Shown here piece after piece: positions 1 through 64,000 of a DNA stretch of 64,000 nt (within the stretch, counting starts at the first letter, position 1; every line of letters starts with the position of its first letter). This stretch comes from a virus: the IMG/VR virus record IMGVR_UViG_3300032246_001368, positions 1 through 64,000 of that record; one strand, written 5' to 3'. The position numbers and the translations under genes were made by a program. Under the pieces are notes generated by a model. That model saw only the letters and a program-made list of their open reading frames with translations. It was not told where the DNA came from and did no database searches.

Positions 1-174
1 ACCACCACCACCGCTCTCCCCCCCACCACCTCCTCCACCACCTACTATTAAAAAATTAAGTACGGGGGTATTTGGTATACTTGTTATAAAATTTAAACTG
101 TTAGCACTACCTGTATTATTATTAATAAAGGAAAAATTATTCGTCCCATCTATACTATTAATAGTTAAATTCAT
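1..174 (-). CDS. Glycine-rich tail fibre protein, N-terminal part (runs off left edge)
   Basis: The minus strand opens with ATG at 174, two bases after the stop of the upstream gene (177), and stays open to base 1, giving 58 visible residues. After an Asn/Ser/Thr-rich start it reads LNFLIVGGGGGGGESGGGG. A short hydrophobic strand followed by a polyglycine tract is typical of glycine-rich domains in phage tail fibre and adhesin proteins. It is the last visible gene of the minus-strand fibre block and is probably co-transcribed with it. The C-terminus lies outside the window, so size and receptor specificity are unknown. The start is supported by the tight spacing. The fibre role is inferred from composition and position. 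Confidence 0.6.
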   Translation of the reverse strand, partial: MNLTINSIDGTNNFSFINNNTGSANSLNFITSIPNTPVLNFLIVGGGGGGGGESGGGG

Positions 175-176
175 GT

Positions 177-2795
177 TTAAGCTATTTTTGTAATTTTTCT
201 AAAGCTATTAGCTCCTGGAGTTATCGAACCGGAAGGAGTAGAAGCGTTTAATACAACGGAAACATTATTAGCTCCTGTAGCAATAGTTGCTTTAACCATA
301 TTATAATAATTACTACCAGCAGTCATATTTGAAGTTGCTGGTAAAGCAGCGGTTGGACCAGTAAATGCTGCTAAAGAATTAACCGTACCACCAGAATGAA
401 GAAGGGATCCTAATTGACCCGATGTAAATGTACCGTTGGCTGATAACGTATATGTTACAGAGTTTGAAGTTGTACTTTTTAATACAAATAAATTATATTC
501 TATTTCATATCTACTATTCGGTAATAAAGTATCAATTTGAGTTCCAAAAAAATTACTAGAACCTGAAGTGATTGTACCTCCTGCATTTATTAGATAAAAA
601 TATCGAGGTAAACTATTACTGTATATATTTGGGCTGTATATATTTGTAGCAGATAACGTTCCATTACCACCTACATAAACACCGTTAGAGAAGTTTAATG
701 CTAAAGAATTTGAACCGTTACCTGTATTGTTTGATGAGATACCATCTGAGAGTATAACCTCACTACCTAACCCATAAAAATTATTAGCTGATAAGGAAGG
801 AGCAGATAACCCACCCGTTAAAGTACCACCCGAAAGAGGTAAATAAAGACCTCCTCCACTGGCTGTAATACCTGTTAGATTTGATCCGTCTCCATAAAAA
901 GATGTACTGTATATAGCTTCTTTTGAACTTAAATTATTTACGTATGTAAAATTGTTTCTTGAAGCGCTTAAAGATGTACCTAAGATAAAAACATTAGCAA
1001 ATCCCTTTGTGTCATTAGCAGAACCACCAGCAATAAATGAAAACGGACTATTAATTGTATTTCTAGAACCACCACCTACAGTTGAATATCCATATCCAGA
1101 AACTGTATTATTTTCTCCACCTCCTATATTTGAATATCCATAATAAGCAGAAGCTGTATTATTTCCTAATATAGGTTTGATATCCGTTCCATTTATTGTA
1201 TATGCTTGACTAGAAAGTTTTGAGAATCTTGTATCATTAAATGATACAATAGAAGTAGCTGAGGCAGCTCTCCAAGAAGTAAAAGCACTATTCCAATTAT
1301 TACTATTACCATTAGCACTCCAAATTGTATTGTTTGAACTGATTTGCCCATTAACTGTAAAGTCAACATTAGGTGTTGAGGTTTTAACACCAACATTAGG
1401 AAACGATCCGTTATTACCACCAACGTGTAACACTTCTATGTTTTGGTCAATATCATAGAAAGAAGCAATATCTCCAGTCCCATTATTACCAACCCATAAT
1501 GCAGGACCACTTCCTACATGCACAACACTCAAGGCACTTGTAACTGAAAATATTGTGTTAGCAAACGTGGTTGTTCCGGTAGCTGTTAGATTACCAAAGA
1601 CAGTTAAATTATTATTAATTCTTGTAGCACCTGAAATTGTACCGCCTGTTAAATTTAAGAAATTACTATTAACATAATTATTTGTTGCAAAAATTGTAGG
1701 TAAAGGGTGTGTATGATCTGCTCTTGAAACATACAGACTAATGCCAGCAGATCCTGTTAGCGAATCAACAAGTGGCGTAATATTATACTGTCTTGTTACA
1801 ACAGTATTTGATGGAGTCCAGATAGCTTCCCAAGGATAGGTAGTATTAGATAATGATGAAGCAGCTACTGTCGTAGTAACAGATCCCATTTGATTATCGA
1901 CAGTCTGAATTAATTTCCATGCTGAAACACTACCATTAATTGTCCATGATAAATTAAAATTTGTAATAACTTCTGGATCTTCTCCTCCTCCATTATATCG
2001 AAATTCGTAACTGTATTGTAATTTTCTATTAGATCTAAGAGGCCAGTAACCATTATAATCATCATAGACAATATTAAATTGTTGAGCATTTAATGAGACA
2101 GTATCGTAACCGTTGTAGTATGTAAAAGATGGAACGGTTACAAAAATATTTTGATCATCATTGTCTGGTGCTTGGTAAGGAAGTGGGTGACGGTGATCTG
2201 CTCTTGCAGCCCATTGACTTGTTCCCTCTGTTCCTGTAACTGCTAATGGTTGACCAATAACTCTAACAGCAGAAGCTTTTGTAACTAATGTACCGGAAGG
2301 CCATGTTGCTTGCCAAGGGTATGTAGCACTCGTTAAAGATGTAGTTGTTAAATAGTCTGTACAATCCTCACCACATACTGAATACCAGATTTCCCATAAA
2401 GATTGTTCACTAACTCTTGTTATCCATAATGAATTATTGTTGTTATTTACACTATAATAGTAATTTGAATTAGATTTTGAGTATCTGTAATTATCATAAA
2501 AAACATCGCTTAAATCATCTGCTAAATAGTCTGGATTTGGTTGAAATTTTACCCAAGTTGCTGAGTTAGCACAAAGAGTTGTAAAAGTACTATTCCAATT
2601 ACCAGTGAGTTCCTTTACATCAGTTCCATTGTAAAAACTAATACCAGATAAGTTTGAACCATCCCCAAAAAAGGAATTAGCATAAACCTTATTTGATGCA
2701 CTAATATCACCAACAACCGTTAATGCCTTATTAGGAAAATCAGTCCCAATACCAATGGTAGAAGAAAGAGAAAAGCTATTAATTAAAGTAGGCAT
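177..2795 (-). CDS. Large tail fibre/adhesin protein with YadA-like and GDGSNLSG modules
   Basis: An 872-residue Asn/Ser/Thr-rich protein with no catalytic motif. The GDGSNL(S/T)GI module, common in T4-type fibres, occurs near residue 45 and again near 640, where YLPLSGGTLTGGL follows. Two copies of a longer module end in RADHRHPLP (about residue 200) and RADHTHPLP (about 365); each contains a TYPW(Q/E)A segment, so the protein carries an internal duplication. Residues about 555-600 have IGGGENNT and VGGGSRNT repeats like the head of trimeric YadA-type adhesins. A Trp pair 14 residues apart (near residue 67) matches a repeat seen in other fibre genes here. It is probably a trimeric distal adhesin. 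The start lies 48 bp after the preceding small gene. Fibre role is well supported; receptor unknown. Confidence 0.75.
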   Translation of the reverse strand: MPTLINSFSLSSTIGIGTDFPNKALTVVGDISASNKVYANSFFGDGSNLSGISFYNGTDVKELTGNWNSTFTTLCANSATWVKFQPNPDYLADDLSDVFYDNYRYSKSNSNYYYSVNNNNNSLWITRVSEQSLWEIWYSVCGEDCTDYLTTTSLTSATYPWQATWPSGTLVTKASAVRVIGQPLAVTGTEGTSQWAARADHRHPLPYQAPDNDDQNIFVTVPSFTYYNGYDTVSLNAQQFNIVYDDYNGYWPLRSNRKLQYSYEFRYNGGGEDPEVITNFNLSWTINGSVSAWKLIQTVDNQMGSVTTTVAASSLSNTTYPWEAIWTPSNTVVTRQYNITPLVDSLTGSAGISLYVSRADHTHPLPTIFATNNYVNSNFLNLTGGTISGATRINNNLTVFGNLTATGTTTFANTIFSVTSALSVVHVGSGPALWVGNNGTGDIASFYDIDQNIEVLHVGGNNGSFPNVGVKTSTPNVDFTVNGQISSNNTIWSANGNSNNWNSAFTSWRAASATSIVSFNDTRFSKLSSQAYTINGTDIKPILGNNTASAYYGYSNIGGGENNTVSGYGYSTVGGGSRNTINSPFSFIAGGSANDTKGFANVFILGTSLSASRNNFTYVNNLSSKEAIYSTSFYGDGSNLTGITASGGGLYLPLSGGTLTGGLSAPSLSANNFYGLGSEVILSDGISSNNTGNGSNSLALNFSNGVYVGGNGTLSATNIYSPNIYSNSLPRYFYLINAGGTITSGSSNFFGTQIDTLLPNSRYEIEYNLFVLKSTTSNSVTYTLSANGTFTSGQLGSLLHSGGTVNSLAAFTGPTAALPATSNMTAGSNYYNMVKATIATGANNVSVVLNASTPSGSITPGANSFRKITKIA

Positions 2796-2843
2796 ATATT
2801 ATAATATACTTATCATCTTTTTAATGATGAATTAAGAATAATT

Positions 2844-3002
2844 CTAACTATCCAACTTAGTAATAATCTTTTGAACTTCTTCTATTTGATTACCTAAATC
2901 TTCATAAGACACCAAATCTCCTGACTGATAAGACAGATTTCTTTTATTATTAAGATCATTAATCTTATTTGTTAAAATTATTTTTAATTCTTGTATATTC
3001 AT
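2844..3002 (-). CDS. Small coiled-coil-like protein, unknown function
   Basis: A 52-residue protein starting MNIQELKIIL with ATG at 3002. The reading frame is open further upstream, but a longer start would overlap the previous gene, whose stop is at 3007. Starting at 3002 leaves a 4-base gap, typical of this operon. The protein is rich in Lys, Asn, Glu, Ile and Leu with heptad-like spacing, and ends QIEEVQKIITKLDS, suggesting one helical hairpin or a short coiled coil. It lies between two large virion-type genes, so a role as a small assembly factor or minor structural protein is plausible but unproven. I do not recognise the family. Confidence 0.55.
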   Translation of the reverse strand: MNIQELKIILTNKINDLNNKRNLSYQSGDLVSYEDLGNQIEEVQKIITKLDS

Positions 3003-3006
3003 AAGT

Positions 3007-5919
3007 TTACCAGAACAATAAAGTTCTCCAAAATTCCTGACCTCCATGACGCATTACATAAAGGAATTTTAAATTATCTTCTGTCGTAATAATTTCCATT
3101 CTATTACCAACAATAGCTGTACCCATACCATATGGAACAGTGGAAGAATTTATTATCTGATTTTTTGTTATATCAAAATACATGATACGACCAGTAGCAT
3201 CTTTTTGAATATATATTCTATCTACATCATCATACTGATACATTGAGCCAGTTGTAAATGTTTCAGTTAAAGGTGAATAATATATTGGCTCATACTGCTC
3301 AGTATTAATATTATATCTACCAATTTCGTTTGTTGCACCACCTCTGAATGTATAAATGTATTTATTATTCAATGATGTTTTTGTTGATCCTACGATATTA
3401 AACATCTCTATACCAGCACCTTTAGTTGGAGATTCTAATATAGCATATGTTGATGCTGTATCAGGCTGTGTTGTCCAGTTAGCAGTTAGAGTTAATGCTG
3501 TACCAGTATTACTCTGAATTGTAGCTTCCTGACCCTGACCTGTTCCCGAAGTTATACGAACTCTTTTACCAGAGTGTATATTTGTTGCCCAGTTTTGCGC
3601 AGAATCGGTCAATGAACCCAAACCTGTTGCTGTAGCAACCCCAAAGTTATCCATGATAACATATACACTTGTTTGATCCATTGCTGTAACCTGAGTTGCA
3701 AAATTCAATGTATTAGCTGTATTAGATGTGATTAAGAGTTCGCTTCCCGCATTTGTACCAGATACTATTCTAAGCTTTCTACTTGCACCTGTTGACCAAT
3801 AATTAATAGGCCAATTCTTAGTTGTATCAGTTAATGAACCAGTAGTACCACTCGTTGCAATGCCATTTCTGCCGTTTCCAGTAATAGCACCAAGTGATAA
3901 CTCAGTTGAGAATGGTTTATCATCATGTATTACATATCTTGTTGTACCACCTGCTGGCGTAAAACCTAATGCTGTAGTCCAAGTTAATGAGTTTGATGTG
4001 TTAGATACAATTCTTCTTGTTACAGCTGTTGTCTGAGCACCGTTAATGGTCTGTGTAATTTGAACAAGTTTACCTGTATGTTCATTAGTAATCCAATTTT
4101 TGTTTACATCAAACATCGTTGTTGTACCTTGAGTGTTGAATGTAGCTGGTGTAGCTGGTGTTCCAGTAATTGCATATGCAAAATACACATTCAATGCCGT
4201 AGAAGCTGGTGTAGGTACGCCTAAAATTGTAAAATTGCCATTATAGGCAGTTATTGTAGAACCTGATATTGTGATTGAATCACCTATTCTATATGGATTA
4301 GGTATAGATGTGTTTACAATTGCAACGTCACCAACAGATGTAATATTCAATGTACAACCTGTACCACCAGTAGGTGCTACCGTTGTCGCTTTACCTGTAC
4401 CTGTTGTATAACTACCAGCACCACCAAATGGACCAGTAGATTCAAGAGCTACGGATGTTACAGCACCTGATGAATCTACTGCTGTAATTCTTGCTGTAGC
4501 ACCTGTACCACCAGTTGTTATTGTTAAAATTTGACCAACAGCATAACCTGAACCACCAGCAGTTGGTGATGTTGCAAGACCTGTTACATGGGTAAGGTAT
4601 CTGTTTATAGAGGTAATTGGAATTGGTTCAAAGTTATTTGTAGCCGAAACGGAACCAACTCTTGCTAATCCTTGATCATATCTCTTACCGATAACAGGTT
4701 GATCGATTTCTGCGTCATATTGCCACCATAAAGATGTACCTGCACCACTAATAAAAATTTTGTTTACATCTCTATAAATACCGTACCAAGAAGTGTTATC
4801 TAATGTTATATCCCACGGTCTGGAAGCAATAAATGATGCTGATGTATTTGCAGCAATTGTTCTGAATTGACCTACACCAGTACCGCTTAAAACTCTTACT
4901 TCATAATTTGTATATTGATTAGCACTTAATGTTGGGGATGATATTGTAAACTGTCTTGAGTTTGCAGATGATACATAACCAGATAAAATAGGTGTAGAGG
5001 TCTCTGGCATTTTTTCAATTGCTATATCAGTACCAACTATACCAGTAAAATTACTACCTGTGGCAGTTTTATAATACCAAATATCTGCTAAAACATCATA
5101 ATATTGTATGGAATAAAAAGGCGCACCAGTACCATTTGTAAATAACCAGATACCATCACTTAAAATAACAAAATTAGAAGTGCTATCTGGCTGTGTTGTC
5201 CAGTTAGAATCAACCGTTACTATGTTTGATTCAATCTGATACATGGTCTGAGAACCAACAGTGCTACCTGTCGATGTTGGGGCATATGCACCCCACCACG
5301 GCGTTACTGACTGCCATGTATTTTCAGCGAATGCAAGACCATTATAGTTATTAAATAAAATCGGTCTTACTATTGTAGCTGCTGTTGCACCATATATAAC
5401 TCTTACTTGATAATCTCTATATGCATTAAATCCCCATGTCTTTGTCTGTAAACCTGTTGATGTATTATCAATTATCTGTACCTGACTACCTGTTGTTACA
5501 ACGCCACGATCTTTTATAATTGGATCGGAAACCGCAGTTATGGTTCTTGATTGACCGACACCTGTACCACTTATAATTTTAATGGTTTTACCAACTAAAA
5601 GATCGCCTGTAACAAGTGCTGCCATTTCTATTGTATTAGAACCTCCACCATTTCCTATAGCTCTACCGTAGTGACCATGTGATTTTGTATATGCAGTTTG
5701 TATTAATGTTTGACCAGTTATAGCAAAAGGAGATGCAATCTGATTCCAAGAATCAGTAGTTGTATCATAACGAAAAGCTGAACCTGTACCAATATAATAT
5801 ATGTATCTACCATCAGCAGATGAGCATGTACAGTTAGTAGCAGCTGTAGCAGGCATTGGTCTCATCCATTCCCACACAGGGAGATCGATTTGTTTTTTTA
5901 ATTTTGATGTAACAGGCAT
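3007..5919 (-). CDS. Large repetitive virion protein, probably tail-associated
   Basis: A 970-residue Gly/Ser/Thr-rich protein. The N-terminal part (RYIYYIGTGSAFRYDTTT, about residues 39-56) and the C-terminal part (about 840-960) look like Kelch-type propeller blades. Between them is a degenerate repeat of about 55-60 residues containing SGTGxGQ, then an (I/A)xSNT strand, then WTTQPDxxSxYxI; at least five or six copies are visible. A Gly-rich segment with TGGTGATARITAVDSSGA (about residues 465-485) resembles beta-rich structural modules of other phage virion proteins. There are no enzyme motifs. It is minus-strand, nine bases after the 5929 gene, inside the fibre cluster. Probably a tail or fibre component; the exact position in the virion cannot be read from the sequence. 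Confidence 0.65.
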   Translation of the reverse strand: MPVTSKLKKQIDLPVWEWMRPMPATAATNCTCSSADGRYIYYIGTGSAFRYDTTTDSWNQIASPFAITGQTLIQTAYTKSHGHYGRAIGNGGGSNTIEMAALVTGDLLVGKTIKIISGTGVGQSRTITAVSDPIIKDRGVVTTGSQVQIIDNTSTGLQTKTWGFNAYRDYQVRVIYGATAATIVRPILFNNYNGLAFAENTWQSVTPWWGAYAPTSTGSTVGSQTMYQIESNIVTVDSNWTTQPDSTSNFVILSDGIWLFTNGTGAPFYSIQYYDVLADIWYYKTATGSNFTGIVGTDIAIEKMPETSTPILSGYVSSANSRQFTISSPTLSANQYTNYEVRVLSGTGVGQFRTIAANTSASFIASRPWDITLDNTSWYGIYRDVNKIFISGAGTSLWWQYDAEIDQPVIGKRYDQGLARVGSVSATNNFEPIPITSINRYLTHVTGLATSPTAGGSGYAVGQILTITTGGTGATARITAVDSSGAVTSVALESTGPFGGAGSYTTGTGKATTVAPTGGTGCTLNITSVGDVAIVNTSIPNPYRIGDSITISGSTITAYNGNFTILGVPTPASTALNVYFAYAITGTPATPATFNTQGTTTMFDVNKNWITNEHTGKLVQITQTINGAQTTAVTRRIVSNTSNSLTWTTALGFTPAGGTTRYVIHDDKPFSTELSLGAITGNGRNGIATSGTTGSLTDTTKNWPINYWSTGASRKLRIVSGTNAGSELLITSNTANTLNFATQVTAMDQTSVYVIMDNFGVATATGLGSLTDSAQNWATNIHSGKRVRITSGTGQGQEATIQSNTGTALTLTANWTTQPDTASTYAILESPTKGAGIEMFNIVGSTKTSLNNKYIYTFRGGATNEIGRYNINTEQYEPIYYSPLTETFTTGSMYQYDDVDRIYIQKDATGRIMYFDITKNQIINSSTVPYGMGTAIVGNRMEIITTEDNLKFLYVMRHGGQEFWRTLLFW

Positions 5920-5928
5920 ATTATTATA

Positions 5929-6321
5929 TTAAGAAAATTGTAAATTGGATCTAATTGATGTTTGAAAATTTTGTCTTGCAAGTTCTATTGTTCTCCAAAC
6001 ATCTGGAACAGCACCGTATATATTGAATGCATTACTACCGCTTTGATATAAATTTGTATTACCCTCACCTCTTAAAATTACGGCTTGGTTTGATATAAGC
6101 TGTGTTGTAATTGTAGCAGGAGCAGCATCTATAGTTATACGTTGACGTTGCGCAGTATCAACAACTGCTGAAGATTCTGACATTTTAACCAGCTTACCGA
6201 GATAAAAAGCAATTTCTTCCAATGCAACAGTTGCATCGGATACTGTAGTAGGAATAGGCTGAGAAGCACTATTAGATACTATAGAAGAAGTGGGGCTTAC
6301 TAACGAAGACAGTAAAGGCAT
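5929..6321 (-). CDS. Small putative virion protein (130 aa)
   Basis: A 130-residue protein beginning MPLLSSLVSPTSSIVS. It has a Ser/Thr/Pro-rich first 30 residues, a short helical stretch (ALEEIAFYLGKLVKM, about 33-47), then beta-type sequence ending in RQNFQTSIRSNLQFS. No family recognised. It is the second gene after an exact TATAAATA box only in the sense that this box sits six bases before its own ATG at 6321, so it may head a late transcript covering the downstream fibre genes. Its location between two large fibre-type genes suggests a small structural or connector protein. Function is inferred only from position. Confidence 0.55.
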   Translation of the reverse strand: MPLLSSLVSPTSSIVSNSASQPIPTTVSDATVALEEIAFYLGKLVKMSESSAVVDTAQRQRITIDAAPATITTQLISNQAVILRGEGNTNLYQSGSNAFNIYGAVPDVWRTIELARQNFQTSIRSNLQFS

Positions 6322-6327
6322 TTTATA

Positions 6328-6335
6328 TATTTATA
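6328..6335 (-). promoter_or_regulatory. T4-type late promoter box TATAAATA
   Basis: On the minus strand this reads TATAAATA, exactly the T4 late promoter consensus, with six bases between it and the ATG at 6321. If used as in T4, transcription would start near the start codon, leaving almost no leader. Confidence 0.6.
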
Positions 6336-6357
6336 CTACAAGGTTATAAATTCAATT

Positions 6358-9300
6358 TTAAAAAAGACGCCATCCATATATACCACCAATAAATATAGTT
6401 TTAAATTTATAACTATTAATATTAGCTGTTAATGATTCATTAAAAGACTCTATTAAATTTCCATTATTATTCAATATAAAAGGTTTTGAGTTCCAGGTTC
6501 CACTAGCATCTTCAAAATCAATAGCATCTCCAATAGAAGGTGACGGGGGTAATGTCCCAACAACAACATTTAAAGAAGTATCTACAAGATATTGCTTAGT
6601 AGCAATTGCATTAAAATTTGAATTTTTAATTTCATATGTTAATCCTCCTCCGCCACCTGATGTTGAAGACAATTTAGCAAAAATAGAAGAATTGTAATCT
6701 GGGTTATTAGTTGCTGAAGTTGAATTCACATAACTATAAACAGAATTCCAATTAGCTGAAGTAGTATTAACTAATGTCGTTATACTATTGGGTATTGGTT
6801 TATTGCTAAGAGTTATAACCGAAAGAGAACTTCCATAACGAGGAATGAAATTTGTAACTACTTTATTGGTACCAGACGAATATATTATGGTATAATCTAA
6901 GTCCGGTACTTGTAAAGAACCATTCATAGACACTATGTAACCAGCTGAATTAGTAAATGGAGATGTGCTACTAAGATTAAAAGTATTAGTAAATCCGTCA
7001 CCTGTGAATAACGCAGAGGTTAATTCTCCATAAGGTGCTAATCCCATGCCCCAAAGAGCGCTATTAGCTGCTACTGTGGTTGTGGTATTATTATACACCG
7101 AACTATTTTGAGAAAATACTGTACTATATGCATAAGCTGTATTCCAAAATGCGCTATTAGAAATAACCAATGAATTAACAGCAGGATTTCCTGAACCTCC
7201 TCCACTAACCCCAGTAGACCACGTAGAACTCAATAAAGAAACTGTTGAATAGGTGGATTGCCAATTACTAGAAGCATTCTGATAAATGCTTATAGGTAAA
7301 AATGTACCGGTTAATGAATGTAAGGTAACATTAGTTACAAATCCACTAGAAGCACTTTGATATGCTGTAGATGTATTATAAGCAATATTCCAAATATTAC
7401 TATTACCACTAGAAGCGTAAACAACTCCCGTAGTAGTTAAATCACCCGTTAAAGTCCCTCCACTCAGAGGCAAATAAATACCGACTGGAGACACAATACC
7501 GGTTAATTTTGAACCATCACCGTAAAAAGTACCACTTAAGGAAGGTGCACTGATAGAAGTAGTGAAAGTTGCTCTAGCAGAATTAGAACTAATCCATGTA
7601 TATGAATTACTCCAATTAGCTGATAAACCATTAACACTGCTGTAAGAAGAATTCCAATTAGCAGACGTTGTATTAACATTACTATAAACAGAATTCCAAT
7701 TACCACTTAAACCATTAACACTGCTGTACGAAGAATTCCAATTAGCTGATAAACCATTAGCATTACTATAAACAGAATTCCAATTACCACTTAAACCATT
7801 GACATTACTATAAACAGAATTCCAATTAGCAGATGTTATATTGACTAAAGTATCTACATTAACAATATTAGAGCTATTAGAATTAACAAAAGACACAACA
7901 GCCTGTTGTTTAATTTCTTGTGAACTGCTTGAATTAACATATGAATAAACAGAATCCCAATTATTGCGATTAGTACCTATGATTTTAGAATCTGAAAGAT
8001 TAACTATCCAAGAAGGATCTGAATACGATATATTTGTATATACACCGCTTGTTACACTACTGGCATTACCAGAAATATTACCAGTTACATTACCAATAAG
8101 AGTTCCTTTAATATTAGCATTTAACGTATCAAACTTAAATGTAGGATCATTCCAATTAATAGATGACAATGGTTCTGATGTTACTCCACTGAATAAAGAC
8201 CATTCATTTATTAAATGATTCCTAACTAATCCTGTATGTTGATATAAACCATCATTAAAATGACCAACGAATCCAAGATCGTTTAAATTACCAATATTAC
8301 CAGTTCCTATGTAAATTAATGGATCATTAACTTCTACGTTTTGAGTGTTTACTGTATAAGAAGAACCTTGAACAAATAAAGTTCCGGATACATTAAGATC
8401 ACCCGGAACTATTATAGAATTCGGTAATGATAAAATTACATTACCATTTGTATTAACGGCATTAATTTGATATATTGTACCGTTTACAGAAGTAACAGAT
8501 TCATATATAGTGCTTAATAATGTTAAATTTGTATATGCTTTATTACCACCTACCCATTCACCAGTAAGAGATTTAATATCCGTGCCTTGATAATTCCAAT
8601 TCACAGCAGAATTGGAATTGACTATATTATAAACTGATATGTTATTAGCCGATTGATTTTGAAAAACATTTGATGTAGATTGCCATCCACCAGACAATGC
8701 CTTTAAATCAGTTCCCTGATAGTTCCAATTTACAGCTGAATTGGTATTAACAATTGTATATACAGAATCCCATTGACCACTATTTGATCTTACTAACGTG
8801 TTTATATTAGCTTGACCAGGCAAAGAAGCTCCTATTAAATTGCTACCATCTCCATAAAAAACACCAGAAAGGGAACCAGCTGATATAGTATTAAAAATAG
8901 CATTACTCGAATTAGTATTAACCCAATTATAAGAATTATTCCAATTACCACTTAATGCTTTTACACTATTATAAACAGAAACATTATTAGCAGACTGAGA
9001 AGCAAATGACGTGTAAACATTATTCCAAAGATTTGAACTTAATCCTCCTATAACAGTATTATAAGCATACTCCCAACGAGAACTATTTGTCAGTACATTT
9101 GAATAAACACTATCCCAATTTGATGAATTACTAGTTACTAAACTTCTTAAGGTCAAGAAGTCAGCCATATCTACCTTCAGATAAAGAGCACTTATAGTTG
9201 CATTAGATAAAGGTTTATTAAGGTCACTAGTATCATCTACATTACAAAGACCAATATCACATTTATCCAATATAACAACTCCATATTTCCCATTAACACT

Positions 9301-9414
9301 GATTACATTAGAATTTGTATCTATGTTTATAGAATCCGATACAGAAGGAGACACATTAATAATAATGGAATCCTGAACCGGAGGATTAGTGTTGATGATA
9401 ATAGTATCGCTCAT
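6358..9414 (-). CDS. Long tail fibre protein with 14-residue Trp repeats
   Basis: A 1018-residue Ser/Asn-rich fibre. After a short repeat of DSIIINxxPxVxDS it has VISVNGKYGVVILDKCDIGL followed by NVDDTSDLNKPLS, the motif found near the N-terminus of many phage tail fibres. GDGSNLIG (near residue 195) and GDGSKLTGI followed by YLPLSGGTLTG (about 637-655) match modules in the fibre gene at 177-2795. Residues about 520-608 hold at least six tandem 14-residue repeats such as NWNSVYSNVNGLSG, and degenerate copies flank them. Trp, Val, Val and Leu fall at 3-4-3-4 spacing, as in a coiled coil. The start overlaps the stop of the 9411 gene by four bases, indicating coupled translation. It is probably a trimeric fibre. 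Confidence 0.75.
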   Translation of the reverse strand: MSDTIIINTNPPVQDSIIINVSPSVSDSINIDTNSNVISVNGKYGVVILDKCDIGLCNVDDTSDLNKPLSNATISALYLKVDMADFLTLRSLVTSNSSNWDSVYSNVLTNSSRWEYAYNTVIGGLSSNLWNNVYTSFASQSANNVSVYNSVKALSGNWNNSYNWVNTNSSNAIFNTISAGSLSGVFYGDGSNLIGASLPGQANINTLVRSNSGQWDSVYTIVNTNSAVNWNYQGTDLKALSGGWQSTSNVFQNQSANNISVYNIVNSNSAVNWNYQGTDIKSLTGEWVGGNKAYTNLTLLSTIYESVTSVNGTIYQINAVNTNGNVILSLPNSIIVPGDLNVSGTLFVQGSSYTVNTQNVEVNDPLIYIGTGNIGNLNDLGFVGHFNDGLYQHTGLVRNHLINEWSLFSGVTSEPLSSINWNDPTFKFDTLNANIKGTLIGNVTGNISGNASSVTSGVYTNISYSDPSWIVNLSDSKIIGTNRNNWDSVYSYVNSSSSQEIKQQAVVSFVNSNSSNIVNVDTLVNITSANWNSVYSNVNGLSGNWNSVYSNANGLSANWNSSYSSVNGLSGNWNSVYSNVNTTSANWNSSYSSVNGLSANWSNSYTWISSNSARATFTTSISAPSLSGTFYGDGSKLTGIVSPVGIYLPLSGGTLTGDLTTTGVVYASSGNSNIWNIAYNTSTAYQSASSGFVTNVTLHSLTGTFLPISIYQNASSNWQSTYSTVSLLSSTWSTGVSGGGSGNPAVNSLVISNSAFWNTAYAYSTVFSQNSSVYNNTTTTVAANSALWGMGLAPYGELTSALFTGDGFTNTFNLSSTSPFTNSAGYIVSMNGSLQVPDLDYTIIYSSGTNKVVTNFIPRYGSSLSVITLSNKPIPNSITTLVNTTSANWNSVYSYVNSTSATNNPDYNSSIFAKLSSTSGGGGGLTYEIKNSNFNAIATKQYLVDTSLNVVVGTLPPSPSIGDAIDFEDASGTWNSKPFILNNNGNLIESFNESLTANINSYKFKTIFIGGIYGWRLF
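7590..7850 (-). repeat. Tandem 42-bp repeat (14 residues) inside fibre gene
   Basis: At least six in-frame copies of a 42-bp unit encode W-N-S-x-Y-S-x-V-x-x-x-S-x-N. Several neighbouring copies are nearly identical at DNA level, for example the recurring ACAGAATTCCAATTA on the plus strand, which suggests recent duplication or repeat-number change. Confidence 0.8.
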
Positions 9415-9755
9415 CTAGTAATATGTGAAAGGATAGGCCAAGATCCGCTAAGATAAGTTTTTACTTCACCAGAAGAAAGAGTTAATCTTAAATCGTATTT
9501 ATATTTTCCAGGAGGAACATCTATTATTCGTTGTGGTATGTGTACTATACCAGACAAAGCTGGTGTTTGTATGGTAATGCCACTATTTGAAGTGGATAAG
9601 GTTAACACAGAAGGACTATCAAAAGACAAGCGCAAATCCATCTCTAATGATGCACCAGTCAGATCCAAAGCTGACCCACCACGCAGAAATGTTATAGAAC
9701 CTAGCCCATCCCAGGTATCACCAGCTATATGGGAAGTAATGTCATAAGAGATCAT
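9411..9755 (-). CDS. Small beta-sandwich virion protein (BppU N-domain-like)
   Basis: A 114-residue protein beginning MISYDITSHIAGDTWDG. It contains the pattern DLTGASLEMDLRLS (about residues 32-45), then GITIQTPALSGIVHIP, then GKYKYDLRLTL with a C-terminal SGSWPILSHITR. This order (DLTG-x-MxxR, then a G-x-Y-x-YDL strand, then a terminal W/V-x-I strand ending TR) is familiar from small beta-sandwich proteins in many phage tail regions, similar in layout to the N-terminal domain of baseplate upper proteins. Family assignment is by pattern only. It lies between the portal and a long fibre gene and overlaps the latter by four bases. Probably a small tail or fibre-attachment component. Confidence 0.55.
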   Translation of the reverse strand: MISYDITSHIAGDTWDGLGSITFLRGGSALDLTGASLEMDLRLSFDSPSVLTLSTSNSGITIQTPALSGIVHIPQRIIDVPPGKYKYDLRLTLSSGEVKTYLSGSWPILSHITR

Positions 9756-9790
9756 ATATCAACATTACTTATGTTGAAATATCTTATTTT

Positions 9791-11659
9791 TTAAGCTTCT
9801 GTTGCTGGTGTTTCTGTTTCTGGTGTTTCTGCTTCAGGTGCTACCCCTGCCTCAGGGGTTTCTGGTGCTTCTGCTTCTGGGGTTTCAGGTGTAGCTCCAC
9901 CACCAAATTCTGGTATTTCTGAAGAAGAAGTACTACTACCACCGCCTTCTCCACCACCACCACCTTCTTCTGAAGACACCCCACCAGCCACCTTTTCAGC
10001 TGCTTCTATATGTTCTCTCCAATTAGGACCATTATTTTCAATCTGATTCAATTCCCATTTAAGAGCTGCATCCTTACGAAGCCATTCCATATTCTCACTG
10101 ATTTTACCATCCGAATAATCAAGATAATGTCTTTGAGCAAAAGTATTGGAAATACTTTCGTTATTACTCATATCATTGAAATTCTTTTGTTTAAGCTCAA
10201 ATAATTGCTGTTGTCTTACTGCAAAGAAATTAGAAGGCGGATTGAAGTCCAGGTTAATATAAGATTCATGCATCTTTAACTCTTTCCACCATCCTCTTAA
10301 TTTTAAATGTGTAATAAAGGCTTGTTTAAAACCTTGTGCAAATTGTTGTTGCAGAGAAATAATAAACTTTGCAAATCTTAATTCTTCTCTAAGAATTTCT
10401 GATCCGTCTTTAAACGGCTCATTAGGATTAAGTCTAGTAAGAGGAACCTTAAGACTCTTGTATAATTTGTTAACGAAATACATCAAATCATCCAACTGAC
10501 CCAAATTTGCTCCACCGGGCAACACTTCGACGTCTGATCCTACTTCACCCTGTCTTCTTGCAAACCAATAAGAATCCAACATAGACTGTGGATTATATAT
10601 GTTACCCGTCTTACTTGAAGATGAAGTATCGTTATAAGTCTGCTTAGACCAATACTGCTGCATAAGCTGTTTTACATAAGCTTCTGCTTTAGCAGCTGGC
10701 ATATTACCTACATCGATCTTAAATTTAAGACGCTCTGGCGCTCTGACTAATCGATATATAATAATAGAATCTTCTACAAGAGAAAGTTGCTTGTATGATC
10801 GGCGACAATTCTCTAAAAAGGGAATTCTAATAGACATATCTTCATTCCATAAACCAGAATTTATATATGTTACTTGATTGCCTTGCAATGTGAGTAATTG
10901 TTGTTGTAACGAATTAGTACTCACATTACTTTGAACCTGTGAAAGAGGACCTGCAGGGTTGTTTAAAAGACTGATAGGTTTTTGAAAAATAAAGTTTTCG
11001 ATAACATTATTTTGAATATTATCATATACAGGATTAATGAGTTCGCCTGGGATACTAAGAACACCAATAACTCCATAGTCTTGTTTTTCTTTATGTGTTA
11101 CATTTTCAAAGAATAACTCCCCTTCTGTTAGAAGATGTCTGCAATAACCTTTTCCTTTATGTTCTAAATCATATATGTTAATGAATTTTGAAAACTCCTT
11201 TCTCAGTTCATTCTTTTCTTCTTGGTGAAGATTAGCAAAATTGGAAAATTTCAAATGAACGATTTCATCATTCTCATCTTTGACAATAAACTCATCACAA
11301 ATTTCATCCAAACAATCTGATACTTCTGCAAAAGCAGCCATTCTTCTATATTCTGCTAAACGTCTAATTTTATCAGTATCTATTTGAGCATAGATATAAC
11401 GGTGATAAGCTTGATCTGATCCGAAGGATCCTGGATTATAATAATCACCATGGCCTTTCATGTAAGGACCAGTAATCGCCGATTGCTGCATGAGCCTTAG
11501 TTCTGAACGTTTTGAAAGACGATCAAATAATTCGTATTTTGGATTACCAGAATCCGCATCTACAGCTCCTGCTACATAAGGAAGTCTTTGTAAAATCGAA
11601 CTTACAAAGTTTCTACTTGCGTCTGGAACTCTATTTGCTGTGGGAAGAAGATCGGCCAT
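9791..11659 (-). CDS. gp20: Portal vertex protein (gp20-like)
   Basis: A 622-residue portal protein, which would form the dodecameric ring at one capsid vertex through which DNA is packaged and to which the neck attaches. The stretch YRRMAAFAEVSDCLDEICDE followed by FIVKDENDE (about residues 104-132) is a hallmark of T4-type portals. PLTRLNPNEPFKDGSEILRE and then ELRFAKFI (about 418-446) is a second conserved block. The first 560 residues match the usual family length. The last 60 are a low-complexity tail rich in Gly, Ser, Pro, Glu and Thr with repeated PETPE units, unusual for gp20. It is minus-strand, away from the other head genes on the plus strand, and divergent from the 11759 gene. An AATAAATA box lies 12 bases upstream of the ATG. 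High confidence. Confidence 0.9.
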   Translation of the reverse strand: MADLLPTANRVPDASRNFVSSILQRLPYVAGAVDADSGNPKYELFDRLSKRSELRLMQQSAITGPYMKGHGDYYNPGSFGSDQAYHRYIYAQIDTDKIRRLAEYRRMAAFAEVSDCLDEICDEFIVKDENDEIVHLKFSNFANLHQEEKNELRKEFSKFINIYDLEHKGKGYCRHLLTEGELFFENVTHKEKQDYGVIGVLSIPGELINPVYDNIQNNVIENFIFQKPISLLNNPAGPLSQVQSNVSTNSLQQQLLTLQGNQVTYINSGLWNEDMSIRIPFLENCRRSYKQLSLVEDSIIIYRLVRAPERLKFKIDVGNMPAAKAEAYVKQLMQQYWSKQTYNDTSSSSKTGNIYNPQSMLDSYWFARRQGEVGSDVEVLPGGANLGQLDDLMYFVNKLYKSLKVPLTRLNPNEPFKDGSEILREELRFAKFIISLQQQFAQGFKQAFITHLKLRGWWKELKMHESYINLDFNPPSNFFAVRQQQLFELKQKNFNDMSNNESISNTFAQRHYLDYSDGKISENMEWLRKDAALKWELNQIENNGPNWREHIEAAEKVAGGVSSEEGGGGGEGGGSSTSSSEIPEFGGGATPETPEAEAPETPEAGVAPEAETPETETPATEA

Positions 11660-11671
11660 GATATTATTTTA

Positions 11672-11679
11672 TATTTATT
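11672..11679 (-). promoter_or_regulatory. Late-type promoter box AATAAATA for the portal gene
   Basis: On the minus strand this reads AATAAATA, close to the T4 late consensus TATAAATA, 12 bases before the portal ATG. A TATAAT hexamer overlaps it (11677-11682, minus). It sits in the 99-bp divergent gap between the portal and the 11759 gene. Confidence 0.45.
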
Positions 11680-11741
11680 ATACTTTACTTACTGTCAACT
11701 TTGTTTTATTTACTAAAATACTTTAAAATGACTATACGAGG

Positions 11742-11749
11742 CATAAATA
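11742..11749 (+). promoter_or_regulatory. Late-type promoter box CATAAATA
   Basis: Seven of eight bases match TATAAATA. It lies nine bases before the ATG at 11759 and is divergent from the portal promoter. Confidence 0.45.
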
Positions 11750-11758
11750 ATCTATATT

Positions 11759-12085
11759 ATGAGTAAATTTCTTGATTTAGTAAAATCCACTTATCCTTTC
11801 TTAACAGAACAAGAGGATGAAACTCCTTCACCAGACATCGTTCCTACCTCAGATGAAGTAGAAACTGCTTTGCCTAAAGAAATTGACCAAACAGTACGAG
11901 TACAATTGGTAAAACTTGCTGTAGAAACACTTTTCATTGATAAGAACCGTTTAGAGGAAAGTAATCCCTCTGCTAGAACTATTATCAATCAAATTTCAGA
12001 TAAGACACCCATAGATATTACTAATGTAGATATTACTCAAAAGTTATTAGAAGAATTAATAGCTTTGGTTGAAATACCTTCTTAA
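11759..12085 (+). CDS. Hypothetical acidic protein (108 aa)
   Basis: A 108-residue acidic protein beginning MSKFLDLVKSTYPFLTEQED. Residues about 20-40 are a disordered Pro/Ser/Thr/Glu segment, and the rest (about 40-105) is predicted helical (VRVQLVKLAVETLFIDKNRL). No recognised domain. It is the first plus-strand gene after the divergent gap with the portal and has its own late-type box. The MSKF-type N-terminus resembles that of the 13039 gene product, but the similarity is too short to call them related. The late box hints at a minor head or tail component; this is inference. Confidence 0.55.
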   Translation: MSKFLDLVKSTYPFLTEQEDETPSPDIVPTSDEVETALPKEIDQTVRVQLVKLAVETLFIDKNRLEESNPSARTIINQISDKTPIDITNVDITQKLLEELIALVEIPS

Positions 12086-12121
12086 TACGTGCCAAGTACC
12101 CCTCTTACTATAAAGTAGGAT

Positions 12122-12397
12122 ATGGACAATAAAGGTTACGACCTTCATAATTTAACTGAAAATCAAGTTAAATTAATTTTAGAAGCTTTACTTTTCTCTT
12201 GCTCAGTTGATGTTAACAGCTGCTGGTATAAAGAAGAAATAGAAGAAATGGCTGAATTAAGCATTTCTTTGAGAGGGTTATGTTCTGACATACCCTTAAA
12301 CAATATATATCTATGTGATGAAAAATATTTTGACACAACTACAGAAAAAATAGTTGAATATTTCCCAGAACTAATGGATAATAAACCTAATTTATGA
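12122..12397 (+). CDS. Hypothetical protein (91 aa)
   Basis: A 91-residue acidic, Cys-containing protein (CSVDVNSCWY around residue 28, LCSDIP about 55, LCDEKYF about 64). No recognised domain. Its stop overlaps the ATG of the following kinase gene by four bases (ATGA), so translation is probably coupled and the two may work together. A TATAAA hexamer sits seven bases before the start, but no good -35 box is at the expected distance. Function unknown. Confidence 0.55.
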   Translation: MDNKGYDLHNLTENQVKLILEALLFSCSVDVNSCWYKEEIEEMAELSISLRGLCSDIPLNNIYLCDEKYFDTTTEKIVEYFPELMDNKPNL

Positions 12398-13023
12398 AAA
12401 TAGCTGTCTCCGGCACACAATGCGTAGGAAAATCCACTTTTATTAAAGATTTCCTTAAAACCTGGACAATGTATGAGACTCCCAAGGAGTCCTACAGAGA
12501 CCTTATTAAAGAAAAAAATCTACCTCACAGTAGCAAAGGCACTGAAGAAACTCAAAGAATTATATTAGATTTTCTCATTGATCAATGTCAGAAGTATTCT
12601 AAAGACGATAATGTTATATTTGATCGTTGTGTACTAGATAATCTTGCTTATTCTTCTTGGTTAAACCTTAATGGTCAAGTATCAGACAAGTTTTTAGATG
12701 AATCTCGTATTATTATCAGAGAGACACTTAGTATGTTTGATATTATCTTTTTTCTTCCTCTTACGAAGGTTGCTCCGGTCAATTTAGTTGACGATGGTTT
12801 AAGAGATACTGATAACGTCTTTAGAGAAGAAGTCGATAACATTTTTAAGGTATTCCAACAGTCTTATCTACAGGGTGACGGAAGAGTATTTCCAAAGGGT
12901 GATAGCCCTCCGGTCATTGATATTTACGGAAATCCTGAAGAAAGAATAATGCTTACAAGTCTTTATGTGAATAAAGAAGGTAAACATTATGGTGAAGAAG
13001 AAAGCCTAATTAAGACCGCATAA
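12394..13023 (+). CDS. P-loop NTPase/kinase, AAA_28 (NadR-like) type
   Basis: A 209-residue protein with a Walker A loop GTQCVGKST at residues 7-15, followed by a helical region and FDRCVLDNLAYSSWL (about 75-90), the DR-x-x-x-D pattern of NadR-like and thymidylate-kinase-like P-loop kinases. FFLPL (about 125) and a basic lid-like stretch (DDGLRDTDNVFREEV) follow. These proteins are usually small-molecule or nucleotide kinases; the substrate cannot be read here. A shorter relative with the same layout lies at 31168-31713. Its ATG overlaps the previous stop by four bases. The C-terminal 35 residues (KHYGEEESLIKTA) are beyond the conserved core. Kinase fold is well supported, substrate unknown. 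Confidence 0.7.
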   Translation: MKIAVSGTQCVGKSTFIKDFLKTWTMYETPKESYRDLIKEKNLPHSSKGTEETQRIILDFLIDQCQKYSKDDNVIFDRCVLDNLAYSSWLNLNGQVSDKFLDESRIIIRETLSMFDIIFFLPLTKVAPVNLVDDGLRDTDNVFREEVDNIFKVFQQSYLQGDGRVFPKGDSPPVIDIYGNPEERIMLTSLYVNKEGKHYGEEESLIKTA

Positions 13024-13038
13024 CGGTAAGTAAAAGAA

Positions 13039-13848
13039 ATGTCTAAATTTAACTTCCTCGTTGAAAATATGTTAGTTGATCTGAAAGAGGGTAGAATCCC
13101 TAAATCAGCTCAATTCTCTAATATCGAAATAGATGCTTCCTCTTTTGCTGATAAATTAAAGGCAGGGGACATGAACGATCTTATAGATGCCTGGTCTGCT
13201 AAAAAGTGGCTTGGTAATTTACCAGTAGAAAAGATTAGAGAAATCTTATCTTCTCTAGCTGAAGACCTAACAGAATTTCCTCCTCGCTCTTACACAGAAC
13301 TTTGGGCTCAAATAGAGACTAAAGTAAGAGAAGGGGTTCCTACACGTAAAGATTTAGTTCAGAAAATGACTAGAGTAACATCGAATCTTTTAACTGATCC
13401 TTCCTTTGGATTGATTAAAGTAGTAGAGGCTCCAGAGGAAACAGAAGCTCCAAAGAGAGTATCTTCTGTAGAAGACGAAGAAGAGCTTACAGAAGTAGAA
13501 GAGAAAACATTAGATTATATTCGCCAGGCAGAAGAGCCTTCAGAATATAGTGATGTTGTCAAGTATATAACAGGTTCCTTTGCTAAAGAAGAAAATGAGG
13601 CACAGGATGTTATCAAAGACCTTATATCTAAAAAGTTAATAGAAAAACAAGGTGATAATTTGGTAGCCAAGCAAGAATCCGGAACAGCAGTCTTAGAACC
13701 TGATGAAAATCTTTCAACCGGTGATGAGGAACACGATCGTGAATTGGCCAGAGCAGCAGCACTTGAATATGATCCAGAGGTAGAAGCAGCCTATAAGGAA
13801 TACCTCTCTTCTGATTATTCTTCAGACAATTATAGCTACGGAGATTGA
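13039..13848 (+). CDS. Hypothetical acidic protein with possible winged-helix segment
   Basis: A 269-residue acidic protein beginning MSKFNFLVENMLVDLKEGRI. Residues about 40-125 are helical (DLIDAWSAKKWLGNLPVEKI). An acidic linker follows (EAPEETEAPKR and VEDEEELTEVEE, about 132-155). Residues about 156-208 (TLDYIRQAEEPSEYSDVVKY through DLISKKLIEKQGDNLV) look like a small winged-helix fold. The tail is Ser/Tyr/Asp-rich (DYSSDNYSYGD). No family recognised. It lies between the kinase and primase genes. A DNA-binding or head-internal role are both possible; neither is shown. The last bases of the gene overlap the -35 box of the primase promoter. Confidence 0.55.
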   Translation: MSKFNFLVENMLVDLKEGRIPKSAQFSNIEIDASSFADKLKAGDMNDLIDAWSAKKWLGNLPVEKIREILSSLAEDLTEFPPRSYTELWAQIETKVREGVPTRKDLVQKMTRVTSNLLTDPSFGLIKVVEAPEETEAPKRVSSVEDEEELTEVEEKTLDYIRQAEEPSEYSDVVKYITGSFAKEENEAQDVIKDLISKKLIEKQGDNLVAKQESGTAVLEPDENLSTGDEEHDRELARAAALEYDPEVEAAYKEYLSSDYSSDNYSYGD

Positions 13849-13873
13849 TATTACCGATAATTTAATGTATAAT
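13845..13873 (+). promoter_or_regulatory. Sigma70-like promoter for primase, predicting a leaderless mRNA
   Basis: TTGATA (13845-13850), a 17-bp spacer and TATAAT (13868-13873) form a near-consensus sigma70-type promoter. The -10 box ends six bases before the GTG start at 13880, so the expected transcription start is at the start codon. There is no Shine-Dalgarno. The -35 overlaps the stop codon of the preceding gene. Confidence 0.65.
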
Positions 13874-13879
13874 ATATAG

Positions 13880-14845
13880 GTGAGACAATTGCCTAGCAGT
13901 TATATTTTAAATAAATTTTACACTTATTCAGGAGCACCTGTATATAATAAATTTACAAATATATACAGTGCTTCCTGTCCTATCTGCAGAGAAGGTAAAA
14001 GCTTCTTAAAGAAGAAAAGGTTATATTTTTATCCTACAAGCAATTCCTTTTTTTGCTTTAATTGTAGTAAATCATGGCAAGCACATAACTGGATAGAAGC
14101 TGTTACTGGTATGTCTCGTGATGAGATAGAATCAGAAGCCATATCCGGAAATACTTCTTTTGATATTACAGATAATATCAAATATAGTAATAAATTTAAA
14201 AAGAAAGAATTACCTTCTTTACCTTTAGATTCTATTAATCTAAATGATCCTCTCCAAAAACAGTATTATGGAGCTAATGTATATTTTCAAAAAGCAGTAG
14301 AGTATATAACAGAAAGAAGATTAGATACAGCTATTAATAGATGCCCCTCTTTCTACATAAGCTTAACAGACTATTTTCATAAAAATAGATTATGTATACC
14401 TTATTTTGATAGGAATAAGAAAGTTGTTTTCTACCAAACAAGATCTTTAGATGGATCAGAACCAAGATACCTTAACAAGGTTGGTTATGATAAAACTATA
14501 TTCGGTATAGAAAGAATAGATATGTCTATTGATACCTTATTCTTATTTGAAGGTCCTATGGACGCAATGTTTGTTAAAAACGGGGTATCTGTGGCAGGAT
14601 TAGTATTAACCGGAGAACAAGAAAAGCAGTTAACGGAATTTGCCTTCTTTGAGAAGATATGGGTATTAGATAACCCTCGTTTTGATGAAGCAGCTAAAGA
14701 AAATATCTTTAAATTAGTATCGAACAAACAAAAAGTCTTTAAATGGCCTACTGATAAACCATATAAAGACTTTAATGAATGGTGTGTTAAAGAAAAATTA
14801 GACGAAATAGATTATAAATTTATATTGCAAAATTTATATTATTAA
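13880..14845 (+). CDS. gp61: DNA primase (gp61-like, zinc finger plus TOPRIM)
   Basis: A 321-residue primase that would make RNA primers for lagging-strand synthesis together with the replicative helicase. An N-terminal zinc-binding motif CPIC (33-36) and CFNC (59-62) is followed by the TOPRIM core. LFLFEGPMDAMFV (about residue 220) carries the catalytic Glu, and WVLDNPRFDEAAKENIF gives the acidic patch, the arrangement seen in T4 gp61 (EGPxD, then VLDNxPR). Length is close to T4 gp61. The start codon is GTG at 13880; no ATG fits as well, and the sigma70-like promoter ends six bases before it. Followed by an HNH homing endonuclease. Confidence high for primase. Confidence 0.85.
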   Translation: MRQLPSSYILNKFYTYSGAPVYNKFTNIYSASCPICREGKSFLKKKRLYFYPTSNSFFCFNCSKSWQAHNWIEAVTGMSRDEIESEAISGNTSFDITDNIKYSNKFKKKELPSLPLDSINLNDPLQKQYYGANVYFQKAVEYITERRLDTAINRCPSFYISLTDYFHKNRLCIPYFDRNKKVVFYQTRSLDGSEPRYLNKVGYDKTIFGIERIDMSIDTLFLFEGPMDAMFVKNGVSVAGLVLTGEQEKQLTEFAFFEKIWVLDNPRFDEAAKENIFKLVSNKQKVFKWPTDKPYKDFNEWCVKEKLDEIDYKFILQNLYY

Positions 14846-14889
14846 GATAATTTCCGAAGTTTTTTAGGAGCCATGGATAAGTATATTAT

Positions 14890-15546
14890 ATGGCTTTATC
14901 AAAAGAAGAAATAAAAATTAGACGCAAACAATATAGAGATAAAAATCGTCAAAAAATTAAAGAACAGCATCGTCAAGATTATTTAAGAAGAAAAGAAATT
15001 ATAAAAGAAAAGGCTAAACAATATTATTACGATAACAAAGAAAAAGTTTTAAAAAATGTAAAAGAATATACAAACAAAAATAAAGATATCAAAAAACAAT
15101 ATAATAAAGAATATAGAGAGAAAAATTTAGAAAAATTTAAACTCAGAGATAAAGAATATTATTATTTAAATAAAGATAAATTTCGTTCCAAAAGAACAAA
15201 TTATTGGAAAAATAGAAGACATACAGATATACAACACAAAATACGTAAAGATATATCTACACGTATGTCTTTAGCTCTTAGAAAGAATAAAACAATAAAA
15301 AGTTCCAAAACATTAGAATTACTTGGTTGTAATTTAGAAACTTTAATGAAGCATCTTGAATTATTATTTAAACCTGATATGAATTGGGATAATCATGGTT
15401 TATATGGATGGCATATAGATCACATCAAACCATGTGCTTCTTTTAATTTATTAGAGGAAACACAACAAAAACAATGTTTTCACTACACTAATCTTCAACC
15501 TTTATGGGCTAAAGAAAATATTATAAAATCTGATAATATTTTATGA
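14890..15546 (+). CDS. HNH homing endonuclease
   Basis: A 218-residue, very Lys/Tyr-rich protein. The first 120 residues are a basic helical region with repeated KxYxxxNK-like units, probably DNA-binding. The C-terminal part has LELLGCNLETLMKHLELLF, then MNWDNHG, then GWHIDHIKPCASFNL and HYTNLQPLWAKENIIKSD, the standard phage HNH nuclease pattern (H-I-D-H, then N-L-Q-P-L-W, then N). It lies directly after the primase gene and its end overlaps the convergent minus-strand gene by six bases. Codon use is very A-rich compared with the neighbours, consistent with a mobile gene. An AGGAG lies 20 bases upstream but is next to a different, out-of-frame ATG. Likely a free-standing homing endonuclease. 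Confidence 0.8.
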   Translation: MALSKEEIKIRRKQYRDKNRQKIKEQHRQDYLRRKEIIKEKAKQYYYDNKEKVLKNVKEYTNKNKDIKKQYNKEYREKNLEKFKLRDKEYYYLNKDKFRSKRTNYWKNRRHTDIQHKIRKDISTRMSLALRKNKTIKSSKTLELLGCNLETLMKHLELLFKPDMNWDNHGLYGWHIDHIKPCASFNLLEETQQKQCFHYTNLQPLWAKENIIKSDNIL

Positions 15547-16164
15547 ATTTGGGGTTTCTAAATCCCTAATTTTCTTTGGAGCTGTGATAATGAAAGAATT
15601 TAATACTTCTTTTAATTTATCCAATTCACCGGTTGTACGTGTAATGTTGTCAGAAGACTTACGCATGATACCACGAAGTAAACTTCCAGCTCTGTCATTG
15701 TCTGATAAAAATTTATGCAATGAATCTATATTAGGATCATTCAACATAGCAGTAAATTCATCCAATTTGAGAGACCATTTCTCAATCTCCTCAATATTCC
15801 TTGTAGCGACCTCAGGTGGAACACCTTCTATTTCATAGGCATCTTTTGGAGTTTCAGGCTCTAAAGCCTTTTCAAAATCCTTTTTATTATCATCTTGTGA
15901 AAATTCAGATGGCTTCTTTGCTTCTCCTTCTGGAGCGACTTCTTCGGCTTCGGAAATTAATGAAGTTAAAAATCTGCTAGCAAATGGAATTTCTGAACTC
16001 TCGTTACAAGAATCACAAGTATCAGCACAATTGCACATAGGGAGATAATTGGAATCTAAAATTCTCTTAACTTCCTTTTCAACTTTAGGATTTCTAGAAG
16101 GTACAGTTGTTTTTACACCATATTTCTTTTTAGTTTTTAATTTGGCTTTTGCTGAATTTCTCAT
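15541..16164 (-). CDS. Hypothetical protein with Cys cluster (207 aa)
   Basis: A 207-residue minus-strand protein. The first 35 residues are very basic (KAKLKTKKKYGVKTTVPSRN). Residues about 44-53 carry CNCADTCDSC, a dense Cys cluster that could bind metal. An acidic Pro/Glu region follows (about 72-105), then helices (about 118-200) containing IEEIEKWSLKLDEF. No family recognised. It is the only minus-strand gene in this part, convergent with the HNH gene (six-base overlap) and divergent from queC, with which it shares a 24-bp intergenic stretch. On its own strand TAAATATA lies 18 bases before its ATG, so late expression is possible. Function unknown. Confidence 0.5.
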   Translation of the reverse strand: MRNSAKAKLKTKKKYGVKTTVPSRNPKVEKEVKRILDSNYLPMCNCADTCDSCNESSEIPFASRFLTSLISEAEEVAPEGEAKKPSEFSQDDNKKDFEKALEPETPKDAYEIEGVPPEVATRNIEEIEKWSLKLDEFTAMLNDPNIDSLHKFLSDNDRAGSLLRGIMRKSSDNITRTTGELDKLKEVLNSFIITAPKKIRDLETPNS

Positions 16165-16170
16165 TATAAT
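16142..16170 (+). promoter_or_regulatory. Possible sigma70-like promoter for queC
   Basis: TTGGCT (16142-16147), a 17-bp spacer and TATAAT (16165-16170), 18 bases before the queC ATG. The -35 lies inside the divergent 16164 gene. The expected leader would be about 12 bases. The -35 is only a moderate match. Confidence 0.4.
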
Positions 16171-16188
16171 ATATTCTATATTTACCTT

Positions 16189-16905
16189 ATGAATGTCAAA
16201 AACCCTAAATCAATTGTAATTTACAGCGGAGGACTCGATTCTACTTGTTTACTTTACAGAATTAACAAGACGTCAGAGGTTTTGTGTTTAATCTTTAACT
16301 ATGGTCAAAGACATTCCATAGAGATAGAAAGAGCTATTGAAAATTGTATTAAATTAAATGTTCCATATAAGGTGTTGGATATATCCTTTTTTAAAGATAT
16401 AGCATCCTCATCGGCTCTGTTAGATACGAGTTTGGAAATACCTAAAATAAAAGATGTTGCAGGCCATGCACAGCCCTTGTCTCATGTTCCTAACAGAAAT
16501 ATGATATTTTTATCAATTGCAGCAGCCATAGCAGAATCTATTAAAGCTCCAAATATTTACTATGGAGCTGCTGAAGTGGATACACATAGTGGCAATTGGG
16601 ATTGTTCTTTAGATTTTTTAAAATATATTAATCAAACTTTAAATTTAAATAGGTCAAATCAAGCACAGGTTGTTGCACCATATATTACCTTTTCTAAAGC
16701 AGATATTATCAAGGACGGGGTGAAAAATGGAGTAGATTTTACTAAAACGCATACCTGTTACAACGGCAAAAATGAAGGATGCTTAGAATGTTCAGCTTGC
16801 TCTAGTAGAGTACAAGGTTTTATAGAAGCACGGTTAATAGACCCTATCCCCTATATAAAACAAATAGAATGGGCGAAATATAATTGTCAACCAATTATAT
16901 TTTAA
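16189..16905 (+). CDS. queC: QueC, 7-cyano-7-deazaguanine (preQ0) synthase
   Basis: A 238-residue enzyme that converts 7-carboxy-7-deazaguanine to preQ0 using ATP and ammonia. The PP-loop motif SGGLDS is at residues 13-18. FNYGQRH, then PLSHVPNRNMIFLSIAAAIA, then YYGAAEVDTHSG are QueC signatures. The zinc site is the four Cys of CYNGKNEGCLECSAC near residue 190. Length is normal. In phages QueC usually serves modification of the phage's own DNA with 7-deazaguanines, blocking host restriction, rather than tRNA queuosine. A class II glutamine amidotransferase and a DUF366-like protein lie 1.5-2.7 kb downstream, supporting that role. FolE, QueD, QueE and a DpdA-type transferase are not in the window; they may lie elsewhere or come from the host. 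Very confident on the enzyme. Confidence 0.92.
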   Translation: MNVKNPKSIVIYSGGLDSTCLLYRINKTSEVLCLIFNYGQRHSIEIERAIENCIKLNVPYKVLDISFFKDIASSSALLDTSLEIPKIKDVAGHAQPLSHVPNRNMIFLSIAAAIAESIKAPNIYYGAAEVDTHSGNWDCSLDFLKYINQTLNLNRSNQAQVVAPYITFSKADIIKDGVKNGVDFTKTHTCYNGKNEGCLECSACSSRVQGFIEARLIDPIPYIKQIEWAKYNCQPIIF

Positions 16906-16922
16906 ATATATTTTTTTTAAAG

Positions 16923-16930
16923 GATAAATA
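16923..16930 (+). promoter_or_regulatory. Late-type promoter box GATAAATA before a homing gene
   Basis: GATAAATA, seven of eight bases matching the T4 late box, five bases before the ATG at 16936 and after a T8 run. This would place transcription start at the start codon of the GIY-YIG gene. Confidence 0.45.
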
Positions 16931-16935
16931 TTTGC

Positions 16936-17640
16936 ATGACATTTGCAAACACCAACATTAAAAATAATTATTTAATATATAAAATCAATTTTGAAAAGAA
17001 TTATTATTACATAGGGGTTAGTAATAATTTTAAAAGACGTTTAACAGAACACAAATATCATAAAGCACATAAAATATTAAATTATGAATTTTTAGAAATA
17101 AATTTAAGTGAGGAAGAAGCTTATAATAAAGAAAAAAGTATAATTACAGATGATTTAATTAAAGATCCTTTATGTTTAAATCAAACTCGTGGAGGCAGAC
17201 ACCCGTACAATAAAAGATTAAATGTTCCACATTCAAAAGAAACAAAAGAAAAAATTTCCAATACCAAAAAAAGACAAGCTTCATTGGGTTTATTATGGGT
17301 GCAACAAGAAAAAAATAAAAACATTATTAAGGAAAGATGCTTAAGAGGTGATGATAATCCATCACGCCGTCCAGAAGTAAGAGAAAAAATAAGATTATCT
17401 AAATTAGGACCCCTCAATCCTCAATATGGGAAAAGGGGAACTATGTTAGGTAAAAAGGCATCACCTGAAACAAAACATAAGCAATTAATGAAATTAGGAT
17501 TCAAAATAAAAACACCAGTTGGAATTTTTATAGGAGCGGAAACCGCGGCTAAACATTACAAAATAAGATCCAAAACAGTTCTTAGTAGATGTCGTAATCA
17601 AAAATTTCCAGAATGGCAAATTTTAGGAAAAGGTGAATAA
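16936..17640 (+). CDS. GIY-YIG homing endonuclease with NUMOD-type DNA-binding region
   Basis: A 234-residue protein. LIYKINFEKNYYYIGVSNNF followed by KRRLTEHK (about residues 13-40) is the GIY-YIG nuclease core with the YIG strand and the catalytic Arg region. GGRHPYNKR and HSKETKEKISNTKKR (about 75-110), then GPLNPQYGKRGTMLGKKASP, are NUMOD3-type minor-groove-binding motifs. The end, FIGAETAAKHYKIRSKTVLS followed by RCRN, resembles the helix-turn-helix (NUMOD1/IENR1-like) of phage homing endonucleases. Coding DNA is strikingly A-rich compared with queC and the amidotransferase gene. It lies between queC and a glycosyltransferase gene, as expected of an inserted homing gene in an operon, and does not disrupt either. 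Confidence 0.85.
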   Translation: MTFANTNIKNNYLIYKINFEKNYYYIGVSNNFKRRLTEHKYHKAHKILNYEFLEINLSEEEAYNKEKSIITDDLIKDPLCLNQTRGGRHPYNKRLNVPHSKETKEKISNTKKRQASLGLLWVQQEKNKNIIKERCLRGDDNPSRRPEVREKIRLSKLGPLNPQYGKRGTMLGKKASPETKHKQLMKLGFKIKTPVGIFIGAETAAKHYKIRSKTVLSRCRNQKFPEWQILGKGE

Positions 17641-17675
17641 AATATATTTTATAATATAATATCAGATAAAATTCC

Positions 17676-18359
17676 ATGGACAACGTACAATTGCAAACCT
17701 TTATAAAACAACATCATATAGTTTGTGCTACACCTCTCTCATTAGCTGAGTTTAATGAGAAGAGTAAATTAGCAATATTTCTAGACAAGACAGAATATAA
17801 AAACTATACTATTATAGACAATAATACTACTAGTTTATCCAAAGTATATAATTCCTTTATTACAGAAGAAAATAAAGATAAAAATATTATATTCATTCAC
17901 GATGATGTATTAATTGAAGACTTATTTTTTACAGAAAAGCTTGATATAGCTTTTGAAAAGTATGAAATAGTAGGATTAGCAGGAAGTAAGAAGACGGATC
18001 TTACTAAACCAGCAGCATGGCATTTAATGAGTGCCAAAGAAGATATGGTAGGTGAAGTAGGTCATGCATATCAAGGTAAATCATGGACTACAGTATTTGG
18101 ACCTACTAATTCAAGAGCCTTAGTGTTAGACGGATTATTCATAGGAGTAAATGTTTCAAGACTTTTAAAAACAGATACTAGGTTTGATGAAGATTTTGAT
18201 TTCCATCACTATGATATTTCATTTTGTTTAAGAGCTAATAAAAATAAATTAAAAATGGGTGTTGCTCCTATTAAAGTAACTCATTTTGGGTTAGGAGATA
18301 GTATGAATACTCCAGAATGGAATTCCAGTGCCGCAAAGTTCAATCTAAAGTATAATTGA
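17676..18359 (+). CDS. GT-A-type glycosyltransferase-like protein
   Basis: A 227-residue protein. IIFIHDDVLIEDLFF (about residues 67-81) has the Asp pair typical of the nucleotide-sugar and metal site of GT-A glycosyltransferases. VGLAGSKKTDL, AAWHLMS, VLDGLFIGVNVS, then FDEDFDFHHYDISFCLRANK and THFGLGDS complete the pattern of small family-2-like transferases. There is no membrane segment, so it is probably cytoplasmic. It is encoded between queC and the amidotransferase, two bases before the latter, raising the possibility that it acts on modified DNA, but a role in decorating virion or host surface glycans is equally open. Substrate unknown. Confidence 0.65.
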   Translation: MDNVQLQTFIKQHHIVCATPLSLAEFNEKSKLAIFLDKTEYKNYTIIDNNTTSLSKVYNSFITEENKDKNIIFIHDDVLIEDLFFTEKLDIAFEKYEIVGLAGSKKTDLTKPAAWHLMSAKEDMVGEVGHAYQGKSWTTVFGPTNSRALVLDGLFIGVNVSRLLKTDTRFDEDFDFHHYDISFCLRANKNKLKMGVAPIKVTHFGLGDSMNTPEWNSSAAKFNLKYN

Positions 18360-18362
18360 TAT

Positions 18363-19031
18363 ATGTGTGGAATATACAGCGGTCTATCACCTATAGAATT
18401 TTATCATTTATATAAACATAATCAATCCAGAGGAAGTCATAGTTCTGGGTTTCTTTATATAGAAGATGAAGGATATCAAATTACAAAGACCTCTAAAAAG
18501 GATTACACATTCTTTCCAGATATAAAGAACGGATTTTATCTAGGACATAATAGAGCACCTACTACTAGTGGAGATACTAAAGGGCTTTCTAGTTGTCACC
18601 CATTTTCTTTTGGAAGAGCCATAGCAGCACATAATGGAATATTAACCAATACAGAAGCTCTAGAAAAGGTATATGGAATTAAATTTGATGTTGATAGTCA
18701 ATGGATTCCTTATCTTTATGATATAATGCTTAAAAAAACACATCTAAATCTAAAACCGGAAGAAGCTTTTAGATATGTGTTGGAAGATTTAAAAGGCACA
18801 TATGGAATTTGGCTTTATGATATTGAACAAGGATGTGTGTTTGTAGGTCGTGGTGATAATACAATATACTGGGACGGTAAGAATACTTCCTTCTCATCCA
18901 TTGCAGATGATACATATAAGAATTTAATGCCGGATGGTGCTATCTATATGAAGACCAAATCATCTGAAGTTTTTATTGATATAAATGCAGATAGAAGGTT
19001 GAAAAGAGAACAGAAGTACTTTATGATATAA
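18363..19031 (+). CDS. Class II (Ntn) glutamine amidotransferase
   Basis: A 222-residue protein starting MCGIYSGLSP. Cys2 becomes the N-terminal nucleophile after Met removal. SRGSHSSGFL, GHNRAPTTSGDT, then HPFSFGRAIAAHNGILTN are the class II glutaminase motifs. The protein is glutaminase only, with no synthase domain, so it must hand ammonia to a partner. In several phages a class II amidotransferase fused to QueC converts preQ0 to an amidino (archaeosine-type) base in DNA. Here the two activities are separate genes in the same cluster, so this protein probably feeds ammonia to a 7-deazaguanine enzyme. It is followed three bases later by the DUF366-like gene. Enzyme class is sure; the substrate is inference. 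Confidence 0.8.
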   Translation: MCGIYSGLSPIEFYHLYKHNQSRGSHSSGFLYIEDEGYQITKTSKKDYTFFPDIKNGFYLGHNRAPTTSGDTKGLSSCHPFSFGRAIAAHNGILTNTEALEKVYGIKFDVDSQWIPYLYDIMLKKTHLNLKPEEAFRYVLEDLKGTYGIWLYDIEQGCVFVGRGDNTIYWDGKNTSFSSIADDTYKNLMPDGAIYMKTKSSEVFIDINADRRLKREQKYFMI

Positions 19032-19034
19032 TAT

Positions 19035-19607
19035 ATGAGTTATTTAAAACAAGACTACAACGGCGATTTGATTCACAAGAGATTTGGATATGAGTATTTC
19101 AAGAAAGAATATAATCCTCTAGGTGTTATTATTGCTTTCCGAGGTAACATGGACGTTACGGATAATTTAATTGATCTAGAAGATAAGCTGAATAATGATT
19201 ACATTTATTCTGAAGATGCATTAAATTTCTGTTGGGAGATTCCTAATATCTGCCCTATTGGAGCAGTCTTCTTCCAGAGACTCTTTGCTCGTTATATTGG
19301 AGATGAATTGGCTTGTGGTTCTTATGGCAAGCTTGATGTTAAGGTAGACGGAGATGATATTATGATTCGTAAGCCAGGAGATGATTCCTTTGGCAAGGCA
19401 AGTGTTAGTATCACTAAGGTCATTGATGGTAATGTAGCTATAGGACATCTTGGTTTGAATATTAATGCAGGGCCTAAAGCACCTTCATTTGCATTCTCAC
19501 TCTTCCTTGATGATGCCACTGCTTCTAATCTTTGCAGACGCGTTAAGGAAATCTATCATGAGACTATAGCAGATTGCTTCATTGCTACTTGCAAAGTGGT
19601 GATATAA
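19035..19607 (+). CDS. DUF366-like protein, possibly in 7-deazaguanine pathway
   Basis: A 190-residue protein. VIIAFRGNMDVTDNLIDLED (about residues 31-50), YSEDALNF, FFQRLFARYI, then KASVSITK, AIGHLGLNINAG and CKVVI at the C-terminus match my recollection of the DUF366 family of archaea and some phages (an AFRG-x-x-DV, then (V/I)DLED, then YSED-type signature). The molecular function of DUF366 is, to my knowledge, not established. It starts three bases after the class II amidotransferase stop, so the two are translated together. That coupling, with queC nearby, suggests a role in making or inserting a 7-deazaguanine base. Family call by eye, moderate confidence. Confidence 0.6.
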   Translation: MSYLKQDYNGDLIHKRFGYEYFKKEYNPLGVIIAFRGNMDVTDNLIDLEDKLNNDYIYSEDALNFCWEIPNICPIGAVFFQRLFARYIGDELACGSYGKLDVKVDGDDIMIRKPGDDSFGKASVSITKVIDGNVAIGHLGLNINAGPKAPSFAFSLFLDDATASNLCRRVKEIYHETIADCFIATCKVVI

Positions 19608-19633
19608 AACAATCTCGAAGGGTAAGTATATGT

Positions 19634-20269
19634 ATGAATAATACATATTATGGGTTTATATATCTTTGGGAAAATACACATCCAACAGCAGACAAATATA
19701 AAAAATATATAGGTCAGCATGTTGGATGTGTTGAAGATGGATATATAGGTTCTGGAATAATTTTTTTAAAAAAATTTTATTGTAAAAAATATAGAAATTT
19801 TTGGAAAAGAACTATTCTTGAATATTGTCAAGATCAAACCAAATTAGATGAAGCCGAAAATAAATATATAAAAGATAATAATGCTATAGATAGTGAAATT
19901 TTTTGTAATATAAGGCATGGTGGTAGAACAGGTAAATTAAACCCTTCTTCCATTATAAAAATGAAAGAATCTTTAAAAGGCAGAATACCGTGGAATAAAG
20001 GTAAAAAAACAGGTAAACAATCAAAAAAATTAAAAGAAAAAAGGGTAAAGTCTTTAATGGCTAGTAAACAAATTGAAAGAGAAAAAGATTACGAAATAAT
20101 AATTGATTTAATTTCTGAAAAATCTTTTCTTAAAAGAGAAGATTTACAAAACTCATTTAAAAAGTGGAAAGCAACAAAAAGACTTAATGATTTAATCAAA
20201 ATAAATAAACTAAAAATATTTAAAAATAAAAATGGAGAACATTTTTATACTTTGAATAAATCGTTGTAA
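19634..20269 (+). CDS. GIY-YIG homing endonuclease
   Basis: A 211-residue protein starting MNNTYYGFIYLWEN with ATG at 19634. The frame is open further upstream into the previous gene, but the nuclease core begins exactly here. GFIYLWEN, then KKYIGQHVG and YIGSG (about residues 7-42) are the GIY-YIG motifs. NIRHGGRTGKLNPSSIIKMK, then GRIPWNKGKKTG (about 95-135) is a NUMOD3-like DNA-binding region. The C-terminal 60 residues (FLKREDLQNSFKKWKATKRL) may be a further helix-turn-helix. Very A-rich codons contrast with the neighbouring DUF366-like gene. It sits at the 3' end of the deazaguanine cluster. Likely a free-standing mobile gene. Confidence 0.8.
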   Translation: MNNTYYGFIYLWENTHPTADKYKKYIGQHVGCVEDGYIGSGIIFLKKFYCKKYRNFWKRTILEYCQDQTKLDEAENKYIKDNNAIDSEIFCNIRHGGRTGKLNPSSIIKMKESLKGRIPWNKGKKTGKQSKKLKEKRVKSLMASKQIEREKDYEIIIDLISEKSFLKREDLQNSFKKWKATKRLNDLIKINKLKIFKNKNGEHFYTLNKSL

Positions 20270-20291
20270 TAAATTTTATATATAATATAAT
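20264..20291 (+). promoter_or_regulatory. Sigma70-like promoter six bases before the 20298 start
   Basis: TTGTAA (20264-20269), a 16-bp spacer and TATAAT (20286-20291), then six bases to the ATG at 20298. A second TATAAT overlaps at 20281-20286. Same geometry as the primase and helicase promoters, predicting a leaderless or nearly leaderless transcript. Confidence 0.5.
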
Positions 20292-20297
20292 CATTTA

Positions 20298-20690
20298 ATG
20301 GTTAAGAAGAATACTATAGATGGTCTGTTTCCTCTATTAGATTGGATTCTTAAAAAGAAGGGAAAGCTTCCGGTAGATTCAACTCTGCCGGGAGTATTTC
20401 TTATTAATAGATGGTTGTCTATGTCTGAGGGATCTGTAGCTCAAATAGTAAATGCTACTTCCAATAGATGGATAAACAAAACAGAATTAGGAAAAGACAA
20501 TTTGTCTATAAGCAAATTCTTTAATGTAGTATTACCTAAATCTTTTAAAAGAATAACCTATATTAAAAAATCTACTAAAGAATCACATCTAGAAGATGTG
20601 TCAAATGTAGCAAATGCTATGGAATGTTCTATTAAAGAAGTAGAATTTTATAATAGAACCCTTGCAGAATTGAAACAAAAACTTAAATAA
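20298..20690 (+). CDS. Putative small clamp-loader subunit (gp62-like)
   Basis: A 130-residue protein beginning MVKKNTIDGLFPLLDWILKK. The motif GVFLINRWLSM (about residues 32-42) followed by QIVNATSNRW, then FFNVVLPKSFKRITYIKK (about 74-91) resembles the short gp62-type proteins of T4-like phages, which carry a P-F-(I/M)-V-N-R-x-L-S motif and act with gp44 to load the sliding clamp. A gp44-like ATPase is at 33775-34710. The match is a remembered pattern, not an alignment. It opens a run of tightly packed small genes. Alternatives: an unrelated phage early protein. Confidence 0.45.
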   Translation: MVKKNTIDGLFPLLDWILKKKGKLPVDSTLPGVFLINRWLSMSEGSVAQIVNATSNRWINKTELGKDNLSISKFFNVVLPKSFKRITYIKKSTKESHLEDVSNVANAMECSIKEVEFYNRTLAELKQKLK

Positions 20691-20699
20691 AAACAATAT

Positions 20700-21104
20700 A
20701 TGACAATAGCACGCCCTCAACAGGAAGATAGAATTCATGGATTAGTTCAAATTGAAAACTACAAAAGCAATTCTATGGAATTGGATGAATGGAATTTGAC
20801 CAAAGTATTAGATGATATTATTATGGTTCAATATACTGATGTCAATGAAGATGGAACCGAAGTTAATCGTAATGGTATTTGGTTACCTATTAATGCAGTG
20901 AATCATGTCTGGAGAATAGGCAAAGTTATTTTAGCAGGACCAAATTGTAGAACAGTTAAAGAAGGAGATAATGTAGTATTCCCAAATGATAAAGGAATAC
21001 AAGTTTCAAGTCTTAATGATTTAAAACATATTGTCTTCTTGAACGAAAGCCGCATCTTTGGTGTTTGTGAACCAAAGAAGGCAATCGAAAATAAAAAGAA
21101 ATAG
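20700..21104 (+). CDS. GroES-fold cochaperonin (gp31-like)
   Basis: A 134-residue protein. KVLDDIIMVQYTDV (about residues 34-47) is the first strand of a GroES-like barrel, NGIWLPINAVNHVWRIGKVI (about 59-78) covers the mobile-loop region and next strand, and LAGPNCRTVKEGDNVVFPND (about 79-98) is the conserved GPxxxxVKxGDxVxFP block. FLNESRIFGV ends the fold. Phage cochaperonins such as T4 gp31 replace host GroES so GroEL can fold the capsid protein; a gp23-like capsid gene is present, so this role fits. The mobile loop is longer than in GroES, as in gp31. It overlaps the next gene by one base. Confidence 0.6.
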   Translation: MTIARPQQEDRIHGLVQIENYKSNSMELDEWNLTKVLDDIIMVQYTDVNEDGTEVNRNGIWLPINAVNHVWRIGKVILAGPNCRTVKEGDNVVFPNDKGIQVSSLNDLKHIVFLNESRIFGVCEPKKAIENKKK

Positions 21105-21487
21105 TGAAACTTTCTTTGGGTGGTTTAAAAGCCTTATGCCAAACTAACGTCGTTGAAATTAAGTTTCAACGACGAGTAAAGGTATATAATAAACCATCTT
21201 CTAGGAGAATGTTAGCTACTTTAGATAGATCTATATTAGACTCAAAATTAGGAAGAGAAATTTTAAATTTTAAACAACCAACTAAAACCCCTGCTTATGA
21301 TTCAGCATCAAAAGGGCTATTAACAGTTTGGGATTTATTTTTTCAAAATTGGAGATCAATACCAGTTGCAAGTTGTGAAGTAGTTTCAACAGTACCTACA
21401 AGACCTCCAGAAAAATTTTGGGAATATTTTAATAAATCTATCGGTAATATGTCTGCGGCTCAAAAGGCTTCTTTCATGGACAAATAA
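21104..21487 (+). CDS. Hypothetical protein (127 aa), GTG start
   Basis: A 127-residue protein starting with GTG that shares its first base with the stop of the cochaperonin gene (TAGTG), which supports this start. NVVEIKFQRRVKVYNKPSSR followed by RMLATLD (about residues 15-41) suggests a small SH3-like beta domain, and GLLTVWDLFFQNWRSIPV (about 71-88) a conserved Trp-rich segment. FWEYFNKSIGNMS near the C-terminus is helical. I have a sense of this pattern from T4-like phages but cannot name the family. Part of the compact 20298-22711 operon. Confidence 0.55.
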   Translation: MKLSLGGLKALCQTNVVEIKFQRRVKVYNKPSSRRMLATLDRSILDSKLGREILNFKQPTKTPAYDSASKGLLTVWDLFFQNWRSIPVASCEVVSTVPTRPPEKFWEYFNKSIGNMSAAQKASFMDK

Positions 21488-21490
21488 AAA

Positions 21491-21850
21491 ATGAGCATAA
21501 ATGGAACAATCATAGAAGCCGCTTGCAAATCTTTGTTACAAAAAAAGGTAACATTAGAATTTGGAAACAAAGTATATAAACAAGGAAAATTAATTCTTTT
21601 CTATCAAAAGAATTTTTATATTATGTTTATAATGGACACTCCTCGCAAGGAAAGAGAAAAAATAGAAATTCCTATTCCTTATGGAGTTGAAATTCATGAA
21701 GAAGATGATTTAATATATTTTGATTATAGAATCAAAACTTTAGCAAAACATGCTCCAGAGATTGAAAATTATCTTAGAGTATATCCCTCTAAGACATCTA
21801 ACAATAGATTCTGGGATTCAATTTTAACCATAAACGCAAGCAATGAATAA
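21491..21850 (+). CDS. Hypothetical protein (119 aa)
   Basis: A 119-residue protein starting three bases after the previous stop. Residues about 17-60 alternate hydrophobic and polar residues (KVTLEFGNKVYKQGKLILFY), suggesting a beta sheet; YFDYRIKTLAKHAPEIENYL (about 76-95) is partly helical. No family recognised. Its end overlaps the start of the next gene by eight bases, indicating coupled translation in the early-type operon. Confidence 0.5.
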   Translation: MSINGTIIEAACKSLLQKKVTLEFGNKVYKQGKLILFYQKNFYIMFIMDTPRKEREKIEIPIPYGVEIHEEDDLIYFDYRIKTLAKHAPEIENYLRVYPSKTSNNRFWDSILTINASNE

Positions 21851-22091
21851 AATGTTAATATACAGTGCCTTTTCAGGCACCTTTTACGAGATACCAGAAT
21901 CAGACTATCCACTATTAGATCCTGGCCAGTTGCCTCTTAATAAGAAGCCACAACAGAATTGTAATAAATGTTTTGGAAGAGGGCATTTAGGCAAAGACAA
22001 ACAGACATACACATACGCTATTTGTAATTGTGTACGAAAAGTAATAAACCTTGATTTAATTAAAAGAACAGAAGAACAAATACTGAAGTGA
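21843..22091 (+). CDS. Small zinc-finger protein
   Basis: An 82-residue protein. CNKCFGRGHLGKDKQTYTYA (residues 40-59) followed by ICNC (60-63) is a four-Cys zinc-knuckle of the CxxC-x-GxG/H type seen in DnaJ-like and phage zinc-ribbon proteins. FSGTFYEIPESDYPLLDPGQ precedes it. T4-like phages encode similar short CxxCxGRG proteins of unknown role, perhaps nucleic-acid binding. It overlaps both neighbours (8 bases upstream; GTGA, four bases, downstream), so start and end are well fixed. Confidence 0.55.
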   Translation: MNKMLIYSAFSGTFYEIPESDYPLLDPGQLPLNKKPQQNCNKCFGRGHLGKDKQTYTYAICNCVRKVINLDLIKRTEEQILK

Positions 22092-22711
22092 GTACTTTTT
22101 ATATAGATTCAACAGACATTACAACGGATTTATGCAGTATTGGTGGAAAACACAATACTGACAAATCACCGTTTGCACAAAATAGTGTTTGTTGTGGTCA
22201 CCGGAAAGGGTATACCGCCGTATATTCTTTATTATTAGCTCAGTATGATTCTGTACCCTTTAATTTTGCAGAAATAGGAATTGAACAAGGTAGTAGTTTA
22301 TTAATGTGGTCTGAAAAATACCCATTAGCAAACATTAGTGCATTTGAATACTATGATGAAAAAATTCAAACATGTCAAAATCTTAATCTGCCTAACGTAA
22401 AAATATATAAAACAGATGTATCTAATAAAGAAATTTTTAATGAGTCTTTTACAAAAGCTAATACGTTATTTGATGTCATAATAGATGATTCTTCTCATGT
22501 CTTAGAACATGAAAATATAATCATTGAGAATAGTCACAAGTATCTTAAACAGGGTGGTATGCTTATTATAGAAGATATAGAAAGGTCTACAAACATTGAT
22601 CAATTTAAAATTGATTCCAGTGTCTGGAGTTTTACAACGTTTATTATATGTCATCATAATAATAGAAATTGTACAGACAATGATAAAATCTTGGTCTTAA
22701 TCAAAAGATAG
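22088..22711 (+). CDS. SAM-dependent methyltransferase (class I)
   Basis: A 207-residue protein with GTG start overlapping the previous stop by four bases (GTGA). FNFAEIGIEQGSSLLMW (about residues 58-74) is motif I of a Rossmann methyltransferase (E-x-G-x-x-x-G-x-S). AFEYYDE gives the acidic end of strand 2, and FDVIIDDSSHVLEHENI (about 129-145) plus GGMLIIEDIE the later strands. The IDDSSH pattern resembles small-molecule O-methyltransferases of the macrocin type that use metal ions. Substrate unknown; no known DNA methyltransferase motif (DPPY or similar) is present, so a DNA target is not indicated. Last gene of the compact operon before the helicase promoter. Confidence 0.7.
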   Translation: MSTFYIDSTDITTDLCSIGGKHNTDKSPFAQNSVCCGHRKGYTAVYSLLLAQYDSVPFNFAEIGIEQGSSLLMWSEKYPLANISAFEYYDEKIQTCQNLNLPNVKIYKTDVSNKEIFNESFTKANTLFDVIIDDSSHVLEHENIIIENSHKYLKQGGMLIIEDIERSTNIDQFKIDSSVWSFTTFIICHHNNRNCTDNDKILVLIKR

Positions 22712-22713
22712 AC

Positions 22714-22742
22714 TTGAGATACCTCGTAATCTTTATTATAAT
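22714..22742 (+). promoter_or_regulatory. Sigma70-like promoter for helicase, predicting a leaderless mRNA
   Basis: TTGAGA (22714-22719), a 17-bp spacer and TATAAT (22737-22742). Only five bases separate the -10 box from the GTG at 22748, so transcription should start at or within the start codon. No Shine-Dalgarno is present. Confidence 0.65.
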
Positions 22743-22747
22743 AAAGA

Positions 22748-24418
22748 GTGCAGAAATTATTTAGTTCTAAATTTTTACAATCCTTTAAAGGAACACCTCG
22801 CCCTCAACAAGAGGAGGCTCTAGATAAAATAGAAAGAGCCTTCAATGCAGGGAAAAAATATGTGATAGCCTGTTTGCCCACTGGCTCAGGAAAATCCCAT
22901 ATAGGATTAGCTGTAGCAGCATCTACTAGAAATATAGATCCAGAAAGAAAACATATCCTCGAAAGTTACGGTATATATAAAAGGGATCGTAATGGTGGAT
23001 ATGCATATGAAGATGATTTTAATAGTAAACCTTCATATGGAAGTTACATATTAACTGTTACAAGGTCTCTTCAAGACCAGTATCAATCATTATTCAATGA
23101 TGTTATCTTGGCTAAAGGCAAAAACAATTATATTTGTGATGTAGATAAGAATCTTACAGTAGACTTTGCTCCTTGCTTGTTCTCTGCCAATTTAAGAGAA
23201 GATTGCTTCGAGAAGAATAGGTGTCCTTATTACAAAACCAAGAATGATGCTCTAATGGCACAGTACTCAGTTTTGAACTATAGGTACCTGACTAATCTTC
23301 CTCCCTTCTTAAGAAAGAGAGAGATATTCGTATGTGATGAAGCAAGTCAGATAGAAGATGAATTGGTGGGTCAATATTCTGTCTCTCTTTCGTATTCATT
23401 TTTAGCTTCAGAGAATATACAATTTAAAAAATTGATTTCAGATGACTCAGATGAAGCCGGAAGATGGCTTCAAGATATTTATATACAGCTCAAAGACGAA
23501 CTTGCTGATCTCAAGCATAAGGTATCATTGATGTCTCAGAAAAGTAATTCTTTTTCAGGCATTCAATTTAAGCAAATGCAAAGACTGAGTAAGATGTCTG
23601 GCGTTGTTAATACTTTAGGAGATGTAGTTGAGTCGTGGAGAGAATGTGAGTATATGGTTGAGAAGAAGGATTCGGAGTTCGTTACCTTTACTCCTTACGA
23701 CATCAAACCATTAGCCAAGCGAATATTTGATCATGCTGATAAAGTGTTGATGATGTCAGCCACAATCAGTAATCCAAAAGAATTTGCCAAGAGTTTGGGA
23801 ATTGGAGAAGACGAATATGAATATATTGAAGTTAAATCTTCCTTTGATCCTCAGAAATCTCCTATATATTGTTCCACAAAATTTAGTTTATCGTATGCTA
23901 ATATGGCTAAGGATCTCCCCAAGGTTCTAGATCTTGCATTAGCTATTTGTGAAAAGCATAAAGGTGAGAAAGGTATCATTCACACACATACTAATCAGAT
24001 TACTGAATCATTAAAGAAGAAAACAAGAAATATCCAACGTCAATTTCTTTTCAGAGAAGTAGGAGTATCTAATGAAGATATTGTTAAGGCTCATAAAGAC
24101 GAAACTGATAATGATACAATTCTAGTAAGCCCTTCTCTTGATACCGGATTAAGCTTAGATGATGAATTAGGCAGATTTCAAATTATTATTAAAGCACCCT
24201 ATCTTCCGTTAGGTTCTAAGAGAATTAAAAAGCTTTTTGAAAAGAATAAAGAACACTATTCAATGAAAATGCTTGATTCTATTATTCAAATGGCTGGAAG
24301 ATGTACGCGTTCTGTAGATGACCATTCAGTGACTTATATATTAGACGGATCTGCAGTAAAGGCGGTCATGATGAATAAACGCAATTTACCCAAACACTTT
24401 TTAGAACGATTTGTCTAA
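22748..24418 (+). CDS. DinG/XPD-type Fe-S DNA helicase
   Basis: A 556-residue superfamily 2 helicase. Walker A LPTGSGKS is at residues 43-50; the DEAH box is CDEASQIED (196-204, His replaced by Ser). Between them four Cys at 130, 143, 153 and 159, the last in RCPYY, match the Fe-S cluster domain of XPD and DinG helicases. VLMMSATI (about 337) and QMAGRCTRS (about 515) are motifs III/IV and VI. These enzymes unwind DNA 5' to 3' in repair and R-loop removal; in phages they may substitute for other recombination helicases. GTG start at 22748 with the promoter right before it; no better start is seen. The stop lies 11 bases before the gp15-like gene. Confidence 0.85.
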   Translation: MQKLFSSKFLQSFKGTPRPQQEEALDKIERAFNAGKKYVIACLPTGSGKSHIGLAVAASTRNIDPERKHILESYGIYKRDRNGGYAYEDDFNSKPSYGSYILTVTRSLQDQYQSLFNDVILAKGKNNYICDVDKNLTVDFAPCLFSANLREDCFEKNRCPYYKTKNDALMAQYSVLNYRYLTNLPPFLRKREIFVCDEASQIEDELVGQYSVSLSYSFLASENIQFKKLISDDSDEAGRWLQDIYIQLKDELADLKHKVSLMSQKSNSFSGIQFKQMQRLSKMSGVVNTLGDVVESWRECEYMVEKKDSEFVTFTPYDIKPLAKRIFDHADKVLMMSATISNPKEFAKSLGIGEDEYEYIEVKSSFDPQKSPIYCSTKFSLSYANMAKDLPKVLDLALAICEKHKGEKGIIHTHTNQITESLKKKTRNIQRQFLFREVGVSNEDIVKAHKDETDNDTILVSPSLDTGLSLDDELGRFQIIIKAPYLPLGSKRIKKLFEKNKEHYSMKMLDSIIQMAGRCTRSVDDHSVTYILDGSAVKAVMMNKRNLPKHFLERFV

Positions 24419-24429
24419 GTATAAGGTAG

Positions 24430-25119
24430 ATGCGCAATTATACCTTTAACTTTGAAATACAAACAATATTAGAACAATTTGTATCAGCTTTTAATGACAT
24501 TATCATTAAAAGATATGATAACAATAAGAATACATTACCACCTCTTTCTGGGAATCCGGTCAGATTTGTATATGCACCAAAGCAAAGAGTATATGAAGCA
24601 TTAACTACACCAGCACCGGGTGGCATACAGGTACCTGTTGTATCTGTTACTATATCCAGTATATCGAGAGACAATTCAAGAGTCTTTAATAAACTGGATG
24701 GATTTTTTGTTGATAATCCTTCAGCGGATGGAAGTTTAGTACAAAAAATGGGTCAACCAGTACCAGTCAATATTGGAGTTAACATGACTATTGTAACTAA
24801 ATTCCAATCAGACATGGACCAGATACTGACCAATTTTATTCCTTACTGTGATCCTTATATTATAATATCTTGGAAATTGCCAACTTCATCCACCACTACA
24901 TATGAATTAAGAACTGAAGTGCTGTGGAATGGGAATATTAATGTATCATATCCAACAGAATTAAACAATACCGATGCTCAACGGCTTGTTTCAGAGACCT
25001 CATTCACTATAAAGGGATGGATGTTTAAATCTTCTGGAGAAACTATTAAGAAAATTTATAGCATAGAATCTATCTACCAAACAGATGATAAAAATGATTC
25101 TATCTTCACAACTTTGTAA
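24430..25119 (+). CDS. gp15: Tail sheath stabilizer/completion protein (gp15-like)
   Basis: A 229-residue protein. FNDIIIKRYDNN (about residues 21-32), VRFVYAPKQRVYEAL (about 45-59), then VPVNIGVNMTIVTKFQSDMD followed by QILTNFIPYCDPYIII (about 117-152) and TSFTIKGWMF (about 197-206) match the order of T4 gp15, which caps the tail tube and sheath and joins the tail to the neck. The helicase gene ends 11 bases before and the gp13-like gene starts 30 bases after, which is consistent with a neck/tail-junction cluster. AAGG lies near the start, a weak Shine-Dalgarno. Assignment by pattern and position. Confidence 0.7.
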   Translation: MRNYTFNFEIQTILEQFVSAFNDIIIKRYDNNKNTLPPLSGNPVRFVYAPKQRVYEALTTPAPGGIQVPVVSVTISSISRDNSRVFNKLDGFFVDNPSADGSLVQKMGQPVPVNIGVNMTIVTKFQSDMDQILTNFIPYCDPYIIISWKLPTSSTTTYELRTEVLWNGNINVSYPTELNNTDAQRLVSETSFTIKGWMFKSSGETIKKIYSIESIYQTDDKNDSIFTTL

Positions 25120-25149
25120 ACATCAGTCGAACCTTATAAGTATAATTCA

Positions 25150-26064
25150 ATGAATTCCGTCTTACCTAATAAATTTCATGGTTCTTTAACCTTTGCTCCT
25201 AAGATTACTACATATGATCTTCTTGCACAAAGAGTAAGGAGAGCTTTAGGTGAGCCTTTAATTCAAATTGAAATCAGCAGTGAACAGATGTATGAAATTA
25301 TTGACACTGCTTGTGAATACTTTACTAAATTTGCTGGTACTACAGAAGAATTTTTAATTTTTAGATCTGATCTTTATATACCTGGCACTGGTCTTCCAGT
25401 AGGAAAGATGCTTAATATAACACCAGATCAAATTAGTTCATCTACAGAAGCCCCTAGTGCTGGATGGGATTTCGATATGAATTCTTTCCGAAGAGTTGTT
25501 GATGTTTATTCCTTTGCAGAAGGAAACAACACCGGTGTTAATACGCTATTCACAATAGAGCATACAATAGCTCAACAAGCTTATTTTGGTCACCTTTTAG
25601 GTAATGTAGGATATGATCTTGTTACTTGGCAGGCAATGAAAACCTGGTTAGATACTCGTGATAAAGTATTAGCCCTTACTCCTTATATTCGCTTTGATCC
25701 TTATACACAAATAATGAAGCTCATTCCCGAGCCTCAAATATTACCACCATATTATGGCCTTGTTGGTTGTCATATGCAATTAGCTATTAAAGATATCGTA
25801 AGTCAATTATGGGTTTATAGATATACATTAGCATTGGCAAAGATTAATATAGGTCATGTAAGAAGCAAATATAGTGGTACTAATCTTTTTGGTGGTCAAA
25901 CGGTTAATGCCATAGACTTGTTCAGACAAGGCGAAGCAGAAAAGGCAGCACTAGAAGAAGAAATCACAAAGAACTTTATTGATGCCACACCTCCCAAGTT
26001 CTTCGTAGGTGTTATAACTGGTTTAATGGCAATTGGATCTATGTTTTTAAGCCTAGGTTGTTAA
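25150..26064 (+). CDS. gp13: Neck protein (gp13-like)
   Basis: A 304-residue protein. VRRALGEPLIQIEISSEQMY followed by EIIDTACEYF (about residues 29-58) is the LG-x-P-x-(V/I)-x-I-E-x-x-x-x-Q start of T4-type gp13 neck proteins. FRRVVDVYSFAEG, the helical centre, PYIRFDPYTQIMKLIP (about 176-191) and the end VNAIDLFRQGEAEKAALEEE also fit. gp13 seals the portal after packaging and connects to the tail. It is larger than the usual gp13, and the last 24 residues are unusually hydrophobic (FFVGVITGLMAIGSMFLSLG). Starts 30 bases after the gp15-like gene, so head-tail joining genes are adjacent, as in T4. TATAAT ends three bases before the ATG, but without a matching -35. Confidence 0.75.
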   Translation: MNSVLPNKFHGSLTFAPKITTYDLLAQRVRRALGEPLIQIEISSEQMYEIIDTACEYFTKFAGTTEEFLIFRSDLYIPGTGLPVGKMLNITPDQISSSTEAPSAGWDFDMNSFRRVVDVYSFAEGNNTGVNTLFTIEHTIAQQAYFGHLLGNVGYDLVTWQAMKTWLDTRDKVLALTPYIRFDPYTQIMKLIPEPQILPPYYGLVGCHMQLAIKDIVSQLWVYRYTLALAKINIGHVRSKYSGTNLFGGQTVNAIDLFRQGEAEKAALEEEITKNFIDATPPKFFVGVITGLMAIGSMFLSLGC

Positions 26065-26109
26065 TTGAGTTGATAATTTTCCAGCAAACTTTTCTATTAT
26101 AGCGGTAAA

Positions 26110-26117
26110 TATAAATA
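26110..26117 (+). promoter_or_regulatory. Exact late box TATAAATA overlapping a homing gene start
   Basis: TATAAATA, the exact T4 late consensus, whose last A is the first base of the ATG at 26117. A T4-type start site would then fall inside the coding region, so either translation of the homing gene depends on upstream transcripts or this promoter mainly serves gp4 and later genes. Confidence 0.5.
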
Positions 26118-27172
26118 TGCCGCGACAACACAACACAACACAAATTATAGAAGACTACAAAAATCTAAAATCTACTTATAAAGTAGCCCCTTTACATAAT
26201 ATAACAGCAAATACAGTAAGAAATATATTATTAAAAGAAGGTGTTCATTTGTCTAGTATTAATGATAAACATAAACATCTTATTCCGGTTGCTTTAGAAG
26301 AATATAAAAATGGTGTTTCTATGAAACAAATAGAATTAAAATATGGAATAACAAATTCTTATTTTAAAAAAATTTTAAAAGAAAACGGATTAGAATATAT
26401 TAACAGATCTAAAAATCCTTCTTCCGGTCCTATAGTATACATTAAAAATAACCTAAAAGATTTAATAGAAGATTATAAAATAACTAAAAACATTTCACTC
26501 GTAGCAAAAAAACATAAAATTAAATTCGAACCTCTTTATAGGCATTTCTCAGAAAATAATTTATTGATTCGTAAACACCAACAAATAGAAATAACTCAAG
26601 AAGAAATAAAATGTTTGTATAAAATGTATGTGAAAGATTTAATAAACGTACAAGATATATCTAAAATAAAAAAAATAACACCTTACAATATTAAAAAGAT
26701 TTTAATAAACAATTTTGGAAAAGAAATATTGAGACCAAAAGAAGAAATTACAAGACAAATGAACTACAGTGTAGGGTTTCAAGAAAATGCTCTTTCCAAA
26801 AGTTACTACAATAAAACTTATACTTTACCTTCTGGCAAAATTATAAAAGTAATGGGATACGAAGACCATTTTTTAAATTTTATTTTTAATAAAAAAATTT
26901 TTAAAGAAGAAGATTTTGATTTTACAAACAATTTTAAAATAAATTATATGGATGGTAATAAGAAAAGAAAATATTATCCAGATTTTTTTATACCAAAAAA
27001 GAATTTAATTATAGAAATAAAGTCTTTATATATTTTGAATAAACAAAAACATTTAAACGATCTTAAATTTGAAGCTGCTAAAAAAGCCGGATACAATTTT
27101 ATATGCATAGTAGACAAAAATTATGAAGAATTTTTAAACATTTATGAAGATACCTATCAAAAAGAAAAGTAG
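26117..27172 (+). CDS. Homing endonuclease, PD-(D/E)xK (Vsr-like) type
   Basis: A 351-residue basic, Lys/Asn-rich protein. The first 200 residues contain repeated helix-turn-helix-like units (EDYKNLKSTYKVAPLHNITA, LEEYKNGVSMKQIELKYGI, EDYKITKNISLVAKKHKI). The C-terminal part has GYEDHFLNFIF, then RKYYPDFFIPKKNLIIEIKS, giving E-D, P-D and E-x-K, the nuclease triad of phage homing endonucleases related to Vsr-type or EDxHD enzymes. It overlaps the downstream gp4-like gene by 29 bases and is very A-rich. It is inserted between neck and head-completion genes. Probably a free-standing homing endonuclease that targets a phage lacking it at this junction. Family name by eye. Confidence 0.7.
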   Translation: MPRQHNTTQIIEDYKNLKSTYKVAPLHNITANTVRNILLKEGVHLSSINDKHKHLIPVALEEYKNGVSMKQIELKYGITNSYFKKILKENGLEYINRSKNPSSGPIVYIKNNLKDLIEDYKITKNISLVAKKHKIKFEPLYRHFSENNLLIRKHQQIEITQEEIKCLYKMYVKDLINVQDISKIKKITPYNIKKILINNFGKEILRPKEEITRQMNYSVGFQENALSKSYYNKTYTLPSGKIIKVMGYEDHFLNFIFNKKIFKEEDFDFTNNFKINYMDGNKKRKYYPDFFIPKKNLIIEIKSLYILNKQKHLNDLKFEAAKKAGYNFICIVDKNYEEFLNIYEDTYQKEK

Positions 27173-27605
27173 GAAATATCTTCAGGGAATTTTTAATCCT
27201 TTACATCCTCAAAAATATAAAGGATCTACTCCTATCATTTACCGCAGTAGTTTGGAATTAAAATGTTTTAGATGGATGGATAATAATTCTAACATAATAA
27301 CATGGGGGTCTGAGTCTGTTATTATTCCCTACACGTCTCCCTTAGACGGTAAAATACATAGATACTTTGTAGACATAGTTTCTCAGTTAAAAGACAAAGA
27401 GGGCAACCTTAAAAAATTACTAATAGAAATTAAACCTTCTAAATTTACCATTAAACCAACGTTATCAGAACGTAAAAGTAGTAAGACTATAATATACGAA
27501 CAAACCCAATATGCAGTCAATCAAGCCAAGTGGCAGGCTGCAACCGCCTGGTCTAAAACCAAAGGTTATGTGTTTTTAATTTTAACAGAAAGAGATTTAG
27601 TTTAG
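27144..27605 (+). CDS. gp4: Head completion nuclease (gp4-like)
   Basis: A 153-residue protein. KYLQGIFNPLHPQKYKGSTP (11-30), IIYRSSLELKCFRWMDNNSN (31-50), then IPYTSPLDGKIHRYFVDIV (61-79) and LIEIKP (93-98) match T4 gp4, needed to finish heads before tail joining. The E38, D77, E95-x-K97 residues form a PD-(D/E)xK (TnsA-like) nuclease site. In T4 gp4 is thought to trim or process DNA ends at the head. Start at 27144 lies inside the end of the homing endonuclease gene; the family normally starts with a short basic stretch followed by K-Y-x-Q-G, so the start fits. High confidence. Confidence 0.85.
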   Translation: MKIPIKKKSRKYLQGIFNPLHPQKYKGSTPIIYRSSLELKCFRWMDNNSNIITWGSESVIIPYTSPLDGKIHRYFVDIVSQLKDKEGNLKKLLIEIKPSKFTIKPTLSERKSSKTIIYEQTQYAVNQAKWQAATAWSKTKGYVFLILTERDLV

Positions 27606-27624
27606 TGATTGTGACTCTTTGAAG

Positions 27625-27632
27625 TATAAATA
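27625..27632 (+). promoter_or_regulatory. T4-type late promoter box TATAAATA for head genes
   Basis: Exact TATAAATA, 17 bases before the ATG of the prohead protease. Located right after the gp4 stop. The longest spacing of this class, and the best candidate for a standard late promoter with a short leader. Confidence 0.65.
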
Positions 27633-27649
27633 TTTGCAGTAATATTATT

Positions 27650-28324
27650 ATGAGCCAAAATGTCTATAGCCTTTTAGTCGAAGAACCCGTATATGAAGTC
27701 AAGTATTTAATCGAAGAAAAAAATAGAAATACACCTTCCATCCTTCATATCGAAGGTGATTTTTTAATGGCTGATACGCCAAATAAAAATAAGAGAGTAT
27801 ACCCATTAGAAGAAATGGTTAAAGAGGTTGATCGTTATCAGAACGAAATGATCAAAACTAATAGAGCAACTGGTGAGTTAAATCACCCTTCTTCTCCCGA
27901 AGTAAATTTAGAAAGAATTTGTCACATGGTGACAGACTTAAAACAAGAAGGTAATATTTTTAAAGGCAAGTCCAGAGTGCTCTCCACTCCTATGGGTCAA
28001 ATAGTTCGTTCATTAATAATGGATGGAGTAAGACTCGGTGTATCAAGTAGAGCATTAGGTGCTCTTACACCAGACGGTGGTGGAACCAATAGAGTTTCAG
28101 ATTTTAGATTAGTAGCAGTTGACGTTGTTGCTGATCCTTCCGTACCTACAGCATTTGTAAATGGTATCTTAGAATCTAAACAATGGATTTTAAATGACCA
28201 CGGTGAGTTTGCACCACTCTTTGATAAGTTTGAAAAGAATATAGCTTCCTTACCGAAGAAATTCACAGACAATTATCTTAAAGAACAAGTCATTAATTTT
28301 ATTAATGCTTTAAAAACTCTTTAA
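27650..28324 (+). CDS. gp21: Prohead protease (gp21-like)
   Basis: A 224-residue serine protease that cleaves scaffold and capsid proteins during head maturation. The herpesvirus-protease-like fold is shown by HIEGDFLMADTPNKNKRVYP (33-52), ELNHP with His79 (76-80), GVSSRALG with Ser132/133 (130-137) and VDVVADPS (157-164). The His/Ser pair is the catalytic core of T4 gp21. The last 40 residues are less conserved. The exact late box lies 17 bases upstream of the ATG. It is the first gene of the protease-core-scaffold-capsid cluster, the T4 gene order. High confidence. Confidence 0.9.
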   Translation: MSQNVYSLLVEEPVYEVKYLIEEKNRNTPSILHIEGDFLMADTPNKNKRVYPLEEMVKEVDRYQNEMIKTNRATGELNHPSSPEVNLERICHMVTDLKQEGNIFKGKSRVLSTPMGQIVRSLIMDGVRLGVSSRALGALTPDGGGTNRVSDFRLVAVDVVADPSVPTAFVNGILESKQWILNDHGEFAPLFDKFEKNIASLPKKFTDNYLKEQVINFINALKTL

Positions 28325-28339
28325 TTTGTCACACACAGA

Positions 28340-28347
28340 GATAAATA
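28340..28347 (+). promoter_or_regulatory. Late-type promoter box GATAAATA
   Basis: GATAAATA, seven of eight bases, 11 bases before the ATG at 28359. A second TAAATA follows immediately (28346-28351). Confidence 0.5.
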
Positions 28348-28358
28348 AATAAACAAAC

Positions 28359-28637
28359 ATGAGTATTCGTTCAATAATTTCAAAATTCGTAGCACAAATA
28401 TGTGAGAAGGATTACAAGGCAGCTAATTCAACATTAGACACCATTGTATCCGAAAAAGTAAAAACACGTATCAAAGAGACTGTTGAGTCTCAGAAATCAA
28501 AGAAACAAAAAGCAATCGGCAAGACCATTTCAAAGGAAGTAAAGAAGGGTCATCCTCAAAAACAAGCCATTGCAATAGCATTTTCTAAAGCCGGTAATAA
28601 AAAAACCGTGAAAAAGGGCTCCAAGGCGAGTAAGTAA
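28359..28637 (+). CDS. Small Lys-rich putative prohead core protein
   Basis: A 92-residue, very basic protein. The C-terminal half has KEVKKGHPQKQAIAIAFSKA (about residues 59-78) followed by a Lys-rich tail ending KKTVKKGSKASK; the KGHPQKQAIAIA(F/L)SKAG block is shared by many short phage proteins. The first half is helical. Between the protease and scaffold genes, the place of the small core proteins gp67/gp68 in T4-type clusters, so it may be a prohead core protein or a packaged DNA-binding protein. Its charge would suit DNA contact. Function by position only. Confidence 0.55.
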   Translation: MSIRSIISKFVAQICEKDYKAANSTLDTIVSEKVKTRIKETVESQKSKKQKAIGKTISKEVKKGHPQKQAIAIAFSKAGNKKTVKKGSKASK

Positions 28638-28653
28638 TTGCAACAATAAAAAT

Positions 28654-29541
28654 ATGGATCTCTCATCTATCCTCAAAAACATCGACAGTAATATTTTAAA
28701 TGAAGAAACAGCAACAGCAATTGCTGAAGCATTTAAAAGCGCAGTTGAAGAAAAGGTTTCTTCAAGAGTAACACTCGAACTTGAAAGTGCTCTTAGCAAA
28801 CAAGACGAAGATCACGCTTTAAAATTAGAAAATCTTTTAGAAGCTATTGATACAGATCACTCTGCTAAGTTAGAAACTGTTGTAAAGGCTATCAATGAGA
28901 GTCACACAGGTAAGTTAGCCAAGCTTGTTGAATACTATCGCGGTGCTCTTAATGAGAAAGCCGAATCATTCAGCAATAAGGTCGTTGAAGAGCTTAGTAA
29001 CTTTATTGATCTCTATATCGAAAAGGCTATTCCTCAAACACAATTAGAGGAAGCAGTTTCCAACACAACAGCGAAACAGCAGCTTGAGCAAATTAAGCAA
29101 ATCCTTTCTTTTGATCCTTCTTCTTTAAATGAAGATGTAAAATCCCTTATCTCACAAGGTAAATCAAAGATTGATGAGCTTCAAACACAGCTCAGTGAGT
29201 CCTATAAAGAGAATTTAACTCTTAGTGAACAACTCACCCATGCAAAGTCATCACTTCTTATTGAAGAGAAGACAAAGGGAATGCGTTCAGCTAAAAAGAA
29301 TTTCATTACTAAAATATTGAGCGACAAGAATCCAGAGTATATCTCTGAGAATTTTAACTATGTCGTTGAGATGTTCGAAAGAGAAGACAAAGAAACAGCA
29401 GCATCACTTGTTGAAGAGGCAAAAGAATCTTCAATATCAAAAGGAGCCAAGGTTCCTGTTGCGACAGTTGTTTCAGAGTCAGCTAAGACAGAAGTCAATA
29501 GCCCAGTCTCCGGATATCTTACAGCTTTAAAAGAGGCCTAA
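28654..29541 (+). CDS. gp22: Prohead core scaffold protein (gp22-like)
   Basis: A 295-residue, highly charged, helical protein. Long heptad-rich segments (ALSKQDEDHALKLENLLEAI, residues 47-66; then repeats of D/E-x-HxxKLEx; LSESYKENLTLSEQLTHAKS about 185-204) predict coiled coils. In T4 gp22 forms the core on which the shell assembles and is then destroyed by gp21. Position between the protease and the capsid gene matches T4, and gp21-type cleavage sites (L-x-E, for example LLEA) are frequent. No globular domain is visible. Starts 16 bases after the core protein. High confidence for role. Confidence 0.8.
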   Translation: MDLSSILKNIDSNILNEETATAIAEAFKSAVEEKVSSRVTLELESALSKQDEDHALKLENLLEAIDTDHSAKLETVVKAINESHTGKLAKLVEYYRGALNEKAESFSNKVVEELSNFIDLYIEKAIPQTQLEEAVSNTTAKQQLEQIKQILSFDPSSLNEDVKSLISQGKSKIDELQTQLSESYKENLTLSEQLTHAKSSLLIEEKTKGMRSAKKNFITKILSDKNPEYISENFNYVVEMFEREDKETAASLVEEAKESSISKGAKVPVATVVSESAKTEVNSPVSGYLTALKEA

Positions 29542-29598
29542 GCCACTTTTTACCGATTGGAGAAGAGCATCCAGCACTTCCCGAACTCTATTCAAAAT

Positions 29599-29603
29599 AG
29601 GAG
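29599..29603 (+). promoter_or_regulatory. AGGAG Shine-Dalgarno candidate before capsid gene
   Basis: AGGAG with 12 bases to the capsid ATG, longer than usual spacing. It is one of very few G-rich sites before starts in this window, within a 74-bp leader, the longest in the head cluster. Confidence 0.35.
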
Positions 29604-29615
29604 AACTATATTAAT

Positions 29616-31061
29616 ATGAACAATGTCAAACCAGCCCCTGGTTTCATCGATCGCTCTCGCGCAACACAACTCTTAGAGAAGTGGGCCCCCGTCCTTGATT
29701 ATACAAGCGACAAGGTATCACCTATCGAAGACGAGCACGCACGTCTTTCAACAGCAATGTTGATGGAAAACCAAGAGCGTTGGTGCTTAGAGGAAAGTGG
29801 TAATTCTTACACAGGTGGAGCCCTCGGCTCTGCTTCAGGTGGAAGTATCTACAATCCTCCAGGCTCCGTGACTTCGAGTGATTCATACGCAGCTAATGAT
29901 GCTCGCTTACCAAAGGTATTAATCCCAATGGTACGCCGTACATTCCCTGAGTTAATCACAAACGAGATCGTCGGTGTACAACCAATGAGTGGCCCAGTCG
30001 GACTTGCGTTCGCATTACGTTATCGCTATGAGGCAGACAGTCTTGGAGCCAATGGAGTCGATGGATATAGCACAGGCGCTACCCAACAGAGTAACACGTA
30101 CGTAAGTCGTGCTGCCGCTGATGGTCAAGAGCTTGGCTACCAATACCTCGACACTCGCTTTACAGGTACTTCAGCCGCATCCCTCTCCGGAAACAGTAGC
30201 TTCAGTGTTATTGGTGCCGATCAGGGTGTCGCTGCATTACTCAGTCAATTCGAGTTAACTGGCAACATTCCACAGGTCACTGTAGAGTTCAGCAAGACAG
30301 CAGTTGAAGCCGGCACACGCCGTCTCGCAGCTCGCTGGTCGGTTGAGCTTGAGCAGGATCTTAAGAACATGAACGGTCTTGATATCGACTCTGAATTAAC
30401 AAACGCTATGTCGTATGAAATTCAGGCCGAAATCGATCGTGAAATGGTCATCAGAATGATCCAAACTTCACTCAATGCAGGACCCGTAAATGGTTATAGC
30501 TTCTGGTACGCCGCATCAGCTGACGCCCGTTGGCTTGGTGAGCGTAATCGTGACTTCTACTCCAAGGTGATCGTCGAGGCTAACCGCATCGCGATCCGTA
30601 ACCGCAGAGGCAGCGCTAATTTCATTATCGCTACACCTCGCGTTTGCGCAATCCTTGAGATGTTACCCGAGTTCCAATGGATGCCTGTTAACGGCAACAT
30701 CAACACCCAACCCACTGGCATTGCCAAGGTTGGTACACTTGGTGGTCGTTTCACAGTCTACCGTGACACTCGTACAGATGCTCAATACCTCGCAGGACAA
30801 CGCAATAGTGCGCTGGAATACGCCCTCTTAGGTTACAAGGGTACCGAGTATTACGATACCGGTATCGTTTATTGCCCATACATCCCTGTCATGATTCAGA
30901 GAACAGTCGGACCTAACGACTTCAGCCCACGTGTTGGACTGATGACCCGTTACGGAGTCGTAGATTATATCTTCGGCGCTTCCCTCTACTATCACGTAAT
31001 CATCGTCAGTGGTCTTGGCGTAGACAACGTAGCCCAGACAAGCGGACGTCTCTATCTCTGA
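29616..31061 (+). CDS. gp23: Major capsid protein (gp23-like)
   Basis: A 481-residue HK97-fold capsid protein. LPKVLIPMVRRTFPELITNE followed by IVGVQPMSGPVGLAFALRYRY (about residues 106-146) is the classic gp23 block. SVELEQDLKNMNGLDIDSEL followed by TNAMSYEIQAEIDREMVIRM (about 241-280) is also conserved. gp21-type proteases cut after L/I-x-E; LEE at 58-60 is a candidate N-terminal cleavage site, close to the T4 position. Codons are visibly richer in C and G at third positions (CGC, ATC, GGC) than neighbouring genes, as expected for the most highly expressed protein. A strong terminator follows at 31086. Folding may need the GroES-like protein at 20700. High confidence. Confidence 0.93.
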   Translation: MNNVKPAPGFIDRSRATQLLEKWAPVLDYTSDKVSPIEDEHARLSTAMLMENQERWCLEESGNSYTGGALGSASGGSIYNPPGSVTSSDSYAANDARLPKVLIPMVRRTFPELITNEIVGVQPMSGPVGLAFALRYRYEADSLGANGVDGYSTGATQQSNTYVSRAAADGQELGYQYLDTRFTGTSAASLSGNSSFSVIGADQGVAALLSQFELTGNIPQVTVEFSKTAVEAGTRRLAARWSVELEQDLKNMNGLDIDSELTNAMSYEIQAEIDREMVIRMIQTSLNAGPVNGYSFWYAASADARWLGERNRDFYSKVIVEANRIAIRNRRGSANFIIATPRVCAILEMLPEFQWMPVNGNINTQPTGIAKVGTLGGRFTVYRDTRTDAQYLAGQRNSALEYALLGYKGTEYYDTGIVYCPYIPVMIQRTVGPNDFSPRVGLMTRYGVVDYIFGASLYYHVIIVSGLGVDNVAQTSGRLYL

Positions 31062-31085
31062 TAAAGACTAAGCTTAGGAAAGTTT

Positions 31086-31118
31086 TGCCTACCTGGATTG
31101 CTCTGGGTAGGCATTTTT
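31086..31118 (+). terminator. Rho-independent terminator after the capsid gene
   Basis: TGCCTACC (31086-31093) pairs perfectly with GGTAGGCA (31106-31113) around a 12-base loop, then T5 and a longer T-rich stretch. It lies 25 bases after the gp23 stop. The clearest terminator in the window. Confidence 0.85.
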
Positions 31119-31132
31119 CTTGTCTTTTTTTA

Positions 31133-31161
31133 TTGTATTATCCGTAAATCTGGGATAATAT
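31133..31161 (+). promoter_or_regulatory. Possible sigma70-like promoter before the 31168 start
   Basis: TTGTAT (31133-31138), a 17-bp spacer and TAATAT (31156-31161), six bases before the ATG at 31168. Same spacing to the start codon as the primase promoter, but the -10 is weaker. It begins a new unit after the gp23 terminator. Confidence 0.4.
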
Positions 31162-31167
31162 ATCTAT

Positions 31168-31713
31168 ATGAAATACGCTTTAACTGGATCTCATGGTGTA
31201 GGTAAGACTACTATAATCAATGAATTATGTGATTATCTTGAATCTAGTGATATTAGTCCAATTATTAATAGCAGTAATGCTAGAAAGATCAAGCAATCAG
31301 GAAGAACTATCAATGATTCCGGAGACGATATTGTCCAGATGATTGTTGAATGTAGTCATGTTAGTAAATTCTGCGAGGATAATTGGTTTGCTGATCGTAG
31401 TGTTTTGGATGGATATGCTTATACGAAATATCTTCATACATCTGGTAAGGTTTCAGATGAGGTTATGAATGTTGTTCATAAATTAATGTCTACCTTTGTT
31501 AAGCTTTATGATGTAATATTCTATATACCAGTAGAATTTGATATGATTAAAGATGGAGTGAGAAAAGAAGACGGGCAATTCCAGAAGGATATCGATAAGA
31601 TTATCTTTAATACGATGTACGACAATAATGTAAATTTTCATACTATTACTGGTTCAATAGAAGAAAGAGTAGAGAAGATTAAAAGTATTATTCACCCTCA
31701 CTTTGATTTTTAA
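31168..31713 (+). CDS. P-loop NTPase/kinase, AAA_28 (NadR-like) type
   Basis: A 181-residue P-loop protein with Walker A GSHGVGKTT (residues 7-15) and NWFADRSVLDGYAYTKYL (about 71-88), the D-R-x-x-x-D pattern also seen in the kinase at 12394. FYIPVEFDMIKDGVRKEDGQ (about 123-142) corresponds to the lid. The two kinases share the order Walker A, DR-x-x-x-D, F(F/Y)xP and DG(V/L)R, so they are probably distant paralogues, this one shorter at the C-terminus. Likely a nucleotide or small-molecule kinase; substrate unknown. It is the first gene after the capsid terminator. Confidence 0.7.
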   Translation: MKYALTGSHGVGKTTIINELCDYLESSDISPIINSSNARKIKQSGRTINDSGDDIVQMIVECSHVSKFCEDNWFADRSVLDGYAYTKYLHTSGKVSDEVMNVVHKLMSTFVKLYDVIFYIPVEFDMIKDGVRKEDGQFQKDIDKIIFNTMYDNNVNFHTITGSIEERVEKIKSIIHPHFDF

Positions 31714-31727
31714 GTAACTCTAATATG

Positions 31728-32180
31728 ATGACATTTTTACCATATCCCGATTTTGCTAAGTCTGTTAAGTGCCTAGATATGAGACGTCTGGGTAAACAAA
31801 GAGCAGAAGTATATGGATTACTTCGTTCATTTGAAATGGATCCTGAACAAGATAAAAAGCTTGGTTTTAGAGATCCTAATAAGTGGATGTGGTGGGGACA
31901 CTTTAATCAATTGATTGAATATGGTATTGTTGCATGCGATGAATGGATTTCAAGAGGATATAAAGATACCTGCAGAGAGAAGATAGCTGCTTATAAGGAC
32001 GTATTTTCAAAGAATAATGAACTTCCTTTCTGGTTTGGTAATGCAAAAGTGCATTACTCACATCAGTGTGTTTTACTTAAAAAGGCTCCAGAGCATTACA
32101 GTAAGCATTTTCCTTTTGCTGATCCTAATCTAGGATATGTATGGCCAGATTGTCGTCATAACTTCTATTGGCATAAGTAA
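31728..32180 (+). CDS. Pyrimidine-dimer DNA glycosylase (endonuclease V-like)
   Basis: A 150-residue protein of the pyrimidine-dimer glycosylase family (T4 endonuclease V and bacterial relatives), which cuts at UV-induced dimers. MTFLPYPDF (1-9), then CLDMRRLGKQRAEV (15-28), WMWWGHFNQLIEYG, EWISRGYKDTC, and the end HFPFADPNLGYVWPD are family features. Two ATGs stand side by side (31725, 31728). I choose the second because it gives Thr2, and these enzymes use the amino group of Thr2 as nucleophile after Met removal; Glu27 would be the catalytic acid. A first-ATG start would bury Thr. Starts 15 bases after the kinase. Confidence 0.75.
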   Translation: MTFLPYPDFAKSVKCLDMRRLGKQRAEVYGLLRSFEMDPEQDKKLGFRDPNKWMWWGHFNQLIEYGIVACDEWISRGYKDTCREKIAAYKDVFSKNNELPFWFGNAKVHYSHQCVLLKKAPEHYSKHFPFADPNLGYVWPDCRHNFYWHK

Positions 32181-32190
32181 ATAATATATA

Positions 32191-32637
32191 ATGAACTTTA
32201 AAGACTTCTATACCGTGAATGAAAATGTAAACAAATTTGATATTGGGTGGCAAGTAGTACGTACTGACGCAAGAGACATTAAAGATGTGCCTAAGAAAAT
32301 TTCTTTTGTTCTACATTTTTTAAACTCTCATCCTACTAAGGAAAATTATGGCAGAGTACATAATTGGCTTAGAATGGCTAAACTCGGCTATAAATCAGAA
32401 CCTGAAAAAGCACAAGATTTTGAACATGCTTTAGATCAAATAGAAAATCACAAAGAGAAATACTCTTCAGAAGAAACCTCTGAAGGAGATTTATCATCTA
32501 TTAGTAATGATAAATTACAAAAGGTTTATAAAGACCTTAAGAAAAGAAAATACGGATTCCAAATCAAAACAGTACCTAAAGCACATACTGAATTCTTACA
32601 CAAATTAGAAAAAGAATTGAGTAAGAGAAAAATTTAA
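32191..32637 (+). CDS. Hypothetical charged protein (148 aa)
   Basis: A 148-residue, Lys/Glu-rich protein. DIGWQVVRTDARDIKDVPKK and NYGRVHNWLRMAKLGYKSEP (about residues 50-70) are the most structured parts; the last 60 residues are helical with KLQKVYKDLKKRKYGF. No family recognised. It lies 10 bases after the endonuclease V-like gene and ends two bases before the convergent 32640 gene. Role unknown. Confidence 0.5.
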   Translation: MNFKDFYTVNENVNKFDIGWQVVRTDARDIKDVPKKISFVLHFLNSHPTKENYGRVHNWLRMAKLGYKSEPEKAQDFEHALDQIENHKEKYSSEETSEGDLSSISNDKLQKVYKDLKKRKYGFQIKTVPKAHTEFLHKLEKELSKRKI

Positions 32638-32639
32638 TA

Positions 32640-33116
32640 TTATTCCTGTTCAATATCAGGAAGTAATTCTACTCTTTCTCTCTTTGGTTTGTCATAAATC
32701 TTTGACATAATCTCATCTCTTGTTGCGATTAACACATTAGTAGTTGGTGGCTTAATACTCTTGACAGCCGACACTTCCATCTCTTTGAGCTGAATACTAT
32801 TCTTAATATTTTTATTCTGCATATTAAGTTTATTGAGACTATCAATTGCTTTTGTGGTCGCATTAATTAAAGAAGCAAGTGCACCTATCTCCATAGGATT
32901 CTGACCAGTTATAATAATATCTTTTAAAGAATTAACTGCATCTAAACTTGCTTCAATATTCTCCGTTGTTTTTCGAATAACATATTCATTGATATTCTCA
33001 TCATTGACATCTGGTATGATTATTGCCTCATTATCTGTCGCAGTTAGTTTACTTGAAGATACAGAATCTGCCTTGAGCTGTTCTACTATAGCATCTATTT
33101 CGTTATTTGATTCCAT
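32640..33116 (-). CDS. Possible small terminase subunit (gp16-like)
   Basis: A 158-residue minus-strand protein. NIEASLDAVNSLKDIIITGQ followed by NPMEIGALASLINATTKAID (about residues 51-90) is helical, and TNVLIATRDEIMSKIYDKPK (about 126-145) recalls the C-terminal block of T4-like small terminase proteins, which carry LKDII-x-x-G-x-x-A-L-x-x-L-like and LFVGSTxELxK-like segments. Small terminase recognises viral DNA for packaging. The gene is alone on the minus strand among replication and repair genes, away from the portal and head genes; no large terminase is in the window. Pattern is weak; an unrelated coiled-coil protein is the main alternative. Confidence 0.4.
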   Translation of the reverse strand: MESNNEIDAIVEQLKADSVSSSKLTATDNEAIIIPDVNDENINEYVIRKTTENIEASLDAVNSLKDIIITGQNPMEIGALASLINATTKAIDSLNKLNMQNKNIKNSIQLKEMEVSAVKSIKPPTTNVLIATRDEIMSKIYDKPKRERVELLPDIEQE

Positions 33117-33151
33117 GTTGAATTTTTATATAAATCATTTATTATATATGT

Positions 33152-33328
33152 ATGACTACTAGAATACTTATAGAAAATGTCGGAGAATTCCACCTTCAGC
33201 CAGAACTCGTACCTTCCTTGATAGGTTGGCTTAACTCTAATCAAGCAGTTAAGGGCCAGAAACCAGATGATAATATCAAAGAAATTATCAATATACAATT
33301 TCCTGGAAAAGAGTTAATTAACGGTTAA
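33152..33328 (+). CDS. Small protein (58 aa)
   Basis: A 58-residue plus-strand reading frame starting MTTRILIENVGEFHLQPELV, stopping ten bases before the dUTPase gene. It has normal mixed composition, including IGWLNSNQAVKGQKP and DNIKEIINIQFPGKELING, and fills what would otherwise be a 220-bp gap between the divergent 33116 gene and dut. An AT-rich stretch (TATTATATATG) precedes it. No family recognised. The antisense frame over the same DNA is poorer (it starts in AT-rich spacer) and I reject it. Probably a real small gene because spacing and composition fit its neighbours. Confidence 0.55.
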   Translation: MTTRILIENVGEFHLQPELVPSLIGWLNSNQAVKGQKPDDNIKEIINIQFPGKELING

Positions 33329-33337
33329 TATAAAAAT

Positions 33338-33775
33338 ATGATAGAGCCAATTAAAATCCATTTTGTTAAGACACATCCAGATGCAATTCTTCCTTCTAAG
33401 AAGAATATCAGTGATACTGGATACGATCTCACAGCAGTTGAGAATGTAAAGATTCCAGCTAAAGACAGTGCAATAATTCCTACTGGGTTGCAAGTAGCTA
33501 AGACAGAAAAGGGTCTTTGGTATTTAATTCTCCCACGTTCTGGAATGGGTTTCAAGCATGGAATACAACCACATTTAGGAGTTATAGATAATTCCTACAG
33601 AGGTGATTTAGCAGTCAAGCTTTACAACTTTTCAGACGTTGAATATAATGTCCTTAAAGGTGATAGAATAGCTCAAATAGCATACTTTCCTCTTCTGTGT
33701 GTTGAACCTACTTGGACAGAAGAAATAGAAGAAACAAATAGAGGTTCTAATGGATTTGGTAGCTCTGGAAACTAA
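33338..33775 (+). CDS. dut: dUTPase
   Basis: A 145-residue trimeric-type dUTP pyrophosphatase, which keeps uracil out of phage DNA and supplies dUMP. All five motifs are present: DTGYDLTA (26-33), PRSGMGFKHGI (67-77), GVIDNSYRGDL (81-91), KGDRIAQI (108-115) and RGSNGFGSSG (135-144). The catalytic Asp of motif III is D84 and the Tyr Y87. Length is normal and the glycine-rich C-terminus is complete, so the enzyme should be active. Its stop overlaps the ATG of the clamp loader gene by one base (TAATG). Very confident. Confidence 0.95.
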   Translation: MIEPIKIHFVKTHPDAILPSKKNISDTGYDLTAVENVKIPAKDSAIIPTGLQVAKTEKGLWYLILPRSGMGFKHGIQPHLGVIDNSYRGDLAVKLYNFSDVEYNVLKGDRIAQIAYFPLLCVEPTWTEEIEETNRGSNGFGSSGN

Positions 33776-34710
33776 TGGACAATCATTACGAGAGATTATG
33801 GTGTGAAAAGTACCGCCCAAAGACTCTGAAAGATATTCTTCTTTCAGAAGATAATCGAGCACACTTTTCTACATTAAATGAAGATACACCCAATATTCTT
33901 TTCTATGGATCTCCAGGCACAGGTAAAAGTACCTTGGCTAAGATCATAGTTAATGATATTCTCAAGTGCCAGTATCTGTATATCAATGCTTCTGATGAAA
34001 GCGGCATTGATACTATCAGAAATAAAGTCATTAGCTTTGCTCAAACTAGATCAATTGATAGTAAGAAGAAAGTAGTCATCTTGGAAGAGGCTGATGGTCT
34101 TACTGGTGATGCATTGCGCATCCTTCGTAATGTAATGGAGGAATACGTTGACACCACTCGGTTTATTCTTACAGCCAATTACCTGAATAAGATAATTGAA
34201 CCTATCAGATCTCGTTGTATGCTTTTTAGATTACAGCCGGATATACTTGGATGTATTAGTAGAATTGTAGAAATTCTCAAAGCAGAAAACATTAAGATTG
34301 ATGCTTCTACAAAAGATAAACTCAGTGAATGGATTGCAGACAGGTATCCGGATCTTAGACGCATCATTAATGACCTTCAGAGATATTCAGTTACAGGTAC
34401 ATTAATATTTCCAGAAGAAAATTTAGTAACTGATCTAGTAGGCTATATAATCAAGGGATTAACTGTAGCAAAAATATCTGCTTTAGATATTAGAAAAAAG
34501 GTTATTGAATCTGAAAAGACATTCAATAATGATTATCAACAACTCCTTAAAGAGATGTTTGATTTTGTTTACGACTCTGATCTTCCAGAGAAGGTGAAGA
34601 AAGTTCTTCTAGTAGATATAGGAGAGCACATGTACCGAGACGTCTTTGTGCTTGACCACGAGATTAATTTTTTCTGTGCTCTCCTATCTATTGAATCTTC
34701 TTTAAATTAA
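33775..34710 (+). CDS. gp44: Sliding-clamp loader ATPase (gp44/RFC small-subunit-like)
   Basis: A 311-residue AAA+ clamp loader. CEKYRPKTLKDILLSEDNRA (10-29) is the RFC box; Walker A GSPGTGKST (45-53); Walker B region VILEEADGLT (101-110); sensor 1 RFILTANY (129-136); SRC motif with the Arg finger (146-148). The Walker B sequence reads EEAD where DEAD or DExD is usual. The C-terminal helical domain (about 205-311) fits the collar. It would load the sliding clamp with a small subunit, possibly the 20298 product. Overlaps dut by one base and the convergent 34707 gene by four. Confident. Confidence 0.85.
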   Translation: MDNHYERLWCEKYRPKTLKDILLSEDNRAHFSTLNEDTPNILFYGSPGTGKSTLAKIIVNDILKCQYLYINASDESGIDTIRNKVISFAQTRSIDSKKKVVILEEADGLTGDALRILRNVMEEYVDTTRFILTANYLNKIIEPIRSRCMLFRLQPDILGCISRIVEILKAENIKIDASTKDKLSEWIADRYPDLRRIINDLQRYSVTGTLIFPEENLVTDLVGYIIKGLTVAKISALDIRKKVIESEKTFNNDYQQLLKEMFDFVYDSDLPEKVKKVLLVDIGEHMYRDVFVLDHEINFFCALLSIESSLN

Positions 34711-35246
34711 GACTTAGAGATCTTTACGTTCTTAGTTGGTAAAGAATCGTCCTTTGGTCTATTATTTAAAATATCAAACTCATTCTTCAGTTCAGTTGGT
34801 TTAGTGCCAACGGGGCGTTCGTATTTGTTAGGAACACCCTGAACTGGAGGAAGGTTATTACCGAAGTTTAACACTTCGACATATTCATAATTTCCAGGAA
34901 CATTGAATTCATTGAATTCTGTAGGCCATTGAACTGTTCTTGGATCTGTCTTGAGAGTAAGCATGATGCTTGAACCACCGGCTAAGTCAACAGCGTCTTT
35001 AGAACTGCCATTTACAGAATTACTTGCGACATCATGAATAAAGAAGAACGTATCAGGATTTGCATCTAAGATACTTTTAATCCAAGCATCAAAGACACCA
35101 TCTTTTTGATATCTCTCTTTATAGAAAGATGACTTAAAAAAAGCTGGCAAAAGCTTTACGGGAGAATTAGTGCGAAACCCACCATTTGAAAAATGGGTAA
35201 ATGCCTTCTCGCACAAGGTTTCAAATTTGTTGTATTTTTGACTCAT
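34707..35246 (-). CDS. Hypothetical phage protein (179 aa)
   Basis: A 179-residue minus-strand protein. It opens MSQKYNKFETLCEKAFTHFS followed by NGGFRTNSPVKLLPAFFKSS, then FDAWIKSILDANPDTFFFIH, and later YEYVEVLNFGNNLPPVQGVP (about 121-140). The pattern (an N-terminal FE-x-L-x-E-x-x-x-x-H-F segment, then a beta core, then GNNLPPxxxVP and a basic Pro/Lys tail) is familiar from short phage proteins of unknown role. It is convergent with the clamp loader (four-base overlap) and divergent from gp25. The -35 to -10 region on the minus strand shows no clear promoter. Function unknown. Confidence 0.5.
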   Translation of the reverse strand: MSQKYNKFETLCEKAFTHFSNGGFRTNSPVKLLPAFFKSSFYKERYQKDGVFDAWIKSILDANPDTFFFIHDVASNSVNGSSKDAVDLAGGSSIMLTLKTDPRTVQWPTEFNEFNVPGNYEYVEVLNFGNNLPPVQGVPNKYERPVGTKPTELKNEFDILNNRPKDDSLPTKNVKISKS

Positions 35247-35262
35247 ATATATAGTAGTTGGA

Positions 35263-35270
35263 CCTAAATA
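35263..35270 (+). promoter_or_regulatory. Late-type promoter box CCTAAATA for baseplate genes
   Basis: CCTAAATA, then TTT, 11 bases before the ATG at 35282. Two bases differ from TATAAATA, but the TAAATAT core is the same as at other late genes here. Confidence 0.45.
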
Positions 35271-35281
35271 TTTACCTCCAC

Positions 35282-35788
35282 ATGGCTACAATTTACCTGG
35301 ATAATTTAATAAACCCGCGCCAAACCAATTCTTCTGCCACTACCGTGTCCAAAGAAACCCCCTCTACTGGACCAATTTATACAGATTTACACCTTGATTT
35401 AGTAATAGCAAAAAACGCTGGGGTGGGATTGAATGCTCATGATTCTGATGATATTGAGATAGATGAAGATACTGCAGCCATTAAAAATTCTTTATATAAC
35501 ATATTTTCCACTATACCAGGACAGAAGTTATTAACACCTTCCTTTGGAGCCTCTTTAGATCAATATGTATTTGAGTCTGTAGATACAATGAGAGGCAAAA
35601 TCATCGGTGAAGACATCTTAAGAGCAATAACAACCTTTGAACCTAGGATCCAAGTCCTAAATATAGAAGTATATCCTAAACCAGACGAATTAATGTACTA
35701 CATTATTTTAGTATATCAATTAGTAGGTCTTAATAAGGTATACAGAAATCAAATACAAGTAGAATCTAATAATATCAAAGTAATATGA
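35282..35788 (+). CDS. gp25: Baseplate wedge protein (gp25-like)
   Basis: A 168-residue protein of the gp25/GpW family. From the ATG at 35282 it starts MATIYLDNLI; an upstream ATG at 35258 would overlap the TAAATA box and is less likely. DIEIDEDTAAIKNSLYNIFS followed by TIPGQKLLTPSFGASLDQYV (about residues 60-99), then ITTFEPRIQVLNIEVYP are gp25 signatures. In T4 gp25 joins gp6 in the wedge core. It overlaps the gp6-like gene by four bases (ATGA), giving the usual gp25-gp6 pairing. Confident. Confidence 0.85.
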   Translation: MATIYLDNLINPRQTNSSATTVSKETPSTGPIYTDLHLDLVIAKNAGVGLNAHDSDDIEIDEDTAAIKNSLYNIFSTIPGQKLLTPSFGASLDQYVFESVDTMRGKIIGEDILRAITTFEPRIQVLNIEVYPKPDELMYYIILVYQLVGLNKVYRNQIQVESNNIKVI

Positions 35789-37584
35789 GCGATAATTTCT
35801 TTAATTCCAATACATATGTAACTTTTGACGGAACAAGTCTGAGAGATTTAATAATCAATCGACTTAATCAAGGTCAAGTGTTCACTGATCAAAACTATCA
35901 AGGGTCTAATTTCTCTGCATTAATAGATGTTATTAGTTATTCTTTTAGTACTCTTTTATTTTATTTAAATAAAACGTCTTCTGAAAGCACATTTTCAGAT
36001 GCACAGGTTTATGAAAACATGAACCGCATTGTTAAGCTTTTAAATTATAAGCCAGTTGGAAGATTAACCCAAAATGTTCCCTTTGATCTATCTATTAACA
36101 GTAGTCTGTCACAAGGAAATTATTTTATCCCTAGATATAGTTATGTTAATGTAGGTGGAACAACATTTTCATTCAATCAAGATGTTAATTTTTCTAAATT
36201 AACAAACGGACAAGAATCAATAGCCGATATTTCAAATAACTATTTGCTCTATCAAGGAACATTCCAAGAATATCCATTATATTCTGCAGCTGGAATAGAT
36301 AACGAAGTATTGTTCCTGTCTCTTTCAGATAATACATATATTGATCACTTCAATATCCATGTTTATGTAAAACCTCAAAACACTACATCATGGAAGCGCT
36401 GGAGTAATGTAACAGAATTATTTTTACACGGATCAGTTGATGAGGTTTATGAAACTAGATTTAACGAAAACAAAAAATATGAAATTAAATTTGGTGACAA
36501 CATCAACGGTAAGAAATTAAATCAAGGTGATCAAATAGCTGTTTATTATTTAAAGATAGACCCCACAGCCACGGGCATAGGAGCCAATTCATTAAATGGT
36601 AATCCTATAGTAAAATTTAATTCTGTTCAATATAATACTATATTAACTGACACAAACTCAACTTATGAAAATGCTCTTTCTCCTGCTCAGTTAAAGGATC
36701 TTACATTATCTAATGTTTTCCCTTCTACTTCTTACTCTTCAGAAGAAACCGTAGACGATATAAGACAAAATGCCCCTAAGAATTTCAGATCCCAGTATCG
36801 TCTTGTTACAATACCTGATTATGAAACCTTTGTTAAAACCAATTATGCTAATTTATTAGCAGACGTGAAAGTTGTGCCTAATGACGACTATCTCAAAGGA
36901 CATATAAGATACCTCTACGATATAGGGTTAAACAACCCACAGCTCCAAAATCAAATATTGTTTAATCAGATAAAATTTGCTAACAGCTGTAACTTTAACA
37001 ACTTATATGTTTACTGTGTACCTAAAAATGTTTATCAGGAATATTTGTCAGCTCCTCAAAAAGAAATAATTTTAAACGGATTACAAGATTCCAAAACCAT
37101 TACGACACAAATAGTTCCTATTGACCCGGTTTATGTTTATATGGATTTTTATGTTGCAGCTCCTAATGTTCCATTGGCTCTCTCTGACATAAACAATAGT
37201 AAACTTCGCATAATCAAAACTGCAAATACCCGCAGAGCAGATTCTTCTATTTTGAATGATGTAAAAAATGTATTTTCTTCAACCTTTAATAGAACAACAT
37301 CTAAACTAGGACAATTAATCAATATGTATCAATTATCTATTGACCTTTTAAATATAGATGGAATACAAGCAGTTCAAACATACAGAGCGGATGTAGGAGC
37401 TTACGTCAACGGTGTATCTTTAGTGTTGTGGAATAATTTATATCCTACTCAAGACATTTCATTACACACTCAAAATGTAATATTAGAAAATTTCAAATAT
37501 CCTATATTTAATAATATTTCAGATTTATCTTCTCGCATAGAAGTAGTGGATAACTTCTCATCTGTCAAGGCTGTAGAATTTTAA
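35785..37584 (+). CDS. gp6: Baseplate wedge protein (gp6-like, baseplate J)
   Basis: A 599-residue baseplate J-type protein, which dimerises to make the central wedge ring. TSLRDLIINRLNQGQVFTDQ followed by NYQGSNFSALIDVISYSF, then NMNRIVKLLNYKPVGRL (about residues 16-90) is the gp6 N-terminal block. YEIKFGDNINGKKLNQGDQI followed by AVYYL (about 231-255) is the baseplate J core. APKNFRSQYRLVTIPDYETF (about 330-350) also matches. The length is close to T4 gp6 (about 660). Overlaps gp25 by four bases and is followed by the 37591 gene after six bases. Confident. Confidence 0.85.
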   Translation: MSDNFFNSNTYVTFDGTSLRDLIINRLNQGQVFTDQNYQGSNFSALIDVISYSFSTLLFYLNKTSSESTFSDAQVYENMNRIVKLLNYKPVGRLTQNVPFDLSINSSLSQGNYFIPRYSYVNVGGTTFSFNQDVNFSKLTNGQESIADISNNYLLYQGTFQEYPLYSAAGIDNEVLFLSLSDNTYIDHFNIHVYVKPQNTTSWKRWSNVTELFLHGSVDEVYETRFNENKKYEIKFGDNINGKKLNQGDQIAVYYLKIDPTATGIGANSLNGNPIVKFNSVQYNTILTDTNSTYENALSPAQLKDLTLSNVFPSTSYSSEETVDDIRQNAPKNFRSQYRLVTIPDYETFVKTNYANLLADVKVVPNDDYLKGHIRYLYDIGLNNPQLQNQILFNQIKFANSCNFNNLYVYCVPKNVYQEYLSAPQKEIILNGLQDSKTITTQIVPIDPVYVYMDFYVAAPNVPLALSDINNSKLRIIKTANTRRADSSILNDVKNVFSSTFNRTTSKLGQLINMYQLSIDLLNIDGIQAVQTYRADVGAYVNGVSLVLWNNLYPTQDISLHTQNVILENFKYPIFNNISDLSSRIEVVDNFSSVKAVEF

Positions 37585-37590
37585 CGCATC

Positions 37591-40500
37591 ATGCAATCAT
37601 CCTTAGTCAATAATCTTTTAGCATATTGGAAATTAAACGAAACTAGTGGAACGAGATTAGATTCTACTGGTAATAATCATTCCATATCAGAGGCAAACGG
37701 AACCGTTAATAGTGCTAGTGGTCTTTTATCCAAAGCTGCTTACATTTCTAACGGAAATACAAATTCTTGGTTAAAATTACCCCCCGGAATTTGTGATGTA
37801 GGAAACGGGCAAAAAACATTTTCTATATGGTTTAAAATAAATCAGACAAATATAGGATATCAATGGATATGGATGAATGGGTATACTGGAGGTTCTAATG
37901 ATATAGGTATTTGTTATATTGAAAATGGCAGTTATTTAAATTCTTTATTCGTAACAAATACAGAAAGTCATTGGGATGCATACAATCTTGGAGGAAATAT
38001 AGTTCCTACAGCAAATGTTTGGCATCATTTTGTTTGCACATTTAGTGGAGATACATACACTGCCTATTATGACGGGGAACAGATAGCTCAATTTGGTTAT
38101 AGTGGTACAGTTATATCCAGCGGCACGGAATATACATTAGGCCATTATAATCAAGCTCCTACCCTTGGTGCTTTCAAGGGAGCACTGGATGAAGTAGGTA
38201 TATGGAATAGAGTTTTATCACCAGCCGAAATAACCAATTTATACAACAATAGATTAGGAGATTCTTATCCCTTTTATGGTCCATCAAATTTTGTCGTAGA
38301 CTTAAATAGAGGATATGCAGGAGTTACAGAATTCAATTTTAATTCCTATATAAATCCTGCATATGAAGTAACCGCTGTATTATGGGGATTTGGTGATGGA
38401 TCAACCAGCAGAGAGTTAAATCCTAAACACACATACTACGTTCCAGGCAATTATACGGTTTATTTTAATATATACACATCTTCAACAGAAGTTATTAGTT
38501 TAACTAGTAATGTAAACATAGATGTATATTTAAATGAATCAATATATTTTGATTTTGTTCCTCCTCCTACTTTTGCCGGTCATTACAACAGATACCCATT
38601 TAAAATTAATATTACATCAAGTAATACTGGTCCTCATTATATTGATCTTGGAGCCCAATTCTCAAGATCTTATCAATCACAAAATCCATCTAATAAATGG
38701 TCTTTCCTCAGACCACAATGGAGATTTTTAGATTTAGACGGTAATGTCATAACATCAGTTAAAACAAAAGATACAATTATTAAGATTAATAATAGCAATG
38801 CTATAGATCCCACAGGTTTTGTGGCTGGTGTAACAGGAACTGCAGAATTTTATTTCGTTGATGATATATACAATTCAGATTTAGTTGTATCCAGACAACC
38901 TTATACAACACTCATAGCAACTCTTCAAACAAGTGCTATAAGATCTTTTAAAGATGGTATAAACACAGATAAAGAATTGCCTAGTTTTAGTAATAGTTTA
39001 GCAATAGCCACCAGTCCTTATATGGTATTGTGGAGAACACCAGAGAATATCAAAATAACCGAGAACGGCATTAGACAGCACAGTAATCCAAGATGGAATG
39101 GCGTTAATAATAGTCTCATAGTAAACACAGATTTTAGAGAATATGCATACCCTGATGAATGGGTAGATGGTAAGGGAGTGGAGATAGCATCCCCTGAAGA
39201 TTTTTTCATACACAATTTTCCGTTATCCAATTCTGAAGAAATAAAATTAAATGTAGGTGTTGTGGGATTAAGTGCTAATTTTACACCCCAACCCACAGAA
39301 ATGGTTTGGATAGACGAAACCGGTTATAAGGTTCCAGGATATTATAAAGGAAGATTTGAAACGTCTCATGTAGATACTTTAGGTGCTACAATTACTGCTA
39401 ATACCACCATTACGATGCCTCCAATGTCTAGTAATTTCTTCAATCCTGTGTTATGGGTGTCTAATCCAGAAGCTGGAATGTTGGCTACTGTACAATACAA
39501 ATACCAACCCAATTTATCTGACGCAACGACCTCTAATTTAGATGTTGCACAAATCTTTACTTTTGACGTTCCTATATTAAATGACGATGTTGATTTTGTA
39601 AAAGATCCCATGGCGTTATCAGGGTTCCACGGCATTAATAGTTTTGCAGCTTTGCCATCACCCAATTATCATGCATGGGCATCTGATTCAGAATTAAATT
39701 ATCTTTATAGATTTTCTTCCAACGGTCAAATTCTTTGTGCTGTAGATATTAATAAAATTATTACAGATAATAAATTAGGATTTTCAGTTCCTAAACAATG
39801 CTCACCAGTGTCTATTGCTCTTGATGGCAATCGCAATATATGGATGACTCTTTACGATACTGTATCTACATTAAAATTTGATAGTATGGGTAATTTCTTA
39901 TTTGCAGTTAGCCCATTATCAGCTACTGGTTATCCTTTACCTCCTAACATTTCTCCAGATTGGTTCGGAGAGTCTTCATATTATGATGCTAATGATTATC
40001 CTCCTTCTGGAAACGGTGATAATAATTTCGTAGAACCTACTGGTCTGGATACTGACACCAAAGACAATGTTTGGGTATCATATTCTAATTATGCTAGTGG
40101 ATATCTTGTAAAATATAGCTCCTCTGGCGGTTTATTAAATTCTCTAACATTTCCTCTTTGTTCTTGTCCTCAAGAAATTGTAGTAGATAAAAATGACGAT
40201 GTATGGTTAGCATTATCCAACCATATTTGGAATGGTCCTAGTTATATTGTAAAATTAAATTCTAATGGTCAAACATTAAGTTCTTTTGGTCCTTATAATG
40301 GTGTTAATCATTTAACAATAGACGTAAATCAGAATCTCTGGTTTACCTATAGTTATCAATGGATTGGTAATATAAACAACCTAACAGCGGATGTAACTAC
40401 ATTAGAAGTATCAGGAAATAATGTAACATCCAATATTCCAAATTGGTGGGACCCTAATTTAAATACAGATGAAACTGCTCTCGAAGGCATTGCAACCGAT

Positions 40501-41577
40501 TTAAGAGGATTTGTTTATGTTATTAATTCCGTAGAGAACCAGATATATGTTATAGATAGTTATAATAACGTTTTACAAAACAGATTCTACATTAATCCGC
40601 AAGGGTTTAATCATGTGATGGACGATCAAGAATCTCCTACAAAATTAATATACAATGTTTGGAATAAATCTGCTCAGGCAAGTGGAGACTGGTCTGGGTG
40701 GAAGTGGATTAACAAATTCAGAGATAGATTACCTTATTATACAGAAAAAACTACTACCAAATATCTTACAGGTGCAACAAACCCCTTGGATTTTTACAAT
40801 AATGATCCTTACGAAATTTTTAAAATAAATGAAGATCATGATTTAGCTGAGCAGATGAAATCGGTATCGTTTCAACCCATCTTAGCAAATAGTAATACAT
40901 TATTTGATGAATTCCTCGGCCCTATATTCGGACAATATCCTTTTGAAGCAGATGACCTCGGTGTTTCTTCATATGAAAAAATAGCAAACTTTGTTTCAAA
41001 TATATCAGATGCTGATTATTGTAACATAGATGAATTGTATAATATTTCGGATATGGTCGACTTGGATTTTGATAACTTCAAATTAACATATCCTACTTTA
41101 ATAAAGAGGCTTTTAAATTTTGCCAGTGTTAATCAATCAAGATTATGGGGTTCTAGATTATTAAATCAAGATAATTTCAAAAAACCCAGTGGAATGGGAA
41201 CTCTTAACAGAGGAGATTTGATAACATCGACATATTATACAATCACAGCAGGTGAACCAGTTGTATTAAAAACCAAATCACTTAACTCTTATCAGTTAAT
41301 ACCAACCGGTGAAATTAATGGTAATAATATCTATTCTCTCAATGATTTAGCAACATCTATAGGATTAGAAAATTATAATTGGCCTCAGTTCTATGAATTC
41401 TATGAATTTATACCTTCTTATGACAATACACAAATAGAAGGTTTAATTGATTGGAGTAATCCTCAAACGACTTTAAATGAGACACTATCAACATCTAATG
41501 ATTGGATGGGAAATGAAGGTATATTAGAAACTTTATTTTCTCACAAGTTGTATAAGGGTTTAGGATTAATAGATTAA
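37591..41577 (+). CDS. Very large baseplate/tail protein with LamG, PKD and propeller domains
   Basis: A 1328-residue protein in the position of T4 gp7. Residues about 7-225 form a LamG/concanavalin-like domain (LLAYWKLNETSGTRLDSTGN, then KTFSIWFKIN, WHHFVCTFSGD, ALDEVGIWNRVLSPAEI). About 245-315 is a PKD-like domain (VLWGFGDGSTSRELNPKHTY, then PGNYTVYFNI). About 700-1000 holds NHL/Vgb-like propeller blades (DTDTKDNVWVSYS, VDKNDDVWLALS, IDVNQNLWFTYS). The C-terminal 250 residues are distinct, containing LNRGDLITSTYYTITAGEPV (about 1203-1222), and may be the wedge anchor. LamG and PKD domains often bind glycans or proteins. Role as a peripheral wedge or adhesion protein is inferred from position. 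Confidence 0.7.
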   Translation: MQSSLVNNLLAYWKLNETSGTRLDSTGNNHSISEANGTVNSASGLLSKAAYISNGNTNSWLKLPPGICDVGNGQKTFSIWFKINQTNIGYQWIWMNGYTGGSNDIGICYIENGSYLNSLFVTNTESHWDAYNLGGNIVPTANVWHHFVCTFSGDTYTAYYDGEQIAQFGYSGTVISSGTEYTLGHYNQAPTLGAFKGALDEVGIWNRVLSPAEITNLYNNRLGDSYPFYGPSNFVVDLNRGYAGVTEFNFNSYINPAYEVTAVLWGFGDGSTSRELNPKHTYYVPGNYTVYFNIYTSSTEVISLTSNVNIDVYLNESIYFDFVPPPTFAGHYNRYPFKINITSSNTGPHYIDLGAQFSRSYQSQNPSNKWSFLRPQWRFLDLDGNVITSVKTKDTIIKINNSNAIDPTGFVAGVTGTAEFYFVDDIYNSDLVVSRQPYTTLIATLQTSAIRSFKDGINTDKELPSFSNSLAIATSPYMVLWRTPENIKITENGIRQHSNPRWNGVNNSLIVNTDFREYAYPDEWVDGKGVEIASPEDFFIHNFPLSNSEEIKLNVGVVGLSANFTPQPTEMVWIDETGYKVPGYYKGRFETSHVDTLGATITANTTITMPPMSSNFFNPVLWVSNPEAGMLATVQYKYQPNLSDATTSNLDVAQIFTFDVPILNDDVDFVKDPMALSGFHGINSFAALPSPNYHAWASDSELNYLYRFSSNGQILCAVDINKIITDNKLGFSVPKQCSPVSIALDGNRNIWMTLYDTVSTLKFDSMGNFLFAVSPLSATGYPLPPNISPDWFGESSYYDANDYPPSGNGDNNFVEPTGLDTDTKDNVWVSYSNYASGYLVKYSSSGGLLNSLTFPLCSCPQEIVVDKNDDVWLALSNHIWNGPSYIVKLNSNGQTLSSFGPYNGVNHLTIDVNQNLWFTYSYQWIGNINNLTADVTTLEVSGNNVTSNIPNWWDPNLNTDETALEGIATDLRGFVYVINSVENQIYVIDSYNNVLQNRFYINPQGFNHVMDDQESPTKLIYNVWNKSAQASGDWSGWKWINKFRDRLPYYTEKTTTKYLTGATNPLDFYNNDPYEIFKINEDHDLAEQMKSVSFQPILANSNTLFDEFLGPIFGQYPFEADDLGVSSYEKIANFVSNISDADYCNIDELYNISDMVDLDFDNFKLTYPTLIKRLLNFASVNQSRLWGSRLLNQDNFKKPSGMGTLNRGDLITSTYYTITAGEPVVLKTKSLNSYQLIPTGEINGNNIYSLNDLATSIGLENYNWPQFYEFYEFIPSYDNTQIEGLIDWSNPQTTLNETLSTSNDWMGNEGILETLFSHKLYKGLGLID

Positions 41578-41616
41578 TCTTAAACGTAATAAATCCATTG
41601 CACAAAAGGATTTTGT

Positions 41617-41624
41617 TCTAAATA
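41617..41624 (+). promoter_or_regulatory. Late-type promoter box TCTAAATA
   Basis: TCTAAATA followed by TTA, nine bases before the ATG at 41634, within a 56-bp spacer. The identical octamer precedes the 52211 gene. Confidence 0.45.
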
Positions 41625-41633
41625 TTAGAAGAC

Positions 41634-44600
41634 ATGGCGATCACGGATCCAGCATTTTTTATTAAAACGGTAGGCTCCTGGCCTAATGAAGTCTATCAGA
41701 TAGCTCCATCAGCTCAACTTATTAATCCTAGCTTAGGATTTTTACCTGCTGAAAATCTTTTAAGGTATCAAAATAATCCAATCAATGAAACAGATAATTT
41801 AGCAGATTTTCAATATTCAAATACCAATTATTATCTCAACGCAGACACAGGACAATATAATATAGATACAAATAATAATGCTACCATTCAATGGAATGTA
41901 TCTAGCATGAGATACAAATATAATATTGGTCCCCAACTTAATTATTTTTATATAAACATCGATCAAAGTAGTTCTGTCAGAAACTACTACGCATATTTAT
42001 TATATCCCTATAAGCTTTCATTAAAGCCTACAGGCAAACCAACTAAAGTAGGTAATAACTGGAGTCTTACAACAACAACAGTTCTTGTAAATCCTTCAAG
42101 CTTTTTCTTTTATACTTCCTCTCCAGGAGCTGTTGGTTATGATCAGCATACAAAGTATCTCATAGATAATCCAGTAACAGGGCCATTAGGAATATCATCA
42201 AGCAATTATTCAATAGTATATAATCTTTGTGCTTGTCGAACACGAGTAGACGTGCCGATTGTTAAATTTACTAATACATATAATCCTTATTTTATAAACA
42301 CAGTCTTAGAGCCTAATGGTGCTAGCATAAGACCAGATTCTACATTTGTATCTTTCAACGTAAAATATCTCAGCACAAGTAAAACAGTTACTACACTTGG
42401 GCAAGATTTACCTGACGAGACACCAGGTCAACATCATGGATTTAAATCTAGTTATATATTGAAATATGATCCTACCGTATCTAACACACAAATATTCCAG
42501 TTAATTCAAAACAAACCAAAGAATGATACAAGAGATTTATTAGACCCCAATCTTTGTGTATTGAGTGCAACTATTAATTTAGATACTACCAACTTTAGAT
42601 ATTTTAGTAATTACTACTTTGTAAACAATACTACTATCATAAACAATATAACCGGAACTCCAGGTTCTTATATTGGTTTTAGATATATAGCGGACTGCCC
42701 CACTCTACAATATACCGGAGAAACATGGCAAAGTACTGTAGTAAGTTTTAACAATACGGGCGGCGCACAATTAGGAAAGCCTATTAATACTAATGTATCA
42801 GGATATGATTCCACAACATGGACAACCAAATACCCACCGCATTATTATTCTTTCAAAGCTTCATTATCTTCATCAACACAACTGCCGTTACTAGACACTG
42901 CTAGCTTAACCTTTTATCTATATTCTTCTGCGATTAATACATCTTTAACAACTGCTACTTTATCTACATATATAAAGTCGGATTTTAATTTTATTAAATA
43001 TGATCTTTGGACTTATAGTCAAAATGACTATATCAAATTCTCTCCGATCAATACAGATTCTTTATTACTGTCTTCTATATATTGCTATTATGGAAACAAT
43101 CAGGATATACCGTATTCATTGTTAACATCTCCTTGGATACCCGCATCTTCTGCAAACACATTTTTAGTTACCTATCCTGGTATTCCTTACGGTGAAATAG
43201 ACTTGACCCTTAGGCCAACACTTTGTTCTGTTGCTGGTTATTTAGATGCATATGAAGCCATAAACTTAAAAATGGCTCAAGGTTATAAACAACCAAATCC
43301 AGGCAATCCCATATTTTTAAATTTACTAGAAGAAGGCCAAGATTATATAAGTGTAAATTCATCATTCATGATCTCTGAAAGTGCTTGGCCTACTAGAGAT
43401 TTAAGAGATTCTTATATATCTTGGTCTGTATACCCTTCAGGAAATACTGTATCCATTAATGCTATCGACACCACAGGGGCATATATAACCAATATACAAC
43501 CAAATTCAGCAGTATTGTTTAATACTAATACTTGGTCAGTTATGGTATCTGGTTATGGACCACAAACAACCTTTATATATCTTTCTTCTCAAAAATATAA
43601 TGAGACAACTTCTCTCACGAGTAATTCAGCTCTATTTGATTATTTTGCAGAAAATCAATTCATAGTAGGACCTTCAATAGGGCTTAATAACCTTAACCAA
43701 ACTCGAACCATTCAATTGACAGCGGTAGTTCCTTATAAGGGTAGAATTTACAGTGTACCAAGCAGCACACCTATTTACTGGTATTGGACCTACGATGATA
43801 TCGATGATGCTTCTCTTCAGCCTATAGAAGCGTCTTATAAAGATTACACAAATTACGATTATGGCATAACAGATAATGCTTCCACTCTTAGTGCTCTTAA
43901 TTTAAGAATAACCCCCCCCTCTGTTATACAATCACCCAACGTACACAGTATTAAAGTATTTGTAGTATCGTATACAAAGATGCCTCCAATATCTGGTTCT
44001 TATCAATTCTATGTTGATGATTTTCCATCTTCAAGTGTATTCAACACCAATTTTACAACTTCATATACTTCATATCCTCTAACAACTATATCCGATAATA
44101 GCTCTGGAAGAACCGTTGTAACTCGTCCAGATAATGGTACCAATTTATTCACATTATCAGCTAATACAAACTCAGTACCTTTCTTAGATCCTACAAGTAT
44201 TGTTTGGGTATTAAGTTCAACAAATGGCAGTTCCCAAACACTATCAAATAGTGCTAATCCTTTTAGTATAAATCTTTCATCACCAGCAACCACAAATGTT
44301 TCTCTTTGTGCTTTAAATTGCATAGTGCCGGGATGGATAAGTGCTCATAATACACAAGCATCCGCTGTGTTTTATATAATGTCACAAAATGACTTTTTTA
44401 ACCCTTTAAAAATAATAACATTCCCTTCAGAATCCTGGTTGCAGCGCACTCAATACCTCACATTTTTAGATCAGAATAATTACACTTTATTCGGAGCATC
44501 GACTGCATATGCTAATAAAAAGACATCATCCCAAATTTTCTATCTATCTGCTAATAAATCAGATTTTAATGAATACATATATACAGTAGGATCTAAAAAT

Positions 44601-47294
44601 CTAGTAACTCCTTTAATAGACTCAAACAACTATTTTGATAGTGCAGACATACCTTATAGAAGTGAATTATTTTCTGCGACAGGATTAAAAATTAGTCTCA
44701 CAGCTTTCAATGAAAAATTTACAAAAGAAAATGGATTGAATTATATAGCTCCTGTAGGCAGCACTCTTCGTACATTATATTTCAATATAACATCATCAAC
44801 CATACCTTCACAAAGTGCAGGATTAACTGGTTTTAATGTAAATCCTAAACTTGTACCTTATAATGATGTATCCTTTAGTTTTAATGTTAATAACAGTTCT
44901 TTAAATTTAGATTTTAATAGACTTATATCAGTCACTCAAACAATATCTACTTCACCTTACTTTGGGCCAGCATTTCCCACTACAAATGGAACTATAACAT
45001 ATACCCTATATACTGATTCATGGTCAAAGAATATAATTGTACCAGCTGTAAACGGCACAATTAATTTACCTTCTCTCAAAATAGGAGATCCTTTTGAAAC
45101 TGGATTTGTCGGTAATGACTCAACGGTTTTACATGTAAAAGCATCTGCCAGTCTCGTAAAACAAATACCTCAAACTACATTTGATAACTATACATTATTT
45201 GATTATAATGGTAATAGGGATTTATGGACTCCAGTTACTCAAAACATATCCTCATATGGTAGCCCAGTAACCATTGTAGCGTATATCACTGCTATTAATC
45301 CTGAAATATATATTTCTTCCTTTTATAATCTTTCTGGATATGATTTATCGCTTCAATATAAAACCCCTACAAATTCTAGTGGTTATTATATAACTCAATA
45401 TGTAACAGATTTCAAAGAACCTAACGGAGTAAAATATTCGTTACCAGAAGACACTATAAATTATGCATATAGTTCGGTAGGAACATTCTATATTTCTTAT
45501 AGTGCAATATATAATGACGGATCAATTAAAACATTTGATGTGTCTAACCCTATCATAGTTAAGTCTTCCTGGGTTTCTTATGATCAAGAAGACATAAGAA
45601 TGTTAAACGAAACTGAATTATTATTTCCTTATAACTTAAATGACATATTGATTCAACCTAATGAGTGGGGCGATGCTGATATCTTTAATACAGCCATTAC
45701 GCGTATCCAAGATAACCTAGATTATCTTAAATCCAATTCTCAGACCATTAACACGGATTCACCTACTGTATATTTCGGATGGCTTGGATGTAACAGAAGT
45801 AACAAATATGACGGTATTCGTTGGTATAGCAGAGAGTATGGATCTGATTATTTCGAAAATGCTAATTTTGCAATTTCATCAGGCAATTCATATTTTACAA
45901 ATCTTAAGAGCATTGCTCAAAGTGATTCTCATATATTTGTTTTAGATGGTACCTCCATAAGAGTATTCACTAATGATAAAAATCCTCAAGAGTTACTCTT
46001 CCCTAATATAGATGAACTCAATAAGATGTTGGATAATCCAGTTGACATATCAATAGACAGTACAGGAACTATATTGTTTGTTCTCGATTCTTCAAAAAAT
46101 AGAATATACAGATTTGATTTAGATTTATCCTCTCAACCTTACATCAATATTACGTTAAGTGTAGGAGGGTTTGGTAAGATAACTGATCCTAATAAATTCA
46201 ATACTCCGACTCAAATGTCTTTCGGAGGAGATAACCTATTTGTATTGGATTATAACAATAGATGTGTTAAAGAATACAATAGCTATTTAAATTGGATACA
46301 TACATATAACATAGATTCCTTCGACATTGACAGACCGGTAGACGTAGCAGCACATGATTCTTCTATAGTTTACGTATTAACAGAAAAACGTGATGTTTAT
46401 GTATTTGACAATGCCAATAATGTACCATTGAAAATGTTTTCTGTTACAGAGACATTTGGTGGTGGTAACGTGGTTGAAATGTTTTTTGACGAACCGGGAG
46501 AATTCTTATATATAGTTACAGAGAAATTTATATACAAATATTCAGCCATTGGTTATTATATATCCATTTTAACTATCCCTAATAATGGGTTGCTTTCATA
46601 TACGGCAGCTAACAAATCACCTGCTAGAAGTTTAATATTCTCAACTGCAAGAGGCATAATCAAAGTTCAAGATCTTGTTGATATCTTTAGAATAGGAGAT
46701 GGTAATGCTAAGCAATATTGGTCTACTGATCAATTAAAAATCCAAAGAAAAGAATTAGCACATGATTTTAATTATAATAAATCATTAACTAGAATGGCTC
46801 AGAATTTAAAGACCTTTAGAAATTCTATTAATGCTATATTCACTTTAGTAACAGAACAAACTAATACAGGCACCGTCACCTATTTCTCACTACAACCTTT
46901 ACTCAAAGAAAGCAGACCAGTATTTGATCCGTATGTTGAAGCTGAAAAATTATACATAGGTGTTAATGAATTGCATATACCGCAAGTTATCAATAGAGAA
47001 TTAGAAAGATTATACAATGCAGTAGAATCTTTGAGAATTACTCTTAATATGTCTGACTTGAATATAGTAAACAATAGTTCAAGTGGAACAAACACTTGCC
47101 AGGGTGTGTTTTGTTGGTCTTGGTCTTCTATGGGTTCCTATAATTTAACATTACCTCTTATAAGAATATGTAATGTTAATCCTATAACATACGATGAGCT
47201 CAAAACTCAATTCCCAGTGAATTATGCACCTTCTAAAATTTGGGCTAATGCTACTTCTGAATGTTGTAATCAATATGAAAATCCTTTACCCTAA
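41634..47294 (+). CDS. Giant virion protein (1886 aa) with C-terminal propeller-like region
   Basis: The largest gene in the window: 1886 residues, Ser/Thr/Asn/Tyr-rich, mostly beta. The first 1400 residues resemble strings of Ig-like domains, with recurring polar strands but no motif I can name. Residues about 1425-1650 contain NHL-type units (IFVLDGTSIRVFTN, ISIDSTGTILFVLDSSKNRI, LFVLDYNNRCVKEY, VYVLTEKRDVYVFD), which form a beta-propeller. The C-terminal 200 residues are helical (NRELERLYNAVESLRITLN) and end in a Cys-containing tail (NTCQGVFCWSWSS, ATSECCNQYENPLP). An eight-C run at 43912-43919 does not break the frame. It is probably a baseplate or tail-fibre scaffold. Function inferred from size, composition and position. 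Confidence 0.6.
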   Translation: MAITDPAFFIKTVGSWPNEVYQIAPSAQLINPSLGFLPAENLLRYQNNPINETDNLADFQYSNTNYYLNADTGQYNIDTNNNATIQWNVSSMRYKYNIGPQLNYFYINIDQSSSVRNYYAYLLYPYKLSLKPTGKPTKVGNNWSLTTTTVLVNPSSFFFYTSSPGAVGYDQHTKYLIDNPVTGPLGISSSNYSIVYNLCACRTRVDVPIVKFTNTYNPYFINTVLEPNGASIRPDSTFVSFNVKYLSTSKTVTTLGQDLPDETPGQHHGFKSSYILKYDPTVSNTQIFQLIQNKPKNDTRDLLDPNLCVLSATINLDTTNFRYFSNYYFVNNTTIINNITGTPGSYIGFRYIADCPTLQYTGETWQSTVVSFNNTGGAQLGKPINTNVSGYDSTTWTTKYPPHYYSFKASLSSSTQLPLLDTASLTFYLYSSAINTSLTTATLSTYIKSDFNFIKYDLWTYSQNDYIKFSPINTDSLLLSSIYCYYGNNQDIPYSLLTSPWIPASSANTFLVTYPGIPYGEIDLTLRPTLCSVAGYLDAYEAINLKMAQGYKQPNPGNPIFLNLLEEGQDYISVNSSFMISESAWPTRDLRDSYISWSVYPSGNTVSINAIDTTGAYITNIQPNSAVLFNTNTWSVMVSGYGPQTTFIYLSSQKYNETTSLTSNSALFDYFAENQFIVGPSIGLNNLNQTRTIQLTAVVPYKGRIYSVPSSTPIYWYWTYDDIDDASLQPIEASYKDYTNYDYGITDNASTLSALNLRITPPSVIQSPNVHSIKVFVVSYTKMPPISGSYQFYVDDFPSSSVFNTNFTTSYTSYPLTTISDNSSGRTVVTRPDNGTNLFTLSANTNSVPFLDPTSIVWVLSSTNGSSQTLSNSANPFSINLSSPATTNVSLCALNCIVPGWISAHNTQASAVFYIMSQNDFFNPLKIITFPSESWLQRTQYLTFLDQNNYTLFGASTAYANKKTSSQIFYLSANKSDFNEYIYTVGSKNLVTPLIDSNNYFDSADIPYRSELFSATGLKISLTAFNEKFTKENGLNYIAPVGSTLRTLYFNITSSTIPSQSAGLTGFNVNPKLVPYNDVSFSFNVNNSSLNLDFNRLISVTQTISTSPYFGPAFPTTNGTITYTLYTDSWSKNIIVPAVNGTINLPSLKIGDPFETGFVGNDSTVLHVKASASLVKQIPQTTFDNYTLFDYNGNRDLWTPVTQNISSYGSPVTIVAYITAINPEIYISSFYNLSGYDLSLQYKTPTNSSGYYITQYVTDFKEPNGVKYSLPEDTINYAYSSVGTFYISYSAIYNDGSIKTFDVSNPIIVKSSWVSYDQEDIRMLNETELLFPYNLNDILIQPNEWGDADIFNTAITRIQDNLDYLKSNSQTINTDSPTVYFGWLGCNRSNKYDGIRWYSREYGSDYFENANFAISSGNSYFTNLKSIAQSDSHIFVLDGTSIRVFTNDKNPQELLFPNIDELNKMLDNPVDISIDSTGTILFVLDSSKNRIYRFDLDLSSQPYINITLSVGGFGKITDPNKFNTPTQMSFGGDNLFVLDYNNRCVKEYNSYLNWIHTYNIDSFDIDRPVDVAAHDSSIVYVLTEKRDVYVFDNANNVPLKMFSVTETFGGGNVVEMFFDEPGEFLYIVTEKFIYKYSAIGYYISILTIPNNGLLSYTAANKSPARSLIFSTARGIIKVQDLVDIFRIGDGNAKQYWSTDQLKIQRKELAHDFNYNKSLTRMAQNLKTFRNSINAIFTLVTEQTNTGTVTYFSLQPLLKESRPVFDPYVEAEKLYIGVNELHIPQVINRELERLYNAVESLRITLNMSDLNIVNNSSSGTNTCQGVFCWSWSSMGSYNLTLPLIRICNVNPITYDELKTQFPVNYAPSKIWANATSECCNQYENPLP

Positions 47295-47333
47295 GGGATA
47301 AGTAATATTACATTCAAGAATAGTAACCCTTAG
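47291..47333 (+). other. Stem-loop upstream of a fibre gene
   Basis: CTAAGGG (47291-47297) pairs with CCCTTAG (47327-47333) around a 29-base loop that itself contains the palindrome TAATATTA. No T tract follows, so it is a weak terminator candidate. It begins at the stop of the 41634 gene. Confidence 0.3.
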
Positions 47334-47374
47334 TAATAAGCGGTTCCTGATAAAATCAGAGACTTGAGAATAAT

Positions 47375-50300
47375 ATGAGCAATAGATTTCACCCCAAATG
47401 GCATAGAAAAAACCACCACACATACGGCAACGACAATAACCCAGACGCAAGTCATGATCCTATTGCTAGTCGTGAACAGCCCTTTAGAGGAGACTTCATC
47501 TTAAAAGGTTCATTAAGTGCTGTTGCATCCTTAAGTGCATTTGCAGCTTTCTTTTATAGCAGCAATACAGCTATCAGCGCCATAGCAGGTAAAAGAGGAG
47601 CTTACATTTATAGCACAGGGGATTTGGGAATTGAAGTACAAAGCACAGCTCGTACAGCTATTAGTGCTTATGGAGATTATATAGGCGTAGAAGCTACAAG
47701 TGAGACTATAGCTATTTCTGCCAATGCTCCTTCTTTTGGTATTATAGTTAGTTCTGCATCAAGAGCAATTTCGGCTTATGGTGGATTAATTGGTTTAGAA
47801 GTAGGATCTCGTAATATAGCCCTTAGTGCTGCCGCTAACAATATTGGTGCTGTAGTATTTTCTCGTAATATAGGGTTAAGTGCTCTTGCCGATTCTGTGG
47901 GTATTTCTACTGCCTCGCCAAATATTGCATTAAGTGCATTTGGAACCAGAATTGGTATAGCCGCGACATCACCAACCGTTGCATTAAGTGCTTTCGGTAA
48001 TGGTTTAGGAATTACAACTTCTTCCCCTAATGTTGCATTAAGTGCTTTTGGTAATAATATTGCTATAGCATCTACATCACCAAATATTTCATTAAGTGCA
48101 TTCGGTAATAATTTAGGAGGCACTATATCATCTCCTAATATTGCGTTGAGTGCATTTGGTAATAATATTGGTATATCTACAACATCTCCCAATATCTCTC
48201 TAAGTGCCTTTGGTAATAATATAGGTATCTCTACCTCATCTCCCAATATTGCATTAAGTGCATTTGGTAATAATATAGCGTCAGTATTAAATTCTCCCAA
48301 TATAGCATTAAGTGCATTCGGTAATAATATCGCCGGTGTGTTCCTTAGTAATACAGTATGTCTATCAACTAATGGCGGAATTACAGATGCTTACCCGGTT
48401 AAAAATAATCCTTACTACGGACCAAATTATATATCAAAAAATGTTTTAAATAACAGAACTGGTATCTTTACAGAAAATCCGTTATCAGCATTCCATGTTA
48501 CTGGTGGATCTCTTTTTGATGGTCATATGACTATTACCGGCAACCTTTCAGTTGCCGGTGATCTTACACGTTTTGATACATATGTTTATATAACTAGTAG
48601 TGTTGAAATCAATGTACAAAATAATTCAAATACCACACCAGCATTGTATGTAATAAATAGAGGTAACAATAAAGTTATAGCTGCTTATGATGGTGATGTC
48701 AATAATCCAGGTCTTATAGTAGATGGCGATTCATCGCGTCCGGGATATGTTGGTATGGGTGTAACAAACCCTGAAGTACGATTAGATATTTATAATAATG
48801 CTACAGGCACACCACAATCAGCATCGGCTGCTACTGGTACAGTGGTGCATGTATCTCAAGCTGATGCGTCTCCAAGTAGAATATTAGTAGATTCTTTCGG
48901 TGTAGCATCAGCAGCCAGACCTTCATTTACCGGAAGACATAGTAATGGTACAGCTGCAGCACCTACCGCTGTACAGGGTAATGATGTTCTTTGTGAATTT
49001 ACAGGACAAGGCTATGGAACATCTGCATATAGTACCACTTCAAGAGGTAGAATGAAAATCAATGCTGATGAAGCATGGACTAATTCAGCACAAGGAACTT
49101 ATCTATCTTTTGAAACTACTCAGCGTGGTGGTCTTATCACGTCAGAGGTAATGAAAATTTCTAGCAACGGTTTCGTTGGTATTAATACAACAGTACCTAA
49201 TGAAAGATTAACTGTTGCAGGTAGTATCAGTGCTCAGAATAATCTTTCAGCGGTTTACATTCACGTAGCCCCTGGCATGAATGTAAATTATCCTTCATAT
49301 CCCAATGTGAGAGCATCCTTTGTTTCCTTTATAGACGGATATGCTCAGGTAAATGCTCAGAATTTAAATTCTGGCAATGCAGCATCTACAGATATCATTC
49401 TCACAAGTGATAACGGATCAGATACAGCCAATTATCTTGATCTTGGTATTAACAGCAGTACATATAACCAAGCCGCATTTAATATAACTGGAGTAGGTGA
49501 CGGTTATTTATATGTACAGAATAATGATTTAACAATCGGTACCGCTGGTGCCGCAGACACAACCAATGATCTTATCTTCCATACTGGAGGAACGACAACT
49601 TCACAAGAAAGAATCCGTATTACCAAAACTGGTGTTACTACAATTAACAATGTTACAAATGCTAATGTATCTATTAATAACGCTTCTTCAGGAACAGGTA
49701 CCACCAGCATACATAACAATACTACCAACACTGCAGCATTAGCAATAGGAAATACAGCCGCTCCTGCCACTGTAGGTGCTAGCACATTAGGTATAACCAC
49801 AACCGGTCAAGTAGACTTAAATTCAAGTACAGCAAAAACTTCTAACATTAATACTGGTAGCGGTGCTGTTACAACAACTATTGGTAATGCAGGTACAGTA
49901 GCTATTAACGGAACAACAAACGTTACAGGTACCACAACAATTGCTGGTAATTCTACAATCGCCAACACAGCCGGTAACACTTTAACAATAGGTAATAGTA
50001 CAGGAGCAGTAACAGCCAATGCTAGTACATATGGATTAACTGCTGCCAGCACCTTAGATTTAACAAGTGGTGGTACTTTAACCATTAATGCCACAACTGG
50101 AAGAACATCGAACATTAACACCGGTAGTGGTGCGGTAACAACTACAATAGGTAATAATACAGCTTCTAATGTAACAGTAGTAAACAGTCAAAGTGTAACT
50201 GCTCCTAATCAAACATATGTAGATGGTACATCTGTTATAACAGGGTCATTAGGTGATGCCAGATATGGTCAACAACTTAAATATTTCCGTACTTCAGATT

Positions 50301-50722
50301 TAAGTCGCTTATCTACAACAACTCTTGCTAATGATGATGTATTAATCATTCCTGCGGCTTCTCTATTAGCTAATAAAACATATTCAATAGAATGTGTTCT
50401 TAATTTCTCAAGTGCTGTCATAACTAATGGTGCTAGAATAGCCTTTAGTGATGCTAGTGGTAGTGTTACCAATGTTTCTATAACAGATATATATGGTGCT
50501 AATGGTACAGCAAGTGTTGCTGGTTATACCTCTTTTGTTGCTGCAAATAATACCACTATTGTAGTCACAGGAACAACTCCTATAACATTTACAAGAAAAG
50601 GAACTTTCAGAACAGGAGCTTCACCCGGCAATATAACTCTTCAATGGGCTCAAGGTACAAGTATAGCCACAAATACCACTCTTAAGGCTGGTAGTTATTT
50701 AGCCGCAACACTTTTAGGATAA
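47375..50722 (+). CDS. Tail fibre protein with 13-copy 18-residue repeat
   Basis: A 1115-residue fibre. The first 50 residues are His/Asn-rich (RFHPKWHRKNHHTYGNDNN). Residues about 91-324 are an array of 18-residue units with consensus SPN-I-x-LSAFGNNIGIST, probably stacked beta-turns. The central part (about 370-660) has ITGNLSVAGDL and LTVAGSISAQNNLSA, typical of phage fibres, and near-perfect copies of SNINTGSGAVTTTIGN occur near residues 822 and 912. The last 170 residues form a different domain, possibly the distal tip. It sits in the late operon; its start has no TAAATA box within 20 bases. It is a fibre by composition; receptor unknown. Confidence 0.75.
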   Translation: MSNRFHPKWHRKNHHTYGNDNNPDASHDPIASREQPFRGDFILKGSLSAVASLSAFAAFFYSSNTAISAIAGKRGAYIYSTGDLGIEVQSTARTAISAYGDYIGVEATSETIAISANAPSFGIIVSSASRAISAYGGLIGLEVGSRNIALSAAANNIGAVVFSRNIGLSALADSVGISTASPNIALSAFGTRIGIAATSPTVALSAFGNGLGITTSSPNVALSAFGNNIAIASTSPNISLSAFGNNLGGTISSPNIALSAFGNNIGISTTSPNISLSAFGNNIGISTSSPNIALSAFGNNIASVLNSPNIALSAFGNNIAGVFLSNTVCLSTNGGITDAYPVKNNPYYGPNYISKNVLNNRTGIFTENPLSAFHVTGGSLFDGHMTITGNLSVAGDLTRFDTYVYITSSVEINVQNNSNTTPALYVINRGNNKVIAAYDGDVNNPGLIVDGDSSRPGYVGMGVTNPEVRLDIYNNATGTPQSASAATGTVVHVSQADASPSRILVDSFGVASAARPSFTGRHSNGTAAAPTAVQGNDVLCEFTGQGYGTSAYSTTSRGRMKINADEAWTNSAQGTYLSFETTQRGGLITSEVMKISSNGFVGINTTVPNERLTVAGSISAQNNLSAVYIHVAPGMNVNYPSYPNVRASFVSFIDGYAQVNAQNLNSGNAASTDIILTSDNGSDTANYLDLGINSSTYNQAAFNITGVGDGYLYVQNNDLTIGTAGAADTTNDLIFHTGGTTTSQERIRITKTGVTTINNVTNANVSINNASSGTGTTSIHNNTTNTAALAIGNTAAPATVGASTLGITTTGQVDLNSSTAKTSNINTGSGAVTTTIGNAGTVAINGTTNVTGTTTIAGNSTIANTAGNTLTIGNSTGAVTANASTYGLTAASTLDLTSGGTLTINATTGRTSNINTGSGAVTTTIGNNTASNVTVVNSQSVTAPNQTYVDGTSVITGSLGDARYGQQLKYFRTSDLSRLSTTTLANDDVLIIPAASLLANKTYSIECVLNFSSAVITNGARIAFSDASGSVTNVSITDIYGANGTASVAGYTSFVAANNTTIVVTGTTPITFTRKGTFRTGASPGNITLQWAQGTSIATNTTLKAGSYLAATLLG
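47644..48345 (+). repeat. Thirteen tandem 54-bp (18-residue) repeats
   Basis: About thirteen in-frame 54-bp units. The last eight are well conserved (SPNIALSAFGNNIGISTT and close variants); the first five are degenerate. The order, from degraded to near-identical, suggests newer copies arose by duplication at the 3' end. Confidence 0.8.
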
Positions 50723-50748
50723 TATAGTCTTTAAAATTGAAACTTTAC

Positions 50749-50756
50749 ATTAAATA
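50749..50756 (+). promoter_or_regulatory. Late-type promoter box ATTAAATA
   Basis: ATTAAATA followed by TTA, six bases before the ATG at 50763. Core TAAATATTA identical to other late starts. Confidence 0.4.
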
Positions 50757-50762
50757 TTATTA

Positions 50763-51416
50763 ATGGCATACTCAGCTACTGTATCATTAACCTCTACAAA
50801 TTTTATATCCTTAAGTGGGGTATCACCTTTTGAGTTGACCATAGACCCAAAAAATATTGATGTGCCTAATAAAATAAGACGCATTGAATATGATTTTGAT
50901 GACGGCACAATCATTACACAATCCTTGTTTGGCCCAGAAGTTGTAGGCTCCACGGAAACCAATGATCCTAGAAATTTTTCCAAAACAAATTTTTATAATC
51001 TTGTTGATGAATACAGAAAAACATTTACAGTAAAAACAAAGGTATATCAATTGGGTTTCGAATCTCCTACAATTTTTACAATATCTCTCAACCTTACAGT
51101 ACCTACACTAGAGGGATTAGATGGAGGATATTTTGAAAAATTACATTTAATATCCACACGTATGTTTGGACCTAATAATGATATGGTCTATGTTTTCGAA
51201 AGTGAAAACCCTTATTATATTTTACCGGTTTTAGTTAATTGGAAATCCAGACCTATAGAACCTATTATACCAATTATAAATACTCCATACAGACCTTACA
51301 AATTATTAGCACCTTTTGAGGATGAAAGAAGTACCTCTATAGGAACTAGTGGACAAATAGATACAGTAACGGATACACCCGCACCTCCGGGAGTAACAGA
51401 CACAGGAGTATATTAA
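50763..51416 (+). CDS. PKD-like virion protein (217 aa)
   Basis: A 217-residue protein. IRRIEYDFDDGTIITQSLFG (about residues 38-57) followed by a polar insert and YRKTFTVKTKVYQLGF (about 84-99) is a PKD-like fold: Y-D-F-D-D-G-T replaces the usual W-D-F-G-D-G. The centre has YVFESENPYYILPVLVNWKS; the last 45 residues are a Pro/Thr tail with PAPPGVTDTGVY. No enzyme motif. It follows the fibre gene at 47375 and is one base before the next gene (TAATATG), so a small tail or fibre-accessory role is likely. Family beyond PKD not recognised. Confidence 0.55.
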   Translation: MAYSATVSLTSTNFISLSGVSPFELTIDPKNIDVPNKIRRIEYDFDDGTIITQSLFGPEVVGSTETNDPRNFSKTNFYNLVDEYRKTFTVKTKVYQLGFESPTIFTISLNLTVPTLEGLDGGYFEKLHLISTRMFGPNNDMVYVFESENPYYILPVLVNWKSRPIEPIIPIINTPYRPYKLLAPFEDERSTSIGTSGQIDTVTDTPAPPGVTDTGVY

Positions 51417-51417
51417 T

Positions 51418-52167
51418 ATGAGTAACTATAACACTGTATTATCACCAGGCGAACTCTGGTTAAGAAACGCGGCAGGGGTTTTAGACTCTGCTAATAATTC
51501 ATTATCGACTGTCTTCATAAAATATAAAGATGCCAATGCTAATTTTTATTCAGAATTATCATCTAATAATATAACTAGATTTGATGTTTTTTATGATTGT
51601 ATTTTCGTTGAAACACGTTCTGGTTATATCTTTGAAAAAATATACATAGAAGATTCTACCATTAAACCTTTCAATTATAGAAATAATTTCACACAAAGAG
51701 CTCGTGCAGCAGTAGATTATTGGTTTGATGAAAGAAAAAATAGAATTCATTTTACTCAAATACAAACATTAACTCAAACCCAAAGCGCTTTTGATTTTTA
51801 TCTAGATATTAAAACATTTGATTGTTATGAGAGTTCTATAACAACTTCTAGTATTAACCAAGTACATCTAGCCTTTTTAAAATCTTTCAATTGGTCTGTA
51901 TCTTGTTATCAATTAGAAACTCCTAAAATAACATATAACCCTGATAACAAATATTATAATGTGTCTTTTGTCTTTAGAAACTCTTCTGAAGAAATGTCTT
52001 TAGCCAGTATTAATTTATTCGAAGAATCTAATTTAAAAATCAAAGAAATAAACACCTATATACCATTTGCAGAATTGGATAATAACAATTCATTCAATAT
52101 AGAAATAACCTCCGGTCCTTTGTATGATATATTAGTATCAACAAATTACAATATCATATTAAGCTAA
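51418..52167 (+). CDS. Hypothetical beta-rich virion protein (249 aa)
   Basis: A 249-residue protein. ITRFDVFYDCIFVETRSGYI followed by FEKIYIEDSTIKPF (about residues 52-85), then FTQRARAAVDYWFDERKNRI (about 90-109) and YYNVSFVFRNSSEEMSLASI (about 180-200) look like alternating beta strands, possibly a propeller or jelly-roll. No family recognised. It starts one base after the preceding stop, implying coupled translation with the PKD-like protein. Probably a minor tail protein; the role is inferred only from the operon. Confidence 0.5.
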   Translation: MSNYNTVLSPGELWLRNAAGVLDSANNSLSTVFIKYKDANANFYSELSSNNITRFDVFYDCIFVETRSGYIFEKIYIEDSTIKPFNYRNNFTQRARAAVDYWFDERKNRIHFTQIQTLTQTQSAFDFYLDIKTFDCYESSITTSSINQVHLAFLKSFNWSVSCYQLETPKITYNPDNKYYNVSFVFRNSSEEMSLASINLFEESNLKIKEINTYIPFAELDNNNSFNIEITSGPLYDILVSTNYNIILS

Positions 52168-52196
52168 AAATAGTAGAGGTATATTTGTACTTTCTT

Positions 52197-52204
52197 TCTA
52201 AATA
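52197..52204 (+). promoter_or_regulatory. Late-type promoter box TCTAAATA
   Basis: TCTAAATA then TTA, six bases before the ATG at 52211, identical to the box before 41634. Confidence 0.45.
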
Positions 52205-52210
52205 TTATAA

Positions 52211-55200
52211 ATGTCCTCACCTATTTATTCCCAGCCACTTTCTTCGATTTACTGGCTACCGATAGAATTTAATATAGTAGGAGAGGAATTTTCTACAGTT
52301 AATACACCATTACTATTCAGTAATGGAATGTCGTTTAATCTCCATGACTGTTTAAAGGATTATAATGACGTTTCCTTTAATAGAAGAACTGGAATGTTCT
52401 TAACAAACATATATAACTATAATTCTATATTAAAAAATAACACATCACCGAATTACAAAGAAGACCTCACAGAAATAAAAAGTCCTTTAGCTACATTAGA
52501 TTCCTTAATAATATCATTATCCACAGGTTCTAATGGGTTATTCAAATCTGATAGATACGAAGTAAGTTCTGAAGATAATTTAACCTTCACATTTAATTCT
52601 GATGATAAAGTATTAATAGAAGCCCCTGATAAAACAGTATTGACTGGAACATCCACTGGTCAAGGAGGTCTTTCTTTCCAATTAAAAATATCGCCTCCAG
52701 ACAGCAGTCAATTATTCGATTACTTGTTAGGCCCTGACACGATAGTACTATTTAAATCTGGTACATCATTTTCTCAGATAGTAGAAAGAAATGGAAATGC
52801 CTATCAACTTTCAACCATTAATTATGGAATAAATACGAATCTCCCAGAGACAGTAATTTTTAAACTTGCATCTTATACAGGTCAAGGTGAATTGTTACCT
52901 GACATAAAAAATAGTACACTCATAAGATATTTAACCAATCCACTATCAGACCAAAAATCACTAAAAGTAGATTCTGATATATTATCAACCGGATATGCAC
53001 AAAATTATCTTGGAGTATTCCCTTATGAATACCCACAGATAAACGACAAAACCGCTAGTTATGCATTACAAATGCATGGTCTTAAAAATTATCAAACACC
53101 TGAATACAATTATAGTTTCGGACAGGAATATGTAGCAGGTCAAAAGGGTATAAGGAGAATCTATGATAGAATATTCACCGGTACCAATCAAGAAAAGGGT
53201 TTGAATAATGTATATCTAGGATTCCAGGCAAATACATCTCAAATAATATTTAAAAGAGATCTAGATACTCCTTTCTATTTTCCTCCTTCAACTAAAAGAA
53301 CTGCTTTGAGTTCTGCTGGTATAATTGAAGATGGGGGAATTGCTAGTGGTTCACCTTATACCTCTGATAGAATTTATATAAAACAAATAGATTATACAGA
53401 AAAAACGCCTGGAGTGCCTCAACCACCTTCAGTTACTCGTTATAGCAATGTCTGGCTTTGTTCTTGGTTATCAGGAGACAATAACGGAAATGCCGCTTGG
53501 ATGGATCGTTTTTACAATTCTGCTTATTATACAATAGATCAAGCTCTTTCAGCCAAGTCACTATTTTATCATCATAAAACAATAGCAGACCAAGAATTTA
53601 CATTTGATGTTCCTTCTACAATGGTTTTAGAACCTGGTGTACTCTATAGATATCACAGGGTAGGTCCTAATGTTAGTTCTTCATTCGTAACTCATTTAGA
53701 TGCAGACCCAGGCAATGCTTTGGGTTCTAAGGTATTACATATCAGTGCTTGGGACTCTTCGCCTTTACAAGATTTATCAAAATATAATAATGACGGATTA
53801 ATATTCTTTAACAACTCACAAAATTTAAAAGATCAATACTGGATTTTAGACGGAACTAATCATGCCGTATTCCCAGCTAAAAATTCTTTATTAGAATCAA
53901 CAAGAATGACAGTATCTTTATGGATCAACGTCGATGATTGGGCTAATATAAATGGCGGACAAATCTTTGGTAACTATTATGATAGTGGTTTTGGTTTAAT
54001 AAATGATTCCGCCTTAACAGCACCGTTATTTTCTTTAGTAAATAATATATCATCAGCATCCTACGATATAAATTATAGACTCAATGTAGTAAACTCAAAT
54101 AACATTCCTTCATTACCGTTGAGTAATAATAACATTGTAGTACGTTTACCCGATTTTAGTACATGGGTATTTGATTCTTATAATATAATAGGTAGAAAAT
54201 TCAATACATACGGACGTATAGAACATACAACATCTCCTTCAGTATCAGCTTTTATATATAACATAGATCAAGTAGAAGTAGACGGAAATGGCAATTTATT
54301 CATATTCGATATTGCTAATCACAAATTAGTAAAAACAGATTCTAACGGAAATTATATAACAAATTATTCTTTAGTGTCCAGTGCAAAACGTTTCGAATTA
54401 GATTTAGAGAATACGGTAATCCCTATTTACGGCAATGCGTCCGTAATAGACAATTCAAATAATATTTGGGAGTCTATAGGTAGCAATCTCTATAAGAATA
54501 GAGTTATATATGCAAATATAGGACCTATACAACAATTAAGTTGTGATGCAAGTAATAACATATGGATATTACACGACCAAGATAGTGTTACAAAATTAAA
54601 TGCAGATTCGGGAGTATTTGTTTTTAACTTAAGAATAGGTGAAAATTCAGACTTATCTATTAATTCTTGCAACAAACCCACTACACAGACAAGATTTTTA
54701 AATTTCTTAAGAACACCGAATCTCAATCAAACATTATGTTCTTCTTCAAAATCTTCAACAGAAGATTTGGCAGTATTAATTGACAATGATAATGACCAAG
54801 TATATATATTAGATGTAAGTGGTAATCTTTTGACAAAACTCAATTTAAATACATTAAGCAATGGTGATTCTTCAGACTTTGTAGCTAAGGGAGATTTTTC
54901 AGGATATCAGTATCTAAGAAAGTATAGTGCATTGACTAAAAACTTAAGTTGGAAATTTAAAATATCCAATCCTGATGGTTCTAATAGCCAATACCTTTCT
55001 TTAAATTATGGTGTAAGTTCATTACCCAATGGATGGCATAATTTTGCTTTCGTATTTGATTCCACAAAAGGCATAGCCGAATATTATATAGATTCGTTGA
55101 AAGTAGACCAAGTGGATTTCACAGCCAACAAATACCAACTCTATTATGACTATAGGTCTTCTTTACTCTTAGGCGCCGCTTCAATGAAGAATAGTACTTT

Positions 55201-55561
55201 AAATGATATTATTGGTATAGATGATGCTTATAAATTCATAGGTAAGGTTGCGGATCTTCGTATGTATAATAAGTCTTTATCTCCGGGTGAGATCGAGCAA
55301 ATATACTTTGCAGCTCCCTTCAATGAAGGTAGACAAGATTTAGCCTGGAATACTTCCGTAGGTAATTGCAACTTCATTGAAGAAATTCAACATTGGTTCC
55401 AAATGCAATTACCAGGTAGTAAAAGTAAATATTATAACATTAATATACACAATCTTAATGTGACAGATGAAATTAAAAAATTAATAGAAAATGCTTTGAA
55501 AAATAATATTCAAAAGATATCTCCGGCTCAAGCCTCTCTATATAAAATAAATTGGATGTAA
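52211..55561 (+). CDS. Large virion protein with LamG domain apparently split by a propeller
   Basis: A 1116-residue protein. Residues about 515-600 start a LamG domain (LSKYNNDGLIFFNN, then WILDGTNHAVFPAKN and MTVSLWINVDDWANINGGQI). Residues about 620-890 are NHL-type blades (DGNGNLFIFDIANHKLVKTD, ASNNIWILHDQDSVTKLNAD, DNDNDQVYILDVSGNLLTKL). Residues about 900-1040 then look like the missing half of the LamG fold (NLSWKFKISNPDG, then NGWHNFAFVFDSTKGIAEYY, then FIGKVADLRMYNKSLSPGEI). The LamG domain therefore seems to host the propeller. The first 500 residues are unassigned. A TCTAAATA box is six bases upstream. Likely baseplate- or fibre-associated. The C-terminus (NALKNNIQKISPAQASLYKI) is helical. 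Confidence 0.65.
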   Translation: MSSPIYSQPLSSIYWLPIEFNIVGEEFSTVNTPLLFSNGMSFNLHDCLKDYNDVSFNRRTGMFLTNIYNYNSILKNNTSPNYKEDLTEIKSPLATLDSLIISLSTGSNGLFKSDRYEVSSEDNLTFTFNSDDKVLIEAPDKTVLTGTSTGQGGLSFQLKISPPDSSQLFDYLLGPDTIVLFKSGTSFSQIVERNGNAYQLSTINYGINTNLPETVIFKLASYTGQGELLPDIKNSTLIRYLTNPLSDQKSLKVDSDILSTGYAQNYLGVFPYEYPQINDKTASYALQMHGLKNYQTPEYNYSFGQEYVAGQKGIRRIYDRIFTGTNQEKGLNNVYLGFQANTSQIIFKRDLDTPFYFPPSTKRTALSSAGIIEDGGIASGSPYTSDRIYIKQIDYTEKTPGVPQPPSVTRYSNVWLCSWLSGDNNGNAAWMDRFYNSAYYTIDQALSAKSLFYHHKTIADQEFTFDVPSTMVLEPGVLYRYHRVGPNVSSSFVTHLDADPGNALGSKVLHISAWDSSPLQDLSKYNNDGLIFFNNSQNLKDQYWILDGTNHAVFPAKNSLLESTRMTVSLWINVDDWANINGGQIFGNYYDSGFGLINDSALTAPLFSLVNNISSASYDINYRLNVVNSNNIPSLPLSNNNIVVRLPDFSTWVFDSYNIIGRKFNTYGRIEHTTSPSVSAFIYNIDQVEVDGNGNLFIFDIANHKLVKTDSNGNYITNYSLVSSAKRFELDLENTVIPIYGNASVIDNSNNIWESIGSNLYKNRVIYANIGPIQQLSCDASNNIWILHDQDSVTKLNADSGVFVFNLRIGENSDLSINSCNKPTTQTRFLNFLRTPNLNQTLCSSSKSSTEDLAVLIDNDNDQVYILDVSGNLLTKLNLNTLSNGDSSDFVAKGDFSGYQYLRKYSALTKNLSWKFKISNPDGSNSQYLSLNYGVSSLPNGWHNFAFVFDSTKGIAEYYIDSLKVDQVDFTANKYQLYYDYRSSLLLGAASMKNSTLNDIIGIDDAYKFIGKVADLRMYNKSLSPGEIEQIYFAAPFNEGRQDLAWNTSVGNCNFIEEIQHWFQMQLPGSKSKYYNINIHNLNVTDEIKKLIENALKNNIQKISPAQASLYKINWM

Positions 55562-55562
55562 T

Positions 55563-56348
55563 ATGGCCACAGTAACATTACCTATCAAATCAGACGAGAC
55601 TTGTTCTAATATATTTTTATTAGATGAACGTCTCTGTTTAGATGTTTCTCTGGATGTTATTAATTTTAATTTTAACCAATTACAATCCAATTTAAATGTT
55701 ATTAACAATTATGGACAACAATGGAATAATTTGTTCACAGTATTTGCTAATAATAGTTCTAGATGGTTTACTTCATCAACTAATGTTTATTCTCTCAGCT
55801 CTAAATGGGTTAATACATATCAAACAATTAATTCTTTAAGTGCTACTTGGTGTAAAGAATTTTCTTTATATTATCCCACTATCTTAGAAATCAATTCATG
55901 GTATGCTTTAAATACCAATGCCAAGAACAGTATAGCAACTAACTGGTTGAATTTAAACTTCCCAGCATCATCCTTCCCAAAAAATCAAATCATATCCTTT
56001 TATATAAATTTATATCAACAGAAGCCATTTACTTTTAGTTTCATGAGATCCCTCTATGAACCATGTACACCCAATGGTGGAGGAGCATCTGTTAGTTGTG
56101 GTCAGTGCCCAACACCTTCAAGAGGATGCAATCATCACGGAGGAAGGGCTGGTTATGGACCATGTACAAATGCTTATGATGGATGTTCTAAACAAACAAC
56201 TGGATATGGTACACAATCATTTTCTTGTAGAGCAAATGGATATAAAACATTAGTGATTGGTAAGACCCAAAATTATGTAGACACTAGCACCGCTAGAGTT
56301 ATAAGACTAAGGTTTCAAAATATCAATAATAACTGGAGCGCAATATAA
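55563..56348 (+). CDS. Virion protein paralogue 1 with Trp repeats and Cys cluster
   Basis: A 261-residue protein, first of three consecutive related genes. Residues about 55-105 hold four Trp spaced exactly 14 residues apart (WNNLFTVFANNSSR, WFTSSTNVYSLSSK, WVNTYQTINSLSAT, W), the coiled-coil-like repeat of the fibre genes. FSLYYPTILEINSW and NWLNLNFPASSFPKNQIISF (about 129-148) recur in the paralogues. Residues about 177-225 contain a Cys/Gly/His-rich insert (SCGQCPTPSRGCNHHGG, then YGPCTNAYDGCSK), possibly metal-binding. The C-terminus is RLRFQNINNNWSAI. It starts one base after the preceding stop. Function unknown; virion role from context. Confidence 0.6.
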   Translation: MATVTLPIKSDETCSNIFLLDERLCLDVSLDVINFNFNQLQSNLNVINNYGQQWNNLFTVFANNSSRWFTSSTNVYSLSSKWVNTYQTINSLSATWCKEFSLYYPTILEINSWYALNTNAKNSIATNWLNLNFPASSFPKNQIISFYINLYQQKPFTFSFMRSLYEPCTPNGGGASVSCGQCPTPSRGCNHHGGRAGYGPCTNAYDGCSKQTTGYGTQSFSCRANGYKTLVIGKTQNYVDTSTARVIRLRFQNINNNWSAI

Positions 56349-57127
56349 TGCCTTATAATATTACCAATATACAATCAAATACTACTATAGGAGACTCACT
56401 CTCTTCTATGAACAGTAATTATGCAGTTCTTGAGACCTGGGTCAACAATATTCAATTAAGTGCTACGAATCTTTGGATACCACTTACAGAATTCTATAAT
56501 GCATATTCAGCATTTTTTAAATCTGCAAATACCACGAGCCAGCAATATTCAGCTTCTTGGGTAAGCATGTCTACCACCGTAGAAACCAATAGTGCCAAGT
56601 GGATAAAACCTATAACTATTTTTTATCCCCAAATATTTCCGTATCCATTTACTAACAATAATACAAACACCGTATATAATTGGCTAACAAATAATTTCCC
56701 AGTATCAGGTACTACAGTTACCAAACCAAGTTACGTAGAAAATCAACAAATCATTATTTATGCACATACATATACACAGAATGTACAACCTGACACGGTA
56801 TATAACCTCATGGATATGGCACAATGTTCAACCTACGATGGTAATATTTGTGCATATTGCACAACTAGTTATTATGGATATGTATATTGCAGTAATGGAG
56901 ATTTCTCATGCGGAGGATCTTCTTCATGCAGTCAATGTGCCACCGTCAATTGTTATTATACCGGATACCCGTATGTCAATTTAACAAATAGAGGTAGATC
57001 AGCTCAAAGTTATATATCAGCTGCCGTGACGATGGGCTTCTCCGAAAGACAAGAAGTCAAACAAATCAAAGCAATATCCTATAAAGTAAAAAATTGTAAT
57101 TGGGTATTTGATAAATTTATAAACTAA
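56348..57127 (+). CDS. Virion protein paralogue 2 with Cys-rich insert
   Basis: A 259-residue relative of the gene before. It starts MPYNITNIQSNTTIGDSLSS followed by MNSNYAVLETWVNNIQL, then has SASWVSMSTTVETNSAKWIK (Trp spaced 14), ITIFYPQIFPYPF, NWLTNNFPVSGTT and QIIIYAHTYTQNVQ, all in the same order as its neighbours. Residues about 160-205 are Cys-rich (CSTYDGNICAYCTTSYYGYV, then CGGSSSCSQCATVNC), again possibly metal-binding or disulfide. It ends KVKNCNWVFDKFIN. The start shares one base with the previous stop (TAATG), so translation is coupled. Function unknown. Confidence 0.6.
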   Translation: MPYNITNIQSNTTIGDSLSSMNSNYAVLETWVNNIQLSATNLWIPLTEFYNAYSAFFKSANTTSQQYSASWVSMSTTVETNSAKWIKPITIFYPQIFPYPFTNNNTNTVYNWLTNNFPVSGTTVTKPSYVENQQIIIYAHTYTQNVQPDTVYNLMDMAQCSTYDGNICAYCTTSYYGYVYCSNGDFSCGGSSSCSQCATVNCYYTGYPYVNLTNRGRSAQSYISAAVTMGFSERQEVKQIKAISYKVKNCNWVFDKFIN

Positions 57128-57128
57128 T

Positions 57129-57767
57129 ATGGCTACAAATAATTTAACATTTGAAATTTTTAATGAAGACTACGTAGGTGATTCTATAGGCAAACATAAT
57201 TATAATGCTTTATCACTTGACACGTCAATTTGTAATTTGTCGTCTATGTTATTTAATGATGCGGATAACATATATGTTACGCTTGCAGATTTAGCATATA
57301 ATATTAACAAATTTAATCAAACCGCTAGTTTGTTTGTTGATCCTTCACGATATGATACATGTTCTTCTGCTACATCATTATTAAGTTCTTACTGGAGCCA
57401 ACATGAATTTTCTGTTCATTATCCTATTAACATATCCACTATTAATAATTTAGCAATCGACGCTCCGGTGTATAATTCCCCAGAAGCAAGATTAACCTCT
57501 TTAGCACTTGCCTATCTTAATGCTAATTTCAAGGCGAATGTCTTTACACAAGGGACCAAAGCTAATGTCATATTCTTTTTGTATAATGTAGGTATTAATC
57601 CATCAGATCCAAATAATTTAATGCATGTATCATTCTCCCCAGAAATATCATTTGTTAACAGGTATATGTCAGCGTCTTATAAAAGGGATGACGCCCATTT
57701 TACAAATGGTAAAATAATAAAATTCGTGCAAACCAATGGTACCTGGGTTAAAATAAGTTCATTATAA
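57129..57767 (+). CDS. Virion protein paralogue 3
   Basis: A 212-residue protein with the same layout as the two before but lacking the Cys-rich insert. It begins MATNNLTFEIFNEDYVGDSI followed by GKHNYNALSLDTSICNLSSM, then has SSYWSQHEFSVHYPINISTI, LAYLNANFKANVFTQGTKAN and VIFFLYN, and ends IIKFVQTNGTWVKISSL. Some Trp positions are replaced, so it is the most diverged of the three. It starts one base after the previous stop. Tandem duplication followed by divergence best explains the trio. Function unknown; probably a tail or fibre accessory protein. Confidence 0.6.
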   Translation: MATNNLTFEIFNEDYVGDSIGKHNYNALSLDTSICNLSSMLFNDADNIYVTLADLAYNINKFNQTASLFVDPSRYDTCSSATSLLSSYWSQHEFSVHYPINISTINNLAIDAPVYNSPEARLTSLALAYLNANFKANVFTQGTKANVIFFLYNVGINPSDPNNLMHVSFSPEISFVNRYMSASYKRDDAHFTNGKIIKFVQTNGTWVKISSL

Positions 57768-58213
57768 TGTTAGTACTTTTTAACAAAGATAAGCAATTTA
57801 TAGGATTTAGTCCGGATCTTCCACAAGAAGCTCTGGAAAATTTTTATACCAAAGAAGTACCAGAGTCACAAGCCGATTTTACTAAATGGAGGTGGGATGG
57901 GGATTATGAATCTGGGAGAATGGTATCGATAGTAGAGGATGGATATCCGATAGAAGAATTAGAGTTAGAAAGACAATTATTTGAAAAGATAGATCAAAAA
58001 TATCCATTGGGAGTACAGTTGGTTAATATTATCAGACAATTGAAATTACTATCTAATGAAGGAGAAGCCGATTATAGATTTACGGATATGGCAGACACAA
58101 TATTAGATGCAGTGGAAAAACATGATAGTAGAATTAAATATTATCAGTCGCGTAACAAACTTTTAAATAAAGAAGATGCACAACAACAATTTACAAACAC
58201 TTTCGGAAAATAA
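57767..58213 (+). CDS. Hypothetical protein, possibly tail-assembly related (148 aa)
   Basis: A 148-residue protein. MLVLFNKDKQFIGFSPDLPQ (1-20) and FTKWRWDGDYESGRMVSIVE (38-57) are the most distinctive parts; the rest is helical (ELERQLFEKIDQKYPLGVQL, NKEDAQQQFTNTFGK). The N-terminal half has the look of fibre-assembly or chaperone-type proteins encoded next to fibres, but I cannot name a family. It overlaps the previous gene by one base and the next by 38, so it is translated within the late operon. Confidence 0.5.
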   Translation: MLVLFNKDKQFIGFSPDLPQEALENFYTKEVPESQADFTKWRWDGDYESGRMVSIVEDGYPIEELELERQLFEKIDQKYPLGVQLVNIIRQLKLLSNEGEADYRFTDMADTILDAVEKHDSRIKYYQSRNKLLNKEDAQQQFTNTFGK

Positions 58214-58643
58214 AAACCCAAGCCTTAAATGTAGATATGCTAAAGGACTAGGAGATTTAGTGGCATGTATTTTACACGGGCCCCTTTCTTGGTTAACATT
58301 TGCTATCACCAAGAAAAGAATACCTTGTTCTAAATGCTCTTTAAGAGCAGAAGCCCTTAATACGTTAGTACCCATTCCTTTTTGGAAATTATTTTACGAT
58401 AGTATAGATGAGTTGTTAAAGGATTTATCACAGGAAATGGTTAGTGCTGGTTATAAAGTATCTTTAACAGAAGATGGAAAGGGTATTAGTTCATCTAAAT
58501 TCTCAGAGACTCTACCTCCTTTACAATCCTCACACATGCCTAATATACCTTCAAGTGATATAGAAGATTATAATCTCATCAGTAGCGGAGATAACATAAT
58601 GGGAGATTTTATTGTTAGAGTTCAAATTTTTAAACGTAAATAG
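58176..58643 (+). CDS. Small Cys-containing phage protein (GLGD motif)
   Basis: A 155-residue protein. CRYAKGLGDLVACILHGPLS (19-38), then KKRIPCSKCSLRAEALNTLV (46-65) follows a pattern I know from short phage proteins: G-L-G-D-x-(I/V)-A, then C-x-x-C-x-x-R-x-x-x-L-N. The Cys pair may bind metal. The C-terminal half is acidic and ends GDFIVRVQIFKRK. Start ATG at 58176 overlaps the previous gene by 38 bases; no later Met precedes the motif. Function unknown; probably a late accessory. Confidence 0.5.
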   Translation: MHNNNLQTLSENKNPSLKCRYAKGLGDLVACILHGPLSWLTFAITKKRIPCSKCSLRAEALNTLVPIPFWKLFYDSIDELLKDLSQEMVSAGYKVSLTEDGKGISSSKFSETLPPLQSSHMPNIPSSDIEDYNLISSGDNIMGDFIVRVQIFKRK

Positions 58644-58647
58644 TTCC

Positions 58648-59112
58648 ATGGATATTCAAGTCATAGCAGTAACCCCTATAGAGTGTTCTTTAGACACTAC
58701 AAGAGAATTCGGAATACTTCTCTCCAAAGCCATTTCAATCATTCATATGGTTCATTGGTATGCACCTAATTATGATGCGCATGTTATTTTAGGTGATTTG
58801 TATGAGACTCTTGATGGGTTATTTGACAAGCTTCAAGAAGAGATCATAGGAACATCCAAGCTTCAAAACCAACAATTTCCTTCTCTCGGTCCAGTTGTTC
58901 TAGACCTAGACTATATTAATCAATATAGATCAGAAGGTAATAATGTCATGGGCACATACACCAAGACATATCAAACAATTGTTAATATACTGTCCTCATT
59001 AGAATTTACTTCTTATGTTGATAATGTTCAGTCAGGCCTCAATAACACTAAGGAAGATATCCTTTCCTCGTTTAATAAGGCCAATTATCTGTTGTCTTTA
59101 GTTAAGATTTAA
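58648..59112 (+). CDS. Putative ferritin-like/DUF5856-type phage protein
   Basis: A 154-residue helical protein. I choose the ATG at 58648 (MDIQVIAVTPIECS), four bases after the previous stop, rather than an upstream ATG inside it. SIIHMVHWYAPNYDAHVILG followed by DLYETLDGLFDKLQEEIIG (about residues 29-67) resembles the HxxHW-x-x-x-x-Y-x-x-H-x-x-L(G)-x-x-Y-x-x-(L/F)-x-x-x-x-D pattern of a phage protein family (I recall DUF5856) that looks like a Dps/ferritin four-helix fold. Whether it binds metal is unknown. Last gene of the long plus-strand late block; stem-loops follow. Confidence 0.5.
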   Translation: MDIQVIAVTPIECSLDTTREFGILLSKAISIIHMVHWYAPNYDAHVILGDLYETLDGLFDKLQEEIIGTSKLQNQQFPSLGPVVLDLDYINQYRSEGNNVMGTYTKTYQTIVNILSSLEFTSYVDNVQSGLNNTKEDILSSFNKANYLLSLVKI

Positions 59113-59118
59113 ACAGTT

Positions 59119-59215
59119 ACGAGATAGTCTCGTGCATCTACCTTAGATTGGAGAGATCTAATCTATAGATTTAAGATTTACCAACGAGCCTTCTCTAATA
59201 ATGAGAAGACTCGTT
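59119..59215. terminator. Tandem stem-loops between convergent genes
   Basis: Three hairpins fill the 106-bp gap between the convergent 58648 and 59219 genes. ACGAGA/TCTCGT is at 59119-59133 (3-base loop); TTAGAT/ATCTAA at 59143-59161; and a 13-bp stem with one mismatch (59183-59195 with 59203-59215) around TAATAAT. None has a clear T tract, so this is a weaker call than the gp23 terminator; it may act on both strands or stabilise 3' ends. Confidence 0.5.
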
Positions 59216-59218
59216 AGA

Positions 59219-62200
59219 TCAACTAAATGTGACTGTCAATTCCACACCACCACAATACCCATAGATATCATATCCGGTTATTCTAAATGTTTCTTTAGGG
59301 CCTACAGTAATTGAGTAATTAATAGGACCAGCAGCACAAGTAGCGGTTTCTCCACCTGCTCTCAACCAGATATTCCCACCAGTATATTCTAATAAGGCAT
59401 CATCATCTGCACTACCAACTATTGTTACATTAGAGGTTCTATTAAAAGGATTAATGAAAACTTTACTTGCAATGAAATTATAAGGAGGTTGACATCCAGT
59501 GCCTGGGTATATACAACCATTATTTTGAATTAAATATTGAACCGCGGCGGGAGGTTCATTATCCAATATGCAATAATACCCTAATTTATCACCATCGGTC
59601 GTAGTCACTAATGTAGAATTACATATAGCGCCTGAACCCACACATTCACACCAGGTAGGGCTTGATGCATATCCATAATATTCTACAGTACTAGGATCAC
59701 TCGAAGTAGGAGTTGCACAGCCAGCGCAACCAGTTATAGATGTATCACCTGCTCCGCCCGGGCCGTCCGGTATAGATGGTACACACCCACCGTTGATATA
59801 ATACCAAGGATTATCACCTAATCCCTGACATGCAGATACAGACACTAATGTCGAATCTGCACATGGACCTGAAAGCTTATATAAATTAGTTTTATATAAA
59901 CCATAATCATTACCGAATATATCACTACTCCAATGATCTAATACACCTTTATTGATTAATAATTTTTCTATTCTCTTGAGATAAGAAGAAGATAATAATT
60001 CATTTCTAAAAGTAAGAGGATATTTTTCTGGTGAATTCCAAACGCCTGGATCAGCTGGGTTCCAGAATTGGAAATTATCAGCTTCGCCTTGTCTAAAGAG
60101 ACCGTGTATATTTTTACCCATTATTTCATATCTAGATTGATATGGTGTAAATTTTTGATTCTCTTGAGTGCCTATTATAACTCCAGCCTTGATACCAGCA
60201 CTATAAGGCTCCATAACCCATCGATTGTCTATATCGGTAATAGTTACCGGAGTTATCTGATCCTTTTTAGTAAGGCCTCTATTACGAGGTCCATACTTTT
60301 GTGTATCAAAGAATATTCTTTCTGCACTTAGAGAATCTATACTCTCTAATGTACCGCCATCTACTTCAATAGTATAACCTCTTCCTCTGTAAGAGGAGGC
60401 GCCTAATTTCTCTGGTAACATATACTCACCTAATTGTCTTTCAGAAACAGTCAATTGGGGATATGAAACAGTAGCTACTGTAGGGTAAAATTTATTATCT
60501 AAATTCGCATAAGGTTCTGAGGGTGAAATGATAGCACCAGTATTAAAGACTACGAAAGTCGAAGGACATCTTGAAACATAATATAAATTTTGTTGATAGT
60601 TAAATGCATTACGTGCAAAGTAATTGTAACGAGAAGGTCGGAATTGTGAGAAGCTTTCTAATAAAATATCACTATCCTCATCAGATCCATAACCAATAAG
60701 ATCTAAAGTTCCAGTTCTTAATATATCTGCTAGATTGGAATAATCCTTATAGAAAACCATTTTCTTCCAACGATTGGATGAAAGAGTTACTTCTAATGAA
60801 ACTGGTTGATTCCAATCAAGAGTCTTATAATCCTTTCTTGAATATTGAATAAAGTCACCATTTGTTAATACTAACGGTGAAATCTCTGGTTGATGGACCG
60901 GTACATAATCATCAAAGAATCTTACTTGTCCACCGAAAGATGAAGTCTCTTTATTGAATTCATTGTTAGTGTCAGGAGAATTATAAACTTTGCCCCAGAA
61001 AGGTTTAGCACCAAAGGAAGAACCTTCTGCAGAGGTTATAAAGGTATTGCTAGTATAATCCCAACCATCTAATTTAAAATTAGCCGTGAATGAAATTGCT
61101 GGTTGTGTGAAGCTAGAACTATTATTTGGTGATATATAACTAATACCGTCCCTGTGAACATATATCAAATAGTCTCCAGGATATATATTCATATCAGATA
61201 TATCATCAGTTGATACCCAATCACCATTAACACCTCTTACAGCTTTATACCAGGTTGCTGCAAAGTTACCACAACCTGCGATTCTTCGAGATATAAGTTG
61301 TGAGAATGTAGGTTCATCACCATCCCCAGAAGTAAGATATCTTTGAAGATTAAAATAGGTAGATGGAGATGAAGCCATCTCTTCCATCAAGGTATTGTTG
61401 ACAGACAATAAACCAATATCAACAGTATTAATTTCTACACCCTTATTGGTTAATATTTTAGCACGAGGAAGTGCTGCACCTATATTTTCATTTTCAGCTC
61501 CGTCACTGAATATAACAATTTTTTTATTACACCCTTCTTGTGGATTGTTTAAAATCTTAACTGCTTTGGACTGAGATATAATAGTAGTATTTAAATTTTT
61601 ACAAAGATCAAAGAAATTAAAATTGTTAACAGTAGCACTAGTAGGGATCTGATTGTAAAGAATAGAATCAGCTAATATTAAAGCGTTTTCTATATTCGTT
61701 CTAAAATTAGGATAACCACTATCGATTTGTATTTGACTTATATATAAATCAATAGTAGCCGGATCATTAGACAGATATGTTATAGTAGATGCTTCATTGT
61801 CAAAAGTAATAATAGATATCTGAGCAGACACACCGCCGGTGCTTAAAATAGCATCAGTAATATTCTTTAAAGAATTTTTAACACTTTGTAGATCTAAACT
61901 TTGTGATTTACTGATATCAATGATTAATACTACATCCATACACCCCGAGGCATTACAATTACCCTTTATTCTTTTATATGGATAATTGACAACAATATAA
62001 GGAGAAGCAATTTCTGTAGTCTTAGCCACATCTTTTCTTAAAGAAGAACGATAATAGGTATAACGTCTTCCAGTTTTAAAAACCATGCGTGAACCGTCTC
62101 CGGTTTTCCATTTACCCGGGCCCCATCCTATTTCCTTATCTCCGTCTCCTCCCGTCTGTAATTGATAGAAAGCAAACTGAGGACTATTGAATGGAGTATA

Positions 62201-64000
62201 TCCTCTAGTATCAGTCCAGCTGTTTATCGCAAAGTCAGCTCCTAAACCATCCGGATCAGCAAAAAGATAATCAGCAACTCCATTATAATCTAAAAGATTC
62301 TCTCCAGCATGCCCTATAGGAGAATACTTTAAAGAACGGCATGTACATGTCTTCCAAGCATCTAAAGAATTAATGGGTGTAGGATTTAAATAATCTTGAT
62401 TACTGTAATAATCATGAGGAAGGTTTTTACCATATGCACAATCAGCACTATGCTCATAGTATTTTATAACTTCATCTGCATAGGTATCTTCGTCCATCCA
62501 TATAAAGGATATCTTATCAGACGGATCAACCTTTATAGATAAAGCACCTTGTATAGGTCCATCAATAAACTGAGCACATTTAATAGCCGGTGTGGAGTAG
62601 ACCGGAATACTATTCGTAAATAAATCTAAATTGGTAATTGAACCTGAACCAAGCCAAGCCGCTTCTACCGGTTCTGACGTACGATTATTAAGTCTGTATA
62701 TAACATCTGAGGAATTGAAGTCAGTTCCTGCTATGGCACCTGGTACGGTATTGGAAGGATTAGTATAAGATAAACCTAACGGCAAACATTGATCCTTTTT
62801 GATAGTAATGGGTATATTATTAACTTCATCAAATACTTCTATAGGCCAATATATTTGATTAGATCCTTGAGCCAAAGGCAAATCAGTTCTATCAAATTTG
62901 AAAGCATATGCTTGTTCGGTTTCACCTAAGAGCGAATCACTGTATATAGATAATACACTATTACTACTCAGTCTCTTAGTAAGAACATCAGCTTCATCAG
63001 AAAATTTAGCAGCGAATGCTCCAGAGTCTATTAAATTAGTTTGGTTAATATATAAAGGCTTACTAGCAGAAATGGGCAATGATTGTGTATAATACTGTTC
63101 TAGGATGAGTCTTTGTATGCTTCCATCCAACGTATTGAATAGAGGAATATAACTTTGATCAAAAGTATAACCACCCCAACTTAAATTTTTTGAATTTAAA
63201 TTAAAACCCACATAAGGAAAGATAAACTCTTTTATTAAACCAGGCTTGAATGATATAGAAACATTAGCACTTGTATTTAAAAGATAAGTTCCTTTTAACC
63301 AGGCTCCCTCTATCGTACCATTTTTCTCTGTAAAGATTAAATCCGAATTAGAATACTCAGTCCCTGCCGTAGCACTACATGCTACAAAATTAGAATCGTT
63401 TATATAAATTGGAGAGAATATATCATTGAATAAAGTAGTATCAAATACTCTATCTCCGCTCGGCCACAAGAACCAATTATTACCAGGTTCCATTCCTATG
63501 TTTAATACTTGATCTGGTACATTATATTCACTTAAACGTACAGCAGTTAATCCATAAACAGTCTCCCCAAGATATTTTTGGGCAGCGGCTGTTTTATTAT
63601 AAACATCTTGAAAAGCCGTTGAAGATAATGAAGCAGTTGAAAGGGTGGGTATAGATGTCAAATATTGTTTAAATATTTGTGATAAAGGAGTCTCTGCTAC
63701 CTTAGGTAAAAATCTAGTAGCAAGTATTGCATTGATTTCCTCTTCTGTTAAAGGGTCTCCCTCATCCACAAAAGGTATTTCATTTTCTACATCTGATAGA
63801 CTAACATATTCATTTATATTAACTGAAGGATCGGAATCGTGATAAGAAGAAGGATCATATAATTCCTCAACCTCTATGAAGAAATTATCCTTTACTGATG
63901 TCAAATCAGGGAATACACTTTGAACCACCAATGCAGGTACCTGTACCGTAGAATCTTCTTTCTTCGTAAATCCCTTTAATACATATTCATAAAGGAGTCT
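59219..64000 (-). CDS. Giant virion-type protein with von Willebrand A domain (runs off right edge)
   Basis: At least 1593 residues on the minus strand. A TTG at 63931 could serve as start, but the frame stays open to base 64000 (upstream reads RLLYEYVLKGFTKKEDSTVQ), so the gene probably extends further. A vWA domain lies at about 61345-61945: VVLIIDISKSQSLD (MIDAS D-x-S-x-S), NFRTNIENAL (Thr) and IVIFSDGAENENIG (Asp), a complete metal-dependent adhesion site. The N-terminal half is beta-rich with repeated TEYSN/S-D-(L/V)-I(F/Y) units. The last 250 residues are Cys-rich (CADSTLVSVSACQGLGDNPW; GCAGCATPTSSDP; WCECVGSGAICNST). vWA domains bind proteins or glycans through a metal ion, so a fibre or tail-surface role is likely. 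Convergent with the 58648 gene. Confidence 0.7.
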   Translation of the reverse strand, partial: RLLYEYVLKGFTKKEDSTVQVPALVVQSVFPDLTSVKDNFFIEVEELYDPSSYHDSDPSVNINEYVSLSDVENEIPFVDEGDPLTEEEINAILATRFLPKVAETPLSQIFKQYLTSIPTLSTASLSSTAFQDVYNKTAAAQKYLGETVYGLTAVRLSEYNVPDQVLNIGMEPGNNWFLWPSGDRVFDTTLFNDIFSPIYINDSNFVACSATAGTEYSNSDLIFTEKNGTIEGAWLKGTYLLNTSANVSISFKPGLIKEFIFPYVGFNLNSKNLSWGGYTFDQSYIPLFNTLDGSIQRLILEQYYTQSLPISASKPLYINQTNLIDSGAFAAKFSDEADVLTKRLSSNSVLSIYSDSLLGETEQAYAFKFDRTDLPLAQGSNQIYWPIEVFDEVNNIPITIKKDQCLPLGLSYTNPSNTVPGAIAGTDFNSSDVIYRLNNRTSEPVEAAWLGSGSITNLDLFTNSIPVYSTPAIKCAQFIDGPIQGALSIKVDPSDKISFIWMDEDTYADEVIKYYEHSADCAYGKNLPHDYYSNQDYLNPTPINSLDAWKTCTCRSLKYSPIGHAGENLLDYNGVADYLFADPDGLGADFAINSWTDTRGYTPFNSPQFAFYQLQTGGDGDKEIGWGPGKWKTGDGSRMVFKTGRRYTYYRSSLRKDVAKTTEIASPYIVVNYPYKRIKGNCNASGCMDVVLIIDISKSQSLDLQSVKNSLKNITDAILSTGGVSAQISIITFDNEASTITYLSNDPATIDLYISQIQIDSGYPNFRTNIENALILADSILYNQIPTSATVNNFNFFDLCKNLNTTIISQSKAVKILNNPQEGCNKKIVIFSDGAENENIGAALPRAKILTNKGVEINTVDIGLLSVNNTLMEEMASSPSTYFNLQRYLTSGDGDEPTFSQLISRRIAGCGNFAATWYKAVRGVNGDWVSTDDISDMNIYPGDYLIYVHRDGISYISPNNSSSFTQPAISFTANFKLDGWDYTSNTFITSAEGSSFGAKPFWGKVYNSPDTNNEFNKETSSFGGQVRFFDDYVPVHQPEISPLVLTNGDFIQYSRKDYKTLDWNQPVSLEVTLSSNRWKKMVFYKDYSNLADILRTGTLDLIGYGSDEDSDILLESFSQFRPSRYNYFARNAFNYQQNLYYVSRCPSTFVVFNTGAIISPSEPYANLDNKFYPTVATVSYPQLTVSERQLGEYMLPEKLGASSYRGRGYTIEVDGGTLESIDSLSAERIFFDTQKYGPRNRGLTKKDQITPVTITDIDNRWVMEPYSAGIKAGVIIGTQENQKFTPYQSRYEIMGKNIHGLFRQGEADNFQFWNPADPGVWNSPEKYPLTFRNELLSSSYLKRIEKLLINKGVLDHWSSDIFGNDYGLYKTNLYKLSGPCADSTLVSVSACQGLGDNPWYYINGGCVPSIPDGPGGAGDTSITGCAGCATPTSSDPSTVEYYGYASSPTWCECVGSGAICNSTLVTTTDGDKLGYYCILDNEPPAAVQYLIQNNGCIYPGTGCQPPYNFIASKVFINPFNRTSNVTIVGSADDDALLEYTGGNIWLRAGGETATCAAGPINYSITVGPKETFRITGYDIYGYCGGVELTVTFS

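Follow-up and report, generated by a model that had tools for sequence, protein, structure and literature searches.

A known phage pathway for 7-deazaguanine modification of DNA is that of Enterobacteria phage 9g, in which FolE, QueD and QueE provide the upstream steps and a Gat-QueC fusion, combining a class II glutaminase with QueC, acts with the transglycosylase DpdA to place dG+ into DNA (PMC6884629). A second group is represented by the Campylobacter phage CP220 and the Flavobacterium phage immuto, which encode QueC, QueD, QueE and FolE along with a DpdA of a different subfamily. Separately, the DUF366 family (PF04017) has a solved structure (2DDZ from Pyrococcus horikoshii) but no assigned function. 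Here we analyzed a 64,000-nucleotide stretch (hereinafter the window; positions 1 to 64,000 of the IMG/VR record IMGVR_UViG_3300032246_001368), which combines QueC with a stand-alone glutaminase and a DUF366 protein. The window is part of a 111,583-bp fragment of an uncultured T4-like phage, which shares capsid, portal, clamp loader and other T4-type proteins with CP220, itself also T4-like. Compared with the 9g pathway, the glutaminase is separate from QueC, FolE2 takes the place of FolE in five near-complete relatives, the DpdA of those relatives belongs to another subfamily, the same as that of CP220 and immuto, and DUF366 is added. In contrast, no GAT or DUF366 match was found in CP220 (whole record) or in the scanned 15-64 kb of immuto.

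The first-pass annotation had reported a complete QueC followed in the same orientation by a glutaminase and a DUF366-like protein, and our searches confirm this observation. The QueC gene (16189-16905, + strand) is a genuine member of the 7-cyano-7-deazaguanine synthase family (PF06508, E=1.6e-56; TIGR00364, 172.5 bits against an equivalog cut-off of 150.3). An alignment shows that it retains the canonical SGGxDS, YxQxHxxE, VPxRN, CY and four-Cys zinc motifs, but the substrate-pocket motif YPDC reads NWDC. Tyr131 of that motif is essential in E. coli QueC, with Phe being partly active (PMC13329287), and QueC of the marine lineage has lost zinc cysteines. The glutaminase (hereinafter GAT; 18363-19031, +) begins with MCGI and matches GATase_6 with E=1.1e-5, just under the curated cut-off; nevertheless, the class II (Ntn) active-site set, comprising the nucleophile C2 along with R64, N91, G92 and D111, is invariant in a nine-sequence alignment. 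It is not fused to QueC, the two ORFs being separated here by two genes and lying close but separate in relatives. A profile match to DUF366 had been set in advance as a condition for the original proposal, and the protein encoded by 19035-19607 (+) fulfills it (PF04017, E=2e-19, 70.2 bits against a cut-off of 29.9).

The remaining genes of the stretch belong to other categories. A GT-A type glycosyltransferase (GT; PF13712, E=3.2e-11; 17676-18359, +) precedes GAT, with the GT-GAT and GAT-DUF366 gaps being 3 bp each. Between QueC and the GT lies a free-standing GIY-YIG/NUMOD3 homing endonuclease gene that the first-pass annotation did not mention (16936-17640, +; NUMOD3 2.2e-6, GIY-YIG 3.5e-4, phrog_314 7.9e-20), which is absent at this place in the fetched relatives L006-L015. 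A second such GIY-YIG/NUMOD3 gene (19634-20269, +; phrog_7168, 1.7e-5) is absent after DUF366 in the fetched relatives except L039. Both are local insertions, and the first is not part of the pathway.

We next investigated if this gene arrangement is conserved. A search with DUF366 found 445 viral stretches with relatives, and in 15 of the best 80 QueC, GT, GAT and DUF366 form a cassette. A separate search with GAT yielded 42 newly fetched loci with GAT identities from 57% down to 25%: of these, 36 have QueC, 41 the GT and 38 DUF366 within 8 kb, often in the order QueC-GAT-GT-DUF366. Three of the 42 have QueC and GAT without a nearby DUF366. In other lineages, DUF366 stands before the same block of T4-like genes with varied sugar-metabolism and glycosyltransferase genes upstream, while QueC, GAT and GT sit elsewhere in the genome; in the marine lineage the GT still lies next to GAT, with DUF366 elsewhere. 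A profile of the cassette GATs hits the Gat domain of the 9g Gat-QueC (E=8e-8), indicating that the stand-alone glutaminase is a split-out counterpart of that domain.

A search of the rest of the genome for the upstream genes and DpdA had also been named beforehand as a test of the proposal. The first-pass annotation had noted that no DpdA is in view, which is true of both the window and its record: the 111.6-kb record lacks QueD, FolE, QueE, FolE2 and the DpdA-like gene. However, gene-by-gene comparison with a 176.8-kb relative (G003) shows that the record corresponds to about 97-176 kb plus 0.3-4 kb of G003, so that the counterpart of 4-97 kb of G003 is missing from it; the absence of these genes therefore leaves it undecided whether this particular phage encodes them. 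Among 10 related viral records tested, QueD is present in nine and FolE in three, whereas sister phages with the GT at the same locus lack QueC in 15 of 15 records of 78-226 kb. To examine this in greater detail, we compared five module-positive genomes of 177-227 kb (G003, G005, G008, G424 and G425) with four of these module-negative sisters of 195-226 kb (G409, G410, G412 and G413). Of 188 families present in at least two positives, only eight occur in 5/5 positives and 0/4 negatives: QueC, GAT, DUF366, QueD, QueE, a FolE2 (PF02649, 3e-64), a 285-aa protein and an 85-aa DksA/TraR-type zinc finger that the record of the window also has (70766-71023). This supports DNA modification and makes GAT and DUF366 dedicated members of the module. 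A helicase tree places the module-negative sisters in two groups among the module-positive phages; all bootstrap trees need at least two changes, but the AU test does not formally reject a single clade (p=0.06), and hence two independent losses are likely but not proven.

The 285-aa protein is homologous to the annotated DNA guanine transglycosylase of immuto (tblastn, 4e-52) and to a CP220 protein (2e-36). The ten best PDB matches of its AlphaFold model (pLDDT 91) are all TGTs (best E=5e-8), with the DNA preQ0 insertase DpdA (7UI4) at rank 11. It lies beside the DNA polymerase gene in close relatives and is clustered with QueC, QueD, QueE and FolE2 in other contigs. We call it DpdA3-type because of its relationship to CP220; the DpdA3 subfamily is defined, along with DpdL, by Cui et al., 2023 (gkad657/PMC10516641), and DpdA3 can replace guanine completely. 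A profile-profile comparison of the DpdA-like protein with DpdA1 using hhalign was not significant; the assignment rests on the above sequence and structure matches. Pfam TGT searches were negative everywhere but are uninformative, because Pfam also misses the proven 9g DpdA. Likewise, phrog_887 and phrog_7068 gave no match in the relatives, but together they also miss nt-1, HVTV-1 and CP220. We also considered a 439-aa protein encoded next to QueE (G003, 68382-69701) as a candidate DpdA, but rejected it because it resembles a GT-B glycosyltransferase (phrog_7162) and is present in module-negative genomes.

The predicted structure of the DUF366 protein from the window (pLDDT 91) best matches 2DDZ (E=5e-11, TM 0.79) and then biotin and lipoate protein ligases (Foldseek E from 3e-5, TM about 0.5), pointing to a biotin/lipoate-protein-ligase fold. 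However, there is no sequence-profile similarity to BirA (hhalign probability 0.3%), so ligase activity is only a possibility. Outside phages, DUF366 occurs in 174 of 386 genomes of the phylum of a Gastranaerophilales bacterium, and in 24 of the 30 loci fetched from these QueC is the gene directly upstream, thereby linking DUF366 to QueC in bacteria too. DUF366 was also detected in methanogens, though its archaeal gene neighborhoods were not examined. The only hit among 50,697 deposited phage records, Microcystis phage MaAM05, has the same gene order as Vampirovibrio contigs and looks like a piece of a bacterial chromosome. Whether DpdL is DUF366 was not established, but tblastn recovered no DUF366 in any genuine cultured phage record, where DpdL was found. 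In the literature searched, we found no paper linking DUF366 with 7-deazaguanine.

Taken together, these observations suggest that the three genes are part of a phage-encoded pathway that makes a 7-deazaguanine base and puts it into phage DNA, a reading to which we assign a probability of about 0.74. Against it stand the lack of QueD, FolE, QueE, FolE2 and the DpdA-like gene in the record of the window, although this is a fragment without the homologous half, the NWDC motif of QueC and the lost zinc cysteines in the marine lineage, and the three GAT loci with QueC but no nearby DUF366. In this view, FolE2, QueD and QueE, which in relatives are encoded elsewhere in the genome, would make 7-carboxy-7-deazaguanine from GTP; QueC would activate its carboxylate and, with ammonia probably supplied by the separate glutaminase, as the fused Gat domain is thought to do in 9g, convert it towards the amide, nitrile or amidine; and the DpdA3-type transglycosylase would exchange the base for guanine in DNA. 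The product is probably the amide (dADG) or the amidine (dG+), and DUF366 most likely acts on, holds or hands over the C7 side chain. While the gene families, the conserved cassette, the co-occurrence and the folds were established computationally, DNA as the target, the nature of the product and the step performed by DUF366 are inferences, no chemistry having been measured and no virion DNA analyzed. The interpretation of the first-pass annotation is thus partly supported: its proposals of a 7-deazaguanine module, of a glutaminase split from QueC and of DUF366 as a partner hold, but its suggestion that the GT might further decorate the base does not find support. More tentatively, DUF366 might be a previously unrecognized 7-deazaguanine enzyme, conserved from archaea through Gastranaerophilales bacteria to phages, that uses a biotin-ligase fold to activate or transfer the C7 carboxyl/amide group, and in these phages yields a base side chain not yet described in DNA; the evidence does not exclude this, but we consider it less likely than not.

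Among the alternatives, it is conceivable, though unlikely, that DUF366 only handles ammonia or acts as a protein scaffold without a catalytic step on the base, given that the fold alone does not imply ligase activity. However, its many invariant polar residues (Asp47, Glu49, Asp50, Asp55, Glu68, Asp107, Asp108, Lys121, His138 and Asn142) and its presence next to QueC in bacteria without a GAT in the sequenced flank suggest an enzyme. Less likely still, the genes might boost queuosine precursor synthesis for host tRNA during infection without DNA being modified. The bacterial QueC-DUF366 pairs presumably serve tRNA queuosine, and hence the pair alone does not prove a DNA target; moreover, phages with preQ0 genes but no DpdA are known and were suggested to boost host Q (PMC6884629). 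Although QueA, QueG and QueH were not searched for, every module-positive near-complete genome encodes a TGT-fold protein of the phage DpdA type and no module-negative one does. It is similarly doubtful that the GT adds a sugar to the base as part of the module: despite its presence in the cassette in 41 of 42 GAT loci, 68 of 78 newly fetched GT loci have none of the other three genes nearby, and the GT and a GT-B protein are present in all four module-negative genomes; the GT is a resident gene of the locus and not module-specific. Chance clustering of auxiliary genes at a hot spot, as the varied genes upstream of DUF366 in other lineages might imply, is contradicted by the genome-wide all-or-none pattern of seven functionally matching families and by repeated adjacency at 25-30% identity.

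If this reading is correct, a whole lineage of uncultured T4-like phages would carry 7-deazaguanine DNA through a gene set that differs from the proven ones in having a split QueC and glutaminase, FolE2, DpdA3-type insertion and an extra enzyme. It also provides a functional setting for DUF366, a family with a solved structure but no assigned function, found next to QueC in bacteria and detected in methanogens, and thereby makes its role directly testable.

The glycosyltransferase (GT) gene at 17676-18359 of the window is flanked on both sides by module genes, yet sister phages have the GT alone at the same place, as seen on comparison with the locus L190 (5253-5930). We have no explanation for how both flanks vanish together, although a cassette exchange is conceivable. 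A second glycosyltransferase, of the GT-B type (8382-9701 of locus L117 in the relative G003), is found near the DNA polymerase in all nine near-complete genomes, with or without the module; glycosylation of another DNA base is possible. In contrast, an 85-aa DksA/TraR-type zinc-finger protein, encoded at 70766-71023 of the phage record (6766-7023 of its segment L002), co-varies with the module (5/5 versus 0/4 genomes), with no role as yet assigned to it.

The Microcystis phage MaAM05 record (MW495066.1, locus L005) shows the gene order glyS-mtgA-DUF366 together with flagellar and secDF genes, which matches that of the Vampirovibrio contigs L123 and L124; this record looks like a piece of a bacterial chromosome deposited as a phage genome.

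In the marine lineage, the QueC protein (10536-11288 of locus L108 in the genome G008) lacks the CxxCxxC zinc cysteines even though QueD, QueE, GAT and DUF366 are kept; its reaction may differ. The relative G003 also codes for a short (332 aa) adenylosuccinate synthetase homolog (17381-18379 of locus L114), which was not examined for a PurA- as opposed to a PurZ-like (2-aminoadenine) nature. Further, the phage record itself encodes a GMP reductase (PRK05458, E=3.6e-102) at 101620-102594 (17620-18594 of its segment L003), an enzyme that is unusual in a phage and that may steer guanine nucleotides to adenine in this 35% GC genome.
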